Positions 1 through 32,352 of a stretch of 32,352 bases of DNA are shown in pieces. Source of the DNA: a bacterium (GTDB lineage Bacteria > Patescibacteriota > Saccharimonadia > Saccharimonadales > Saccharimonadaceae). A model generated the notes under the pieces. That model searched no databases and was not told the origin of the DNA. It worked only from the letters and a program-made list of their open reading frames with translations. Numbering within the stretch: the first letter of the stretch is position 1; the number at the start of each line of letters is the position of its first letter. A program made the position numbers and the translations under genes. The stretch is taken from contig JAKDMF010000004.1 of the NCBI GenBank assembly GCA_030452455.1, positions 1-32,352 on the forward strand. Reading direction: 5' to 3'.

Positions 1-183
1 GACGAAGTTATCGGACTGCGCGAGGGCAGCACGCTAGTGCTGGAAGCTGGCATGACATTCCACGTTTTGTCATGGCTAGTTGGCTCGCGAATTGGTGACT
101 ACTTCGTCTCTGATACTGTCCTAGTGACTGAAAATGGCGGTGAACCGCTAACTAAAACTACCCAGAATACACTAACTGCCTAA
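1..183 (+). CDS. M24-family metallopeptidase, C-terminal fragment
   Basis: Frame 1 is open from the window edge for 60 codons to TAA at 181-183. The fragment contains EAGMTFHVL and SDTVLVTENGGEPLT, which match the end of the pita-bread fold of M24 peptidases (Xaa-Pro dipeptidase/aminopeptidase and ectoine-hydrolase-like proteins), where a glycine turn and a terminal TVLVTE-x-G strand are typical. The metal ligands would lie mostly upstream of the window, so activity cannot be judged. The stop codon overlaps the Shine-Dalgarno sequence of the next gene (TAAGGAGG), so the two genes are probably co-transcribed and translationally coupled. Assignment to M24 is fairly secure; the exact substrate class is not. 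Confidence 0.72.
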   Translation, partial: DEVIGLREGSTLVLEAGMTFHVLSWLVGSRIGDYFVSDTVLVTENGGEPLTKTTQNTLTA

Positions 184-193
184 GGAGGCGATG

Positions 194-1285
194 ATGACTG
201 ACGAGCAGGCAAAACTATGGCGAACAAGACTAAATGACCTGGAGCTTGTTCGCCAAGCGGCCATCGAGTCACCACTGGTTGAGTTACCAGAAACCGTCAC
301 CGGAAATAACAAGATTTTTCTGAAACTAGAATCATCCCAAGCTATTAAGAGCTTTAAGATCCGCGGCGCGACTTACGCTATGGCCTCTAGTCAGGCCGAG
401 CTTAAAAAGCGCGGTGTCGTCGCCGACAGCGGTGGTAACCACGCGCAAGCCGTCGCTTTAGCCGGTCGTGAACTCGGCGTGCCTGTTACTATCGTCATGG
501 CTGCTGCAGTGCCCGACAACAAGGTCGAGGCGACCCGCAGCTTCGGTGCGACCGACGGCTCATTTGCTCTGGACACCACGCCGCCGACTTTTGTCGATGC
601 CAAAAAGAAGGCTAAGCGGCTCGCTGGATGGGATGAAGCTGAAAACCTACCAGTTGATCCGGAAAATTATCCTAAATATCTATCGCCCTATGATGATCCA
701 GATATCTTGCGCGGTACGGCGACGATCGTCCCGGAGGTGATGACTCAACTCGAGCAGCGTGAGATCAATCAAATTAACAGCTTTCACGTGCCGATTGGTG
801 GTGGTGGTTTGATCGGCGGCATCGCCGACGTTAACGCCGAGCAAGACCACCTGTTCTCTCTAATTGGCCATAGCATGGACGGGGCCGATAGTGCCGCCCG
901 CAGTCTTCATAGCGACGCTCCAGCTACGATTAGTGATCCGAATATCCTCGCCGAGGGCCTAGCGGTAGCGACTATCGGCAGTCAAGGTCACCAGCGCATG
1001 CTAGAGGGCAAGATTGATGATATCTACACCTCGTCGGTCAAAGAAGTTGGTCAAGCCTACGTTTGGTATATCGATCATGTCTTGCCGGTTCTCGGTGTCG
1101 ACACCGGCGACAGTGAAGCGGTTTGGAATAATCTACCGGAATTATCTAGTATGGTGGCGGTCTCAGGGATGTTTAAATATCTGGAAAAGTCTGGCATCGA
1201 AAATCAGACTCACGTCGTGCTAATTAGCGGGGGCAATATCAATCGTCAGCGGTCCCAGGTCGCAATCGACGCCGCTAACGACTAA
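194..1285 (+). CDS. Threonine dehydratase-like PLP enzyme (fold type II)
   Basis: Predicted pyridoxal-phosphate enzyme of the threonine/serine dehydratase family (cytosolic, deaminating beta-elimination). Seen in the ORF: the Schiff-base lysine in SFKIRGA (about residue 56), the substrate loop SGGNHAQ (about 80-86), a family-typical YDDPDI segment (about 167-172), the phosphate-binding GGGGLIGG loop (about 203-210) and a C-terminal ISGGNIN. There is no ACT regulatory domain, so it resembles the catabolic/short forms rather than biosynthetic IlvA. Two ATGs are adjacent; AAGGAGG at 182-188 lies 5 nt from the second ATG (194) but only 2 nt from the first (191), so I prefer 194. It is coupled to an M24 peptidase, a pairing also seen in ectoine catabolism (DoeA/EutB), but nothing else here supports that pathway. 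The exact substrate is uncertain. Confidence 0.85.
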   Translation: MTDEQAKLWRTRLNDLELVRQAAIESPLVELPETVTGNNKIFLKLESSQAIKSFKIRGATYAMASSQAELKKRGVVADSGGNHAQAVALAGRELGVPVTIVMAAAVPDNKVEATRSFGATDGSFALDTTPPTFVDAKKKAKRLAGWDEAENLPVDPENYPKYLSPYDDPDILRGTATIVPEVMTQLEQREINQINSFHVPIGGGGLIGGIADVNAEQDHLFSLIGHSMDGADSAARSLHSDAPATISDPNILAEGLAVATIGSQGHQRMLEGKIDDIYTSSVKEVGQAYVWYIDHVLPVLGVDTGDSEAVWNNLPELSSMVAVSGMFKYLEKSGIENQTHVVLISGGNINRQRSQVAIDAAND

Positions 1286-1308
1286 GTTACTCCACCTCTT
1301 AGCAAAAA

Positions 1309-1317
1309 TGATATACT
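1309..1317 (+). promoter_or_regulatory. Extended -10 promoter of frr
   Basis: TGATATACT matches an extended -10 (TGnTATAAT). The same nonamer precedes the first helicase and prfB. A start site near 1324 would leave a leader of about 23 nt containing AGGAG before frr. Confidence 0.6.
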
Positions 1318-1346
1318 GGTAGTAATAGAACCTGACAGGAGAAGCA

Positions 1347-1901
1347 ATGTTTGACACAGACCCTTACGAGCAAAAAATGAAAGACGCCCTCGAGCACTTT
1401 GAATTCGAGCTATCTAAAATTAGGACCGGCCGAGCCCATCCAAATATGCTCGATAGCATTAAAGTAGTCGTTTATGGGACTGAAATGCCCCTAAACCAAG
1501 CGTCTAACATTACTGCACCAGAGGCTCAGATGCTGCTGGTGACGCCGTTTGACCCGTCAAACATCCAAGTCATCGCCGCCGCTATTCGTGATAACGGTAA
1601 CCTTGGCTTTAATCCATCCGACGATGGGCGAGTTGTCCGGGTGCCAGTGCCGTCGCTGACTGAGGAACGACGCCGTGACCTAGCCAAACAGGCTAGTGAT
1701 AGCGTCGAAGACGTCCGCATCGTATCGCGCAACATCCGCCAAGACGCCCTGAAAGACGCCAAGCGCAAAAAAGACGACAAGGATATGTCGGAAGACGACT
1801 TCAAACGAGTTGAAAAAGAAATCGAAAAAATGATGGACGATCAGCAGTCTAAAGTTGACGAAATCTTCCGGGCCAAAGAAGCTGACATCATGACAATCTA
1901 A
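1347..1901 (+). CDS. frr: Ribosome recycling factor
   Basis: 184 aa, the usual length for ribosome recycling factor, which together with EF-G splits post-termination ribosomes. The N-terminal helix carries the conserved ELSKIRTGRAHP segment, the middle has NASNIT-like and TPFDP strands, and the C-terminal helix contains SRNIRQDALK and a charged coiled-coil (KRKKDDKDMSEDD). All are hallmarks of the two-domain L-shaped RRF. AGGAG lies 7 nt upstream of ATG. The stop overlaps the start of the next gene (TAATG), so the unknown downstream protein is translationally coupled to frr. In many bacteria frr is followed by uppS/cdsA/dxr and rseP; here only rseP remains nearby. Confidence 0.97.
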   Translation: MFDTDPYEQKMKDALEHFEFELSKIRTGRAHPNMLDSIKVVVYGTEMPLNQASNITAPEAQMLLVTPFDPSNIQVIAAAIRDNGNLGFNPSDDGRVVRVPVPSLTEERRRDLAKQASDSVEDVRIVSRNIRQDALKDAKRKKDDKDMSEDDFKRVEKEIEKMMDDQQSKVDEIFRAKEADIMTI

Positions 1902-2359
1902 TGAGCGAGATTTTTTCAGTTGAGCAACAAGGTGAGGGCTTCAGACTTGATCGGAAGTTAGTCCATGATTGGGCAAAAGACATACTTCATGACGGCGATG
2001 TTCGTGACCGGGAGGCGCGAGAAGCTGTTGAATTTTTCGATAAAATTAGTCAAGTTAGAGAGCAAAATGAATACATTGCTGGTGCAGTCGAACAGACTTA
2101 TGCGTCGGAGCTCGATAACTTTATCCGGACTCGAATGTTCGACGGTATACTAGAGCTAAGTGAAGGACTTGAGTACTATGGTGACGTTTCGGCTGTTGTT
2201 TATGATAACAACACTGATCAAGAAAAGTTGATTCGCATTAATGGGCTAGAGCTGTCTGACAGCGACTCTTTTCAGGTCAGTCTTCGATCCAGCGACGGTG
2301 ATCTGTATGAATACAAGAACTTTCGTGAATTATTGATGCCGGATGACATCGAATATTAG
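1901..2359 (+). CDS. Hypothetical protein coupled to frr, frame open beyond its TAG
   Basis: 152 aa, acidic, no signal peptide or membrane segment, no family recognised. It begins on the ATG that overlaps the frr stop (TAATG), supporting translation coupling and a real gene. The N-terminal half is charged and probably helical (EAREAVEFFDKI, QVREQNEYIAG); the C-terminal half looks like beta strands (VSAVVYDNN, FQVSLRSSDGDLYEYKNF). The stop is TAG at 2357-2359, and the same frame then continues for 56 sense codons to a TAA at 2528. The annotated product may therefore be a truncated form of a roughly 209-residue ancestor (see the next feature). Function unknown. Confidence 0.7.
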   Translation: MSEIFSVEQQGEGFRLDRKLVHDWAKDILHDGDVRDREAREAVEFFDKISQVREQNEYIAGAVEQTYASELDNFIRTRMFDGILELSEGLEYYGDVSAVVYDNNTDQEKLIRINGLELSDSDSFQVSLRSSDGDLYEYKNFRELLMPDDIEY

Positions 2360-2530
2360 TATGCGCTAAATGATAGATACCCGCCCCCAGGACTACATAC
2401 TGAGGACATAGCTTTTGCTAGCCCGGCGGATGTTTTGGCTGGAAAAAACAGCACAATCGGGCCAAGGATCAATCAGACATCAAATTACTCGAAGATTATC
2501 TTGGTAAATCCGGTTCAAAGTAGGTTATAA
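2360..2530 (+). pseudogene. In-frame continuation of the upstream ORF after TAG
   Basis: Directly after the TAG at 2357 the same frame reads 56 sense codons before TAA at 2528-2530, with a balanced, protein-like composition (for example RYPPPGLHTEDIAF, SPADVLAGKN, YSKIILVNPV). By chance a 56-codon open stretch has a probability of roughly 7 percent, so this is suggestive only. It could be the severed C-terminus of the upstream protein (nonsense mutation), a readthrough extension, or chance. The end overlaps the rseP -10 element. The alternative reading, an untranslated spacer, also allows a small branched fold: GCCCG/CGGGC around TGTTTT/AAAACA. Confidence 0.4.
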
Positions 2531-2531
2531 T
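2526..2531 (+). promoter_or_regulatory. -10 element of rseP, leaderless geometry
   Basis: TATAAT ends 7 nt before the rseP ATG at 2539 and there is no Shine-Dalgarno sequence, so the predicted transcript would start at or next to the start codon. Confidence 0.6.
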
Positions 2532-2538
2532 AAGCGTA

Positions 2539-3684
2539 ATGAATATTGTCGTGGGGATTTTTATCGGCCTAATTGTACTCGTCTTTTTAGTCGTAGTACA
2601 TGAACTTGGTCACGCCATTGCAGCCCGTCGAAATGGGGTTGGTGTCGAGGAATTTGGGATTGGCTTTCCGCCACGGGCTTGGGCTCGGAAGCTTAAAAAT
2701 GGTGTCTTGTTTACCCTCAACTGGCTACCGATCGGTGGATTTGTTCGCCTTCAGGGTGAATACGACTCAGCTAGCGAGCCAGGTGATTACGGGGCGGCTA
2801 CCTTCTGGCAAAAAACTAAAATTATATTAGCCGGTGTCCTGATTAACTGGGTGGTGGCAGCTGTCATACTATCGGTCTTAGCTGTAACGGGACTACCAAA
2901 AGTTATCCCAAATCAGTTCACGGTCCCGGGCGACACCCGAATAGTTAACGCTCCAGTTGAGGTGGTGGCCGTCTCCAGTGGTACACCAGCTGACAAAATT
3001 GGTCTCAAATCAGGTGATCAAGTCTTAGAATTTGCCGGCTCATCACTCGATAATTCTGAAAGTTTAGCTGAACTAACTGAGCAGCATAAAGGCCAGGCAG
3101 TTAACATTAAAATTTCCAACGCCGCTGGCGTTGAAGACAAGCAAGTCACGCTGCGAGGCGACAGTAGCGATGGCAAAGGCTATCTGGGCGCTTCATTTGG
3201 TCAGCGCTCATTCTCACACTCCACCTGGTCAGCGCCGATTGTTGGTGTGGCTGTGACGGGGCAGATGACCGGCGCCACTTTCGCTGGTATCGGTAGCATG
3301 TTTGGCAATCTAGCCAAAGGACTGGTCCAAAAAGTTAATTTTAACTCCGAAGTTCGCGACCAAGGCTCTGAGTCGATCAAGCAAGCCGGTGAGGGTGTAG
3401 CTGGTCCAGTCAGTATCATTGGTGTCTTGTTCCCAGCCGCCGAAAAAGCCGGTATTACTCAGCTAGCCTTACTAACCGCTATCATTTCGCTATCGCTAGC
3501 CGTCGTCAATGTCTTGCCGATTCCAGCTCTCGACGGCGGACGCTGGTATACCATGGCGATCTTTAAACTGCTCCGTAAAAAGCTGACCAAGTCACGCGAA
3601 GAAGTTATTCAGACCGTTGGCTTCTTGGTTATCCTGGGGCTGATAGTCTTGGTTACGATAGTTGATATCGGTCGGTTGATGTAA
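2539..3684 (+). CDS. rseP: Site-2 zinc metalloprotease RseP (M50), PDZ-containing
   Basis: Intramembrane zinc protease of family M50B that cuts transmembrane substrates such as anti-sigma factors or signal-peptide remnants. Seen: a first membrane helix with the zinc motif HELGH (residues 21-25), a GIGFPPRAW loop typical of the family, a second helix (IILAGVLINWVVAAVIL), one PDZ domain (about 150-220, including GTPADKIGLKSGDQV), and the third zinc ligand in LDGG (331-334) just before a final hydrophobic helix. At 381 aa it has a single PDZ domain, unlike two-PDZ E. coli RseP (about 450 aa). Its stop overlaps the next gene (TAATG), a CPBP protease, giving two membrane proteases in one operon. 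No RseA/sigma-E pair is visible in the window. Confidence 0.94.
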   Translation: MNIVVGIFIGLIVLVFLVVVHELGHAIAARRNGVGVEEFGIGFPPRAWARKLKNGVLFTLNWLPIGGFVRLQGEYDSASEPGDYGAATFWQKTKIILAGVLINWVVAAVILSVLAVTGLPKVIPNQFTVPGDTRIVNAPVEVVAVSSGTPADKIGLKSGDQVLEFAGSSLDNSESLAELTEQHKGQAVNIKISNAAGVEDKQVTLRGDSSDGKGYLGASFGQRSFSHSTWSAPIVGVAVTGQMTGATFAGIGSMFGNLAKGLVQKVNFNSEVRDQGSESIKQAGEGVAGPVSIIGVLFPAAEKAGITQLALLTAIISLSLAVVNVLPIPALDGGRWYTMAIFKLLRKKLTKSREEVIQTVGFLVILGLIVLVTIVDIGRLM

Positions 3685-4436
3685 TGATCAAGTGGTGGCG
3701 TAAATTTAGCTGGGGCAAGCTGTTTCTCATACCGCTCTGGGTAGCGGCCAGCTTTATCGCGGCTCAGGTAATTGTGCTCGGCCTGGTTTGGCTGCTTAAG
3801 TTTATTAACCTGCCACTCGATAGCCTCGATCAAACGGTTTTCAACACTATCGTGTCATTGATTGTATATGTCGTAACTCTGGCTATTGTCATCGGTGCGC
3901 CGTACTACTTTAAAAAAATAAAAACTACTCGGAGTGAAATCGGCATAACCCGGGCCTTTCAGTGGCGAGATATTGGCTTTGCGCCGCTTGGTTTTATAGT
4001 TTATTTCATTGGCGCCGGCCTATTGATGTATTTAGTCAGCAAGCTCCTGCCTGGTGTCGACCTCGACCAAGATCAGGCGACTGGTTTTAAATCGCTACAC
4101 ACTAACTGGGAGTATGTGCTAGCCTTCGTAACGCTGGTGGTGATAGCACCGATTGCCGAGGAAGTCCTGTTCCGCGGCTACTTGCTAGGTAAGCTCAAAA
4201 AGTACCTGCCGCTGTGGGTGGCGATTGCCGCCAGCAGCTTGCTGTTTGCAGCCCTCCACCTGCCGGGTGGTGGCGAGCAGCTGCAGTGGAACGTGGCTTT
4301 TAACGTCCTGGTTCTGGGCGTTGTGCTAGGTATCTTGCGCCCACTGACGGGCAGTATTTGGTCCGGTGTTCTGCTCCATATGATGAAAAACGGCCTAGCT
4401 TTTTACTTGCTGTTTATCAACCCGCTACTTATGTAG
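3684..4436 (+). CDS. CPBP-family intramembrane metalloprotease
   Basis: 250 aa polytopic membrane protein of the CAAX protease/bacteriocin-processing (CPBP, ABI) family. Seen: the glutamate pair and arginine EEVLFR (159-164), a histidine in FAALHLPGG (about 192) and HMMKN near the C-terminus, the three conserved motifs of the family, embedded in about six to eight hydrophobic helices. These proteins are membrane proteases often implicated in peptide maturation or self-immunity, but the substrate cannot be told from sequence. Its start codon overlaps the rseP stop, so it is translated by coupling and likely acts on the same envelope processes. A GC-rich hairpin begins inside its stop codon. 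Confidence 0.88.
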   Translation: MIKWWRKFSWGKLFLIPLWVAASFIAAQVIVLGLVWLLKFINLPLDSLDQTVFNTIVSLIVYVVTLAIVIGAPYYFKKIKTTRSEIGITRAFQWRDIGFAPLGFIVYFIGAGLLMYLVSKLLPGVDLDQDQATGFKSLHTNWEYVLAFVTLVVIAPIAEEVLFRGYLLGKLKKYLPLWVAIAASSLLFAALHLPGGGEQLQWNVAFNVLVLGVVLGILRPLTGSIWSGVLLHMMKNGLAFYLLFINPLLM

Positions 4437-4460
4437 GAGGGGCACACCCCTCCGTTTGAT
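4436..4460 (+). terminator. Probable terminator after the rseP-CPBP operon
   Basis: GGAGGGG/CCCCTCC (4436-4442 and 4447-4453) is a 7-bp GC stem with a CACA loop, followed by GTTTGATT. The T tract is weak, so termination efficiency is uncertain. The stem begins at the last base of the TAG stop codon. Confidence 0.5.
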
Positions 4461-4610
4461 TATGAAGTGAATTCATAATCCGCACTCCACCCCCTAAAGC
4501 TCGGGCGAGCTCTCGTGTCCGTGTTGGCGCGAACGGTGTAATTATTCTAGGGATACGGGTGCCCAGGGCGATAACCTCTAAAGCTAGACTGTCGGCTAGT
4601 AAGTCGTCTC
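4458..4610 (+). other. Hairpin-rich intergenic leader upstream of proS
   Basis: The spacer contains a 9-bp perfect hairpin, GATTATGAA/TTCATAATC (4458-4466 and 4472-4480), AGCTCG/CGAGCT (4498-4503 and 4506-4511), and AGCTAG pairing with CTAG farther down. CTAAAGCT occurs twice, each time at the base of one of these hairpins. No tRNA, SRP RNA or T-box signature is apparent. The proS -10 element lies downstream of this stretch, so if transcribed it would be a separate RNA or a 3' UTR of the CPBP operon. Confidence 0.4.
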
Positions 4611-4614
4611 ATGT

Positions 4615-4620
4615 TACAAT
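4615..4620 (+). promoter_or_regulatory. -10 element of proS, leaderless geometry
   Basis: TACAAT ends 8 nt before the proS ATG at 4629 with no Shine-Dalgarno sequence, matching the leaderless pattern of other genes in this window. Confidence 0.5.
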
Positions 4621-4628
4621 AATAGGAT

Positions 4629-5873
4629 ATGCGAATATCTAAATTATTTACCAAAACAACCAAATCCGTACCAGCTGACGAAGTATCAAAAAACGCACAG
4701 CTACTTATTCAAGCCGGTTTTATCTATAAGGAAATGGCCGGCGTCTACGCTTATTTGCCGCTCGGTAAAAAGGTCCTCGATAACATTACTCAAGTTGTCC
4801 GCGAAGAAATGAATGCTGTCGGTGGCAATGAAATCAGCCTAACCGCTCTGCAGCGCAAAGACCTCTGGGAAACATCTGGTCGCTGGAGCGACGAAGTCAT
4901 GGACGTTTGGTTCAAGACAGACTTAGCTAGCGGTGGTCAGGTCGGCCTAGCCCCAACTCACGAAGAGCCACTTACGCAGCTTATGAAAGGCTTCATATCG
5001 AGCTACAAAGATCTACCAGTCTATCCGTACCAGTTCCAGATTAAATTCCGCAACGAACTCCGGGCTAAAAGTGGCCTGATGCGTGGCCGGGAGTTCTGGA
5101 TGAAAGACCTCTATAGCTTTAGTCGCGACAGGGCAGAGCACGAAAAATTCTACGATGAAATGGCCGAAGCCTATATGCGAGTTTACGCTCGACTGGGGCT
5201 CGGCGACTTAACCTACAAGACTTTTGCTAGCGGCGGCAGCTTCTCTAAATACAGTCATGAGTTCCAGACCGTTAGCCCCGTCGGTGAGGATAAAATTTAC
5301 ATCTCAAAAGCCAAAAATATCGCTATCAACGAAGAGGTTTATACCGATGAAGTATTAGCCGATCTTGGCTTGAGCCGCGAAGAAATGATTGAAGAAACAG
5401 CCGTGGAAGTTGGCAACATATTTACTCTTGGTACAAAATTCTCTGACGCTCTCGACCTCAGTTACACTGCCGAAGATGGCAGCGTTCAAAAAGTGTTTAT
5501 GGGTAGCTACGGTATCGGTCCGAGCCGCTTAATGGGTATAATTGCCGAACACTTCAGTGACGACAAAGGCCTAGTCTGGCCGGAAAATATTGCCCCAGGC
5601 AAGGTCTATTTGGTCCAAATCGGTGGCGATGAGTCACGTAAAATTGCCGACGAACTATATGACGAGCTCCAGTCCAAGGATATTAGTGTGATATTTGATG
5701 ATCGCGACGCTCGGCCAGGTGCCAAATTCGCCGATGCTGAACTTATGGGAATTCCATATCGCGTGACCGTCAGCGACAGGTTAATCGAAAATAATTCATA
5801 CGAATTTACTGATAGAAAGACCGGCCAAACTGAACTATTGACACACGATGAACTGCTTGCTAAACTGGATTAA
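4629..5873 (+). CDS. proS: Prolyl-tRNA synthetase, short form without editing domain
   Basis: Class II synthetase charging tRNA-Pro. Seen: bacterial-type N-terminus (KNAQLLIQAGFIYKEMAGVYAYLPLG), motif 1 region, the TXE-like loop APTHEEPLT, motif 2 KFRNELRAKSGLMRGREFWMKD, motif 3 GSYGIGPSRLMG, and the C-terminal anticodon-binding fold with FDDRDARPGAKFADAELMGIP. At 414 aa it is far shorter than typical bacterial ProRS (about 570 aa). The roughly 180-residue INS editing domain, normally between motifs 2 and 3, is replaced by a short linker (about residues 225-285). Known family biology: INS removes Ala-tRNA-Pro; some alphaproteobacterial and mitochondrial enzymes also lack it. A trans-editing factor would have to be elsewhere or be missing. 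Confidence 0.95.
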   Translation: MRISKLFTKTTKSVPADEVSKNAQLLIQAGFIYKEMAGVYAYLPLGKKVLDNITQVVREEMNAVGGNEISLTALQRKDLWETSGRWSDEVMDVWFKTDLASGGQVGLAPTHEEPLTQLMKGFISSYKDLPVYPYQFQIKFRNELRAKSGLMRGREFWMKDLYSFSRDRAEHEKFYDEMAEAYMRVYARLGLGDLTYKTFASGGSFSKYSHEFQTVSPVGEDKIYISKAKNIAINEEVYTDEVLADLGLSREEMIEETAVEVGNIFTLGTKFSDALDLSYTAEDGSVQKVFMGSYGIGPSRLMGIIAEHFSDDKGLVWPENIAPGKVYLVQIGGDESRKIADELYDELQSKDISVIFDDRDARPGAKFADAELMGIPYRVTVSDRLIENNSYEFTDRKTGQTELLTHDELLAKLD

Positions 5874-5961
5874 GTTCCAATAGGAGAGGTCTTAAATCGT
5901 TAATAAATTGTGCATAGATAACTATCACATTACTTAAATTGATAAATACTAAGGAAGAGAA

Positions 5962-6417
5962 ATGAAAAAACTTTACCAACTTACAAAAGATGGCAAACAA
6001 GAACTAGAAAAAGAGCTAGTTGAACTCAAAAGCCGCCGCGGCGCTATCGCTGAGAAGATAGCTGATGCTCGCGATTACGGTGATCTATCTGAGAATGCTG
6101 AATATGACACAGCCCGCGAAGAGCAGGGTTTGGTGGAGAGTCGGATTGCTGAAATTGAAGACATCTTGCTTAACGCTGAGATTATTACAGCCCGTAAAAA
6201 ATCACACGTCGGACTTGGCAGCACTGTCGAACTGAGCACCAACGGCAAAAAAGTCGTTTACTCGGTGGTTGGACCAGTTGAAGCTAACCCACTCGAGGGT
6301 AAAGTCAGCAACGAGTCACCAATCGGCCAGGCGCTGATGGGCAAGGCAGTTGGCGATAGTGTCGTTATTACGACTCCAAAAGGCCAGCTTGATTACAAGA
6401 TTGTATCTATAAACTAG
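5962..6417 (+). CDS. greA: Transcription elongation factor GreA
   Basis: 151 aa, close to the usual 158. GreA inserts its N-terminal coiled coil into the RNA polymerase secondary channel and stimulates cleavage of backtracked RNA. Seen: the coiled-coil with the acidic tip segment DYGDLSENAEYDTAREEQ, followed by the C-terminal globular domain (GSTVELS, YSVVGPVEANPLEGKVSNESPIGQAL, GDSVVITTPKG). AAGGAAGAG lies just before ATG, an ordinary ribosome binding site, unlike the leaderless neighbours. It is followed by a strong bidirectional terminator shared with the convergent gene. Confidence 0.96.
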   Translation: MKKLYQLTKDGKQELEKELVELKSRRGAIAEKIADARDYGDLSENAEYDTAREEQGLVESRIAEIEDILLNAEIITARKKSHVGLGSTVELSTNGKKVVYSVVGPVEANPLEGKVSNESPIGQALMGKAVGDSVVITTPKGQLDYKIVSIN

Positions 6418-6431
6418 TTCAGACGAGCTAT

Positions 6432-6468
6432 AAAAAATAACCGCCTAGTTGCTAGGCGGTTATTTTTT
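6432..6468. terminator. Bidirectional intrinsic terminator between greA and convergent gene
   Basis: A 17-bp perfect stem, AAAAAATAACCGCCTAG (6432-6448) with CTAGGCGGTTATTTTTT (6452-6468), and a TTG loop. A-run on the left and T-run on the right make it work in both directions. The minus-strand gene's TAA stop (6460-6462) lies inside the stem. Confidence 0.9.
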
Positions 6469-7197
6469 GACTTTGGCTCTGGCGGCCTGTCTGTGCCATT
6501 CGATATGAAGATCTTGATTGTATTCGATGAGCTTGTTGTGTCGGGCGTAGTCCATGACAGCCTGGCCAAATTTTTCTTTTTTGAGAATCTCTCGGACGGT
6601 TTCATTGTTGTAGCTTTCGAGGCCTGGTCGGTAGAGAATCTTTTCGCCGTCGGGTAGAAAAGCTTGGATTTCGCGCAAGTTCTTGTTGTACTCTTCGATG
6701 ATTGGAGTATCATTTTCGCGGTGAGCTAGGTAGGCGTTGGCGAATAGGTGGTCGCGGTCGCCGGGGTCATTGGCGTCGGTGGTCAGCTGCAGTATCTCGC
6801 CCAGCTCATCATCCATCGCCTGGCTCAGGTATGACGGTACATTTTCGGTGTCGGCGCTCATGGCGTCGCTCAGGCTAGCAATTTGGTGGAGCTGATTAAC
6901 ATCTAGCCGGAGCGGTGTTTCATGGTCTGGGTTTTCAGTGTAGCTTTTAAAAGCACCTGAGAGACCTAAGATCTCTAGGTAAATTGAGTCGAGCTGGTCT
7001 ACCGAGTCTGATTGATCGGTCACACCTTCCGGGTCGCGAGAGGTTAGGTAAGCTTGATAGCTTTCGTCGATACCCGATAGGGCGCTATCGATAAAACGGA
7101 CATAATCAGAATAGCCGACTAAAGAGTCGGCAGTTTGAGATGTGTCAGCTTCATAGTTTTTTGGGGTGAAAGACTCGGTTTGATTATTTGTTTTCAT
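6460..7197 (-). CDS. Hypothetical acidic soluble protein
   Basis: 245 aa, strongly acidic, no signal peptide, membrane segment or recognised domain. The N-terminal about 60 residues are rich in T, S, Q and D and probably disordered; the middle is predicted to be helical and full of D/E (ADTENVPSYLSQAMDDELGEILQ); the C-terminus turns basic (HIEWHRQAARAKVKK). It is convergent with greA and has its own near-consensus promoter with an extended -10. Its stop codon is part of the shared terminator stem, so the gene and terminator appear to have co-evolved. Nothing in the sequence suggests a specific function. Confidence 0.8.
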   Translation of the reverse strand: MKTNNQTESFTPKNYEADTSQTADSLVGYSDYVRFIDSALSGIDESYQAYLTSRDPEGVTDQSDSVDQLDSIYLEILGLSGAFKSYTENPDHETPLRLDVNQLHQIASLSDAMSADTENVPSYLSQAMDDELGEILQLTTDANDPGDRDHLFANAYLAHRENDTPIIEEYNKNLREIQAFLPDGEKILYRPGLESYNNETVREILKKEKFGQAVMDYARHNKLIEYNQDLHIEWHRQAARAKVKK

Positions 7198-7219
7198 GAC
7201 GTGTGTTTACAATAATTTC

Positions 7220-7248
7220 ATTATAACACTTACGCTTATACAAGTCAA
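7220..7248 (-). promoter_or_regulatory. Near-consensus sigma70-type promoter of the hypothetical gene
   Basis: On the minus strand: TTGACT (7243-7248), a 17-nt spacer, and TATAAT (7220-7225), with TG one base before the -10 (extended -10). Predicted start near 7213 gives a 5' leader of about 16 nt. Confidence 0.85.
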
Positions 7249-7321
7249 ACTTGCTCCTGCCGGACAAAAGCTAGGCCGACGACTAGGCTAATGGTATTTT
7301 GCGCCGAATGGTTAATCAGTG

Positions 7322-7327
7322 TATACT
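7322..7327 (+). promoter_or_regulatory. -10 element of lysS that fixes its start codon
   Basis: TATACT ends 9 nt before the ATG at 7337. It overlaps the first codons of the longer ORF-track start (7319), so that upstream ATG is unlikely to be transcribed. Confidence 0.6.
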
Positions 7328-7336
7328 GTAACAGAT

Positions 7337-8839
7337 ATGGCAACACTACAAGACTACCGCAATGAGCGACTACGAAAACTAGATGAATTAAAGCAACTGG
7401 GGTTCAATCCGTACCCAGCCGAGAGTCACATGACTCACAAAATCGGCCAGATTATTGATGAGTTCGACAAACTATCGGGCCAGACCGTGACTGTGGTTGG
7501 CCGGGTTGTTGGCCTGCGTAAATTTGGCAAGCTAGCTTTTGTGGTCGTTAAAGATTTCAGCGGTCAGATCCAACTATTTATGCGCGCCGGGGCAGTCGAT
7601 AAGACTGAGGCTAGTAGCGGCGTCGTCGGAATCGAAAATATCACCCTGCTTGATACGGGTGACTTCGTGGAGGCCACCGGTGAAGTTATGACCACCCAAA
7701 CTGGTGAAAAATCAGTTGGCGTTAAGACTTTGCGCCTACTATCAAAAGCTCTTCGGCCGATGCCGACCGAGCTGACCAACAAAGAGGAGCGGATGCGCCG
7801 TCGCTACGTCGATATGAATGTTAATCAGGACGTGCGCGATCGGTTTGTTCGCCGCTCTAAGTTCTGGAAAGCCACCCGTGACTACTTAGACGACAATGGT
7901 TTTCTAGAAGTTAATATCCCGGTTCTGGAGCACACCACGGGTGGAGCCGACGCCACTCCGTTTGTGACACACATGGAATCACTTGATCAAGATTTTTACC
8001 TGCGAATTAGTCACGAACTGCCGCTGAAACGCCTGGTTGGTGCTGGTTTTGAAAAAGTCTATGACCTAGGTCCACGCTTTAGAAACGAAGGCTACACCGA
8101 TGAGCATCTACCAGAGCATGTCGCCATGGAATGGTACTGGGCCTACGCCAACTGGAAAGATGGCATGAAATTCATGGAAGATATGTACAAAAATGTCCTC
8201 GATAAAACTTTTGGAACGCTGCAATTTAAGCTCGGTGAATTTGAGGTTGATATGAGCGGCGAGTGGGAAGTTTGGGACTACGCTACTATCATCAAAGACC
8301 GCTACGGTGTCGATGTTTTCGACAGCAGCCTCGATGAAGTCAAGCAAGCCCTCAAAGCCAACAGTCTAGAGGTTGAGCAGACCGAAAACCGAGCTCGCGG
8401 CATCGATAAACTCTGGAAAAATATCCGTAAAGATGTCGCCGGTCCGGTTTGGTTAGTTAATACACCGAAATTCATCAGTCCACTGTCTAAAAGCGATCCA
8501 GACGACGATCGGATTGTGCAGCGCTTCCAGCCGGTTATCGCCGGCTCAGAACTCGGTAACGGCTTCTCAGAGCTCAATGACCCAATTGAACAGCTCGATC
8601 GCTTTAAAGAACAGCAGGGTATGCGCGAAGCCGGCGATGATGAAGCTATGATGATGGATATTGATTTTGTTGAAATGCTGGAATACGGCATGCCACCAGC
8701 TTGTGGTTGGGGCTACTCAGAACGAGTTTTCTGGATATTCGAAGGTGTATCGGCCCGCGAAGGTGTGCCTTTCCCGCAGCTCCGGCTTGATTACGACGAA
8801 ACCACTCGGGATATTTACCCGGACATCAACTTAGGTTAA
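7337..8839 (+). CDS. lysS: Lysyl-tRNA synthetase, class II
   Basis: About 500 aa, normal length. Charges tRNA-Lys. Seen: an N-terminal OB fold (GQTVTVVGRVVGLRKFGKLAFVVVKD), motif 1 (RRSKFWKATRDYLDDNGFLEVNIPVLE), GGADATPFVTH and LRISHELPLKRLV, motif 2 (YDLGPRFRNEGYTDEHLPE) and a motif 3 region (EYGMPPACGWGYSERVFW). Motif 3 is odd: canonical LysRS has G-x-G-I-D-R, while this has GWGYSER, keeping the arginine but not the I-D. The track start at 7319 is replaced by 7337 because the -10 TATACT lies at 7322-7327; protein similarity to the family also begins after MATLQDYRNERL. A small membrane protein gene follows 4 nt later. Confidence 0.93.
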   Translation: MATLQDYRNERLRKLDELKQLGFNPYPAESHMTHKIGQIIDEFDKLSGQTVTVVGRVVGLRKFGKLAFVVVKDFSGQIQLFMRAGAVDKTEASSGVVGIENITLLDTGDFVEATGEVMTTQTGEKSVGVKTLRLLSKALRPMPTELTNKEERMRRRYVDMNVNQDVRDRFVRRSKFWKATRDYLDDNGFLEVNIPVLEHTTGGADATPFVTHMESLDQDFYLRISHELPLKRLVGAGFEKVYDLGPRFRNEGYTDEHLPEHVAMEWYWAYANWKDGMKFMEDMYKNVLDKTFGTLQFKLGEFEVDMSGEWEVWDYATIIKDRYGVDVFDSSLDEVKQALKANSLEVEQTENRARGIDKLWKNIRKDVAGPVWLVNTPKFISPLSKSDPDDDRIVQRFQPVIAGSELGNGFSELNDPIEQLDRFKEQQGMREAGDDEAMMMDIDFVEMLEYGMPPACGWGYSERVFWIFEGVSAREGVPFPQLRLDYDETTRDIYPDINLG

Positions 8840-8843
8840 AACC

Positions 8844-9188
8844 ATGCCGGGTGGGGGATATATTTATCTACTCGGCTGCTTCGGATTACTGCTCGGGCTA
8901 TCGAAGTTGGTTGAAAAAGGTAAGCTTAACTTTATCTGGGCGGGAGTCTGGTATGCGCTACTGAGCACCTTACTGCTGGTGGCGCCGCTGTTTATCGGCC
9001 AGCTGATAGTTGGAGTCGAGCCCGGTAATGTATTTATGTCGATCGCTGCGCAGTGGTGGCATTTGTTGATTAGTTTTGTCGTGGCTAGTATTGTGCTGCG
9101 CCTGCTTGATTGGCAGAGCGACACGATAGCTAACTGGCTGATAGCTTTTACCGTCGGTTATCTAATTTTAGCTTTTGTGGTGCCCTAA
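8844..9188 (+). CDS. Small four-helix membrane protein, unknown function
   Basis: 114 aa with about four hydrophobic segments (YIYLLGCFGLLLGLSKLV, FIWAGVWYALLSTLLLVAPLF, WWHLLISFVVASIVLRLL, NWLIAFTVGYLILAFVV) joined by very short loops. No family recognised. It starts 4 nt after the lysS stop, so it is probably carried on the same mRNA. The resemblance to small integral membrane proteins of transport accessory type is only architectural. No signal peptide separate from the first helix. Confidence 0.72.
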   Translation: MPGGGYIYLLGCFGLLLGLSKLVEKGKLNFIWAGVWYALLSTLLLVAPLFIGQLIVGVEPGNVFMSIAAQWWHLLISFVVASIVLRLLDWQSDTIANWLIAFTVGYLILAFVVP

Positions 9189-9215
9189 AAGGCTTTATCT
9201 AGGCTGTCCTGTGTG

Positions 9216-9235
9216 CTATACTTTGTATAGTATAG
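9216..9235 (+). promoter_or_regulatory. Palindrome overlapping the -10 of the flavin reductase gene
   Basis: CTATACT-N6-AGTATAG is a perfect 7-bp inverted repeat. Its left arm contains the likely -10 hexamer TATACT. Such symmetry around a -10 suggests a repressor operator, though AT-rich promoters make short palindromes by chance. Confidence 0.5.
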
Positions 9236-9254
9236 TAATTATTTTGGAGGACAT

Positions 9255-9812
9255 ATGAAATTATTGGTAGTGACTGCGAGTGTTCGCGAAAATCGGGTCG
9301 GTGGAATAATCGGTGACTGGACAACTGAATTTGCCACCAACCACGCTGGATTCGATGAAGTTGAGTCAGTTGATCTGCGCGAGCTAAATCTACCAGTCTT
9401 CAATGAGCCGAACCACCCGATGGCTCAAGACTATAAGTATGACCACACTAAAAAGTGGAGTGCTATCGTCGATAGCGCCGACGCTATCATATTCGTCTTG
9501 CCAGAATATAATTTCTTTGCCCCCGGCTCACTAGTCAACGCCATCGATTATCTGACCAAAGAGTGGGCTTATAAGCCGGCTGGACTAGTCAGCTATGGCG
9601 GTGCCTCGGGCGGTATGCGCTCGGCTCAGTCGATTAAGCCGCTACTTAACACCGTCAAGGTTGTACCGATGTCGGAGAGTGTCTCGTTCCATATGGTTAA
9701 TAACTATATCGACGGCGAGCAGGTTAGGGCTGACAAAATGCACGATGAATCAGCCGCTGCCATGCTCGATGAGATGGTGCGCTGGACGAAAGCTCTAACA
9801 AGTCTCCGATAG
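9255..9812 (+). CDS. NADPH-dependent FMN reductase family protein
   Basis: 185 aa flavodoxin-like fold protein. It starts with a beta strand and an FMN-phosphate loop (KLLVVTASVRENRVGGIIGDW), has the family signature VLPEYNFFAPGSLVNAIDYL (about 78-97), and GGASGGMRSAQ (about 115-125) that packs on the isoalloxazine ring. Members reduce FMN, azo dyes, chromate or quinones with NAD(P)H. The ribosome binding site TTGGAGG lies 5 nt before ATG. The palindrome at the promoter hints at regulation, possibly redox-responsive, but the regulator is not present here. Assignment to the family is secure; the physiological electron acceptor is not known. Confidence 0.87.
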   Translation: MKLLVVTASVRENRVGGIIGDWTTEFATNHAGFDEVESVDLRELNLPVFNEPNHPMAQDYKYDHTKKWSAIVDSADAIIFVLPEYNFFAPGSLVNAIDYLTKEWAYKPAGLVSYGGASGGMRSAQSIKPLLNTVKVVPMSESVSFHMVNNYIDGEQVRADKMHDESAAAMLDEMVRWTKALTSLR

Positions 9813-9837
9813 TTTTTCGCTTATGTTCGACTATTGT

Positions 9838-9846
9838 TGATATACT
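9838..9846 (+). promoter_or_regulatory. Extended -10 of helicase gene 1, leaderless geometry
   Basis: TGATATACT is identical to the elements before frr and prfB. TATACT ends 6 nt before the ATG at 9853 and no Shine-Dalgarno sequence is present, so the mRNA probably starts at the initiator codon. Confidence 0.6.
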
Positions 9847-9852
9847 AGGTAT

Positions 9853-12156
9853 ATGACAAATACGGCAAAACAGGGTATGGGCGACGGACTGCCGATTTTT
9901 AACTACAAGCAGGCGATCATCGATGCCGTTCATAGCAACCAGGTTACCATAATAACGGCCGAGACGGGTGCCGGTAAGAGTACTCAGGTGCCACAATATC
10001 TAATCGACGCGGGTTACGAAAAGGTTATCGTGACTGAGCCGCGAATACTAGCTGCTCGCAATCTATCGCTGCGAGTCAGGCAGGAGTGGCTCGATAGTCA
10101 CCCCGAGGCAGCCGAGCTGGAGATTGCCTACCGAACCGCCCATGAGCGAGATGACGATCCGACCACTACTAAGGTGCTGTATTGTACCGACGGCCTGCAA
10201 CTGGTGCGTGAGTTAACTGGTAGCGGCACAACAACCAAGCAGGTTCTAGTCCTCGACGAAGTCCACGAGTGGAACGAGAATATGGAGGTTCTGATAGCTT
10301 GGTCCAAGCAGCGGGCTAGTCAGGATCCTAATTTTAAAATTGTGATTATGAGCGCTACTATCGAATCGGCTAGTCTGGCTAGGTATTATGGCACCGAGGC
10401 GGTTATAGAAGTGCCGGGGCGAAGTTATGATGTCAAAAAGCGTCATGGCAGCGACGTCGTCTCAGAAATAATGAGCTACTTGCCGCAGCAGAAGAATCTA
10501 CTAGTTTTTCTGCCGGGTAAGTCTGAAATCCAAGAAGTCAACGACATTATAGCCAGGCAGGCGACCAAGCATAAAGTTCCGGTCATTGCTCTCCATTCCC
10601 AACTGGAGGCAGTGGCTCAGCAGGCAGCGTTTGAGAGCTACCCGAGCGGCAAAGTTATCCTGGCGACAAATATTGCTCAGACTAGTGTGACTATCGACGA
10701 TGTAGACGTCGTAATTGACAGCGGACTGGAGCGCCAGATTGAGGTCCGGAGCGGCGTTGAAGGACTTTTCTTGAACCAGGTAGCGAAAGCTGACTGCTTG
10801 CAGCGAGCTGGTCGAGCTGGCCGAACCAAACACGGTGAATATGTGCTGGCCCAGCTTGGTGAAATGGAGTGTATCAGCCTTGACGATCGGCAAGACTACG
10901 GTCAGCCGGAGATACTGCGTAAGCACATCGACCGGGTGGCTCTGCGCCTAGCCAGTATCGGCGTTGATATCGACGAGCTGGAGTTTTACCACTCACCGAG
11001 TAAAACCGCTATCAAACGAGCTAAGCGACGCCTGAAAGACCTCGGTGCGCTTGATCTACGCGGAGCGATTACTGATATCGGCCGGCAGATGGAGCAGTAT
11101 CCAGTTGAATCGAAGTATGGCCGGATGATTGTCGAAGCCTATCAGTATAACGCCCCAGTCCAGTCATGGTTAATTGCTATTATTGGTATCCAGGAGTCGG
11201 GTGGAATTGTCCGGGGCGGCACGCAATATGACGGCTGGAAGCAGTACGTCACCCACGACCAGTCAGATTTAATCGCCGAGTACGATGTCTATCTGGCGCT
11301 CGAGGATATTTACCCCGAAGAATACGAAGACCTCGGTATTATCGAAAAGAATGTCGACAAGGCGGAGGATGTTATCTCACGGCTCAGTGAAGTGCTCGGC
11401 ATAACTTATGACAAAGACCAGCAGCTAACCAAGCAGGAGCACGCCGACCTGTTACGCTGCATTGTGGCCGGCCAAATTGACCAGCTCTGGACTATCAATC
11501 AACGCGGCCAAGCCCTGCACTATATTACTCACGACGAGCGAGAAATATCGAATAGTTCGGTCGTCAAAAAAACGCCACTATTTGCTGGCACGCCATTTGA
11601 CCTGCAGGTGTCGAGCAAATCAGGCAAGCTGGAGGTTCTGCATCTAGTTCAGGATATAACTCGGGTCGATCCGAAGTGGCTGGCCGAGCTCCGCCCAGAT
11701 GTTTTCAAGCTCAAGCCCGGTACTCAGATGTATTACGACCCGTATATCGAGGGACTAGCTGAGCGACAGGACGTTTTAGTCCATGGCATGGTGTTGTCCG
11801 GTTCCGGCACACCTGTCACCAAAGCCTCATCCTATAACCGCAAACAATTCGAAGATCAATTCGCCCTCTGGGTGCACGAAAAACTAGAGTTCAAAAAATC
11901 AAAACTCGGCCGATTTACGCGTCGCCGAGTCAAAGTACCGAGCCTCCGGCAACTAGCCCTCCAGATTCGAGGCCGGGCCGGCGGAGTGGTTGCTCTCGAT
12001 CAGCTTGATAGCAAGGCTAGGCGCGAGCTGCTTAATTTAGCTCGGCTAGACGCACCGGGCGGGGGTAGGTCCGACAAGCCGGATAAAAAGCGTCGTTTCG
12101 GTAAGCCGAAGCAAAAAGATAAGCGTTTTAAGGGACCAAAGCACAAACGCTACTAA
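9853..12156 (+). CDS. DEAH/RHA-family ATP-dependent RNA helicase with DEVH motif (paralog 1)
   Basis: 767 aa superfamily 2 helicase of the HrpA/HrpB group. Seen: motif I AETGAGKST (about 36-44), motif Ia TEPRILAARN (about 61-70), motif II DEVH (135-138) instead of DEAH, motif III SAT (167-169), TNIAQTSVTI (272-281) and motif VI QRAGRAGR (317-324), then the winged-helix/ratchet region (about 340-520) and a helicase-associated OB-like region (about 575-670). The tail is lysine/arginine-rich (KKRRFGKPKQKDKRFKGP), probably RNA-binding. It is followed by a second helicase sharing the same unusual DEVHEWNEN block, indicating a tandem duplication. Role in mRNA or rRNA processing is inferred from the family; a specific target is unknown. 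Confidence 0.9.
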   Translation: MTNTAKQGMGDGLPIFNYKQAIIDAVHSNQVTIITAETGAGKSTQVPQYLIDAGYEKVIVTEPRILAARNLSLRVRQEWLDSHPEAAELEIAYRTAHERDDDPTTTKVLYCTDGLQLVRELTGSGTTTKQVLVLDEVHEWNENMEVLIAWSKQRASQDPNFKIVIMSATIESASLARYYGTEAVIEVPGRSYDVKKRHGSDVVSEIMSYLPQQKNLLVFLPGKSEIQEVNDIIARQATKHKVPVIALHSQLEAVAQQAAFESYPSGKVILATNIAQTSVTIDDVDVVIDSGLERQIEVRSGVEGLFLNQVAKADCLQRAGRAGRTKHGEYVLAQLGEMECISLDDRQDYGQPEILRKHIDRVALRLASIGVDIDELEFYHSPSKTAIKRAKRRLKDLGALDLRGAITDIGRQMEQYPVESKYGRMIVEAYQYNAPVQSWLIAIIGIQESGGIVRGGTQYDGWKQYVTHDQSDLIAEYDVYLALEDIYPEEYEDLGIIEKNVDKAEDVISRLSEVLGITYDKDQQLTKQEHADLLRCIVAGQIDQLWTINQRGQALHYITHDEREISNSSVVKKTPLFAGTPFDLQVSSKSGKLEVLHLVQDITRVDPKWLAELRPDVFKLKPGTQMYYDPYIEGLAERQDVLVHGMVLSGSGTPVTKASSYNRKQFEDQFALWVHEKLEFKKSKLGRFTRRRVKVPSLRQLALQIRGRAGGVVALDQLDSKARRELLNLARLDAPGGGRSDKPDKKRRFGKPKQKDKRFKGPKHKRY

Positions 12157-12186
12157 GCCATCAGCGAGTCCACTATCGTATTTAAC

Positions 12187-12217
12187 TATTTACTAAACAG
12201 AGTAAATATGGTAATAT
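12187..12217 (+). promoter_or_regulatory. Promoter with adjacent palindrome, helicase gene 2
   Basis: TATTTACT/AGTAAATA (8-bp inverted repeat with a 6-nt centre, 12187-12208) is immediately followed by a TAATAT -10-like hexamer (12212-12217). The transcript would have a leader of about 30 nt with GAGG before the ATG at 12253. A possible operator; moderate confidence only. Confidence 0.4.
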
Positions 12218-12252
12218 AGCGGCAATACAAACTGTGTGGTAATCGAGGTCGT

Positions 12253-15120
12253 ATGCAACGAAGTTTTGGTCGTGTAGACAATGATCACAGCCCCAAAGAA
12301 GGCTATCCTACGCCTGCGCATTATTACCACGAGAATCAGTTAGCTCAGCCAGAAATAAATAAACGAAAAATCGCCGAAATACAGCAGCAAATTGGTACGC
12401 GATCAGTTGAACTTACAGTCGAGACACCGTACCGATATAGCGGTGAGATTAGTCCGGCAGATTTGATCAGCCAAATGGCCGTACCGTATCAGGTTGAGCT
12501 CGAGGCTCGACGCGAAGAAGAAATGATCAAGAGCTTTGAAGGCTTCGGCAACCCAGAACTGCCAACTGCGGCCTATAAGCAGGAGATTATCGAGGCCGTT
12601 GCTAGCCATCAAGTAACGATTATTTCTGGCGACACTGGATCGGGTAAAAGCACCCAAGTTCCACAATTTCTATATGAGGCTGGCCACTCGATAGCCATGA
12701 CACAGCCGCGCCGAATCGCTGCCTATGGCGTAGCCGAGCGAATTGATGAAGAGTTACGCCAGGTCTCAGCCGATGAGCTACCCGAGAACGTAGTTGGCTA
12801 TCATACGGCGGAGAAGAACACGACCGATAAATCGACTAAGATCACTGTCTTCACCGACGGCCTGAAGCTAGTTAAAAAGCTCAATGAAAAATCCAGCAAA
12901 ATGGAAGAAATCCTTGTGATCGACGAAGTCCACGAGTGGAACGAAAATATTGAACTACTTGTGGCACACACTAAAAAGCTGCTAGCGGAAAACAGCGACA
13001 TGAAACTGGTCATTATGAGCGCCACTATGGACGGGCATGACCTAGCCCGCTACTACGGCGAAGTTACCAAAGAAGCTCCCTCAGTTATCGAAGTGCCGGG
13101 GCGTACTTTTGGTGTCGAAAAATCAGAGCTACCAACCGAGACAGTCGAGAGTCGGATTTTGCATCACGCCGAGCGTCTGAGCACCAAAAAACAGTCTCAA
13201 ATCGATGCACTGGAACGCGGCGAGGAGTTTGAGTCGGAGCCAACTGACATACTAGTCTTTCTGCCGGGGCTAGGCGAAATAAACGACAAGTTAGGCTATG
13301 TCAAAAAACATCTACCAGCTGAAATGCGCGATACAGTTAAAGCCCTGCCGCTTCACAGCAAGGTAGGCGAGGACATCCAGCAGGAGGTCTTTCAGGCTCA
13401 TCACGATGGTATCAAAATAATCCTGGCAACTAACGTGGCTCAAACCAGTATCACCGTCAACGGTATCGATACTGTGATCGACAGTGGGCTGGAGCGTCGG
13501 ATTGAGCTTGATGAAGCCGGTGTTCAGGGCCTAAGAGTCGCTCCAGCGTCTCGAGCTGATCTTACTCAGCGGATGGGTCGAACTGGCCGGACCGCACCGG
13601 GTCACTACGAGCTAGTTAAGCTCGATGAATCAACTGATTTCGTACCATTTATCGAGCGACCACAATATTCCGTACCGGAAATACTCCGGGTTGACCTGGC
13701 TCGTAGCATGCTGCGTCTAATCCCGGCCGGTCTTGATATTGAAACGCTTGATTTCTATCACCCGATTGAAAAAGAATCCATCAAGCGCGCCAAAGATGAA
13801 CTATACGGCTTGGGTGCGATTGATCAAGACGGTAATATAACTAAATCTGGCCGCCGCATGAATGATTTCCCGCTTAGTCCAAACTCCGGTCGAATGATGG
13901 TTGAGTCAGAAAATTACTCAAAACCAGTCCGGTCCTATATGGCGGCTATGACAGCCATCAAAGAGGTCGGTGGGCTACCGATGTACAACAAGCGCTCCAG
14001 TAACTGGAAAAAACTAACCAGCCAGACTAAGTCTGACATGCTGGCCCAACTCGATATATTTATAGCCATGAACGGCCAAGATTTTGAAACCCAGCGCGAG
14101 TTTGATATCGACGTTAAAAATATGCGCCGAGCCCATGAGCAGTTCAACAAAATCAACAACCTAGTTGATGGCAGCGACGATGCTCTAGCTACTAATCCAT
14201 CCAGTGACCAGATCGAGAATATGCAGAGCTGTATCTATGCCGGTATGGTTAACCAAGTTTTCAAATTCAGTGGTAACAACGAGCGAAAACGGCCCTCGTT
14301 TAGGCACCTTAACTCCAAGGACAAGACCCGTCGAGAAATCAGTAACCGGAGCGTAGTTGACTTTAAGGGTCGCAAAGATGGCTACCTAGTTGGTGAAAAA
14401 TGGCGAGCTGAATTCAAGCGCGGCTCGGAGCTAGTTGATCGACATATTATTGAAGGTGTCACTGTACTAGAAGACCCGAAAGTACTCGGCAAAATAGCCG
14501 CCCGACTTGTCAGCTGGGAGCAGACTAGTCAAGAAACTCACTGGCGTAACGGGCGACCGGCTAAAAACGAAAAATTGATGCTGGGTGAGATTGAAATGAG
14601 CGACAGCCGAGAAGCCGAGGCAGCGCCATCAGAGACGACTCGCCAGGTTATTATCGACAAAGCTCTTGATCGACCCGGTCCAGCCCAGGAGCATATTAGG
14701 CGCGTCAAAAGCGAAGTTGAGAAGCTCCAGCACCGCACCACTCAAGACCTTAAAAAAATAACCCATAGCGATCTAATGAAAATGGTAGATCAGGCTGCGC
14801 CGACAGATATCGTCGATCCATTTGTGATAGATAATAATCTATGGATCGCAATTGATAAGCACAATATCACAGTTGATAACTATGTTTCACCTGAGAAGCA
14901 GCAAGAAATTATGGAAAACTCACCATCAACCATTGACGCTGGTGGTGTCGAATACTACGTTGAGTATCATGGTGGCGAGCCACGAATTAAGCGCTATCAA
15001 AACAACGATATTTTAAAAACCGATGGTGATATCACTCTGGCGGACGGCCGCAAGGTTATGTTCGTCTACAAAAAACAGATGTACAGTTCTAGTCAGCTAA
15101 AATCGACTCTTCAGGCTTAA
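12253..15120 (+). CDS. DEAH/RHA-family ATP-dependent RNA helicase with DEVH motif (paralog 2)
   Basis: 955 aa helicase, paralogous to the preceding gene. An about 100-residue N-terminal extension precedes motif I GDTGSGKST (126-134); motif Ia is TQPRRIAAY, motif II DEVH (224-227), motif III SAT, then TNVAQTSITV and QRMGRTGR (motif VI). The helicase core is followed by the winged-helix/ratchet region and a C-terminal extension of about 200 residues (from about 750) with no counterpart in paralog 1; that part looks partly disordered (EAEAAPSETTRQ) and ends in a small beta-rich segment (VEYYVEYHGGEPRIKRYQ). Length and HrpA-like layout fit a longer member of the family. It has its own promoter-like region. 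The DEVHEWNEN block is shared with paralog 1. Confidence 0.9.
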   Translation: MQRSFGRVDNDHSPKEGYPTPAHYYHENQLAQPEINKRKIAEIQQQIGTRSVELTVETPYRYSGEISPADLISQMAVPYQVELEARREEEMIKSFEGFGNPELPTAAYKQEIIEAVASHQVTIISGDTGSGKSTQVPQFLYEAGHSIAMTQPRRIAAYGVAERIDEELRQVSADELPENVVGYHTAEKNTTDKSTKITVFTDGLKLVKKLNEKSSKMEEILVIDEVHEWNENIELLVAHTKKLLAENSDMKLVIMSATMDGHDLARYYGEVTKEAPSVIEVPGRTFGVEKSELPTETVESRILHHAERLSTKKQSQIDALERGEEFESEPTDILVFLPGLGEINDKLGYVKKHLPAEMRDTVKALPLHSKVGEDIQQEVFQAHHDGIKIILATNVAQTSITVNGIDTVIDSGLERRIELDEAGVQGLRVAPASRADLTQRMGRTGRTAPGHYELVKLDESTDFVPFIERPQYSVPEILRVDLARSMLRLIPAGLDIETLDFYHPIEKESIKRAKDELYGLGAIDQDGNITKSGRRMNDFPLSPNSGRMMVESENYSKPVRSYMAAMTAIKEVGGLPMYNKRSSNWKKLTSQTKSDMLAQLDIFIAMNGQDFETQREFDIDVKNMRRAHEQFNKINNLVDGSDDALATNPSSDQIENMQSCIYAGMVNQVFKFSGNNERKRPSFRHLNSKDKTRREISNRSVVDFKGRKDGYLVGEKWRAEFKRGSELVDRHIIEGVTVLEDPKVLGKIAARLVSWEQTSQETHWRNGRPAKNEKLMLGEIEMSDSREAEAAPSETTRQVIIDKALDRPGPAQEHIRRVKSEVEKLQHRTTQDLKKITHSDLMKMVDQAAPTDIVDPFVIDNNLWIAIDKHNITVDNYVSPEKQQEIMENSPSTIDAGGVEYYVEYHGGEPRIKRYQNNDILKTDGDITLADGRKVMFVYKKQMYSSSQLKSTLQA

Positions 15121-15136
15121 GCAATATTGCACCGAC

Positions 15137-15168
15137 CGTCTATCTTTAGTATTATATATAGATAGACG
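15137..15168 (+). promoter_or_regulatory. Palindromic operator-like promoter of the ABC exporter
   Basis: CGTCTATCT (15137-15145) and AGATAGACG (15160-15168) form a perfect 9-bp inverted repeat whose 14-nt centre contains the only plausible -10 (TATTAT/TATATA). Arms flanking the -10 are a common repressor layout for drug- or peptide-responsive ABC exporters. No regulator gene is adjacent. Confidence 0.6.
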
Positions 15169-15185
15169 TAACGATAGGGGACTAA

Positions 15186-15881
15186 GTGATTGAAGTAAAA
15201 CAAGTTACAAAAACCTACGGCAAGAAAAAGAACATCTTCACGGCGCTCGATGATGTTAATTTTTCGGTGCCCAGTAACACCAGCGTCGCGATTGTCGGTA
15301 AGTCCGGCTCAGGTAAGTCGACGCTAATGCACATTATGAGCGGGCTCGACCGGCCCCAGCACGGCGAGATTATAATCGGTGATCGCGACATACTAAAACT
15401 TAAAGCCAGGCAGACCGACTCATTTCGGGCTAAGCAGATGGGCTTTGTTTTCCAGAGCTTTTTCGTTGAAGCTAATGAGTCATGTTACGAAAACGTCTCC
15501 CTGTCTCTTGAAATGTCACGTACACCGCAAATGGAGCGACGCAAACGGATTGAAGCAGCGCTGGCTGACGTCGACTTAACAGACAAAATTAAGTCCAAAG
15601 CCGGTGATCTATCGGGCGGCCAAAAGCAGCGCTTAGCGATTGCCCGAGCGATTGTTAACCAGCCAAAATTGCTATTTGCTGATGAGCCAACTGGCAACCT
15701 CGATACTGCCACTTCCCAGGTTGTTGAGGATCTATTATTTAAATACCAAACCGACAACAAGGCAACCTTGATAATCGTAACGCACGACGAAGAGCTAGCC
15801 GCCCGCTGTGACATGCAGATTATCATTAGCGACGGCAAAATATCAGAGATTCACGAAGCCGCCAAAAAGGAGTCTAAATAA
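15186..15881 (+). CDS. ABC transporter ATPase, MacB/LolD type
   Basis: 231 aa ATP-binding subunit. Seen: Walker A GKSGSGKST (38-46), Q-loop MGFVFQSF, signature LSGGQKQR, Walker B LLFADEPTGNLD and the H-loop IIVTHDEE. The LFADEPTGNLD block and length are typical of the MacB/LolD/FtsE subfamily, which powers mechanotransmission rather than classical translocation. The start is a GTG at 15186 preceded by AGGGGA about 6 nt upstream. It overlaps the permease gene by one base (TAATG), so the two are translated as a unit. A palindrome around the promoter suggests inducible control. Confidence 0.93.
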   Translation: MIEVKQVTKTYGKKKNIFTALDDVNFSVPSNTSVAIVGKSGSGKSTLMHIMSGLDRPQHGEIIIGDRDILKLKARQTDSFRAKQMGFVFQSFFVEANESCYENVSLSLEMSRTPQMERRKRIEAALADVDLTDKIKSKAGDLSGGQKQRLAIARAIVNQPKLLFADEPTGNLDTATSQVVEDLLFKYQTDNKATLIIVTHDEELAARCDMQIIISDGKISEIHEAAKKESK

Positions 15882-17263
15882 TGAAAACTATTGATATTGT
15901 AAAGCGAGCCGGTCGTAACTTAGGCCGAGCCAAGTCTCGAACTTTTTTGACAGCTGTGGCTATATCAGTTGGTGGTTTTGCTATTGTGGCTTCACTAGCC
16001 GCCGGCACGGGCGCCAAGCACTACGTCGACCAGGTGATTAGCGCTAATATGGACGAGCAATCGCTGGTAATCTACGCCGACTCCAAGTTTACCGATACCT
16101 CAAATGCCGCTACAAACTTTGCGCCTGGTCTGCGTGAATATGATCCAGATAGTTTTGAATCTCAGGGTGTTGATATGAAAGCTTTGACTCAAGACAATAT
16201 CGATCAACTGCGCCAGCGCGATGATCTTGCCAGCGTCGAGCCTTTTTATCAGCTGCAGCCGCAGTATGTAACTTTTGGGGTTGATAAGGGTCAGAAATAT
16301 TCGTCGGATGTTTATGCCTATGATGGCTCCAAGGTTTCACCGACGCTAGTCGGTAACATGCCGGAGCTTCATGGCATGTTGGGCGATGATGACGCCGTTA
16401 TTCCGCAGGCTTACTTAAAAACTCTCGGCATCGAAGAATCTGACGCTCAGAAAGCTATCGGCAGCGAAGTGACTGTTCGCGTCCAGCAGACACCCCAGAG
16501 TGTTGATAAAGATGAAATTCAAGCTGCCTTTATGAAGGGTGGAGAAAAAGCTGTTCAGAAATTGACTGAGGGCAAAACTATCGACAAAACATTCCAGATT
16601 GTTGCGGTCATGGGCAACTCGGTCAACGAGCTAGATCAACAGCAGGGTGTATTTATCAGCAGTAACGCCGCCAAAGAGCTATCCGATTTTAGCACCGAGG
16701 GAACTGACCTGCACGGTAAATATATGATGGCATTTGCGGTAGTAAAGGACGGTCTTGATCCAGCTGAGGTCAAAGATTCACTTAAAAATGATAAATTTTA
16801 CGCCTCAACTGCTGAAGACCTTCAGCAACTGCTATTTACATTTGTAAATGTCCTGCTCGGTATTGTGATTGGCTTCGGGGCACTAGCCCTAGTTGTCAGT
16901 GTCTTCGGTATCATTAATACCCAGTACATATCTGTCCTAGAGCGAACTCAGCAGATTGGCCTGATGAAGGCGCTCGGCGCCTCGAAGCGCGATATCGCCC
17001 GGCTGTTTAGGTACGAAGCTGCCTGGGTCGGCTTCCTGGGCGGAGCGCTCGGAGCTGGCGCCGCCTGGATTGCCGGAACTATCGCTAACCCGTGGATTAC
17101 CGATAAGCTGAACTTAGGCGACGGCAACTCACTGTTAATGTTTGAACTATTGCCATCGATTGGTGTTATTGTACTACTGGTTATTGTAGCGGTTGTATCC
17201 GGCTGGCTACCAAGCCGCAAAGCCGCTCGGCTCGATCCAATCGAAGCTCTCCGGACAGAATAA
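15881..17263 (+). CDS. MacB/FtsX-type ABC transporter permease
   Basis: 460 aa. Seen: one N-terminal membrane helix (TFLTAVAISVGGFAIVASLAAG), a large extracytoplasmic domain of about 270 residues (MacB periplasmic core-like), then three C-terminal helices (VNVLLGIVIGFGALALVVSVFGI, FLGGALGAGAAWIAGTIA, LLPSIGVIVLLVIVAVVSGWL) with the family-typical ERTQQIGLMKALGASKRDI cytoplasmic coupling helix and terminal PSRKAARLDPIEALR. This is the standard four-helix type VII ABC permease, exporting peptides, antibiotics or lipoproteins or sensing antimicrobials. AAGGAG lies 8 nt before ATG, inside the ATPase gene. In a cell with one membrane no TolC/MacA partner is expected, and none is visible. Substrate unknown. 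Confidence 0.92.
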   Translation: MKTIDIVKRAGRNLGRAKSRTFLTAVAISVGGFAIVASLAAGTGAKHYVDQVISANMDEQSLVIYADSKFTDTSNAATNFAPGLREYDPDSFESQGVDMKALTQDNIDQLRQRDDLASVEPFYQLQPQYVTFGVDKGQKYSSDVYAYDGSKVSPTLVGNMPELHGMLGDDDAVIPQAYLKTLGIEESDAQKAIGSEVTVRVQQTPQSVDKDEIQAAFMKGGEKAVQKLTEGKTIDKTFQIVAVMGNSVNELDQQQGVFISSNAAKELSDFSTEGTDLHGKYMMAFAVVKDGLDPAEVKDSLKNDKFYASTAEDLQQLLFTFVNVLLGIVIGFGALALVVSVFGIINTQYISVLERTQQIGLMKALGASKRDIARLFRYEAAWVGFLGGALGAGAAWIAGTIANPWITDKLNLGDGNSLLMFELLPSIGVIVLLVIVAVVSGWLPSRKAARLDPIEALRTE

Positions 17264-17284
17264 ATTATTTCAAAAAAGAGAAGC

Positions 17285-17307
17285 GGCCAGATTATAAAAA
17301 TCTGGCC
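17285..17307 (-). terminator. Terminator-like hairpin between the ABC operon and the minus-strand gene
   Basis: GGCCAGATT (17285-17293) and AATCTGGCC (17299-17307) form a 9-bp stem with a 5-nt loop. Read on the minus strand it is followed a few bases later by a C/T-rich run ending in TTTTTT, so it best serves the leftward gene, but it may also stop rightward transcription. Confidence 0.65.
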
Positions 17308-17327
17308 TAGCTTACTCTCCGAGTCAA

Positions 17328-17702
17328 TTATCGATCTATCTTTTGATAGTTCCCCCGGGTAGCTGCGTGGCTGATAGTAGTAGCGATGACAAAGATGCCA
17401 ACGAAAAATGTGAGAGCTGCGAGAGCTGATAGAGCATTGGTGCTCCGGATGTGTGCAGTTTGGGCAGCATCGGCTGCTTCCATGCGCTGAGATTCATTTT
17501 CGCAGTTATAAACTGCAGTTGAACCGGTTTCTCCGCTTGGCTCCCAGGTTTCAACCGGGCAGACGCCATAGGCGCCATCGACTCGATTCTCGTAGGCGTC
17601 ATAGGACGAACCCATGACTTGGACTGCAAAAAATGCACATCCGCCAGCTAGAAGAGCGGCGATGACGGTGAACAGAAAACGACGACCTTTGTAGGTAAGC
17701 AT
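17328..17702 (-). CDS. Small membrane protein with two helices and an exposed loop
   Basis: 124 aa. An N-terminal helix (FLFTVIAALLAGGCAFFAVQVMG) follows a basic start, then a hydrophilic loop of about 60 residues containing two cysteines (GVCPVE, YNCENES) that could form a disulfide outside the cell, and a C-terminal helix (ALSALAALTFFVGIFVIATTIS) with a basic tail. LAGGC resembles but does not match a lipobox well. No family recognised. It stands alone between convergent and divergent genes and has a perfect consensus promoter, so it may be strongly expressed. AAGGA precedes ATG, and a run of eight C lies just upstream of it. Confidence 0.72.
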   Translation of the reverse strand: MLTYKGRRFLFTVIAALLAGGCAFFAVQVMGSSYDAYENRVDGAYGVCPVETWEPSGETGSTAVYNCENESQRMEAADAAQTAHIRSTNALSALAALTFFVGIFVIATTISHAATRGNYQKIDR

Positions 17703-17715
17703 GACTGTATCCTTA

Positions 17716-17723
17716 GGGGGGGG
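17716..17723. repeat. G8/C8 homopolymer in the leader of the small membrane protein
   Basis: Eight consecutive G on the plus strand (C8 in the minus-strand mRNA) lie between the promoter and the ribosome binding site of the 17328-17702 gene. Such tracts are slippage-prone; their length could alter leader structure. Confidence 0.6.
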
Positions 17724-17766
17724 AGACGATAATTGTAATGTACGTTACCGGAGGTAAGCTATCTAT

Positions 17767-17795
17767 ATTATAGCACTTATGGTTATCTGTGTCAA
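17767..17795 (-). promoter_or_regulatory. Perfect consensus sigma70-type promoter
   Basis: On the minus strand: TTGACA (17790-17795), 17-nt spacer, TATAAT (17767-17772). Both hexamers match consensus exactly. The start would be near 17760, leaving a leader of about 58 nt that includes a small TTACC/GGTAA hairpin and the C8 run. Confidence 0.92.
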
Positions 17796-17820
17796 TGTAT
17801 AGCTCGGCTAACACCTGTCG

Positions 17821-17849
17821 TTGTAGTTTTTGTGTCTAACAGTTAGAAT
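17821..17849 (+). promoter_or_regulatory. Promoter of serS, leaderless geometry
   Basis: TTGTAG (17821-17826), 17-nt spacer, TAGAAT (17844-17849). The -10 ends 6 nt before the ATG at 17856 with no Shine-Dalgarno sequence. Confidence 0.6.
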
Positions 17850-17855
17850 AGATAC

Positions 17856-19154
17856 ATGTTAGACATACGATATATTCGCGACAACGCAGATGCAGTCCAA
17901 AAAAACGCGACCGATAAAGGCTACGAGGTTTCGATAGCCGAACTACTAAAACTAGATGACTCTCGACGTGAGCTACAGGGACAGGTCGATGAACTACGTG
18001 AAAAACGTAATCAAAACGCCGCTAGCATGAAGGGCGGCAAGCCATCACAAGAGGCGATTGATGAGGGCAAGCGCATCAAGCTTGAGCTAGCGGAGCGTGA
18101 CAAGTATCTAAATCAAGTCGATGCTGAATTTACAGACCTACTCAAACAAGTTCCAAATATGGCAACTGACGACGTGCCTTATGGCGCGACCGAAGACGAA
18201 AACGTTGAAATAAAAGTTGTCGGTGACATACCGCAGTTTGATTTTGCGCCAAAAAACCACTTTGAAATAGCCGAAGCCAAAGGCTGGCTTGATAAAGAGC
18301 GGGCCGCTAAGGTCTCCGGTGCCCGGTTTGCCTATGTTATGGGCGACATGGTGCTCTTGCAGCAGGCTATTATACAGTTTGTGATGAGTACACTGACAGA
18401 TCCGAAAAAAGTAGCGGACATCATAGCTGGTGCCGGACTTGATATTGATACTCGACCATTTATTCCAGTCTTGCCACCGTTGATGATTAAGACCGAGCCG
18501 TATGATCAGATGGACCGTTTGCAGCCCAGCGATGATCGCTATAAGATCGAGGGCGAAGAGCTATGGCTTCAGGGTAGTGCCGAGCACGTGCTCGGTAGTA
18601 TGCACGCTGGTGAGATTTTTGAGCAGAGTGAGCTACCTAAGCGCTATCTTGGATTTGCGACTAGCTTCCGTAAAGAAGCCGGAACATACGGCAAGGACAT
18701 GGAAGGCATTATTCGCATGCATCAGTTCGATAAGCTTGAAATGGAGAGCTTCACGACGGCTGATGACAGTTTCGATGAGCATCAACTATTTGTGGCAATT
18801 CAAGAACACCTATTGCAACAACTTAAGCTGCCGTACCACGTCCTGCTAAAATGCTCGGTTGATATCGGCAAGCCTAATGCTCGTGGTATCGACATGGAAG
18901 TTTGGCTACCGGCTCAGTCAAAGTACCGGGAAACACACACCGCCGACTATATGACAGACTATCAAGCCCGTCGTTTGAACACCCGAGTTAGGCGCGATTC
19001 TGGCAAGTTAGAATTGATCCACACCAATGACGCGACAGCCTTTGCGCTCGGTCGAGCGATGGTGGCAATTATCGAAAACTATCAAACAGTTGATGGTGAC
19101 GTTCGAGTTCCGGAAGTCCTGCAGCCATATCTTGGTGGCCGCGAGACCCTATAG
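17856..19154 (+). CDS. serS: Seryl-tRNA synthetase
   Basis: 432 aa, normal length. Class II synthetase charging tRNA-Ser. Seen: N-terminal MLDIRYIRDNADAVQKNATDKG and a long antiparallel coiled coil (about 30-100) that grips the tRNA-Ser variable arm, then the catalytic core with a TAE-like loop (LWLQGSAEHVLGSMH; here S-A-E), motif 2 FRKEAGTYGKDMEGIIRMHQFDKLE, ETHTADYMTDYQARRLNTR and motif 3 DGDVRVPEVLQPYLGG with an upstream ALGRAMVAIIENYQ. Motif 2 and motif 3 residues appear intact. It is the first gene of the serS-hpf-secA stretch but hpf has its own promoter. Confidence 0.97.
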   Translation: MLDIRYIRDNADAVQKNATDKGYEVSIAELLKLDDSRRELQGQVDELREKRNQNAASMKGGKPSQEAIDEGKRIKLELAERDKYLNQVDAEFTDLLKQVPNMATDDVPYGATEDENVEIKVVGDIPQFDFAPKNHFEIAEAKGWLDKERAAKVSGARFAYVMGDMVLLQQAIIQFVMSTLTDPKKVADIIAGAGLDIDTRPFIPVLPPLMIKTEPYDQMDRLQPSDDRYKIEGEELWLQGSAEHVLGSMHAGEIFEQSELPKRYLGFATSFRKEAGTYGKDMEGIIRMHQFDKLEMESFTTADDSFDEHQLFVAIQEHLLQQLKLPYHVLLKCSVDIGKPNARGIDMEVWLPAQSKYRETHTADYMTDYQARRLNTRVRRDSGKLELIHTNDATAFALGRAMVAIIENYQTVDGDVRVPEVLQPYLGGRETL

Positions 19155-19200
19155 TCTTACTGGGGCCGGCTTCAGCTCGCGTGGACTATAATAGTACTAG

Positions 19201-19209
19201 TGTTATAAT
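19201..19209 (+). promoter_or_regulatory. Extended -10 promoter of hpf
   Basis: TGTTATAAT is a perfect extended -10. A second TATAAT lies at 19187-19192. The leader of about 34 nt contains AAGGAGG (19238-19244), 5 nt before the ATG, one of the strongest ribosome binding sites in the window. Confidence 0.75.
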
Positions 19210-19249
19210 ATAAGTATAGATATAGAACCAACTAAATAAGGAGGTAGAC

Positions 19250-19621
19250 ATGATAACATCAGTTGACATTACTGGCGTCAAGTATGACGTCGATGAAAAT
19301 ACCAAAAAATATGTACAGAAAAAAATCGGCCGTCTTGATCGCTTCCTGCCTCGACATGCTCGTAAGTCAGCTGCGGCTGATGTTCGAATTAAGCAAGTTG
19401 ACCAGCCAAAAGACAATAAGTACGAGGTCGAGATCACTCTAACTGTACCTGGTAACAACTTGACCGCCAAAGACACAGCCGGCAACGCTCTAGCTGGGAT
19501 TGATATTGTCGAGGCGAAACTGGTTCGCCAGCTCCACAAGTACAAGCAGGTCAGCTTACCGCACGTTGGCAGGCGGGGCATGCTCAGTAAATTCAAGCGC
19601 AGCTACGACCGCGAACAGTAG
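19250..19621 (+). CDS. hpf: Ribosome hibernation promoting factor, short form
   Basis: 123 aa with the beta-alpha-beta-beta-beta-alpha layout of HPF/RaiA: ITSVDITGVKYDVDENTKKYVQKKIGRLDRFL, then VRIKQVDQPKDNKYEVEITLTVPGNNLTAKDTAGNALAGIDIVEAKLVRQLHKYK. It binds the decoding centre of the 30S subunit and protects idle ribosomes. It lacks the C-terminal dimerisation domain of long HPF, so it would correspond to the short form (HPF or YfiA-like). A short basic tail follows (RRGMLSKFKRSYDREQ). Position directly before secA matches Bacillus and many other bacteria. Strong ribosome binding site and a strong promoter suggest regulated, high expression. Confidence 0.92.
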   Translation: MITSVDITGVKYDVDENTKKYVQKKIGRLDRFLPRHARKSAAADVRIKQVDQPKDNKYEVEITLTVPGNNLTAKDTAGNALAGIDIVEAKLVRQLHKYKQVSLPHVGRRGMLSKFKRSYDREQ

Positions 19622-19636
19622 AATATTTATTAAAAA

Positions 19637-19677
19637 CAATTAAAATAGTGGGCCCCTAAAACCCACTATTTTAATTG
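19637..19677. terminator. Long perfect hairpin between hpf and secA
   Basis: A 16-bp perfect stem: CAATTAAAATAGTGGG (19637-19652) and CCCACTATTTTAATTG (19662-19677) with a 9-nt loop. A-rich on the left, T-rich on the right; a rho-independent terminator isolating hpf from secA, potentially bidirectional. Confidence 0.82.
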
Positions 19678-19711
19678 ATTAACTACTCTTTATCTAGCTG
19701 TTAAAACAGCG

Positions 19712-19717
19712 TATAAT
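19712..19717 (+). promoter_or_regulatory. -10 element of secA
   Basis: TATAAT, with a weak -35. The leader of about 45 nt includes AGAGGGAAA upstream of the ATG at 19764. A TTGACA at 19732-19737 has no matching -10. Confidence 0.55.
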
Positions 19718-19763
19718 AGGCAAAGTAGTATTTGACAGATAGTTTCAGTAAAGAGGGAAATTT

Positions 19764-22385
19764 ATGGCTATAAACAGACAAAAAGCATTGACGAAGGTCT
19801 TTGGTGATCCGCAGAAAAAGATTTTAAAACGGCTCGAGCACCACGTTAAAGCCACCAACAATCTGGCCGAGACTTATAAAAAAATGACCAAACCGCAGCT
19901 GGCCAAACAGACGGCTGTACTAAAAAAACGCCTAGAAGAAAGTCAGACAACGCTCGATACGATATTGCCTGATGCTTTTGCGCTCGTTCGCGAGGCTAGT
20001 ACACGCGTACTTGGTATGCGTCATTTCGATGTTCAGTTGATTGGCGGCATTGCCTTGCACCAGGGCAACGTTGCCGAGATGAAGACTGGTGAAGGTAAAA
20101 CCCTCGTTGCCACACTACCTGTCTATCTCAACGCCCTGAGCGAAAAGGGCGTTCATGTTGTAACGGTCAACGACTACCTAGCTCAGCGTGATGCTTCTTG
20201 GATGGGTGAGTTGTATGATTTCCTCGGCCTGTCGGTCGGTGTTATTGTCGCCGACGCTTCGTTCATCTACGATATGAAGTTCGACAACGGTAAGCACGAC
20301 GACGAGCGGATGCGACGACTGCGACCCGCCACTCGCCGTGAAGCCTATGAAGCTGACGTCACTTATGGTACCAACAACGAATTTGGATTCGACTACCTCC
20401 GCGACAACATGGTCAACGAAGTTGAGTTAGTCCGTCAGCGCGAGCTAAACTTTGCAATCGTCGATGAGGTTGACTCGATTTTGATCGATGAAGCCCGAAC
20501 ACCGCTTATTATTAGCGCTCCAGCCGCCGAAAACCCCGATAGCTACATTCAGTTTTCAAAGGTCGCTTCGCAGCTCAAGCCGGAAGATTACATTCTCGAT
20601 GAAAAGCGCCGCAGCGTTGCTCTGAGCGACGAAGGTGTCGAAAAAGTTCAAAAAATGCTTGGCATAAAAAACTTATACAATCCAGATTACATCCGTTCGG
20701 TCTATCACATGGACCAAGCTTTGAAAGCTCAGGCTATCTTCAAGCGTGATAAAGACTACGTAGTAACTAACGACGGCGAAGTCGTGATCGTTGATGAACA
20801 CACTGGCCGTTTGATGCAGGGTCGTCGCTACAACGAGGGTCTACACCAGGCGATTGAAGCCAAAGAGGGCGTTGCCGTCCTCCAGGAGAGCATGACTCTG
20901 GCGACAGTCTCGTTCCAGAACTATTTCCGTCTATATAAGAAACTTTCCGGTATGACCGGTACGGCCTTTACTGAGGCTGAAGAGTTCCAGCAGATTTATA
21001 GCCTCGATGTGGTTCAAATCCCGTCAAACAAGCCACTGGCCCGTGAAGATAAGCAGGACTTGATATTTAAGTCAGAAAAATCGAAGCTCAAAGCCGTCGC
21101 CGATGCCATCAAAGAGTATCACAAGGTTGGCCGACCAGTTTTGATTGGATCAGCCTCGATTACTAAAAACGAGATGATCGCTGACTACCTCGATAAGGAG
21201 AAAATCCCTTACGAGCTACTAAACGCCAAAAATAACGAGCGTGAAGCCGCGATTGTTGAAAAAGCTGGTGAAAAGGGAGCGATTACACTAGCGACTAACA
21301 TTGCCGGTCGTGGTACCGATATCAAACTTGGTGACGGTGTTCGTGAGCTTGGTGGACTAGTTGTGATTGGCTCGGAGCGTCATGAGTCACGCCGAATTGA
21401 TAATCAGCTACGTGGTCGTGGTGGACGCCAGGGTGATCCCGGCGAGACCCAGTTCTATGTCTCGACTGAAGATGATTTGATGCGTATCTTCCAGGGCGAT
21501 CGAATCGGTGCCTTGATGGACAGGCTAGGTGTTGATGATGACACTCCAATCCAGAACAAGGCCGTTTCTAAGACTCTAGAGGCTGCCCAGAAACGGGTTG
21601 AGGGCTATAACTTCGATACTCGTAAAAACGTCGTGCAGTACGACAACGTCATCAACCGACACCGCCGAGTTGTCTACGTGGTTCGCCGCCGGATTCTAGA
21701 GGGTGATGATATTCGCCCTGAGGTGGAGCGGTTACTTAAAAATGAGGTTAAAGACCTGACTAAGTTGCCTAGCAAAAACGACCCGAAGGCTTACGAAGAG
21801 CTAGCGACTGTTTTCCCACTAGTCGACAAGAAAGTTAAAGCTATTGGGGCCGAGAAAAAAGACGGCGCCAGGTATCAGTTTGCGCTACGTGAAGTTATGA
21901 AACTTTACGATGACAAGGAACAAGAGATTACGCCAGAAATTATGCGTAAAGTGGAGCGTGAAGTCTACATGCAGGTCCTTGATACGCTCTGGATGCAGCA
22001 CCTGGAAAACATGCAGCACCTCCGTGATGGTATTCACTGGCGCAGCGTTGGTCAACGTGACCCACTAGTTGAATATCGCTCCGAGTCACAGAAACTATTT
22101 GATAGCTTGCAGCGGACCCTGCGCGAAGAGGTAATCCGAGCCATTATGCACGTTCACAAGCACGACGTTATCGCGACTGAAGATGAAGATACCGACACAG
22201 AGCTAACCCGCCTAGCTGAGAACTCAGTTACGAGCGGTGTTAATGAAATAACTAGTGGTGAATCAAACCGCGACGATGACTTTAACTCCAAGAAAAAAGC
22301 CGTCAAAGCACCAGCTAGTACTAAAAATCAAGCTCGAAAAAAGAAAAAGAATCAGCGCCAAAATCGTAAGAAAAATCGTAACTAA
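19764..22385 (+). CDS. secA: Preprotein translocase ATPase SecA
   Basis: 873 aa motor that drives unfolded preproteins through SecYEG. Seen: Q-motif region HFDVQLIGGIALHQGN, Walker A TGEGKT (about 108-113), VTVNDYLAQRDA, the conserved YGTNNEFGFDYLRDNM, Walker B VDEVDSILIDEARTPLIISA, the crosslinking domain, NBD2 with GTATAF-like GMTGTAFTEAEEF, TNIAGRGTDIKL and RGRGGRQGDPGETQFYVS, and the helical scaffold and wing (VVQYDNVINRHRR, LWMQHLENMQHLRDGIHWRSVGQRDPLVEY). The C-terminus lacks the zinc-binding Cys-His linker used for SecB contact and instead ends in a basic tail (KKKKNQRQNRKKNRN), which may bind membrane or ribosome. A 14-nt gap leads to the M16 gene. Confidence 0.98.
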   Translation: MAINRQKALTKVFGDPQKKILKRLEHHVKATNNLAETYKKMTKPQLAKQTAVLKKRLEESQTTLDTILPDAFALVREASTRVLGMRHFDVQLIGGIALHQGNVAEMKTGEGKTLVATLPVYLNALSEKGVHVVTVNDYLAQRDASWMGELYDFLGLSVGVIVADASFIYDMKFDNGKHDDERMRRLRPATRREAYEADVTYGTNNEFGFDYLRDNMVNEVELVRQRELNFAIVDEVDSILIDEARTPLIISAPAAENPDSYIQFSKVASQLKPEDYILDEKRRSVALSDEGVEKVQKMLGIKNLYNPDYIRSVYHMDQALKAQAIFKRDKDYVVTNDGEVVIVDEHTGRLMQGRRYNEGLHQAIEAKEGVAVLQESMTLATVSFQNYFRLYKKLSGMTGTAFTEAEEFQQIYSLDVVQIPSNKPLAREDKQDLIFKSEKSKLKAVADAIKEYHKVGRPVLIGSASITKNEMIADYLDKEKIPYELLNAKNNEREAAIVEKAGEKGAITLATNIAGRGTDIKLGDGVRELGGLVVIGSERHESRRIDNQLRGRGGRQGDPGETQFYVSTEDDLMRIFQGDRIGALMDRLGVDDDTPIQNKAVSKTLEAAQKRVEGYNFDTRKNVVQYDNVINRHRRVVYVVRRRILEGDDIRPEVERLLKNEVKDLTKLPSKNDPKAYEELATVFPLVDKKVKAIGAEKKDGARYQFALREVMKLYDDKEQEITPEIMRKVEREVYMQVLDTLWMQHLENMQHLRDGIHWRSVGQRDPLVEYRSESQKLFDSLQRTLREEVIRAIMHVHKHDVIATEDEDTDTELTRLAENSVTSGVNEITSGESNRDDDFNSKKKAVKAPASTKNQARKKKKNQRQNRKKNRN

Positions 22386-22399
22386 ATAAGAGATCGACT

Positions 22400-23686
22400 A
22401 TGCAGCATAAAACAACCGAGGTTCGCTTAAAAAACGGTGCTCGCGGACTTTTGATAGATGTACCCGGCGCAACTGTGATGAGTTTTCAGTTTCAGTTTCG
22501 TGCCGGCAACCGTTTCGTCCAGTCTCAGGACAAATACGAAACCGCCCACATCATGGAGCATCTCGCTTTTGGTGCCAATAGCGAGTTCAAGAGTGAGCAT
22601 GCCTACGAGGCTGATTTCACTAAAAATGGCGCCTATCACAATGCCTATACGAGCGATCTATCGATGGTGTATATCGCGGACTGTGCTGATTTTGAGTGGG
22701 AGCGAATCCTACGCCTGCAGCAGGTAGCTATTTGTAGCCCGAAGTTCAACAACCGCGAGCTCGAGGCCGAAAAAGGTAATGTCCGCAGTGAGCTAACTGG
22801 CTACCTGAACAACCACAACCGGGTGCTGTGGCCAAAAGTTCAGCAACTACTAGGCGAGGACGTCTATACATTCTGGCAGCGGATCCAGACTATTAATAAT
22901 GTTACGCTGGCGGACATCAAAGAACACTACGCTCGGACGCACACCGCTAAAAATCTTCGCTTTATCATCGCCGGCAAGATCGACGGCCGTAAAAGCCAGA
23001 TTGTCCGGATGCTCGAGTCTTGGGACCTGGAAACCGGAGAGCGATTCGCGGCACCGGTTGATGAATATAGTGACGCTAACCCGACATTGATTCGCCGCAA
23101 GGAAGCCTCCAACCTAACATTTGCTTGGTCGATGGTCTTGCCGTATGAAATCAGTGAGGAGGAGACTGATGCAATGGACTGTCTGAACCATATCTTGACT
23201 GGCACGATGCACTCCAGGATATACGGTGCCGCTCGCAAGCGTGGCCTAGCTTATGGCATGTTCTCAGACACTGGGGTGGCAGCTGGTACAACTGGCTGGG
23301 ACTTTGGTGGTCAGGTCAACCTAGAGACCTCAGAGGACTTATTTAAGATTATAAACCGCGAGCTCAAAAAAGTTGTTGATGGTGATATCAGCGACGAAGA
23401 GATTGAGTCGGCTAAAAGCTATGCGATTGGTCGCCACCAGATGGGTGCCCAGACTGTCGCTCAGATTAGTAGTTTCTACACCGGCCGCTACTTCACGGAC
23501 GGGACAGTCAAAAGCTATGACAAAGTGCCGGAATCAATCAAGACGATCTCCAAAGACTGTATGATCGACACCGCCCGCCAATTCTTCACTAAGGGCTCCT
23601 GGGTCCTAGCCGGTGTCAGTAGTGGCGAAAAAGAGGATATAGTTAATCTTTCCGATAGACTAGCACCACTATTCGAAACGCGCTAA
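22400..23686 (+). CDS. M16-family zinc metallopeptidase
   Basis: 428 aa, one M16A/M16B-type subunit consisting of two homologous domains. Seen: the inverted zinc motif HIMEH (residues 50-54) with the catalytic glutamate, and the third zinc ligand expected in the helix ELEAEKGNVRSEL about 77 residues later, so the N-terminal domain looks catalytically competent. The C-terminal domain (about 220-428) has the usual inactive half with a RKRGLAYGMFSD arginine/tyrosine segment used for substrate binding. The family includes mitochondrial processing peptidase and PqqF/YmxG. It lies 14 nt after secA, so a link to secreted or signal peptide degradation is an inference from position only. Confidence 0.9.
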   Translation: MQHKTTEVRLKNGARGLLIDVPGATVMSFQFQFRAGNRFVQSQDKYETAHIMEHLAFGANSEFKSEHAYEADFTKNGAYHNAYTSDLSMVYIADCADFEWERILRLQQVAICSPKFNNRELEAEKGNVRSELTGYLNNHNRVLWPKVQQLLGEDVYTFWQRIQTINNVTLADIKEHYARTHTAKNLRFIIAGKIDGRKSQIVRMLESWDLETGERFAAPVDEYSDANPTLIRRKEASNLTFAWSMVLPYEISEEETDAMDCLNHILTGTMHSRIYGAARKRGLAYGMFSDTGVAAGTTGWDFGGQVNLETSEDLFKIINRELKKVVDGDISDEEIESAKSYAIGRHQMGAQTVAQISSFYTGRYFTDGTVKSYDKVPESIKTISKDCMIDTARQFFTKGSWVLAGVSSGEKEDIVNLSDRLAPLFETR

Positions 23687-23696
23687 ACTATATAAT

Positions 23697-25001
23697 ATGA
23701 ATATCGCACTACTCGGTTACAATATCGAAAACGCCAGCGTATATGACTTTTTGAAATCGACTCATACTGAGGCTAACTTTACGGTTTATGACCAGGCTGA
23801 TAGTCCGGCTAGGGATTTGCCTGAGGGCGTCGACTTTGTCGGTGGCCTCGACTCATTTATGGAGGTTGAAGCCGATCTGGTGATCCGCTCACCGGGCGTA
23901 TCGCCCCATAAAATAAACCCGGCGGTCAAGGTAACGACGGCAACTCAGCTTTTTTTTGAAAACTCGCCGACCAGCAATATTATCGGTGTGACCGGTAGTA
24001 AGGGTAAAGGGACAACTTGTAGTCTGATTGCTAGTATCATGCGAGCTGGCGGACACAAGACACACCTCGTCGGTAATATTGGTCAGCCGGCACTCGGCGA
24101 GATTAATAACATCACTCCGGGTGATGTAGTAGTCTACGAGCTAAGTAGCTTCCAGCTATGGGACCTGACTATTTCGCCTCGGACGGCCGTCATCCTGATG
24201 ATCGAACCGGACCATCTCGACGTTCATGCCGACATGAATGAATACGTCGGGGCTAAGTCGCACATTACCGCCTATCAGTCGAGTGACGACAGGCTAGTCT
24301 ATCAGTCGCGCAACAGCCTAACGAGTGCTATTGCTGCGGCGTCGGTCGCTAGCAAAGTACCAGTCTCCAGCCCGGAGGGCGTCGATGTTCGCGACGGCTA
24401 CTTTTGGTACCATGAACAAAAATTATGTTCAATATCACACGTTAAATTACAGGGGTCACATAATTTAGACAACGCCGCAGCGGCCATTGCAGCCTGTTGG
24501 TCTTTGGTGAGCGAGCCGGCTATTTTGGGGGCTGGTCTGGAAGCTTTTGCCGGTCTTGATCACCGCCTGAAACAAGTTGGCGCAGTCGGCGACGTCGACT
24601 ACTACGATGACAGTATAGCCACCACGCCAGGTAGTGCGATTGCATCAATTAAATCATTCGACCAGCCAAAAATACTGATAGTTGGCGGCTCCGACAAAGG
24701 GGCTGATTATCAGCCGCTAGCGGAGGTTATCGCTGATACCAAATCTGTAAAGCTTGTCATAACGATCGGTGCCAATGGTAACGCTATAGCCGACGTCTTA
24801 GCTCAGGCTGGACTCGACGAGCGGGTTAGTCGCCAATCAGACCTATCGTCTATGGATAGCATAGTTGAGCTGGCTAGTCAGTCAGCTGATGCGGGTGATG
24901 TCGTGATACTAAGCCCAGCCGCCGCAAGCTTTGATATGTTCAAAAGCTACAAAGACCGCGGCGATCAGTTTATAGCTGCCGTCAACAATCTTGAGCGATG
25001 A
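23697..25001 (+). CDS. murD: UDP-N-acetylmuramoylalanine--D-glutamate ligase
   Basis: 434 aa Mur ligase adding D-Glu to UDP-MurNAc-L-Ala in peptidoglycan synthesis. Seen: N-terminal Rossmann-like domain (MNIALLGYNIENASVYDFL), RSPGVSPH, the ATP loop GVTGSKGKGTT (97-107), NIGQPAL, YELSSFQLWD, the acidic/His segment IEPDHLDVHADMNEY, LDHRLKQVG and DDSIATTPGSAIAS, and a C-terminal KGADYQPLAEVI and LSPAAASFDMFKSYKDRGDQF. All are MurD-type motifs. The carbamoylated-lysine position reads AKSHIT. It is 10 nt after the M16 gene. A TATAAT abuts the ATG, too close to serve it as a promoter. Confidence 0.96.
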   Translation: MNIALLGYNIENASVYDFLKSTHTEANFTVYDQADSPARDLPEGVDFVGGLDSFMEVEADLVIRSPGVSPHKINPAVKVTTATQLFFENSPTSNIIGVTGSKGKGTTCSLIASIMRAGGHKTHLVGNIGQPALGEINNITPGDVVVYELSSFQLWDLTISPRTAVILMIEPDHLDVHADMNEYVGAKSHITAYQSSDDRLVYQSRNSLTSAIAAASVASKVPVSSPEGVDVRDGYFWYHEQKLCSISHVKLQGSHNLDNAAAAIAACWSLVSEPAILGAGLEAFAGLDHRLKQVGAVGDVDYYDDSIATTPGSAIASIKSFDQPKILIVGGSDKGADYQPLAEVIADTKSVKLVITIGANGNAIADVLAQAGLDERVSRQSDLSSMDSIVELASQSADAGDVVILSPAAASFDMFKSYKDRGDQFIAAVNNLER

Positions 25002-25027
25002 ACCGGGCGGCTCTCGGCCTCTCGAAA

Positions 25028-25036
25028 TGATATACT
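25028..25036 (+). promoter_or_regulatory. Extended -10 of prfB, leaderless geometry
   Basis: TGATATACT again; TATACT ends 7 nt before the ATG at 25044 and there is no Shine-Dalgarno sequence. Confidence 0.62.
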
Positions 25037-25043
25037 AGTTTCA

Positions 25044-26120
25044 ATGCAACCACTTACTAAACGAATAAATACTCTATCTAGTGACGTCCAAAAAGCGATC
25101 GGGCAGTTGCAGCTGGAAGACAAGCAGCAGACGATCGATTCACTCCAGGCCGAGCTGGCTCAGCCGGAGATATGGAACAATCCTGGGACAGCCCAGTCTA
25201 AAAGCAAGCAGCTAGCCGGACTAAACTCTCAGGTCGAGCCCTGGATGACACTCCGAGCTCAGATCGACGACATCGATGAGCTGATGGAGCTCGGCGATGA
25301 TGAGCTGCTGCCGGAGTTTGAGCGCCAAATCGTCGCCATGGAGACTGAGTACTCCAAATTAAAACAGGCCCTGCTGTTTAGTCGTGAATACGACGAGCGC
25401 GATGCGATCCTGCGTATAACCTCTGGAGTTGGTGGAACAGACGCTCAAGACTTTGCTGAGATGCTAGAGCGAATGTATCTGCGCTGGGCTGATAAATCTG
25501 GTTACGACACTAAAAATATCGAGCGATCAACTGGTGATGAGGCGGGGATTAAAACCAGTGTTATCGAGATCAGCGGCGCTTATTCTTACGGCAAATTACG
25601 CAGTGAAAATGGTGTTCACCGACTGGTCCGACTGAGTCCATTTAATAGCGATAATCTGCGCCAAACTAGCTTTGCACTCGTCGAAATATTACCCCAGATG
25701 GACACACCGGATGAGGTTGCGCTTGATGAAAAAGACTTAAAAATTGATGTTTACCGCGCCGGTGGTCATGGTGGCCAGAGCGTTAACACAACCGACAGCG
25801 CTGTCCGCGTGACGCACCTGCCGACTGGAATAGTGGTCGCGATTCAAAACGAGCGCTCCCAAACTCAAAACAAAGAAACCGCCCTCAGCATACTGCGCTC
25901 CAAGCTGACCCAGCTCCGACTGGAGCAACACGCCGATAGCATTGATGAGCTCCGGGCGGGTGAGTCGGCTAGTTGGGGTTCACAGATTAGAAACTATGTC
26001 TTACATCCGTACACTATGGTTAAAGATACCCGGACCAAGTACGAAGATCGAGACGTCCAGTCGGTGCTCGATGGTAAGATTGACGGCTTCATCGAAGCCT
26101 ACCTCGAGTCGACTGATTGA
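25044..26120 (+). CDS. prfB: Peptide chain release factor 2
   Basis: 358 aa. RF2 recognises UAA and UGA and triggers peptide release. Seen: the RF2 anticodon tripeptide SPF (198-200) and the catalytic GGQ (243-245) in RAGGHGGQSVN, plus the RVTHLPTGIVV and ERSQTQNKETAL segments. The usual in-frame UGA with the +1 frameshift site near codon 25 is absent: the gene reads straight through. So the autoregulatory frameshift is missing. Its own stop is UGA. Its presence, and ordinary use of TGA, rules out a UGA-recoding lineage. It is in the classic secA-prfB neighbourhood, separated here by M16 and murD. Confidence 0.97.
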   Translation: MQPLTKRINTLSSDVQKAIGQLQLEDKQQTIDSLQAELAQPEIWNNPGTAQSKSKQLAGLNSQVEPWMTLRAQIDDIDELMELGDDELLPEFERQIVAMETEYSKLKQALLFSREYDERDAILRITSGVGGTDAQDFAEMLERMYLRWADKSGYDTKNIERSTGDEAGIKTSVIEISGAYSYGKLRSENGVHRLVRLSPFNSDNLRQTSFALVEILPQMDTPDEVALDEKDLKIDVYRAGGHGGQSVNTTDSAVRVTHLPTGIVVAIQNERSQTQNKETALSILRSKLTQLRLEQHADSIDELRAGESASWGSQIRNYVLHPYTMVKDTRTKYEDRDVQSVLDGKIDGFIEAYLESTD

Positions 26121-26126
26121 CAAACT

Positions 26127-26156
26127 GATTAGTATATACGATACTATAGACTAATC
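26127..26156 (+). promoter_or_regulatory. Nested palindromes in the promoter of the small membrane gene pair
   Basis: GATTAGT (26127-26133) and ACTAATC (26150-26156) flank a second inverted repeat, AGTAT-N5-ATACT (26131-26145). The core contains TATA-like hexamers suitable as a -10. Possible operator, third promoter palindrome of this type in the window. Confidence 0.45.
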
Positions 26157-26174
26157 CTTGTTCTTTGACATAAC

Positions 26175-26435
26175 GTGAGGCTGGTCAGTGTGACATTTGA
26201 TGAATGTTTGAAATACTGCATCCGGCACAGATATTCAGGCCGAATATCGCGACTTTGGATGCTGATGAATGTCGGTATGATATTGATCGCGGCCATGGTG
26301 GTCGGGTTTGTATTTAGTATTTTTCTGACTGGAGTTGGCCTGGCTATGATAGCTGGGTTGGCACTAGTCGGTGGAATAATTATTTGGTTCGGAGCAATGC
26401 TAGAAATGGCTTTGTTTCTCCGCAGAGATAGGTAG
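26175..26435 (+). CDS. Small membrane protein, unknown
   Basis: 86 aa. A basic, cysteine-containing N-terminus (VSVTFDECLKYCIRHRYSGRISRLW) precedes two hydrophobic helices (MLMNVGMILIAAMVVGFVFSIFL and GLAMIAGLALVGGIIIWFGAMLEMALFL). No family recognised. The GTG start at 26175 has no good ribosome binding site; an internal start cannot be excluded. The gene ends directly against the next ORF, so the two form a pair. In Bacillus the prfB-ftsE interval also carries small genes (cytochrome cccB), but no haem motif CxxCH is present here, so this is not a homolog. Confidence 0.6.
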   Translation: MRLVSVTFDECLKYCIRHRYSGRISRLWMLMNVGMILIAAMVVGFVFSIFLTGVGLAMIAGLALVGGIIIWFGAMLEMALFLRRDR

Positions 26436-26723
26436 GTGATTGCAGTGCAAAATAAAAACTTTCAAGCAGTTTTTGCCTCGACTTTGTTTCGGTTCCTGAG
26501 TGGCAAAAGAGCTACGCTGCTGGCCCATATCGGGCTGGTTGTGATGTTCGGCGCTTGTTTAGGCTTTCCGGTACTCTATGGCTATGACAATTTTGGCCTT
26601 GGGCTGAACTTGTTGCCATCTATGATGATCGCACCGTTCATCGGTGCGGCTATTCATCTTCTGGTGCTTGTTGGTCTGACTTTCATGCAGATGTATGATG
26701 CTCGGAGCCGAAATCGTGACTGA
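26436..26723 (+). CDS. Small membrane protein, unknown
   Basis: 95 aa with two to three hydrophobic helices (ATLLAHIGLVVMFGACLGFPVL, LLPSMMIAPFIGAAIHLLVLVGLTFM). It begins on a GTG directly after the preceding stop; a second GTG at 26445 is better placed, with AGGTG 6 nt upstream. No family recognised. It shares an operon with the preceding small protein and is followed by a strong terminator that separates the pair from ftsEX. The sequence is unrelated to known FtsEX regulators that I recognise. Confidence 0.62.
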   Translation: MIAVQNKNFQAVFASTLFRFLSGKRATLLAHIGLVVMFGACLGFPVLYGYDNFGLGLNLLPSMMIAPFIGAAIHLLVLVGLTFMQMYDARSRNRD

Positions 26724-26738
26724 GTGAACAAGGACACA

Positions 26739-26772
26739 GCCCCGACTCTTAAAAGAGTCGGGGCATATTTTT
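26739..26772 (+). terminator. Intrinsic terminator before ftsE
   Basis: GCCCCGACTCTT (26739-26750) pairs with AAGAGTCGGGGC (26753-26764), followed by ATATTTTTT. Twelve-base-pair GC-rich stem and T tract; a textbook rho-independent terminator. Confidence 0.93.
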
Positions 26773-26803
26773 TGGACGGTATCGTCCAGCGTAGTGTTTA
26801 TGC

Positions 26804-26809
26804 TATAAT
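26804..26809 (+). promoter_or_regulatory. -10 element of ftsE
   Basis: TATAAT ending 9 nt before the ATG at 26819; no Shine-Dalgarno sequence, so a leaderless or near-leaderless mRNA is likely. Confidence 0.62.
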
Positions 26810-26818
26810 ATTTTAGAG

Positions 26819-27505
26819 ATGATACTACTTGATAGGGTAACAAAACGATACGGCAAAACCACCAATAAACCGGCCATTAACCGGGTCAGTCTTCACGTCG
26901 AGCCAAAAGAGTTCGTCATATTAGTTGGCACCAGTGGCGCCGGCAAGTCGACTCTGCTGAAGTTGCTAACCCGCGAGGAAAAGCCGACTAGTGGCAAAAT
27001 AGTGGTTGGTGGTATCGACTACGACACCCTAAAAGATAAACACATTCCACTGCTGCGACGCAAAATTGGCGTCGTCTTTCAGGACTTCAAACTGCTGCCG
27101 CAACGAACTGTGTTTGAGAATGTCGCTTTCGCTCTAGAAATCGCCGGCATGACAAATCGTGAAATCAAAAGCACCGTACCAAAAGTTATTGAACTTGTCG
27201 GGCTGGTCGGCAAGGAAAAGCACTATCCACGCCAGCTATCGGGTGGTGAGCGCCAGCGTGTTGCTATCGCCAGGGCAGTTGTCCGTCAGCCGAAGATTTT
27301 GATCGCTGACGAGCCGACCGGTAACCTTGACCCGAAGCACAGCTGGGACATTGTCCGCTTGCTAGAGAAGATTAACCGTTACGGCACAACCGTGCTGCTA
27401 ACAACTCACAACGTCGATATCGTCAACAAGCTCAAGCGCCGGGTGATTACACTAGACGGCGGCAAGGTGACAAGTGATCAGACACAGGGGAGTTATAGGC
27501 AATAA
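26819..27505 (+). CDS. ftsE: Cell division ATP-binding protein FtsE
   Basis: 228 aa ATPase of the FtsEX complex, which couples ATP hydrolysis to activation of septal peptidoglycan hydrolases. Seen: ILLDRVTKRYG, Walker A GTSGAGKST (37-45), Q-loop IGVVFQDFKLLPQRTVFENVAFALE (a strong FtsE signature), signature QLSGGERQRVAIARA, Walker B ILIADEPTGNLDP and H-loop LLTTHN. It is followed 2 nt later by ftsX. The presence of the CHAP hydrolase after ftsX strengthens the assignment over a general LolD-type ATPase. Confidence 0.96.
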   Translation: MILLDRVTKRYGKTTNKPAINRVSLHVEPKEFVILVGTSGAGKSTLLKLLTREEKPTSGKIVVGGIDYDTLKDKHIPLLRRKIGVVFQDFKLLPQRTVFENVAFALEIAGMTNREIKSTVPKVIELVGLVGKEKHYPRQLSGGERQRVAIARAVVRQPKILIADEPTGNLDPKHSWDIVRLLEKINRYGTTVLLTTHNVDIVNKLKRRVITLDGGKVTSDQTQGSYRQ

Positions 27506-27507
27506 TT

Positions 27508-28488
27508 ATGGCAAAAAAGAATAATAAATCAAAGAATTTCGCCCAAGCCAAGCGCAATCGACGACAGTGGCTAGCCTTTGTCCGGATGTGTCGCTACGGC
27601 GTCAATAATTTTTCACGTAATGCCTGGCTAACCATTGCGGCCACCGCCGTCATGACAATTACGCTACTGGTTATATTTATATCAGTCGCCGCTTACGGCA
27701 CGCTAAACGATACCGTCGCCCAGATCCGTGACAAGGTCGATATGTCACTTTATGTCAAAACCGACACCACCGCCGAGCAGGCCGAGCAGATCAAACAAGA
27801 CATATCGAAACTATCGAGCGTAACGGATGTTCGTTATATTACTCCGGCCGAAGCTCGCAAGGAGTTTGCCCAGAACAATAAGTCTGACACCGAAACGCTT
27901 GAGGCGCTGAAACAGGCCTCCAACAAGCTACCCGGAACTTACCGTATTAACGTCGAAGATATCAACAACACCGATCAATTACGGGAGTTTATCGAGTCCA
28001 ACGAGCTGATCAAGCAACAGATTAGTCCAAATCATGAACCGTCATTTGCCGGCACTAAGTTAGCCACGATTGAGGCGATCGGTCGCTGGGCGAGCTTTGC
28101 CGTTAAAGTCGGACTCGGTGCCAGCATCGTCTTCATCGGTATATCCTCACTAATCGTCTTTAATACCATTCGCATGGCTATCTTTAACCGCAGCGAAGAG
28201 ATTGAGATGATGAAGCTCATCGGGGCCGATAAGGCCTTTATCCGCGGTCCGTTTATTGTCGAAGCCGTGGTCTATGGCTTCATCGCGGCCGTCATCGCGA
28301 CCGGCCTGGGTGTCTTTGCACTGTATTCATCGAGCGACAAGTTACTGAGCTATCAAATCAACGTCCAGCCAACACTCGACGTCGTAACCGCCTATATAGG
28401 TGTAGTATTAATCGCAATGATAATCGCTGGCGCCGTGATAGGGGTTATATCATCACTATTTGCCACTCGGCGTTACCTAAAAATCTAA
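27508..28488 (+). CDS. ftsX: Cell division protein FtsX
   Basis: 326 aa permease-like protein. Seen: a basic N-terminus (KKNNKSKNFAQAKRNRRQW), the first membrane helix (WLTIAATAVMTITLLVIFISVAAYG), an extracellular domain of about 110 residues with the FtsX-typical KVDMSLYVKTDTTAEQAEQIKQDI and TPAEARKEFAQ, and three C-terminal helices with RSEEIEMMKLIGADKAFIRGPF between them. The extracellular loop is the part that engages hydrolases such as PcsB, CwlO or RipC. The gene is coupled to ftsE and is followed by a hydrolase of exactly that class. Confidence 0.95.
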   Translation: MAKKNNKSKNFAQAKRNRRQWLAFVRMCRYGVNNFSRNAWLTIAATAVMTITLLVIFISVAAYGTLNDTVAQIRDKVDMSLYVKTDTTAEQAEQIKQDISKLSSVTDVRYITPAEARKEFAQNNKSDTETLEALKQASNKLPGTYRINVEDINNTDQLREFIESNELIKQQISPNHEPSFAGTKLATIEAIGRWASFAVKVGLGASIVFIGISSLIVFNTIRMAIFNRSEEIEMMKLIGADKAFIRGPFIVEAVVYGFIAAVIATGLGVFALYSSSDKLLSYQINVQPTLDVVTAYIGVVLIAMIIAGAVIGVISSLFATRRYLKI

Positions 28489-28512
28489 ATACTATATTAA
28501 ATACAGTAATGT

Positions 28513-28542
28513 TTGACTTAATTAAATAGCTTATGCTAAAGT
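28513..28542 (+). promoter_or_regulatory. Promoter of the CHAP hydrolase gene, leaderless geometry
   Basis: TTGACT (28513-28518), 18-nt spacer, TAAAGT (28537-28542) with an upstream TG. The -10 ends 8 nt before the ATG at 28551 with no Shine-Dalgarno sequence. Confidence 0.55.
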
Positions 28543-28550
28543 AATAGGTA

Positions 28551-29741
28551 ATGAAACTACGGTCCACCACACCAGTTTCGGTCAAGATGAAAGCGACGAG
28601 AACAGCGCTTATCGCAGCAGCTTTCATTATGGCCGTCTCAGCCCCAATCGCTATGGGTGCCTTTAATGATGTATTCGCCCGAAACTATGATGCGGAGATT
28701 CAGGCCGCTCAAGCCAAAATCGATGCCTACAACAAGCAGGCTCGAAAACTAGGTAAAGCCGCCGATACTCTGCAGACGAAACTTGATAAATTGACCAACG
28801 AAAAACAGTCTATCCAAGCAGAAATCAACCTAAGCCAAAAAGAGTATGATAAGCTCCAAGCTAATATCAAGAAAAACGAAAAAAAGATTGTTGAAAACAA
28901 AGATGCTCTCGGTGGCACGATTGCCGATCTATACGTCAATAGCAACACCTCTCCGCTTGAGATGCTAGCTAGTAGCAGCAATATTGGCGACTATATAGAT
29001 AAGCAAACTCAGCAGAACTCAGTCAAGGACGCTTTAACTGAAACTATTAATGATATAACCAAACTAAAGGCCCAGCTCGAGAAGCAGCGAGCTGACGTTA
29101 AGAAGATTCTAGTCAACCAAACTAGTCAGCGAAATGCATTAGCGGCCAAAGAAAACGAACAGCAGCAGCTAGTAAATGACACTCGAGGTAAAGAATCGGC
29201 TTATAAGAAACTGTCTAGTAAGAGCAAAGCTCATAAAGCGAAGCTTGTAAAAGCTCAGCAGGCGGCCATCGCTCGAAAGTATAGCGGCAATGGTACTGTC
29301 TCAGCCGGAAATCTTCCAGCCTACTCATCTTGGTCTGGTACGGATTGTTACGTCGATAATGCTGGCTACTCACACCGAGGCCACAGCGGTAACGGACAAG
29401 ATCCACTAGGCTATGGCTGCAACCAGTGTGTTAGCTATACCGCTTGGAAGATGGGCAAAGTTACCGGATTCTCACCAAGCTACTGGGGAAATGCCAATCA
29501 ATGGCCAGCCAGCGCCCGAGCAGCCGGCTACAAGGTTTCAACCAAGCCACGAGCTAATTCACTTGGTGTTATGATGTCAGGTGCCTACGGTCACATCGTC
29601 TACGTTGAAAGCTACCACAAGGGTTCAAACACAGTTGATATTAGTCAGTACAACGAGTGGATAAATGGCAAAGGTTTCGGCTACTTCAGTACTCGTAGCG
29701 GTGTATCTGGCGGAACATACGACAAGTATATCTACCTATAA
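28551..29741 (+). CDS. Secreted coiled-coil CHAP-domain peptidoglycan hydrolase (PcsB/CwlO-like)
   Basis: 396 aa. A basic N-region and hydrophobic core (ALIAAAFIMAVSAPIAMG) form a signal peptide, probably cleaved after AMG or VFA. Residues about 46-240 are a long charged coiled coil (AQAKIDAYNKQARKLG, NIKKNEKKIVENK), followed by a linker and a C-terminal CHAP domain (about 262-396) with the catalytic cysteine in NQCVSYTAW (C293) and histidine in GHIVYVE (H348). This is the architecture of Streptococcus PcsB and of the CwlO/RipC group with a different catalytic domain: the coiled coil holds the enzyme off until FtsEX activates it. Its location right after ftsX makes that partner relation likely. 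Endopeptidase or amidase cannot be told apart by sequence. Confidence 0.92.
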   Translation: MKLRSTTPVSVKMKATRTALIAAAFIMAVSAPIAMGAFNDVFARNYDAEIQAAQAKIDAYNKQARKLGKAADTLQTKLDKLTNEKQSIQAEINLSQKEYDKLQANIKKNEKKIVENKDALGGTIADLYVNSNTSPLEMLASSSNIGDYIDKQTQQNSVKDALTETINDITKLKAQLEKQRADVKKILVNQTSQRNALAAKENEQQQLVNDTRGKESAYKKLSSKSKAHKAKLVKAQQAAIARKYSGNGTVSAGNLPAYSSWSGTDCYVDNAGYSHRGHSGNGQDPLGYGCNQCVSYTAWKMGKVTGFSPSYWGNANQWPASARAAGYKVSTKPRANSLGVMMSGAYGHIVYVESYHKGSNTVDISQYNEWINGKGFGYFSTRSGVSGGTYDKYIYL

Positions 29742-29773
29742 AATCTTAGTATAAGAACGAGCGTAACAACCTC

Positions 29774-29808
29774 ATACTACATCCGTTTCGGATGTAGTAT
29801 TTCTTTAT
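29774..29808 (+). terminator. Intrinsic terminator after the CHAP gene
   Basis: ATACTACATCCG (29774-29785) and CGGATGTAGTAT (29789-29800), 12-bp perfect stem, TTT loop, then TTCTTTAT. Confidence 0.85.
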
Positions 29809-29829
29809 CTCAGAAACAACAGCAAGTGT

Positions 29830-29835
29830 TATACT
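29830..29835 (+). promoter_or_regulatory. -10 element upstream of the S41 protease gene
   Basis: TATACT, with start predicted near 29842, 8 nt before a five-codon mini-ORF and about 41 nt before the GTG start of the protease gene. Confidence 0.6.
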
Positions 29836-29849
29836 ATTAATATACAAAC

Positions 29850-29867
29850 ATGAGCAAAATTGAGTGA
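29850..29867 (+). CDS. Five-codon leader mini-ORF (MSKIE)
   Basis: ATGAGCAAAATTGAGTGA is a complete mini-ORF just downstream of the promoter. Its TGA stop overlaps the AGGGAG ribosome binding site of the protease gene. The first codons resemble those of the main gene (MSKIE against MSKNQ). Could couple or attenuate translation, or be accidental. Confidence 0.35.
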   Translation: MSKIE

Positions 29868-29882
29868 GGGAGTAGGTACCGA

Positions 29883-31118
29883 GTGTCTAAAAATCAGCCA
29901 GCGACAAATACCAGTAGTGAAGCAGTCGGAACAGTTAAAACCAAAAACGTCTCGAAGGGCGTGCTATTTGCGTCGATTGCTATCACGGCGCTGGTTGGGT
30001 TTGTCGCCGGGACGCGGAGTGACCAGATTATAGCGGTCGTCGGACCAGCCTTCGGCATCAACCGCTCAGCTGATCGACTCGATCTCAGCTCGGTCCAAAA
30101 GACCTACCAAACACTGCGCAGCAACTACGACGGCGATATTGACACCGATAAGCTGGTTGTCGGCGCCAGCAAGGGCCTAACAGCCGCTTTAGGCGATAAA
30201 TACACTGTCTACTTCGACCAAAAAGAGTCCGAGCAGTTTAATAGCGACCTTGACGGCAGCATCGGCGGTGGCATCGGCGCTATGATCGGTCTTCAGCACA
30301 ACCAGCCAACCATTCTTCAGGTGCTTAAAAACGACCCAGCCGAGCAGGCCGGACTGAAAGATAACGATCGCATTATTGCCATTAACGGTGATACGATGGT
30401 CGACAAGACGGTCGATGATGTCGTGGCCAAGCTCCGTGGCAAAACCGGCACGACAGTCAAAATCACTGTGCTTCGCGGCAGCAATAAGCAGACTTTCAGC
30501 GTCACCCGCGACGAGATTACCAGTCCAAGTGTTGATAGTGATATCAAGGGCGACGTTGGTGTACTGTCTATATCAAGGTTTGATGACGAGACAGGCTCTG
30601 AAGCCCGTCAGGCAGCCGAAAAAATGCTGCAGCATGGTGTTAAGTCGGTTGTACTGGACCTGCGTAACAACGGCGGTGGCTATGTCGATGCCGCTCAGGA
30701 CGTCGCCAGCCTCTGGCTCAAAGACAAAGTTATCGTCCAGGAGCGTAAGGGAGACAAAGTCGTCGATACATTGTCAACGACCGGTACCCCAATCCTCAAC
30801 AAGCTACCGACTGTCGTATTGATTAATGCCAACAGTGCTAGCGCCGCTGAGATTGTAGCCGGCGCCCTGCATGACTACAAGGTCGCGACCCTACTAGGCG
30901 AGAAGTCATTTGGTAAGGGTAGCGTTCAGACCGTGATCGACATGGGATGGGGCAACACCCTAAAAGTAACTATCGCTAAATGGTACACACCAAACGGCGT
31001 TAACATCATGGACGAAGGTATCAAGCCGGACATCAAGGTTGGTATTACTGAAAAAGACGTAAATAATGGCAAGGACGTGCAGCTACAGGCCGCTCTAGAC
31101 AAGCTAAACAAGCATTAA
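29883..31118 (+). CDS. S41-family carboxy-terminal processing protease with PDZ domain
   Basis: 411 aa. GTG start preceded by AGGGAG and TAGG. Seen: a single N-terminal membrane helix (VLFASIAITALVGFVAG, about 27-43), an S41 N-terminal region (GASKGLTAALGDKYTVYF), a PDZ domain (about 125-205: GSIGGGIGAMIG, PAEQAGLKDNDRIIAING), and the protease core with DLRNNGGGY, the nucleophile in NANSASAAEIVAG (S320) and the general base in GEKSFGKG (K345). This is the Ser-Lys dyad of CtpA/CtpB/Prc. Anchored outside the membrane, it probably trims envelope proteins; homologs control cell-wall hydrolase levels, which fits its place after FtsEX and the CHAP hydrolase. ctpB sits in the same place in Bacillus. 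Confidence 0.95.
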   Translation: MSKNQPATNTSSEAVGTVKTKNVSKGVLFASIAITALVGFVAGTRSDQIIAVVGPAFGINRSADRLDLSSVQKTYQTLRSNYDGDIDTDKLVVGASKGLTAALGDKYTVYFDQKESEQFNSDLDGSIGGGIGAMIGLQHNQPTILQVLKNDPAEQAGLKDNDRIIAINGDTMVDKTVDDVVAKLRGKTGTTVKITVLRGSNKQTFSVTRDEITSPSVDSDIKGDVGVLSISRFDDETGSEARQAAEKMLQHGVKSVVLDLRNNGGGYVDAAQDVASLWLKDKVIVQERKGDKVVDTLSTTGTPILNKLPTVVLINANSASAAEIVAGALHDYKVATLLGEKSFGKGSVQTVIDMGWGNTLKVTIAKWYTPNGVNIMDEGIKPDIKVGITEKDVNNGKDVQLQAALDKLNKH

Positions 31119-31144
31119 AGCTTGTGCTTCATAGGGTGACGTAG

Positions 31145-31150
31145 TAATAT
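31145..31150 (+). promoter_or_regulatory. -10 element of the response regulator gene
   Basis: TAATAT ends 9 nt before the ATG at 31160; no Shine-Dalgarno sequence. Confidence 0.45.
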
Positions 31151-31159
31151 ATAAGTACT

Positions 31160-31543
31160 ATGGAAGACAATAAGAAAAGAATTTTGTTAGTCGAAGACGA
31201 TACCGCCCTGGCGGCTGTCTATCGCTCGCGACTTGAGCTGGAAGGCTTCGAGATAAAAGAAGTCAACGACGGTGAAAATGCCCTGTCTGCAGCAGTCAGC
31301 TTCAAGCCAGATCTTATCTTGCTTGACGCTATGATGCCGAAGATTAGCGGCTTTGACGTCCTAGACATCTTGCGTAACACTCCCGACACTACTAATATTC
31401 GTGTCATCATGCTGACCGCTTTGTCACAGCCAAAAGACAAGCAGCGAGCGGAAGACCTTGGGGCAGATGATTACCTAGTTAAGTCTCAAGTTGTTATCAG
31501 TGATGTCGTTGACCGAGTTAAGCACCATCTTGGCGTCAGCTAA
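31160..31543 (+). CDS. Stand-alone response regulator receiver protein
   Basis: 127 aa, receiver (REC) domain only, with no output domain. Seen: acidic pair VEDDTA (D13, D14), phosphoacceptor D56 in LILLDAMMPKISG, the threonine of IMLTAL and the lysine of YLVKSQ. All key phosphorylation residues are present, so it should be phosphorylatable. No histidine kinase is in the window, so it is an orphan here and may act by protein-protein contact like CheY or Spo0F. It follows the S41 gene and is probably read from its own weak promoter. Confidence 0.93.
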   Translation: MEDNKKRILLVEDDTALAAVYRSRLELEGFEIKEVNDGENALSAAVSFKPDLILLDAMMPKISGFDVLDILRNTPDTTNIRVIMLTALSQPKDKQRAEDLGADDYLVKSQVVISDVVDRVKHHLGVS

Positions 31544-31550
31544 CCAGCAT

Positions 31551-31573
31551 TTGCAAGGTCTGACCTCGCAAAT
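31551..31573. repeat. Imperfect palindrome after the response regulator gene
   Basis: TTTGCAAGGT-CTG-ACCTCGCAAA is a 10-bp inverted repeat with one mismatch. GTCTGAC recurs 18 nt further on. May be a weak hairpin in the 3' UTR or a protein site; no T tract follows. Confidence 0.35.
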
Positions 31574-31610
31574 TACAACAGTCTGACATCGTCAACACAA
31601 TTTCCACCAA

Positions 31611-31645
31611 ATAAAAATATCCGAGTAAATCTCGGATATTTTTAT
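31611..31645. terminator. Bidirectional terminator between response regulator and rpmA
   Basis: ATAAAAATATCCGAG (31611-31625) and CTCGGATATTTTTAT (31631-31645) form a 15-bp perfect stem with a TAAAT loop, A-rich left and T-rich right, between two convergent genes. Confidence 0.9.
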
Positions 31646-31660
31646 AATGCTTAGAGGCTA

Positions 31661-31933
31661 TTAGCCAACTGAGACGCGTGTTCGATCAACACTACGACCA
31701 GTGAAGTGGCCTTTTTTCACCTTAGCGAAGCTAACTACGCCAGCTTTGGCAGCGTGAATAGTAAAGTTACGGCTGACGTAAGTGCCAGGTCCAGCTATTT
31801 TTGTTGAACCAGTCTGACGAACCAAAACTTCACCGGCGTTAACTTGTTGGCCACCAAAGCGCTTTACGCCAAGTCGTTGACCAGCATTGTTGTGGATGTT
31901 TTTACTGGAACCACCAGCTTTGACATGGGACAT
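31661..31933 (-). CDS. rpmA: 50S ribosomal protein L27
   Basis: 90 aa, the usual size. Seen: MSHVKAGGSSKN (the conserved N-terminus near the peptidyl transferase centre), GQRLGVKRFGGQQVNAGEVLVRQTGSTKIAGPGTYVSRNFTIHAAKAGVVSF, the standard L27 core. There is no cleavable N-terminal extension of the Firmicutes kind. AAAGGAG lies 7 nt before ATG on the minus strand. It stands alone rather than with rplU and obg, its usual partners. It is convergent with the response regulator and divergent from the tandem structured elements. Confidence 0.96.
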   Translation of the reverse strand: MSHVKAGGSSKNIHNNAGQRLGVKRFGGQQVNAGEVLVRQTGSTKIAGPGTYVSRNFTIHAAKAGVVSFAKVKKGHFTGRSVDRTRVSVG

Positions 31934-31967
31934 CTATAACTCCTTTAGTTTTTATAAAATCAATCTG

Positions 31968-31973
31968 TATAAT
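31968..31973 (+). promoter_or_regulatory. Candidate plus-strand promoter for the tandem structured elements
   Basis: TATAAT preceded by TTTAGT (31944-31949) with an 18-nt spacer. A start near 31980 would place element 1 about 50 nt downstream, with a TCGCCCC/GGGGCGA hairpin (31985-31991 and 32007-32013) between. The region also carries rpmA leader sequence on the other strand. Confidence 0.4.
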
Positions 31974-32031
31974 TGTAATTTATATCGCCCCTGATGTCAA
32001 GGGGATGGGGCGAGTTTCGTCGAGTGGAGGA

Positions 32032-32157
32032 CGAATCGGCCACTCAGTATATTTGAACCATCGTGTCCATGAGGAGAATCTTGAGGCAAGCCTCAGGAAT
32101 CTCCTCATAGACAGCGCTAGATTGTTAATGGTTCAAATACACCAAGCAACTGGTTCG
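32032..32157 (+). ncRNA. Tandem structured element, copy 1
   Basis: Three nested stems are visible. Outer: CGAATCGG/CTGGTTCG (32032-32039 and 32150-32157), with two G:U pairs. Middle: TATTTGAACCAT/ATGGTTCAAATA (32050-32061 and 32128-32139), 12 bp. Inner: TGTCCATGAGGAGA/TCTCCTCATAGACA (32064-32077 and 32100-32113), 13 of 14 pairs, capped by TGAGG/CCTCA. The long 3' internal strand (GCGCTAGATTGTTA) against a 2-nt 5' strand (CG) makes a strongly asymmetric loop. Stem changes relative to copy 2 are compensatory. G:U pairs favour the plus strand. No match to a known RNA class that I recognise; function unknown. Confidence 0.6.
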
Positions 32158-32218
32158 CTAGCGCATGACGGAGGTCGCATAGATTATATATTTTAGGGAG
32201 CACTGAAAATTAGATAGA

Positions 32219-32345
32219 CCGGATCAGCCACTTGGCACATCTGAAGCATCGTGGCCAACTGGAGAATCTTGGGTCGGACGTCAGGAATCTCCAGTTGGTC
32301 AGCGCAGATAGTTAATGCTTCAGATACGCCCAGCGACTGATCCGG
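32219..32345 (+). ncRNA. Tandem structured element, copy 2
   Basis: Same layout as copy 1, starting 187 nt later. Outer: CCGGATCAG/CTGATCCGG (32219-32227 and 32337-32345). Middle: ATCTGAAGCAT/ATGCTTCAGAT (32239-32249 and 32315-32325). Inner: TGGCCAACTGGAGA/TCTCCAGTTGGTCA (32252-32265 and 32288-32301). Loop segments are shared with copy 1: GCCACT, CATCGTG, GGAGAATCTTG, TCAGGAATCTCC, CAGCGC and GTTAATG. CTAGCG follows the outer stem in both copies. An AT-rich TATATT (32187-32192) lies just upstream and could be its own -10. The window ends 7 nt later, so further copies may follow. Confidence 0.6.
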
Positions 32346-32352
32346 CTAGCGT

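Follow-up and report, generated by a model that had tools for sequence, protein, structure and literature searches.

The window, meaning the whole stretch of 32,352 nucleotides analysed here, belongs to a Saccharibacteria (CPR) contig and contains two neighbouring open reading frames on one strand. Each encodes a complete DExH (DEAH/RHA-type) helicase with DEVHEWNEN in motif II. Besides motif II, motifs I, Ia, Ib, III, IV, V and VI were all found in copy 1 and copy 2; motif I of copy 1 reads AETGAGKST. Both proteins have the defining features of DEAH/RHA-type SF2 RNA helicases: Walker A and B, motifs I–VI with QRxGRxGR in motif VI, and a C-terminal HA2 winged helix (HA2_N, PF04408, above its cut-off in both). 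In the same stretch, promoter-like sites occurred at the level of shuffled sequence, and terminator-like sites modestly above it. The features are collected in Table 1.

Table 1. Coordinates of the helicase genes, their parts and the neighbouring genes in the window.
Feature	Position	Strand	Basis
Copy 1, predicted DExH RNA helicase, A-type, 767 aa	9853..12156	+	ORF; Pfam Helicase_C 3e-14, DEAD 1e-8, HA2_N 1e-5; clade A
Copy 2, predicted DExH RNA helicase, B-type, 955 aa	12253..15120	+	ORF; Pfam Helicase_C 2e-11, DEAD 9e-9, HA2_N 3e-7; clade B
Motif II block DEVHEWNEN, copy 1 residues 135-143	10255..10281	+	
Motif II block DEVHEWNEN, copy 2 residues 224-232	12922..12948	+	
HA2 winged-helix domain, copy 1 residues 393-418	11029..11106	+	Pfam PF04408
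HA2 winged-helix domain, copy 2 residues 517-541	13801..13875	+	Pfam PF04408
C-terminal region of copy 1 unshared with copy 2, residues 614-767, basic tail	11692..12153	+	BLASTP boundary; tail composition; AF2 pLDDT
N-terminal extension of copy 2, residues 1-95	12253..12537	+	BLASTP boundary; B alignment; low AF2 pLDDT
C-terminal domain of copy 2, residues 785-955, conserved in B-types	14605..15117	+	14-sequence alignment
Lysyl-tRNA synthetase-type class II synthetase, upstream, copy 1 slot	7319..8839	+	Pfam tRNA-synt_2 + OB; synteny family f11
ABC ATPase + FtsX/MacB permease, downstream, copy 1 slot	15186..17263	+	Pfam; synteny families f1, f14
Seryl-tRNA synthetase, copy 1 slot	17856..19154	+	Pfam; synteny family f13

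To which branch of the DEAH/RHA group do these proteins belong? The HrpA and HrpB models match the helicase core of both copies at 198–298 bits. For HrpA (TIGR01967), copy 1 scored 223.9 and copy 2 298.4 bits, both far under the equivalog cut-off of 722.75; for HrpB (TIGR01970), the scores were 233 and 217.7 bits, again far under the cut-off of 546.15. The HrpA C-terminal region was not detectable in either copy. HrpB_C (PF08482) had no match in either full-length protein, and among the C-termini of 14 proteins of copy 2's type (B, defined below) it matched two, with a best E of 0.04 that is not significant. At the level of fold, a match to Prp43/HrpA extends over about 700 residues, with the OB region at low confidence in the models; the relatives returned by the fold search were a helicase chain of the SSU processome, HrpA, Prp43 and Prp22, and those found in the PDB by sequence were DHX8, HrpA, Prp43, Prp16 and Prp22. 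Judged by their sequences, both genes are predicted to encode SF2 RNA helicases that belong to a DEVHEWN subfamily within the DEAH/RHA (HrpA/HrpB/DHX) group. We define this subfamily by membership of the supported clade described below together with DE[V/I]HEWN in motif II, and both copies have the two attributes.

How unusual is the motif II block? DNA that could encode DEVHEWNEN occurs twice in the window's genome and in five of the 379 other genomes of the phylum sample; the full block is thus confined to 6/380 genomes, every one of them in the window's family. As a control, the backwards pattern scored no hit in any genome listed, and DEVHEWNEN is therefore no chance match. When 84,980 species genomes of the GTDB collection were scanned for peptides of copy 2 (HEWNENIE among them, and exact peptides only), four relatives were returned. 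The initial annotation had presented DEVH as unusual. Although both copies indeed have it, DEVH by itself is minor and within the usual variation, since E. coli HrpB reads DEFHERS (E. coli HrpA has DEAHERS); HrpA or HrpB of Nonomuraea, Proteus, Pseudomonas, Halomonas and Persicobacter likewise reads DEAHERS or DEFHERS. What would have undone the claim for the longer block, its being common in HrpA/HrpB homologs outside CPR, was not seen among the HrpA and HrpB sampled. Nearly all copy 1-type proteins read DEVHEWNENMEV, three having DEIH, and copy 2-type proteins vary at this place (EWN, EWG, ERN, EMN, EAN). From this near-uniformity in the one type and variability in the other, we take the block to be a conserved type A signature that is also held by copy 2 and by some of copy 2's own relatives.

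The shorter string DEVHEWN was also found in unrelated proteins on three viral contigs (L164, L167 and L169), which were considered and rejected as helicase relatives; in L169 (9261-10964), it is placed in an apparent terminase-type Walker B. The seven-residue motif alone is therefore not diagnostic.

Two trees agree that neither HrpA nor HrpB falls within the clade formed by the CPR helicases. In the more careful of them (50 rows), that clade comprises 39 rows, an early group C included, with support of 100/100, and the four HrpA rows form a 100/100 clade of their own with neither copy inside it. The DEVHEWN block marks a real, strongly supported clade apart from HrpA and HrpB. Two types are distinguished within it and are united by a node with support of 89/93: type A (8 rows, 100/100), made up of copy 1 and its orthologs from many Saccharibacteria, and type B (17 rows, 99/98), made up of copy 2 and its relatives. 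Core identity reaches 67% between copy 1 and its orthologs and 49% between copy 2 and its relatives. The copies themselves align at 36% identity (BLASTP; copy 1 residues 7-613 with copy 2 residues 96-748). Constraining them to be sisters cost 110 log-likelihood units and was rejected (AU p = 2.3e-8). The two copies thus appear to be anciently separated paralogs, each with its own relatives. The initial annotation's view of both proteins as HrpA/HrpB-like yet distinct was borne out, and so was the inheritance of the block from a shared divergent ancestor. The phylogeny with HrpA, HrpB and DHX helicases that it had proposed yielded the distinct subfamily but not a sister pair.

The genomic surroundings point the same way. 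A-type genes occur together with B- or C-type genes in ten other genomes, on separate contigs or tens of kilobases apart, and in none of the ten are they adjacent. Copy 1 lies in a slot (ProRS, GreA, LysRS, helicase, ABC, FtsX, SerRS, SecA) that is retained wholly or partly at six other loci (L113-L116, L125, L126). B-type genes occupy three others: (i) CTP synthase-ArgRS-MscL-B-RNase T-YjbR-DnaG-RpoD; (ii) UvrA-VTT-L25-B/C-ABC-rhodanese, which the divergent C group occupies as well; and (iii) RpoD-B-kinase-PolA. In the window's genome, which is 86% complete and may hold a second B-type copy elsewhere, MscL is followed directly by the RNase T gene, L25 directly by the rhodanese gene, and the gap between RpoD and the kinase is filled by a 308-aa ORF with no match to helicases. 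Because copy 2's relatives sit in three other slots, all of them helicase-free here, copy 2 probably arrived beside copy 1 separately, by relocation or acquisition, with copy 1 in what seems to be its usual chromosomal slot. Recent import of copy 2 was also considered; the GC content and codon use of both genes are like those of their neighbours and give no compositional sign of it. The duplication at this locus that was initially proposed, in which a single DEVHEWN helicase gene was copied in tandem, recently or locally, and the copies then diverged, would account for two adjacent genes on one strand with an identical nine-residue block, but it is refuted under the model used, and is very improbable unless the tree is distorted by gene conversion or long-branch effects: the copies are only 36% identical, fall in separate clades with different relatives, are rejected as sisters by the AU test, and belong to types that lie at different conserved positions, and never side by side, in the ten genomes with both.

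Three further observations concern these slots and their neighbours. The site after L25, downstream of UvrA and VTT, holds B-types at four of the loci compared (L096, L093, L094, L101) and members of the C group at six (L107, L108, L111, L134, L138, L141), as if it repeatedly receives helicase genes. The proline-tRNA ligase of the window (4629-5873) is only 414 aa long and matches the bacterial-type model in two pieces, which suggests that it lacks the internal editing insertion. Between SecA and MurD (22400-23686) lies a peptidase-like protein with a weak match to YfmF/YfmH, which are associated with EF-P modification.

The termini of the two copies have diverged, as had been claimed, though not quite in the manner described. 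The extra N-terminal segment of copy 2, put at about 100 residues, measures about 95; it is poorly conserved, save for a short segment at the start in some B members. The C-terminal extension of about 200 residues does not stand as a simple addition: about 207 residues of copy 2 are indeed unshared, but so are about 154 of copy 1, and the tails therefore differ rather than copy 2 being copy 1 plus an extension. The last 60 residues of copy 1 include 20 K+R vs. 7 D+E. In copy 2, the C-terminal ~170 residues form a domain that is kept in B-types, with a helical segment, PGxAQxxLRxIKxELExL, and a second segment, DGREVxF, in the 14-sequence alignment. A profile of this domain gave weak, scattered matches and no confident one in the PDB and Pfam; a calcium-binding CIB-type protein, the best of these (E 0.003 over 60 residues), was judged a chance match. 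AF2 models built from six sequences had mean pLDDT values of 61 for copy 2 and 68 for copy 1, acceptable in the core but not in the extensions. Values were below 50 for copy 1 residues 624-767 and over most of the copy 2 extensions, for which structure prediction had been suggested, and we claim no fold for them.

What might such proteins do? Both copies would be active, ATP-driven RNA helicases. By analogy with the family, single-stranded RNA would be threaded between the two RecA domains and the winged-helix/ratchet/OB domains, and an RNA-driven ATPase would support 3' to 5' translocation and the stripping or remodelling of RNA-protein complexes; the differing C-terminal regions may give each copy its own binding partner. 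The genes are patchily distributed. Matches to copy 2 were found in 53/151 genomes sampled of the window's family, and the DEVHEWN clade as a whole is patchy in Saccharibacteria and present in a few other CPR lineages. About two thirds of the family members sampled lack the genes, and the role is therefore dispensable. As for the cellular target, we tentatively put first the ribosome or another mRNP, in line with E. coli HrpA, while holding this with more doubt than confidence; the target is the weakest step of the explanation. E. coli HrpA is reported to rescue ribosomes that have collided (Campbell et al. 2025, cited in PMC13159725 and PMC11633108). More speculatively, the present proteins may perhaps rescue stalled ribosomes in the same way. 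A Smr-domain protein of SmrB/MutS2 type was absent from all 33 Saccharibacteria genomes tested, G000 included (9 of 14 control genomes were positive), and tmRNA was present in 12/12. The Smr domain is absent whether the helicase is present or not, and there is therefore no complementarity to back ribosome rescue; the Smr/tmRNA pattern speaks neither for nor against it. Taken as a whole, we consider it probable that the two genes encode SF2 RNA helicases of the DEVHEWN subfamily, ancient paralogs of types A and B, with copy 2 placed separately and an RNP or ribosome as the possible target.

A different role, RNA decay or processing with a nuclease partner such as the RNase T/Orn-type exonuclease beside many B-types, is brought to mind by slot (i), where an RNase T-family gene follows the B-type gene in most genomes. 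We regard it as unlikely: copy 2 of the window does not adjoin RNase T, the exonuclease remains in its slot where the helicase is missing, and adjacency is weak evidence in gene-dense genomes.

Unexpectedly, members of the clade were also found on contigs of uncultivated jumbo phages. DNA encoding DEVHEWN was present in ten IMG/VR stretches, of which six encode relatives of copy 1 that score 223–395 bits, the lowest being partial (E. coli HrpA, 188). Copy 1-related DEVHEWN helicases were found at L162, L163, L166/L171, L173, L161, L165 and L170; the protein of L165 is identical to that of L166, and the independent lineages are therefore fewer than six. Four of the contigs are 187–250 kb long. 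Around the L171 helicase lie a divergent DNA polymerase of family B (PF20286, phrog_2927), a match to a phage RNA polymerase beta subunit (phrog_3015) and an HNH gene, and L170 carries an RNase H (phrog_3265) together with a protein of phrog_3241. The phage status of the contigs rests on these families of DNA polymerase, RNA polymerase beta and RNase H, and that of L162 and L163 on IMG/VR classification and place in the tree. Neither terminase PF03237 nor, in a search run without a positive control, NCLDV capsid PF04451 had a match in the phage contigs. For phage phiKZ, PMC12571901 likewise lists genes for RNA polymerase beta, DNA polymerase and RNase HI, and we infer a link between our contigs and phiKZ-like phages. 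The phages collection yielded as relatives only records with cellular-type HrpA/HrpB matches.

In the careful tree, four phage rows are united with five long CPR members (L146, L147, L148, L105, L151) in a clade supported at 100/100. Keeping the phage rows out of the CPR A-type branch was rejected (AU p = 0.001), a nesting that unsampled phyla could alter. The motif is absent from the HrpA and HrpB sampled, as supposed, but it is not strictly a CPR trait, since jumbo-phage helicases have the DEVHEWN core. It is possible, if rather doubtful, that the helicase was exchanged between CPR and phiKZ-like jumbo phages, either as a host RNA/ribosome helicase captured by a phage or as a phage helicase domesticated in CPR. 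Such an exchange would suggest that jumbo phages and CPR bacteria meet, or that they share an intermediate host.

These relatives, the patchy presence (53/151) and the sharing of several alternative slots by divergent types would also suit a part in phage-host conflict: a fast-evolving helicase at fixed chromosomal slots, acting for or against phages rather than in housekeeping RNA work. This is quite improbable in our view, for the annotated neighbours are housekeeping genes with no defence gene recognised among them, and no effector domain was found besides the helicase. It is highly unlikely that either gene, or the pair, is a decaying or inactive remnant: an in-frame TAG interrupts the A-type helicase gene of one relative (L075, in genome G431), but both frames here are long and intact with all motifs and ordinary codon use, and the C-terminal domain of copy 2 is conserved in B-types.

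We return to a pair of ancient helicase paralogs with a possible RNP or ribosome target. The observation made initially is correct and the history attached to it wrong; the helicases form a new, little-described subfamily of the HrpA/HrpB family, and no paper naming DEVHEWN helicases in Saccharibacteria was found in the literature searched. Few CPR bacteria have a helicase that matches the HrpA model (15/287 genomes in the phylum sample). With its two old paralog types, its conserved C-terminal domain that matches nothing known and its jumbo-phage members, the subfamily offers a testable way into RNA or ribosome quality control in reduced-genome cells, and into the exchange of genes between these cells and giant phages. 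The clade common to CPR and jumbo phages most deserves to be pursued.

How do these proteins compare with known systems? E. coli HrpA (TIGR01967), a DEAH-box RNA helicase, shares their fold and motif order, is the best NCBIfam match of copy 2 (298 bits) and was returned by the fold search (6zww/8po6). However, it has DEAHERS where the copies have DEVHEWN, and they score far below its cut-off, lack a detectable HrpA C-terminal region and fall in a separate clade. HrpB (TIGR01970) is the best NCBIfam match of copy 1 (233 bits) and is of similar length (767 vs. ~824 aa), but it reads DEFHERS, its cut-off is likewise not reached, HrpB_C has no significant match, and it too lies in another clade. 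The eukaryotic DHX/Prp helicases (DHX8, Prp43, Prp22) provide copy 1's best PDB sequence matches (E 4e-59) and the same RecA-RecA-WH-ratchet-OB plan; in contrast, they have another motif II, DHX8 falls outside the subfamily in the tree, and no G-patch partner is known for the copies. The jumbo-phage DEVHEWN helicases (L162, L163, L166/L171, L173) differ in lying on phage contigs and in nesting with the long CPR members rather than with copy 1, yet they share the motif II core and the clade, and three of them (L162, L163, L166) score ~380–395 bits to copy 1 vs. 188 for E. coli HrpA.
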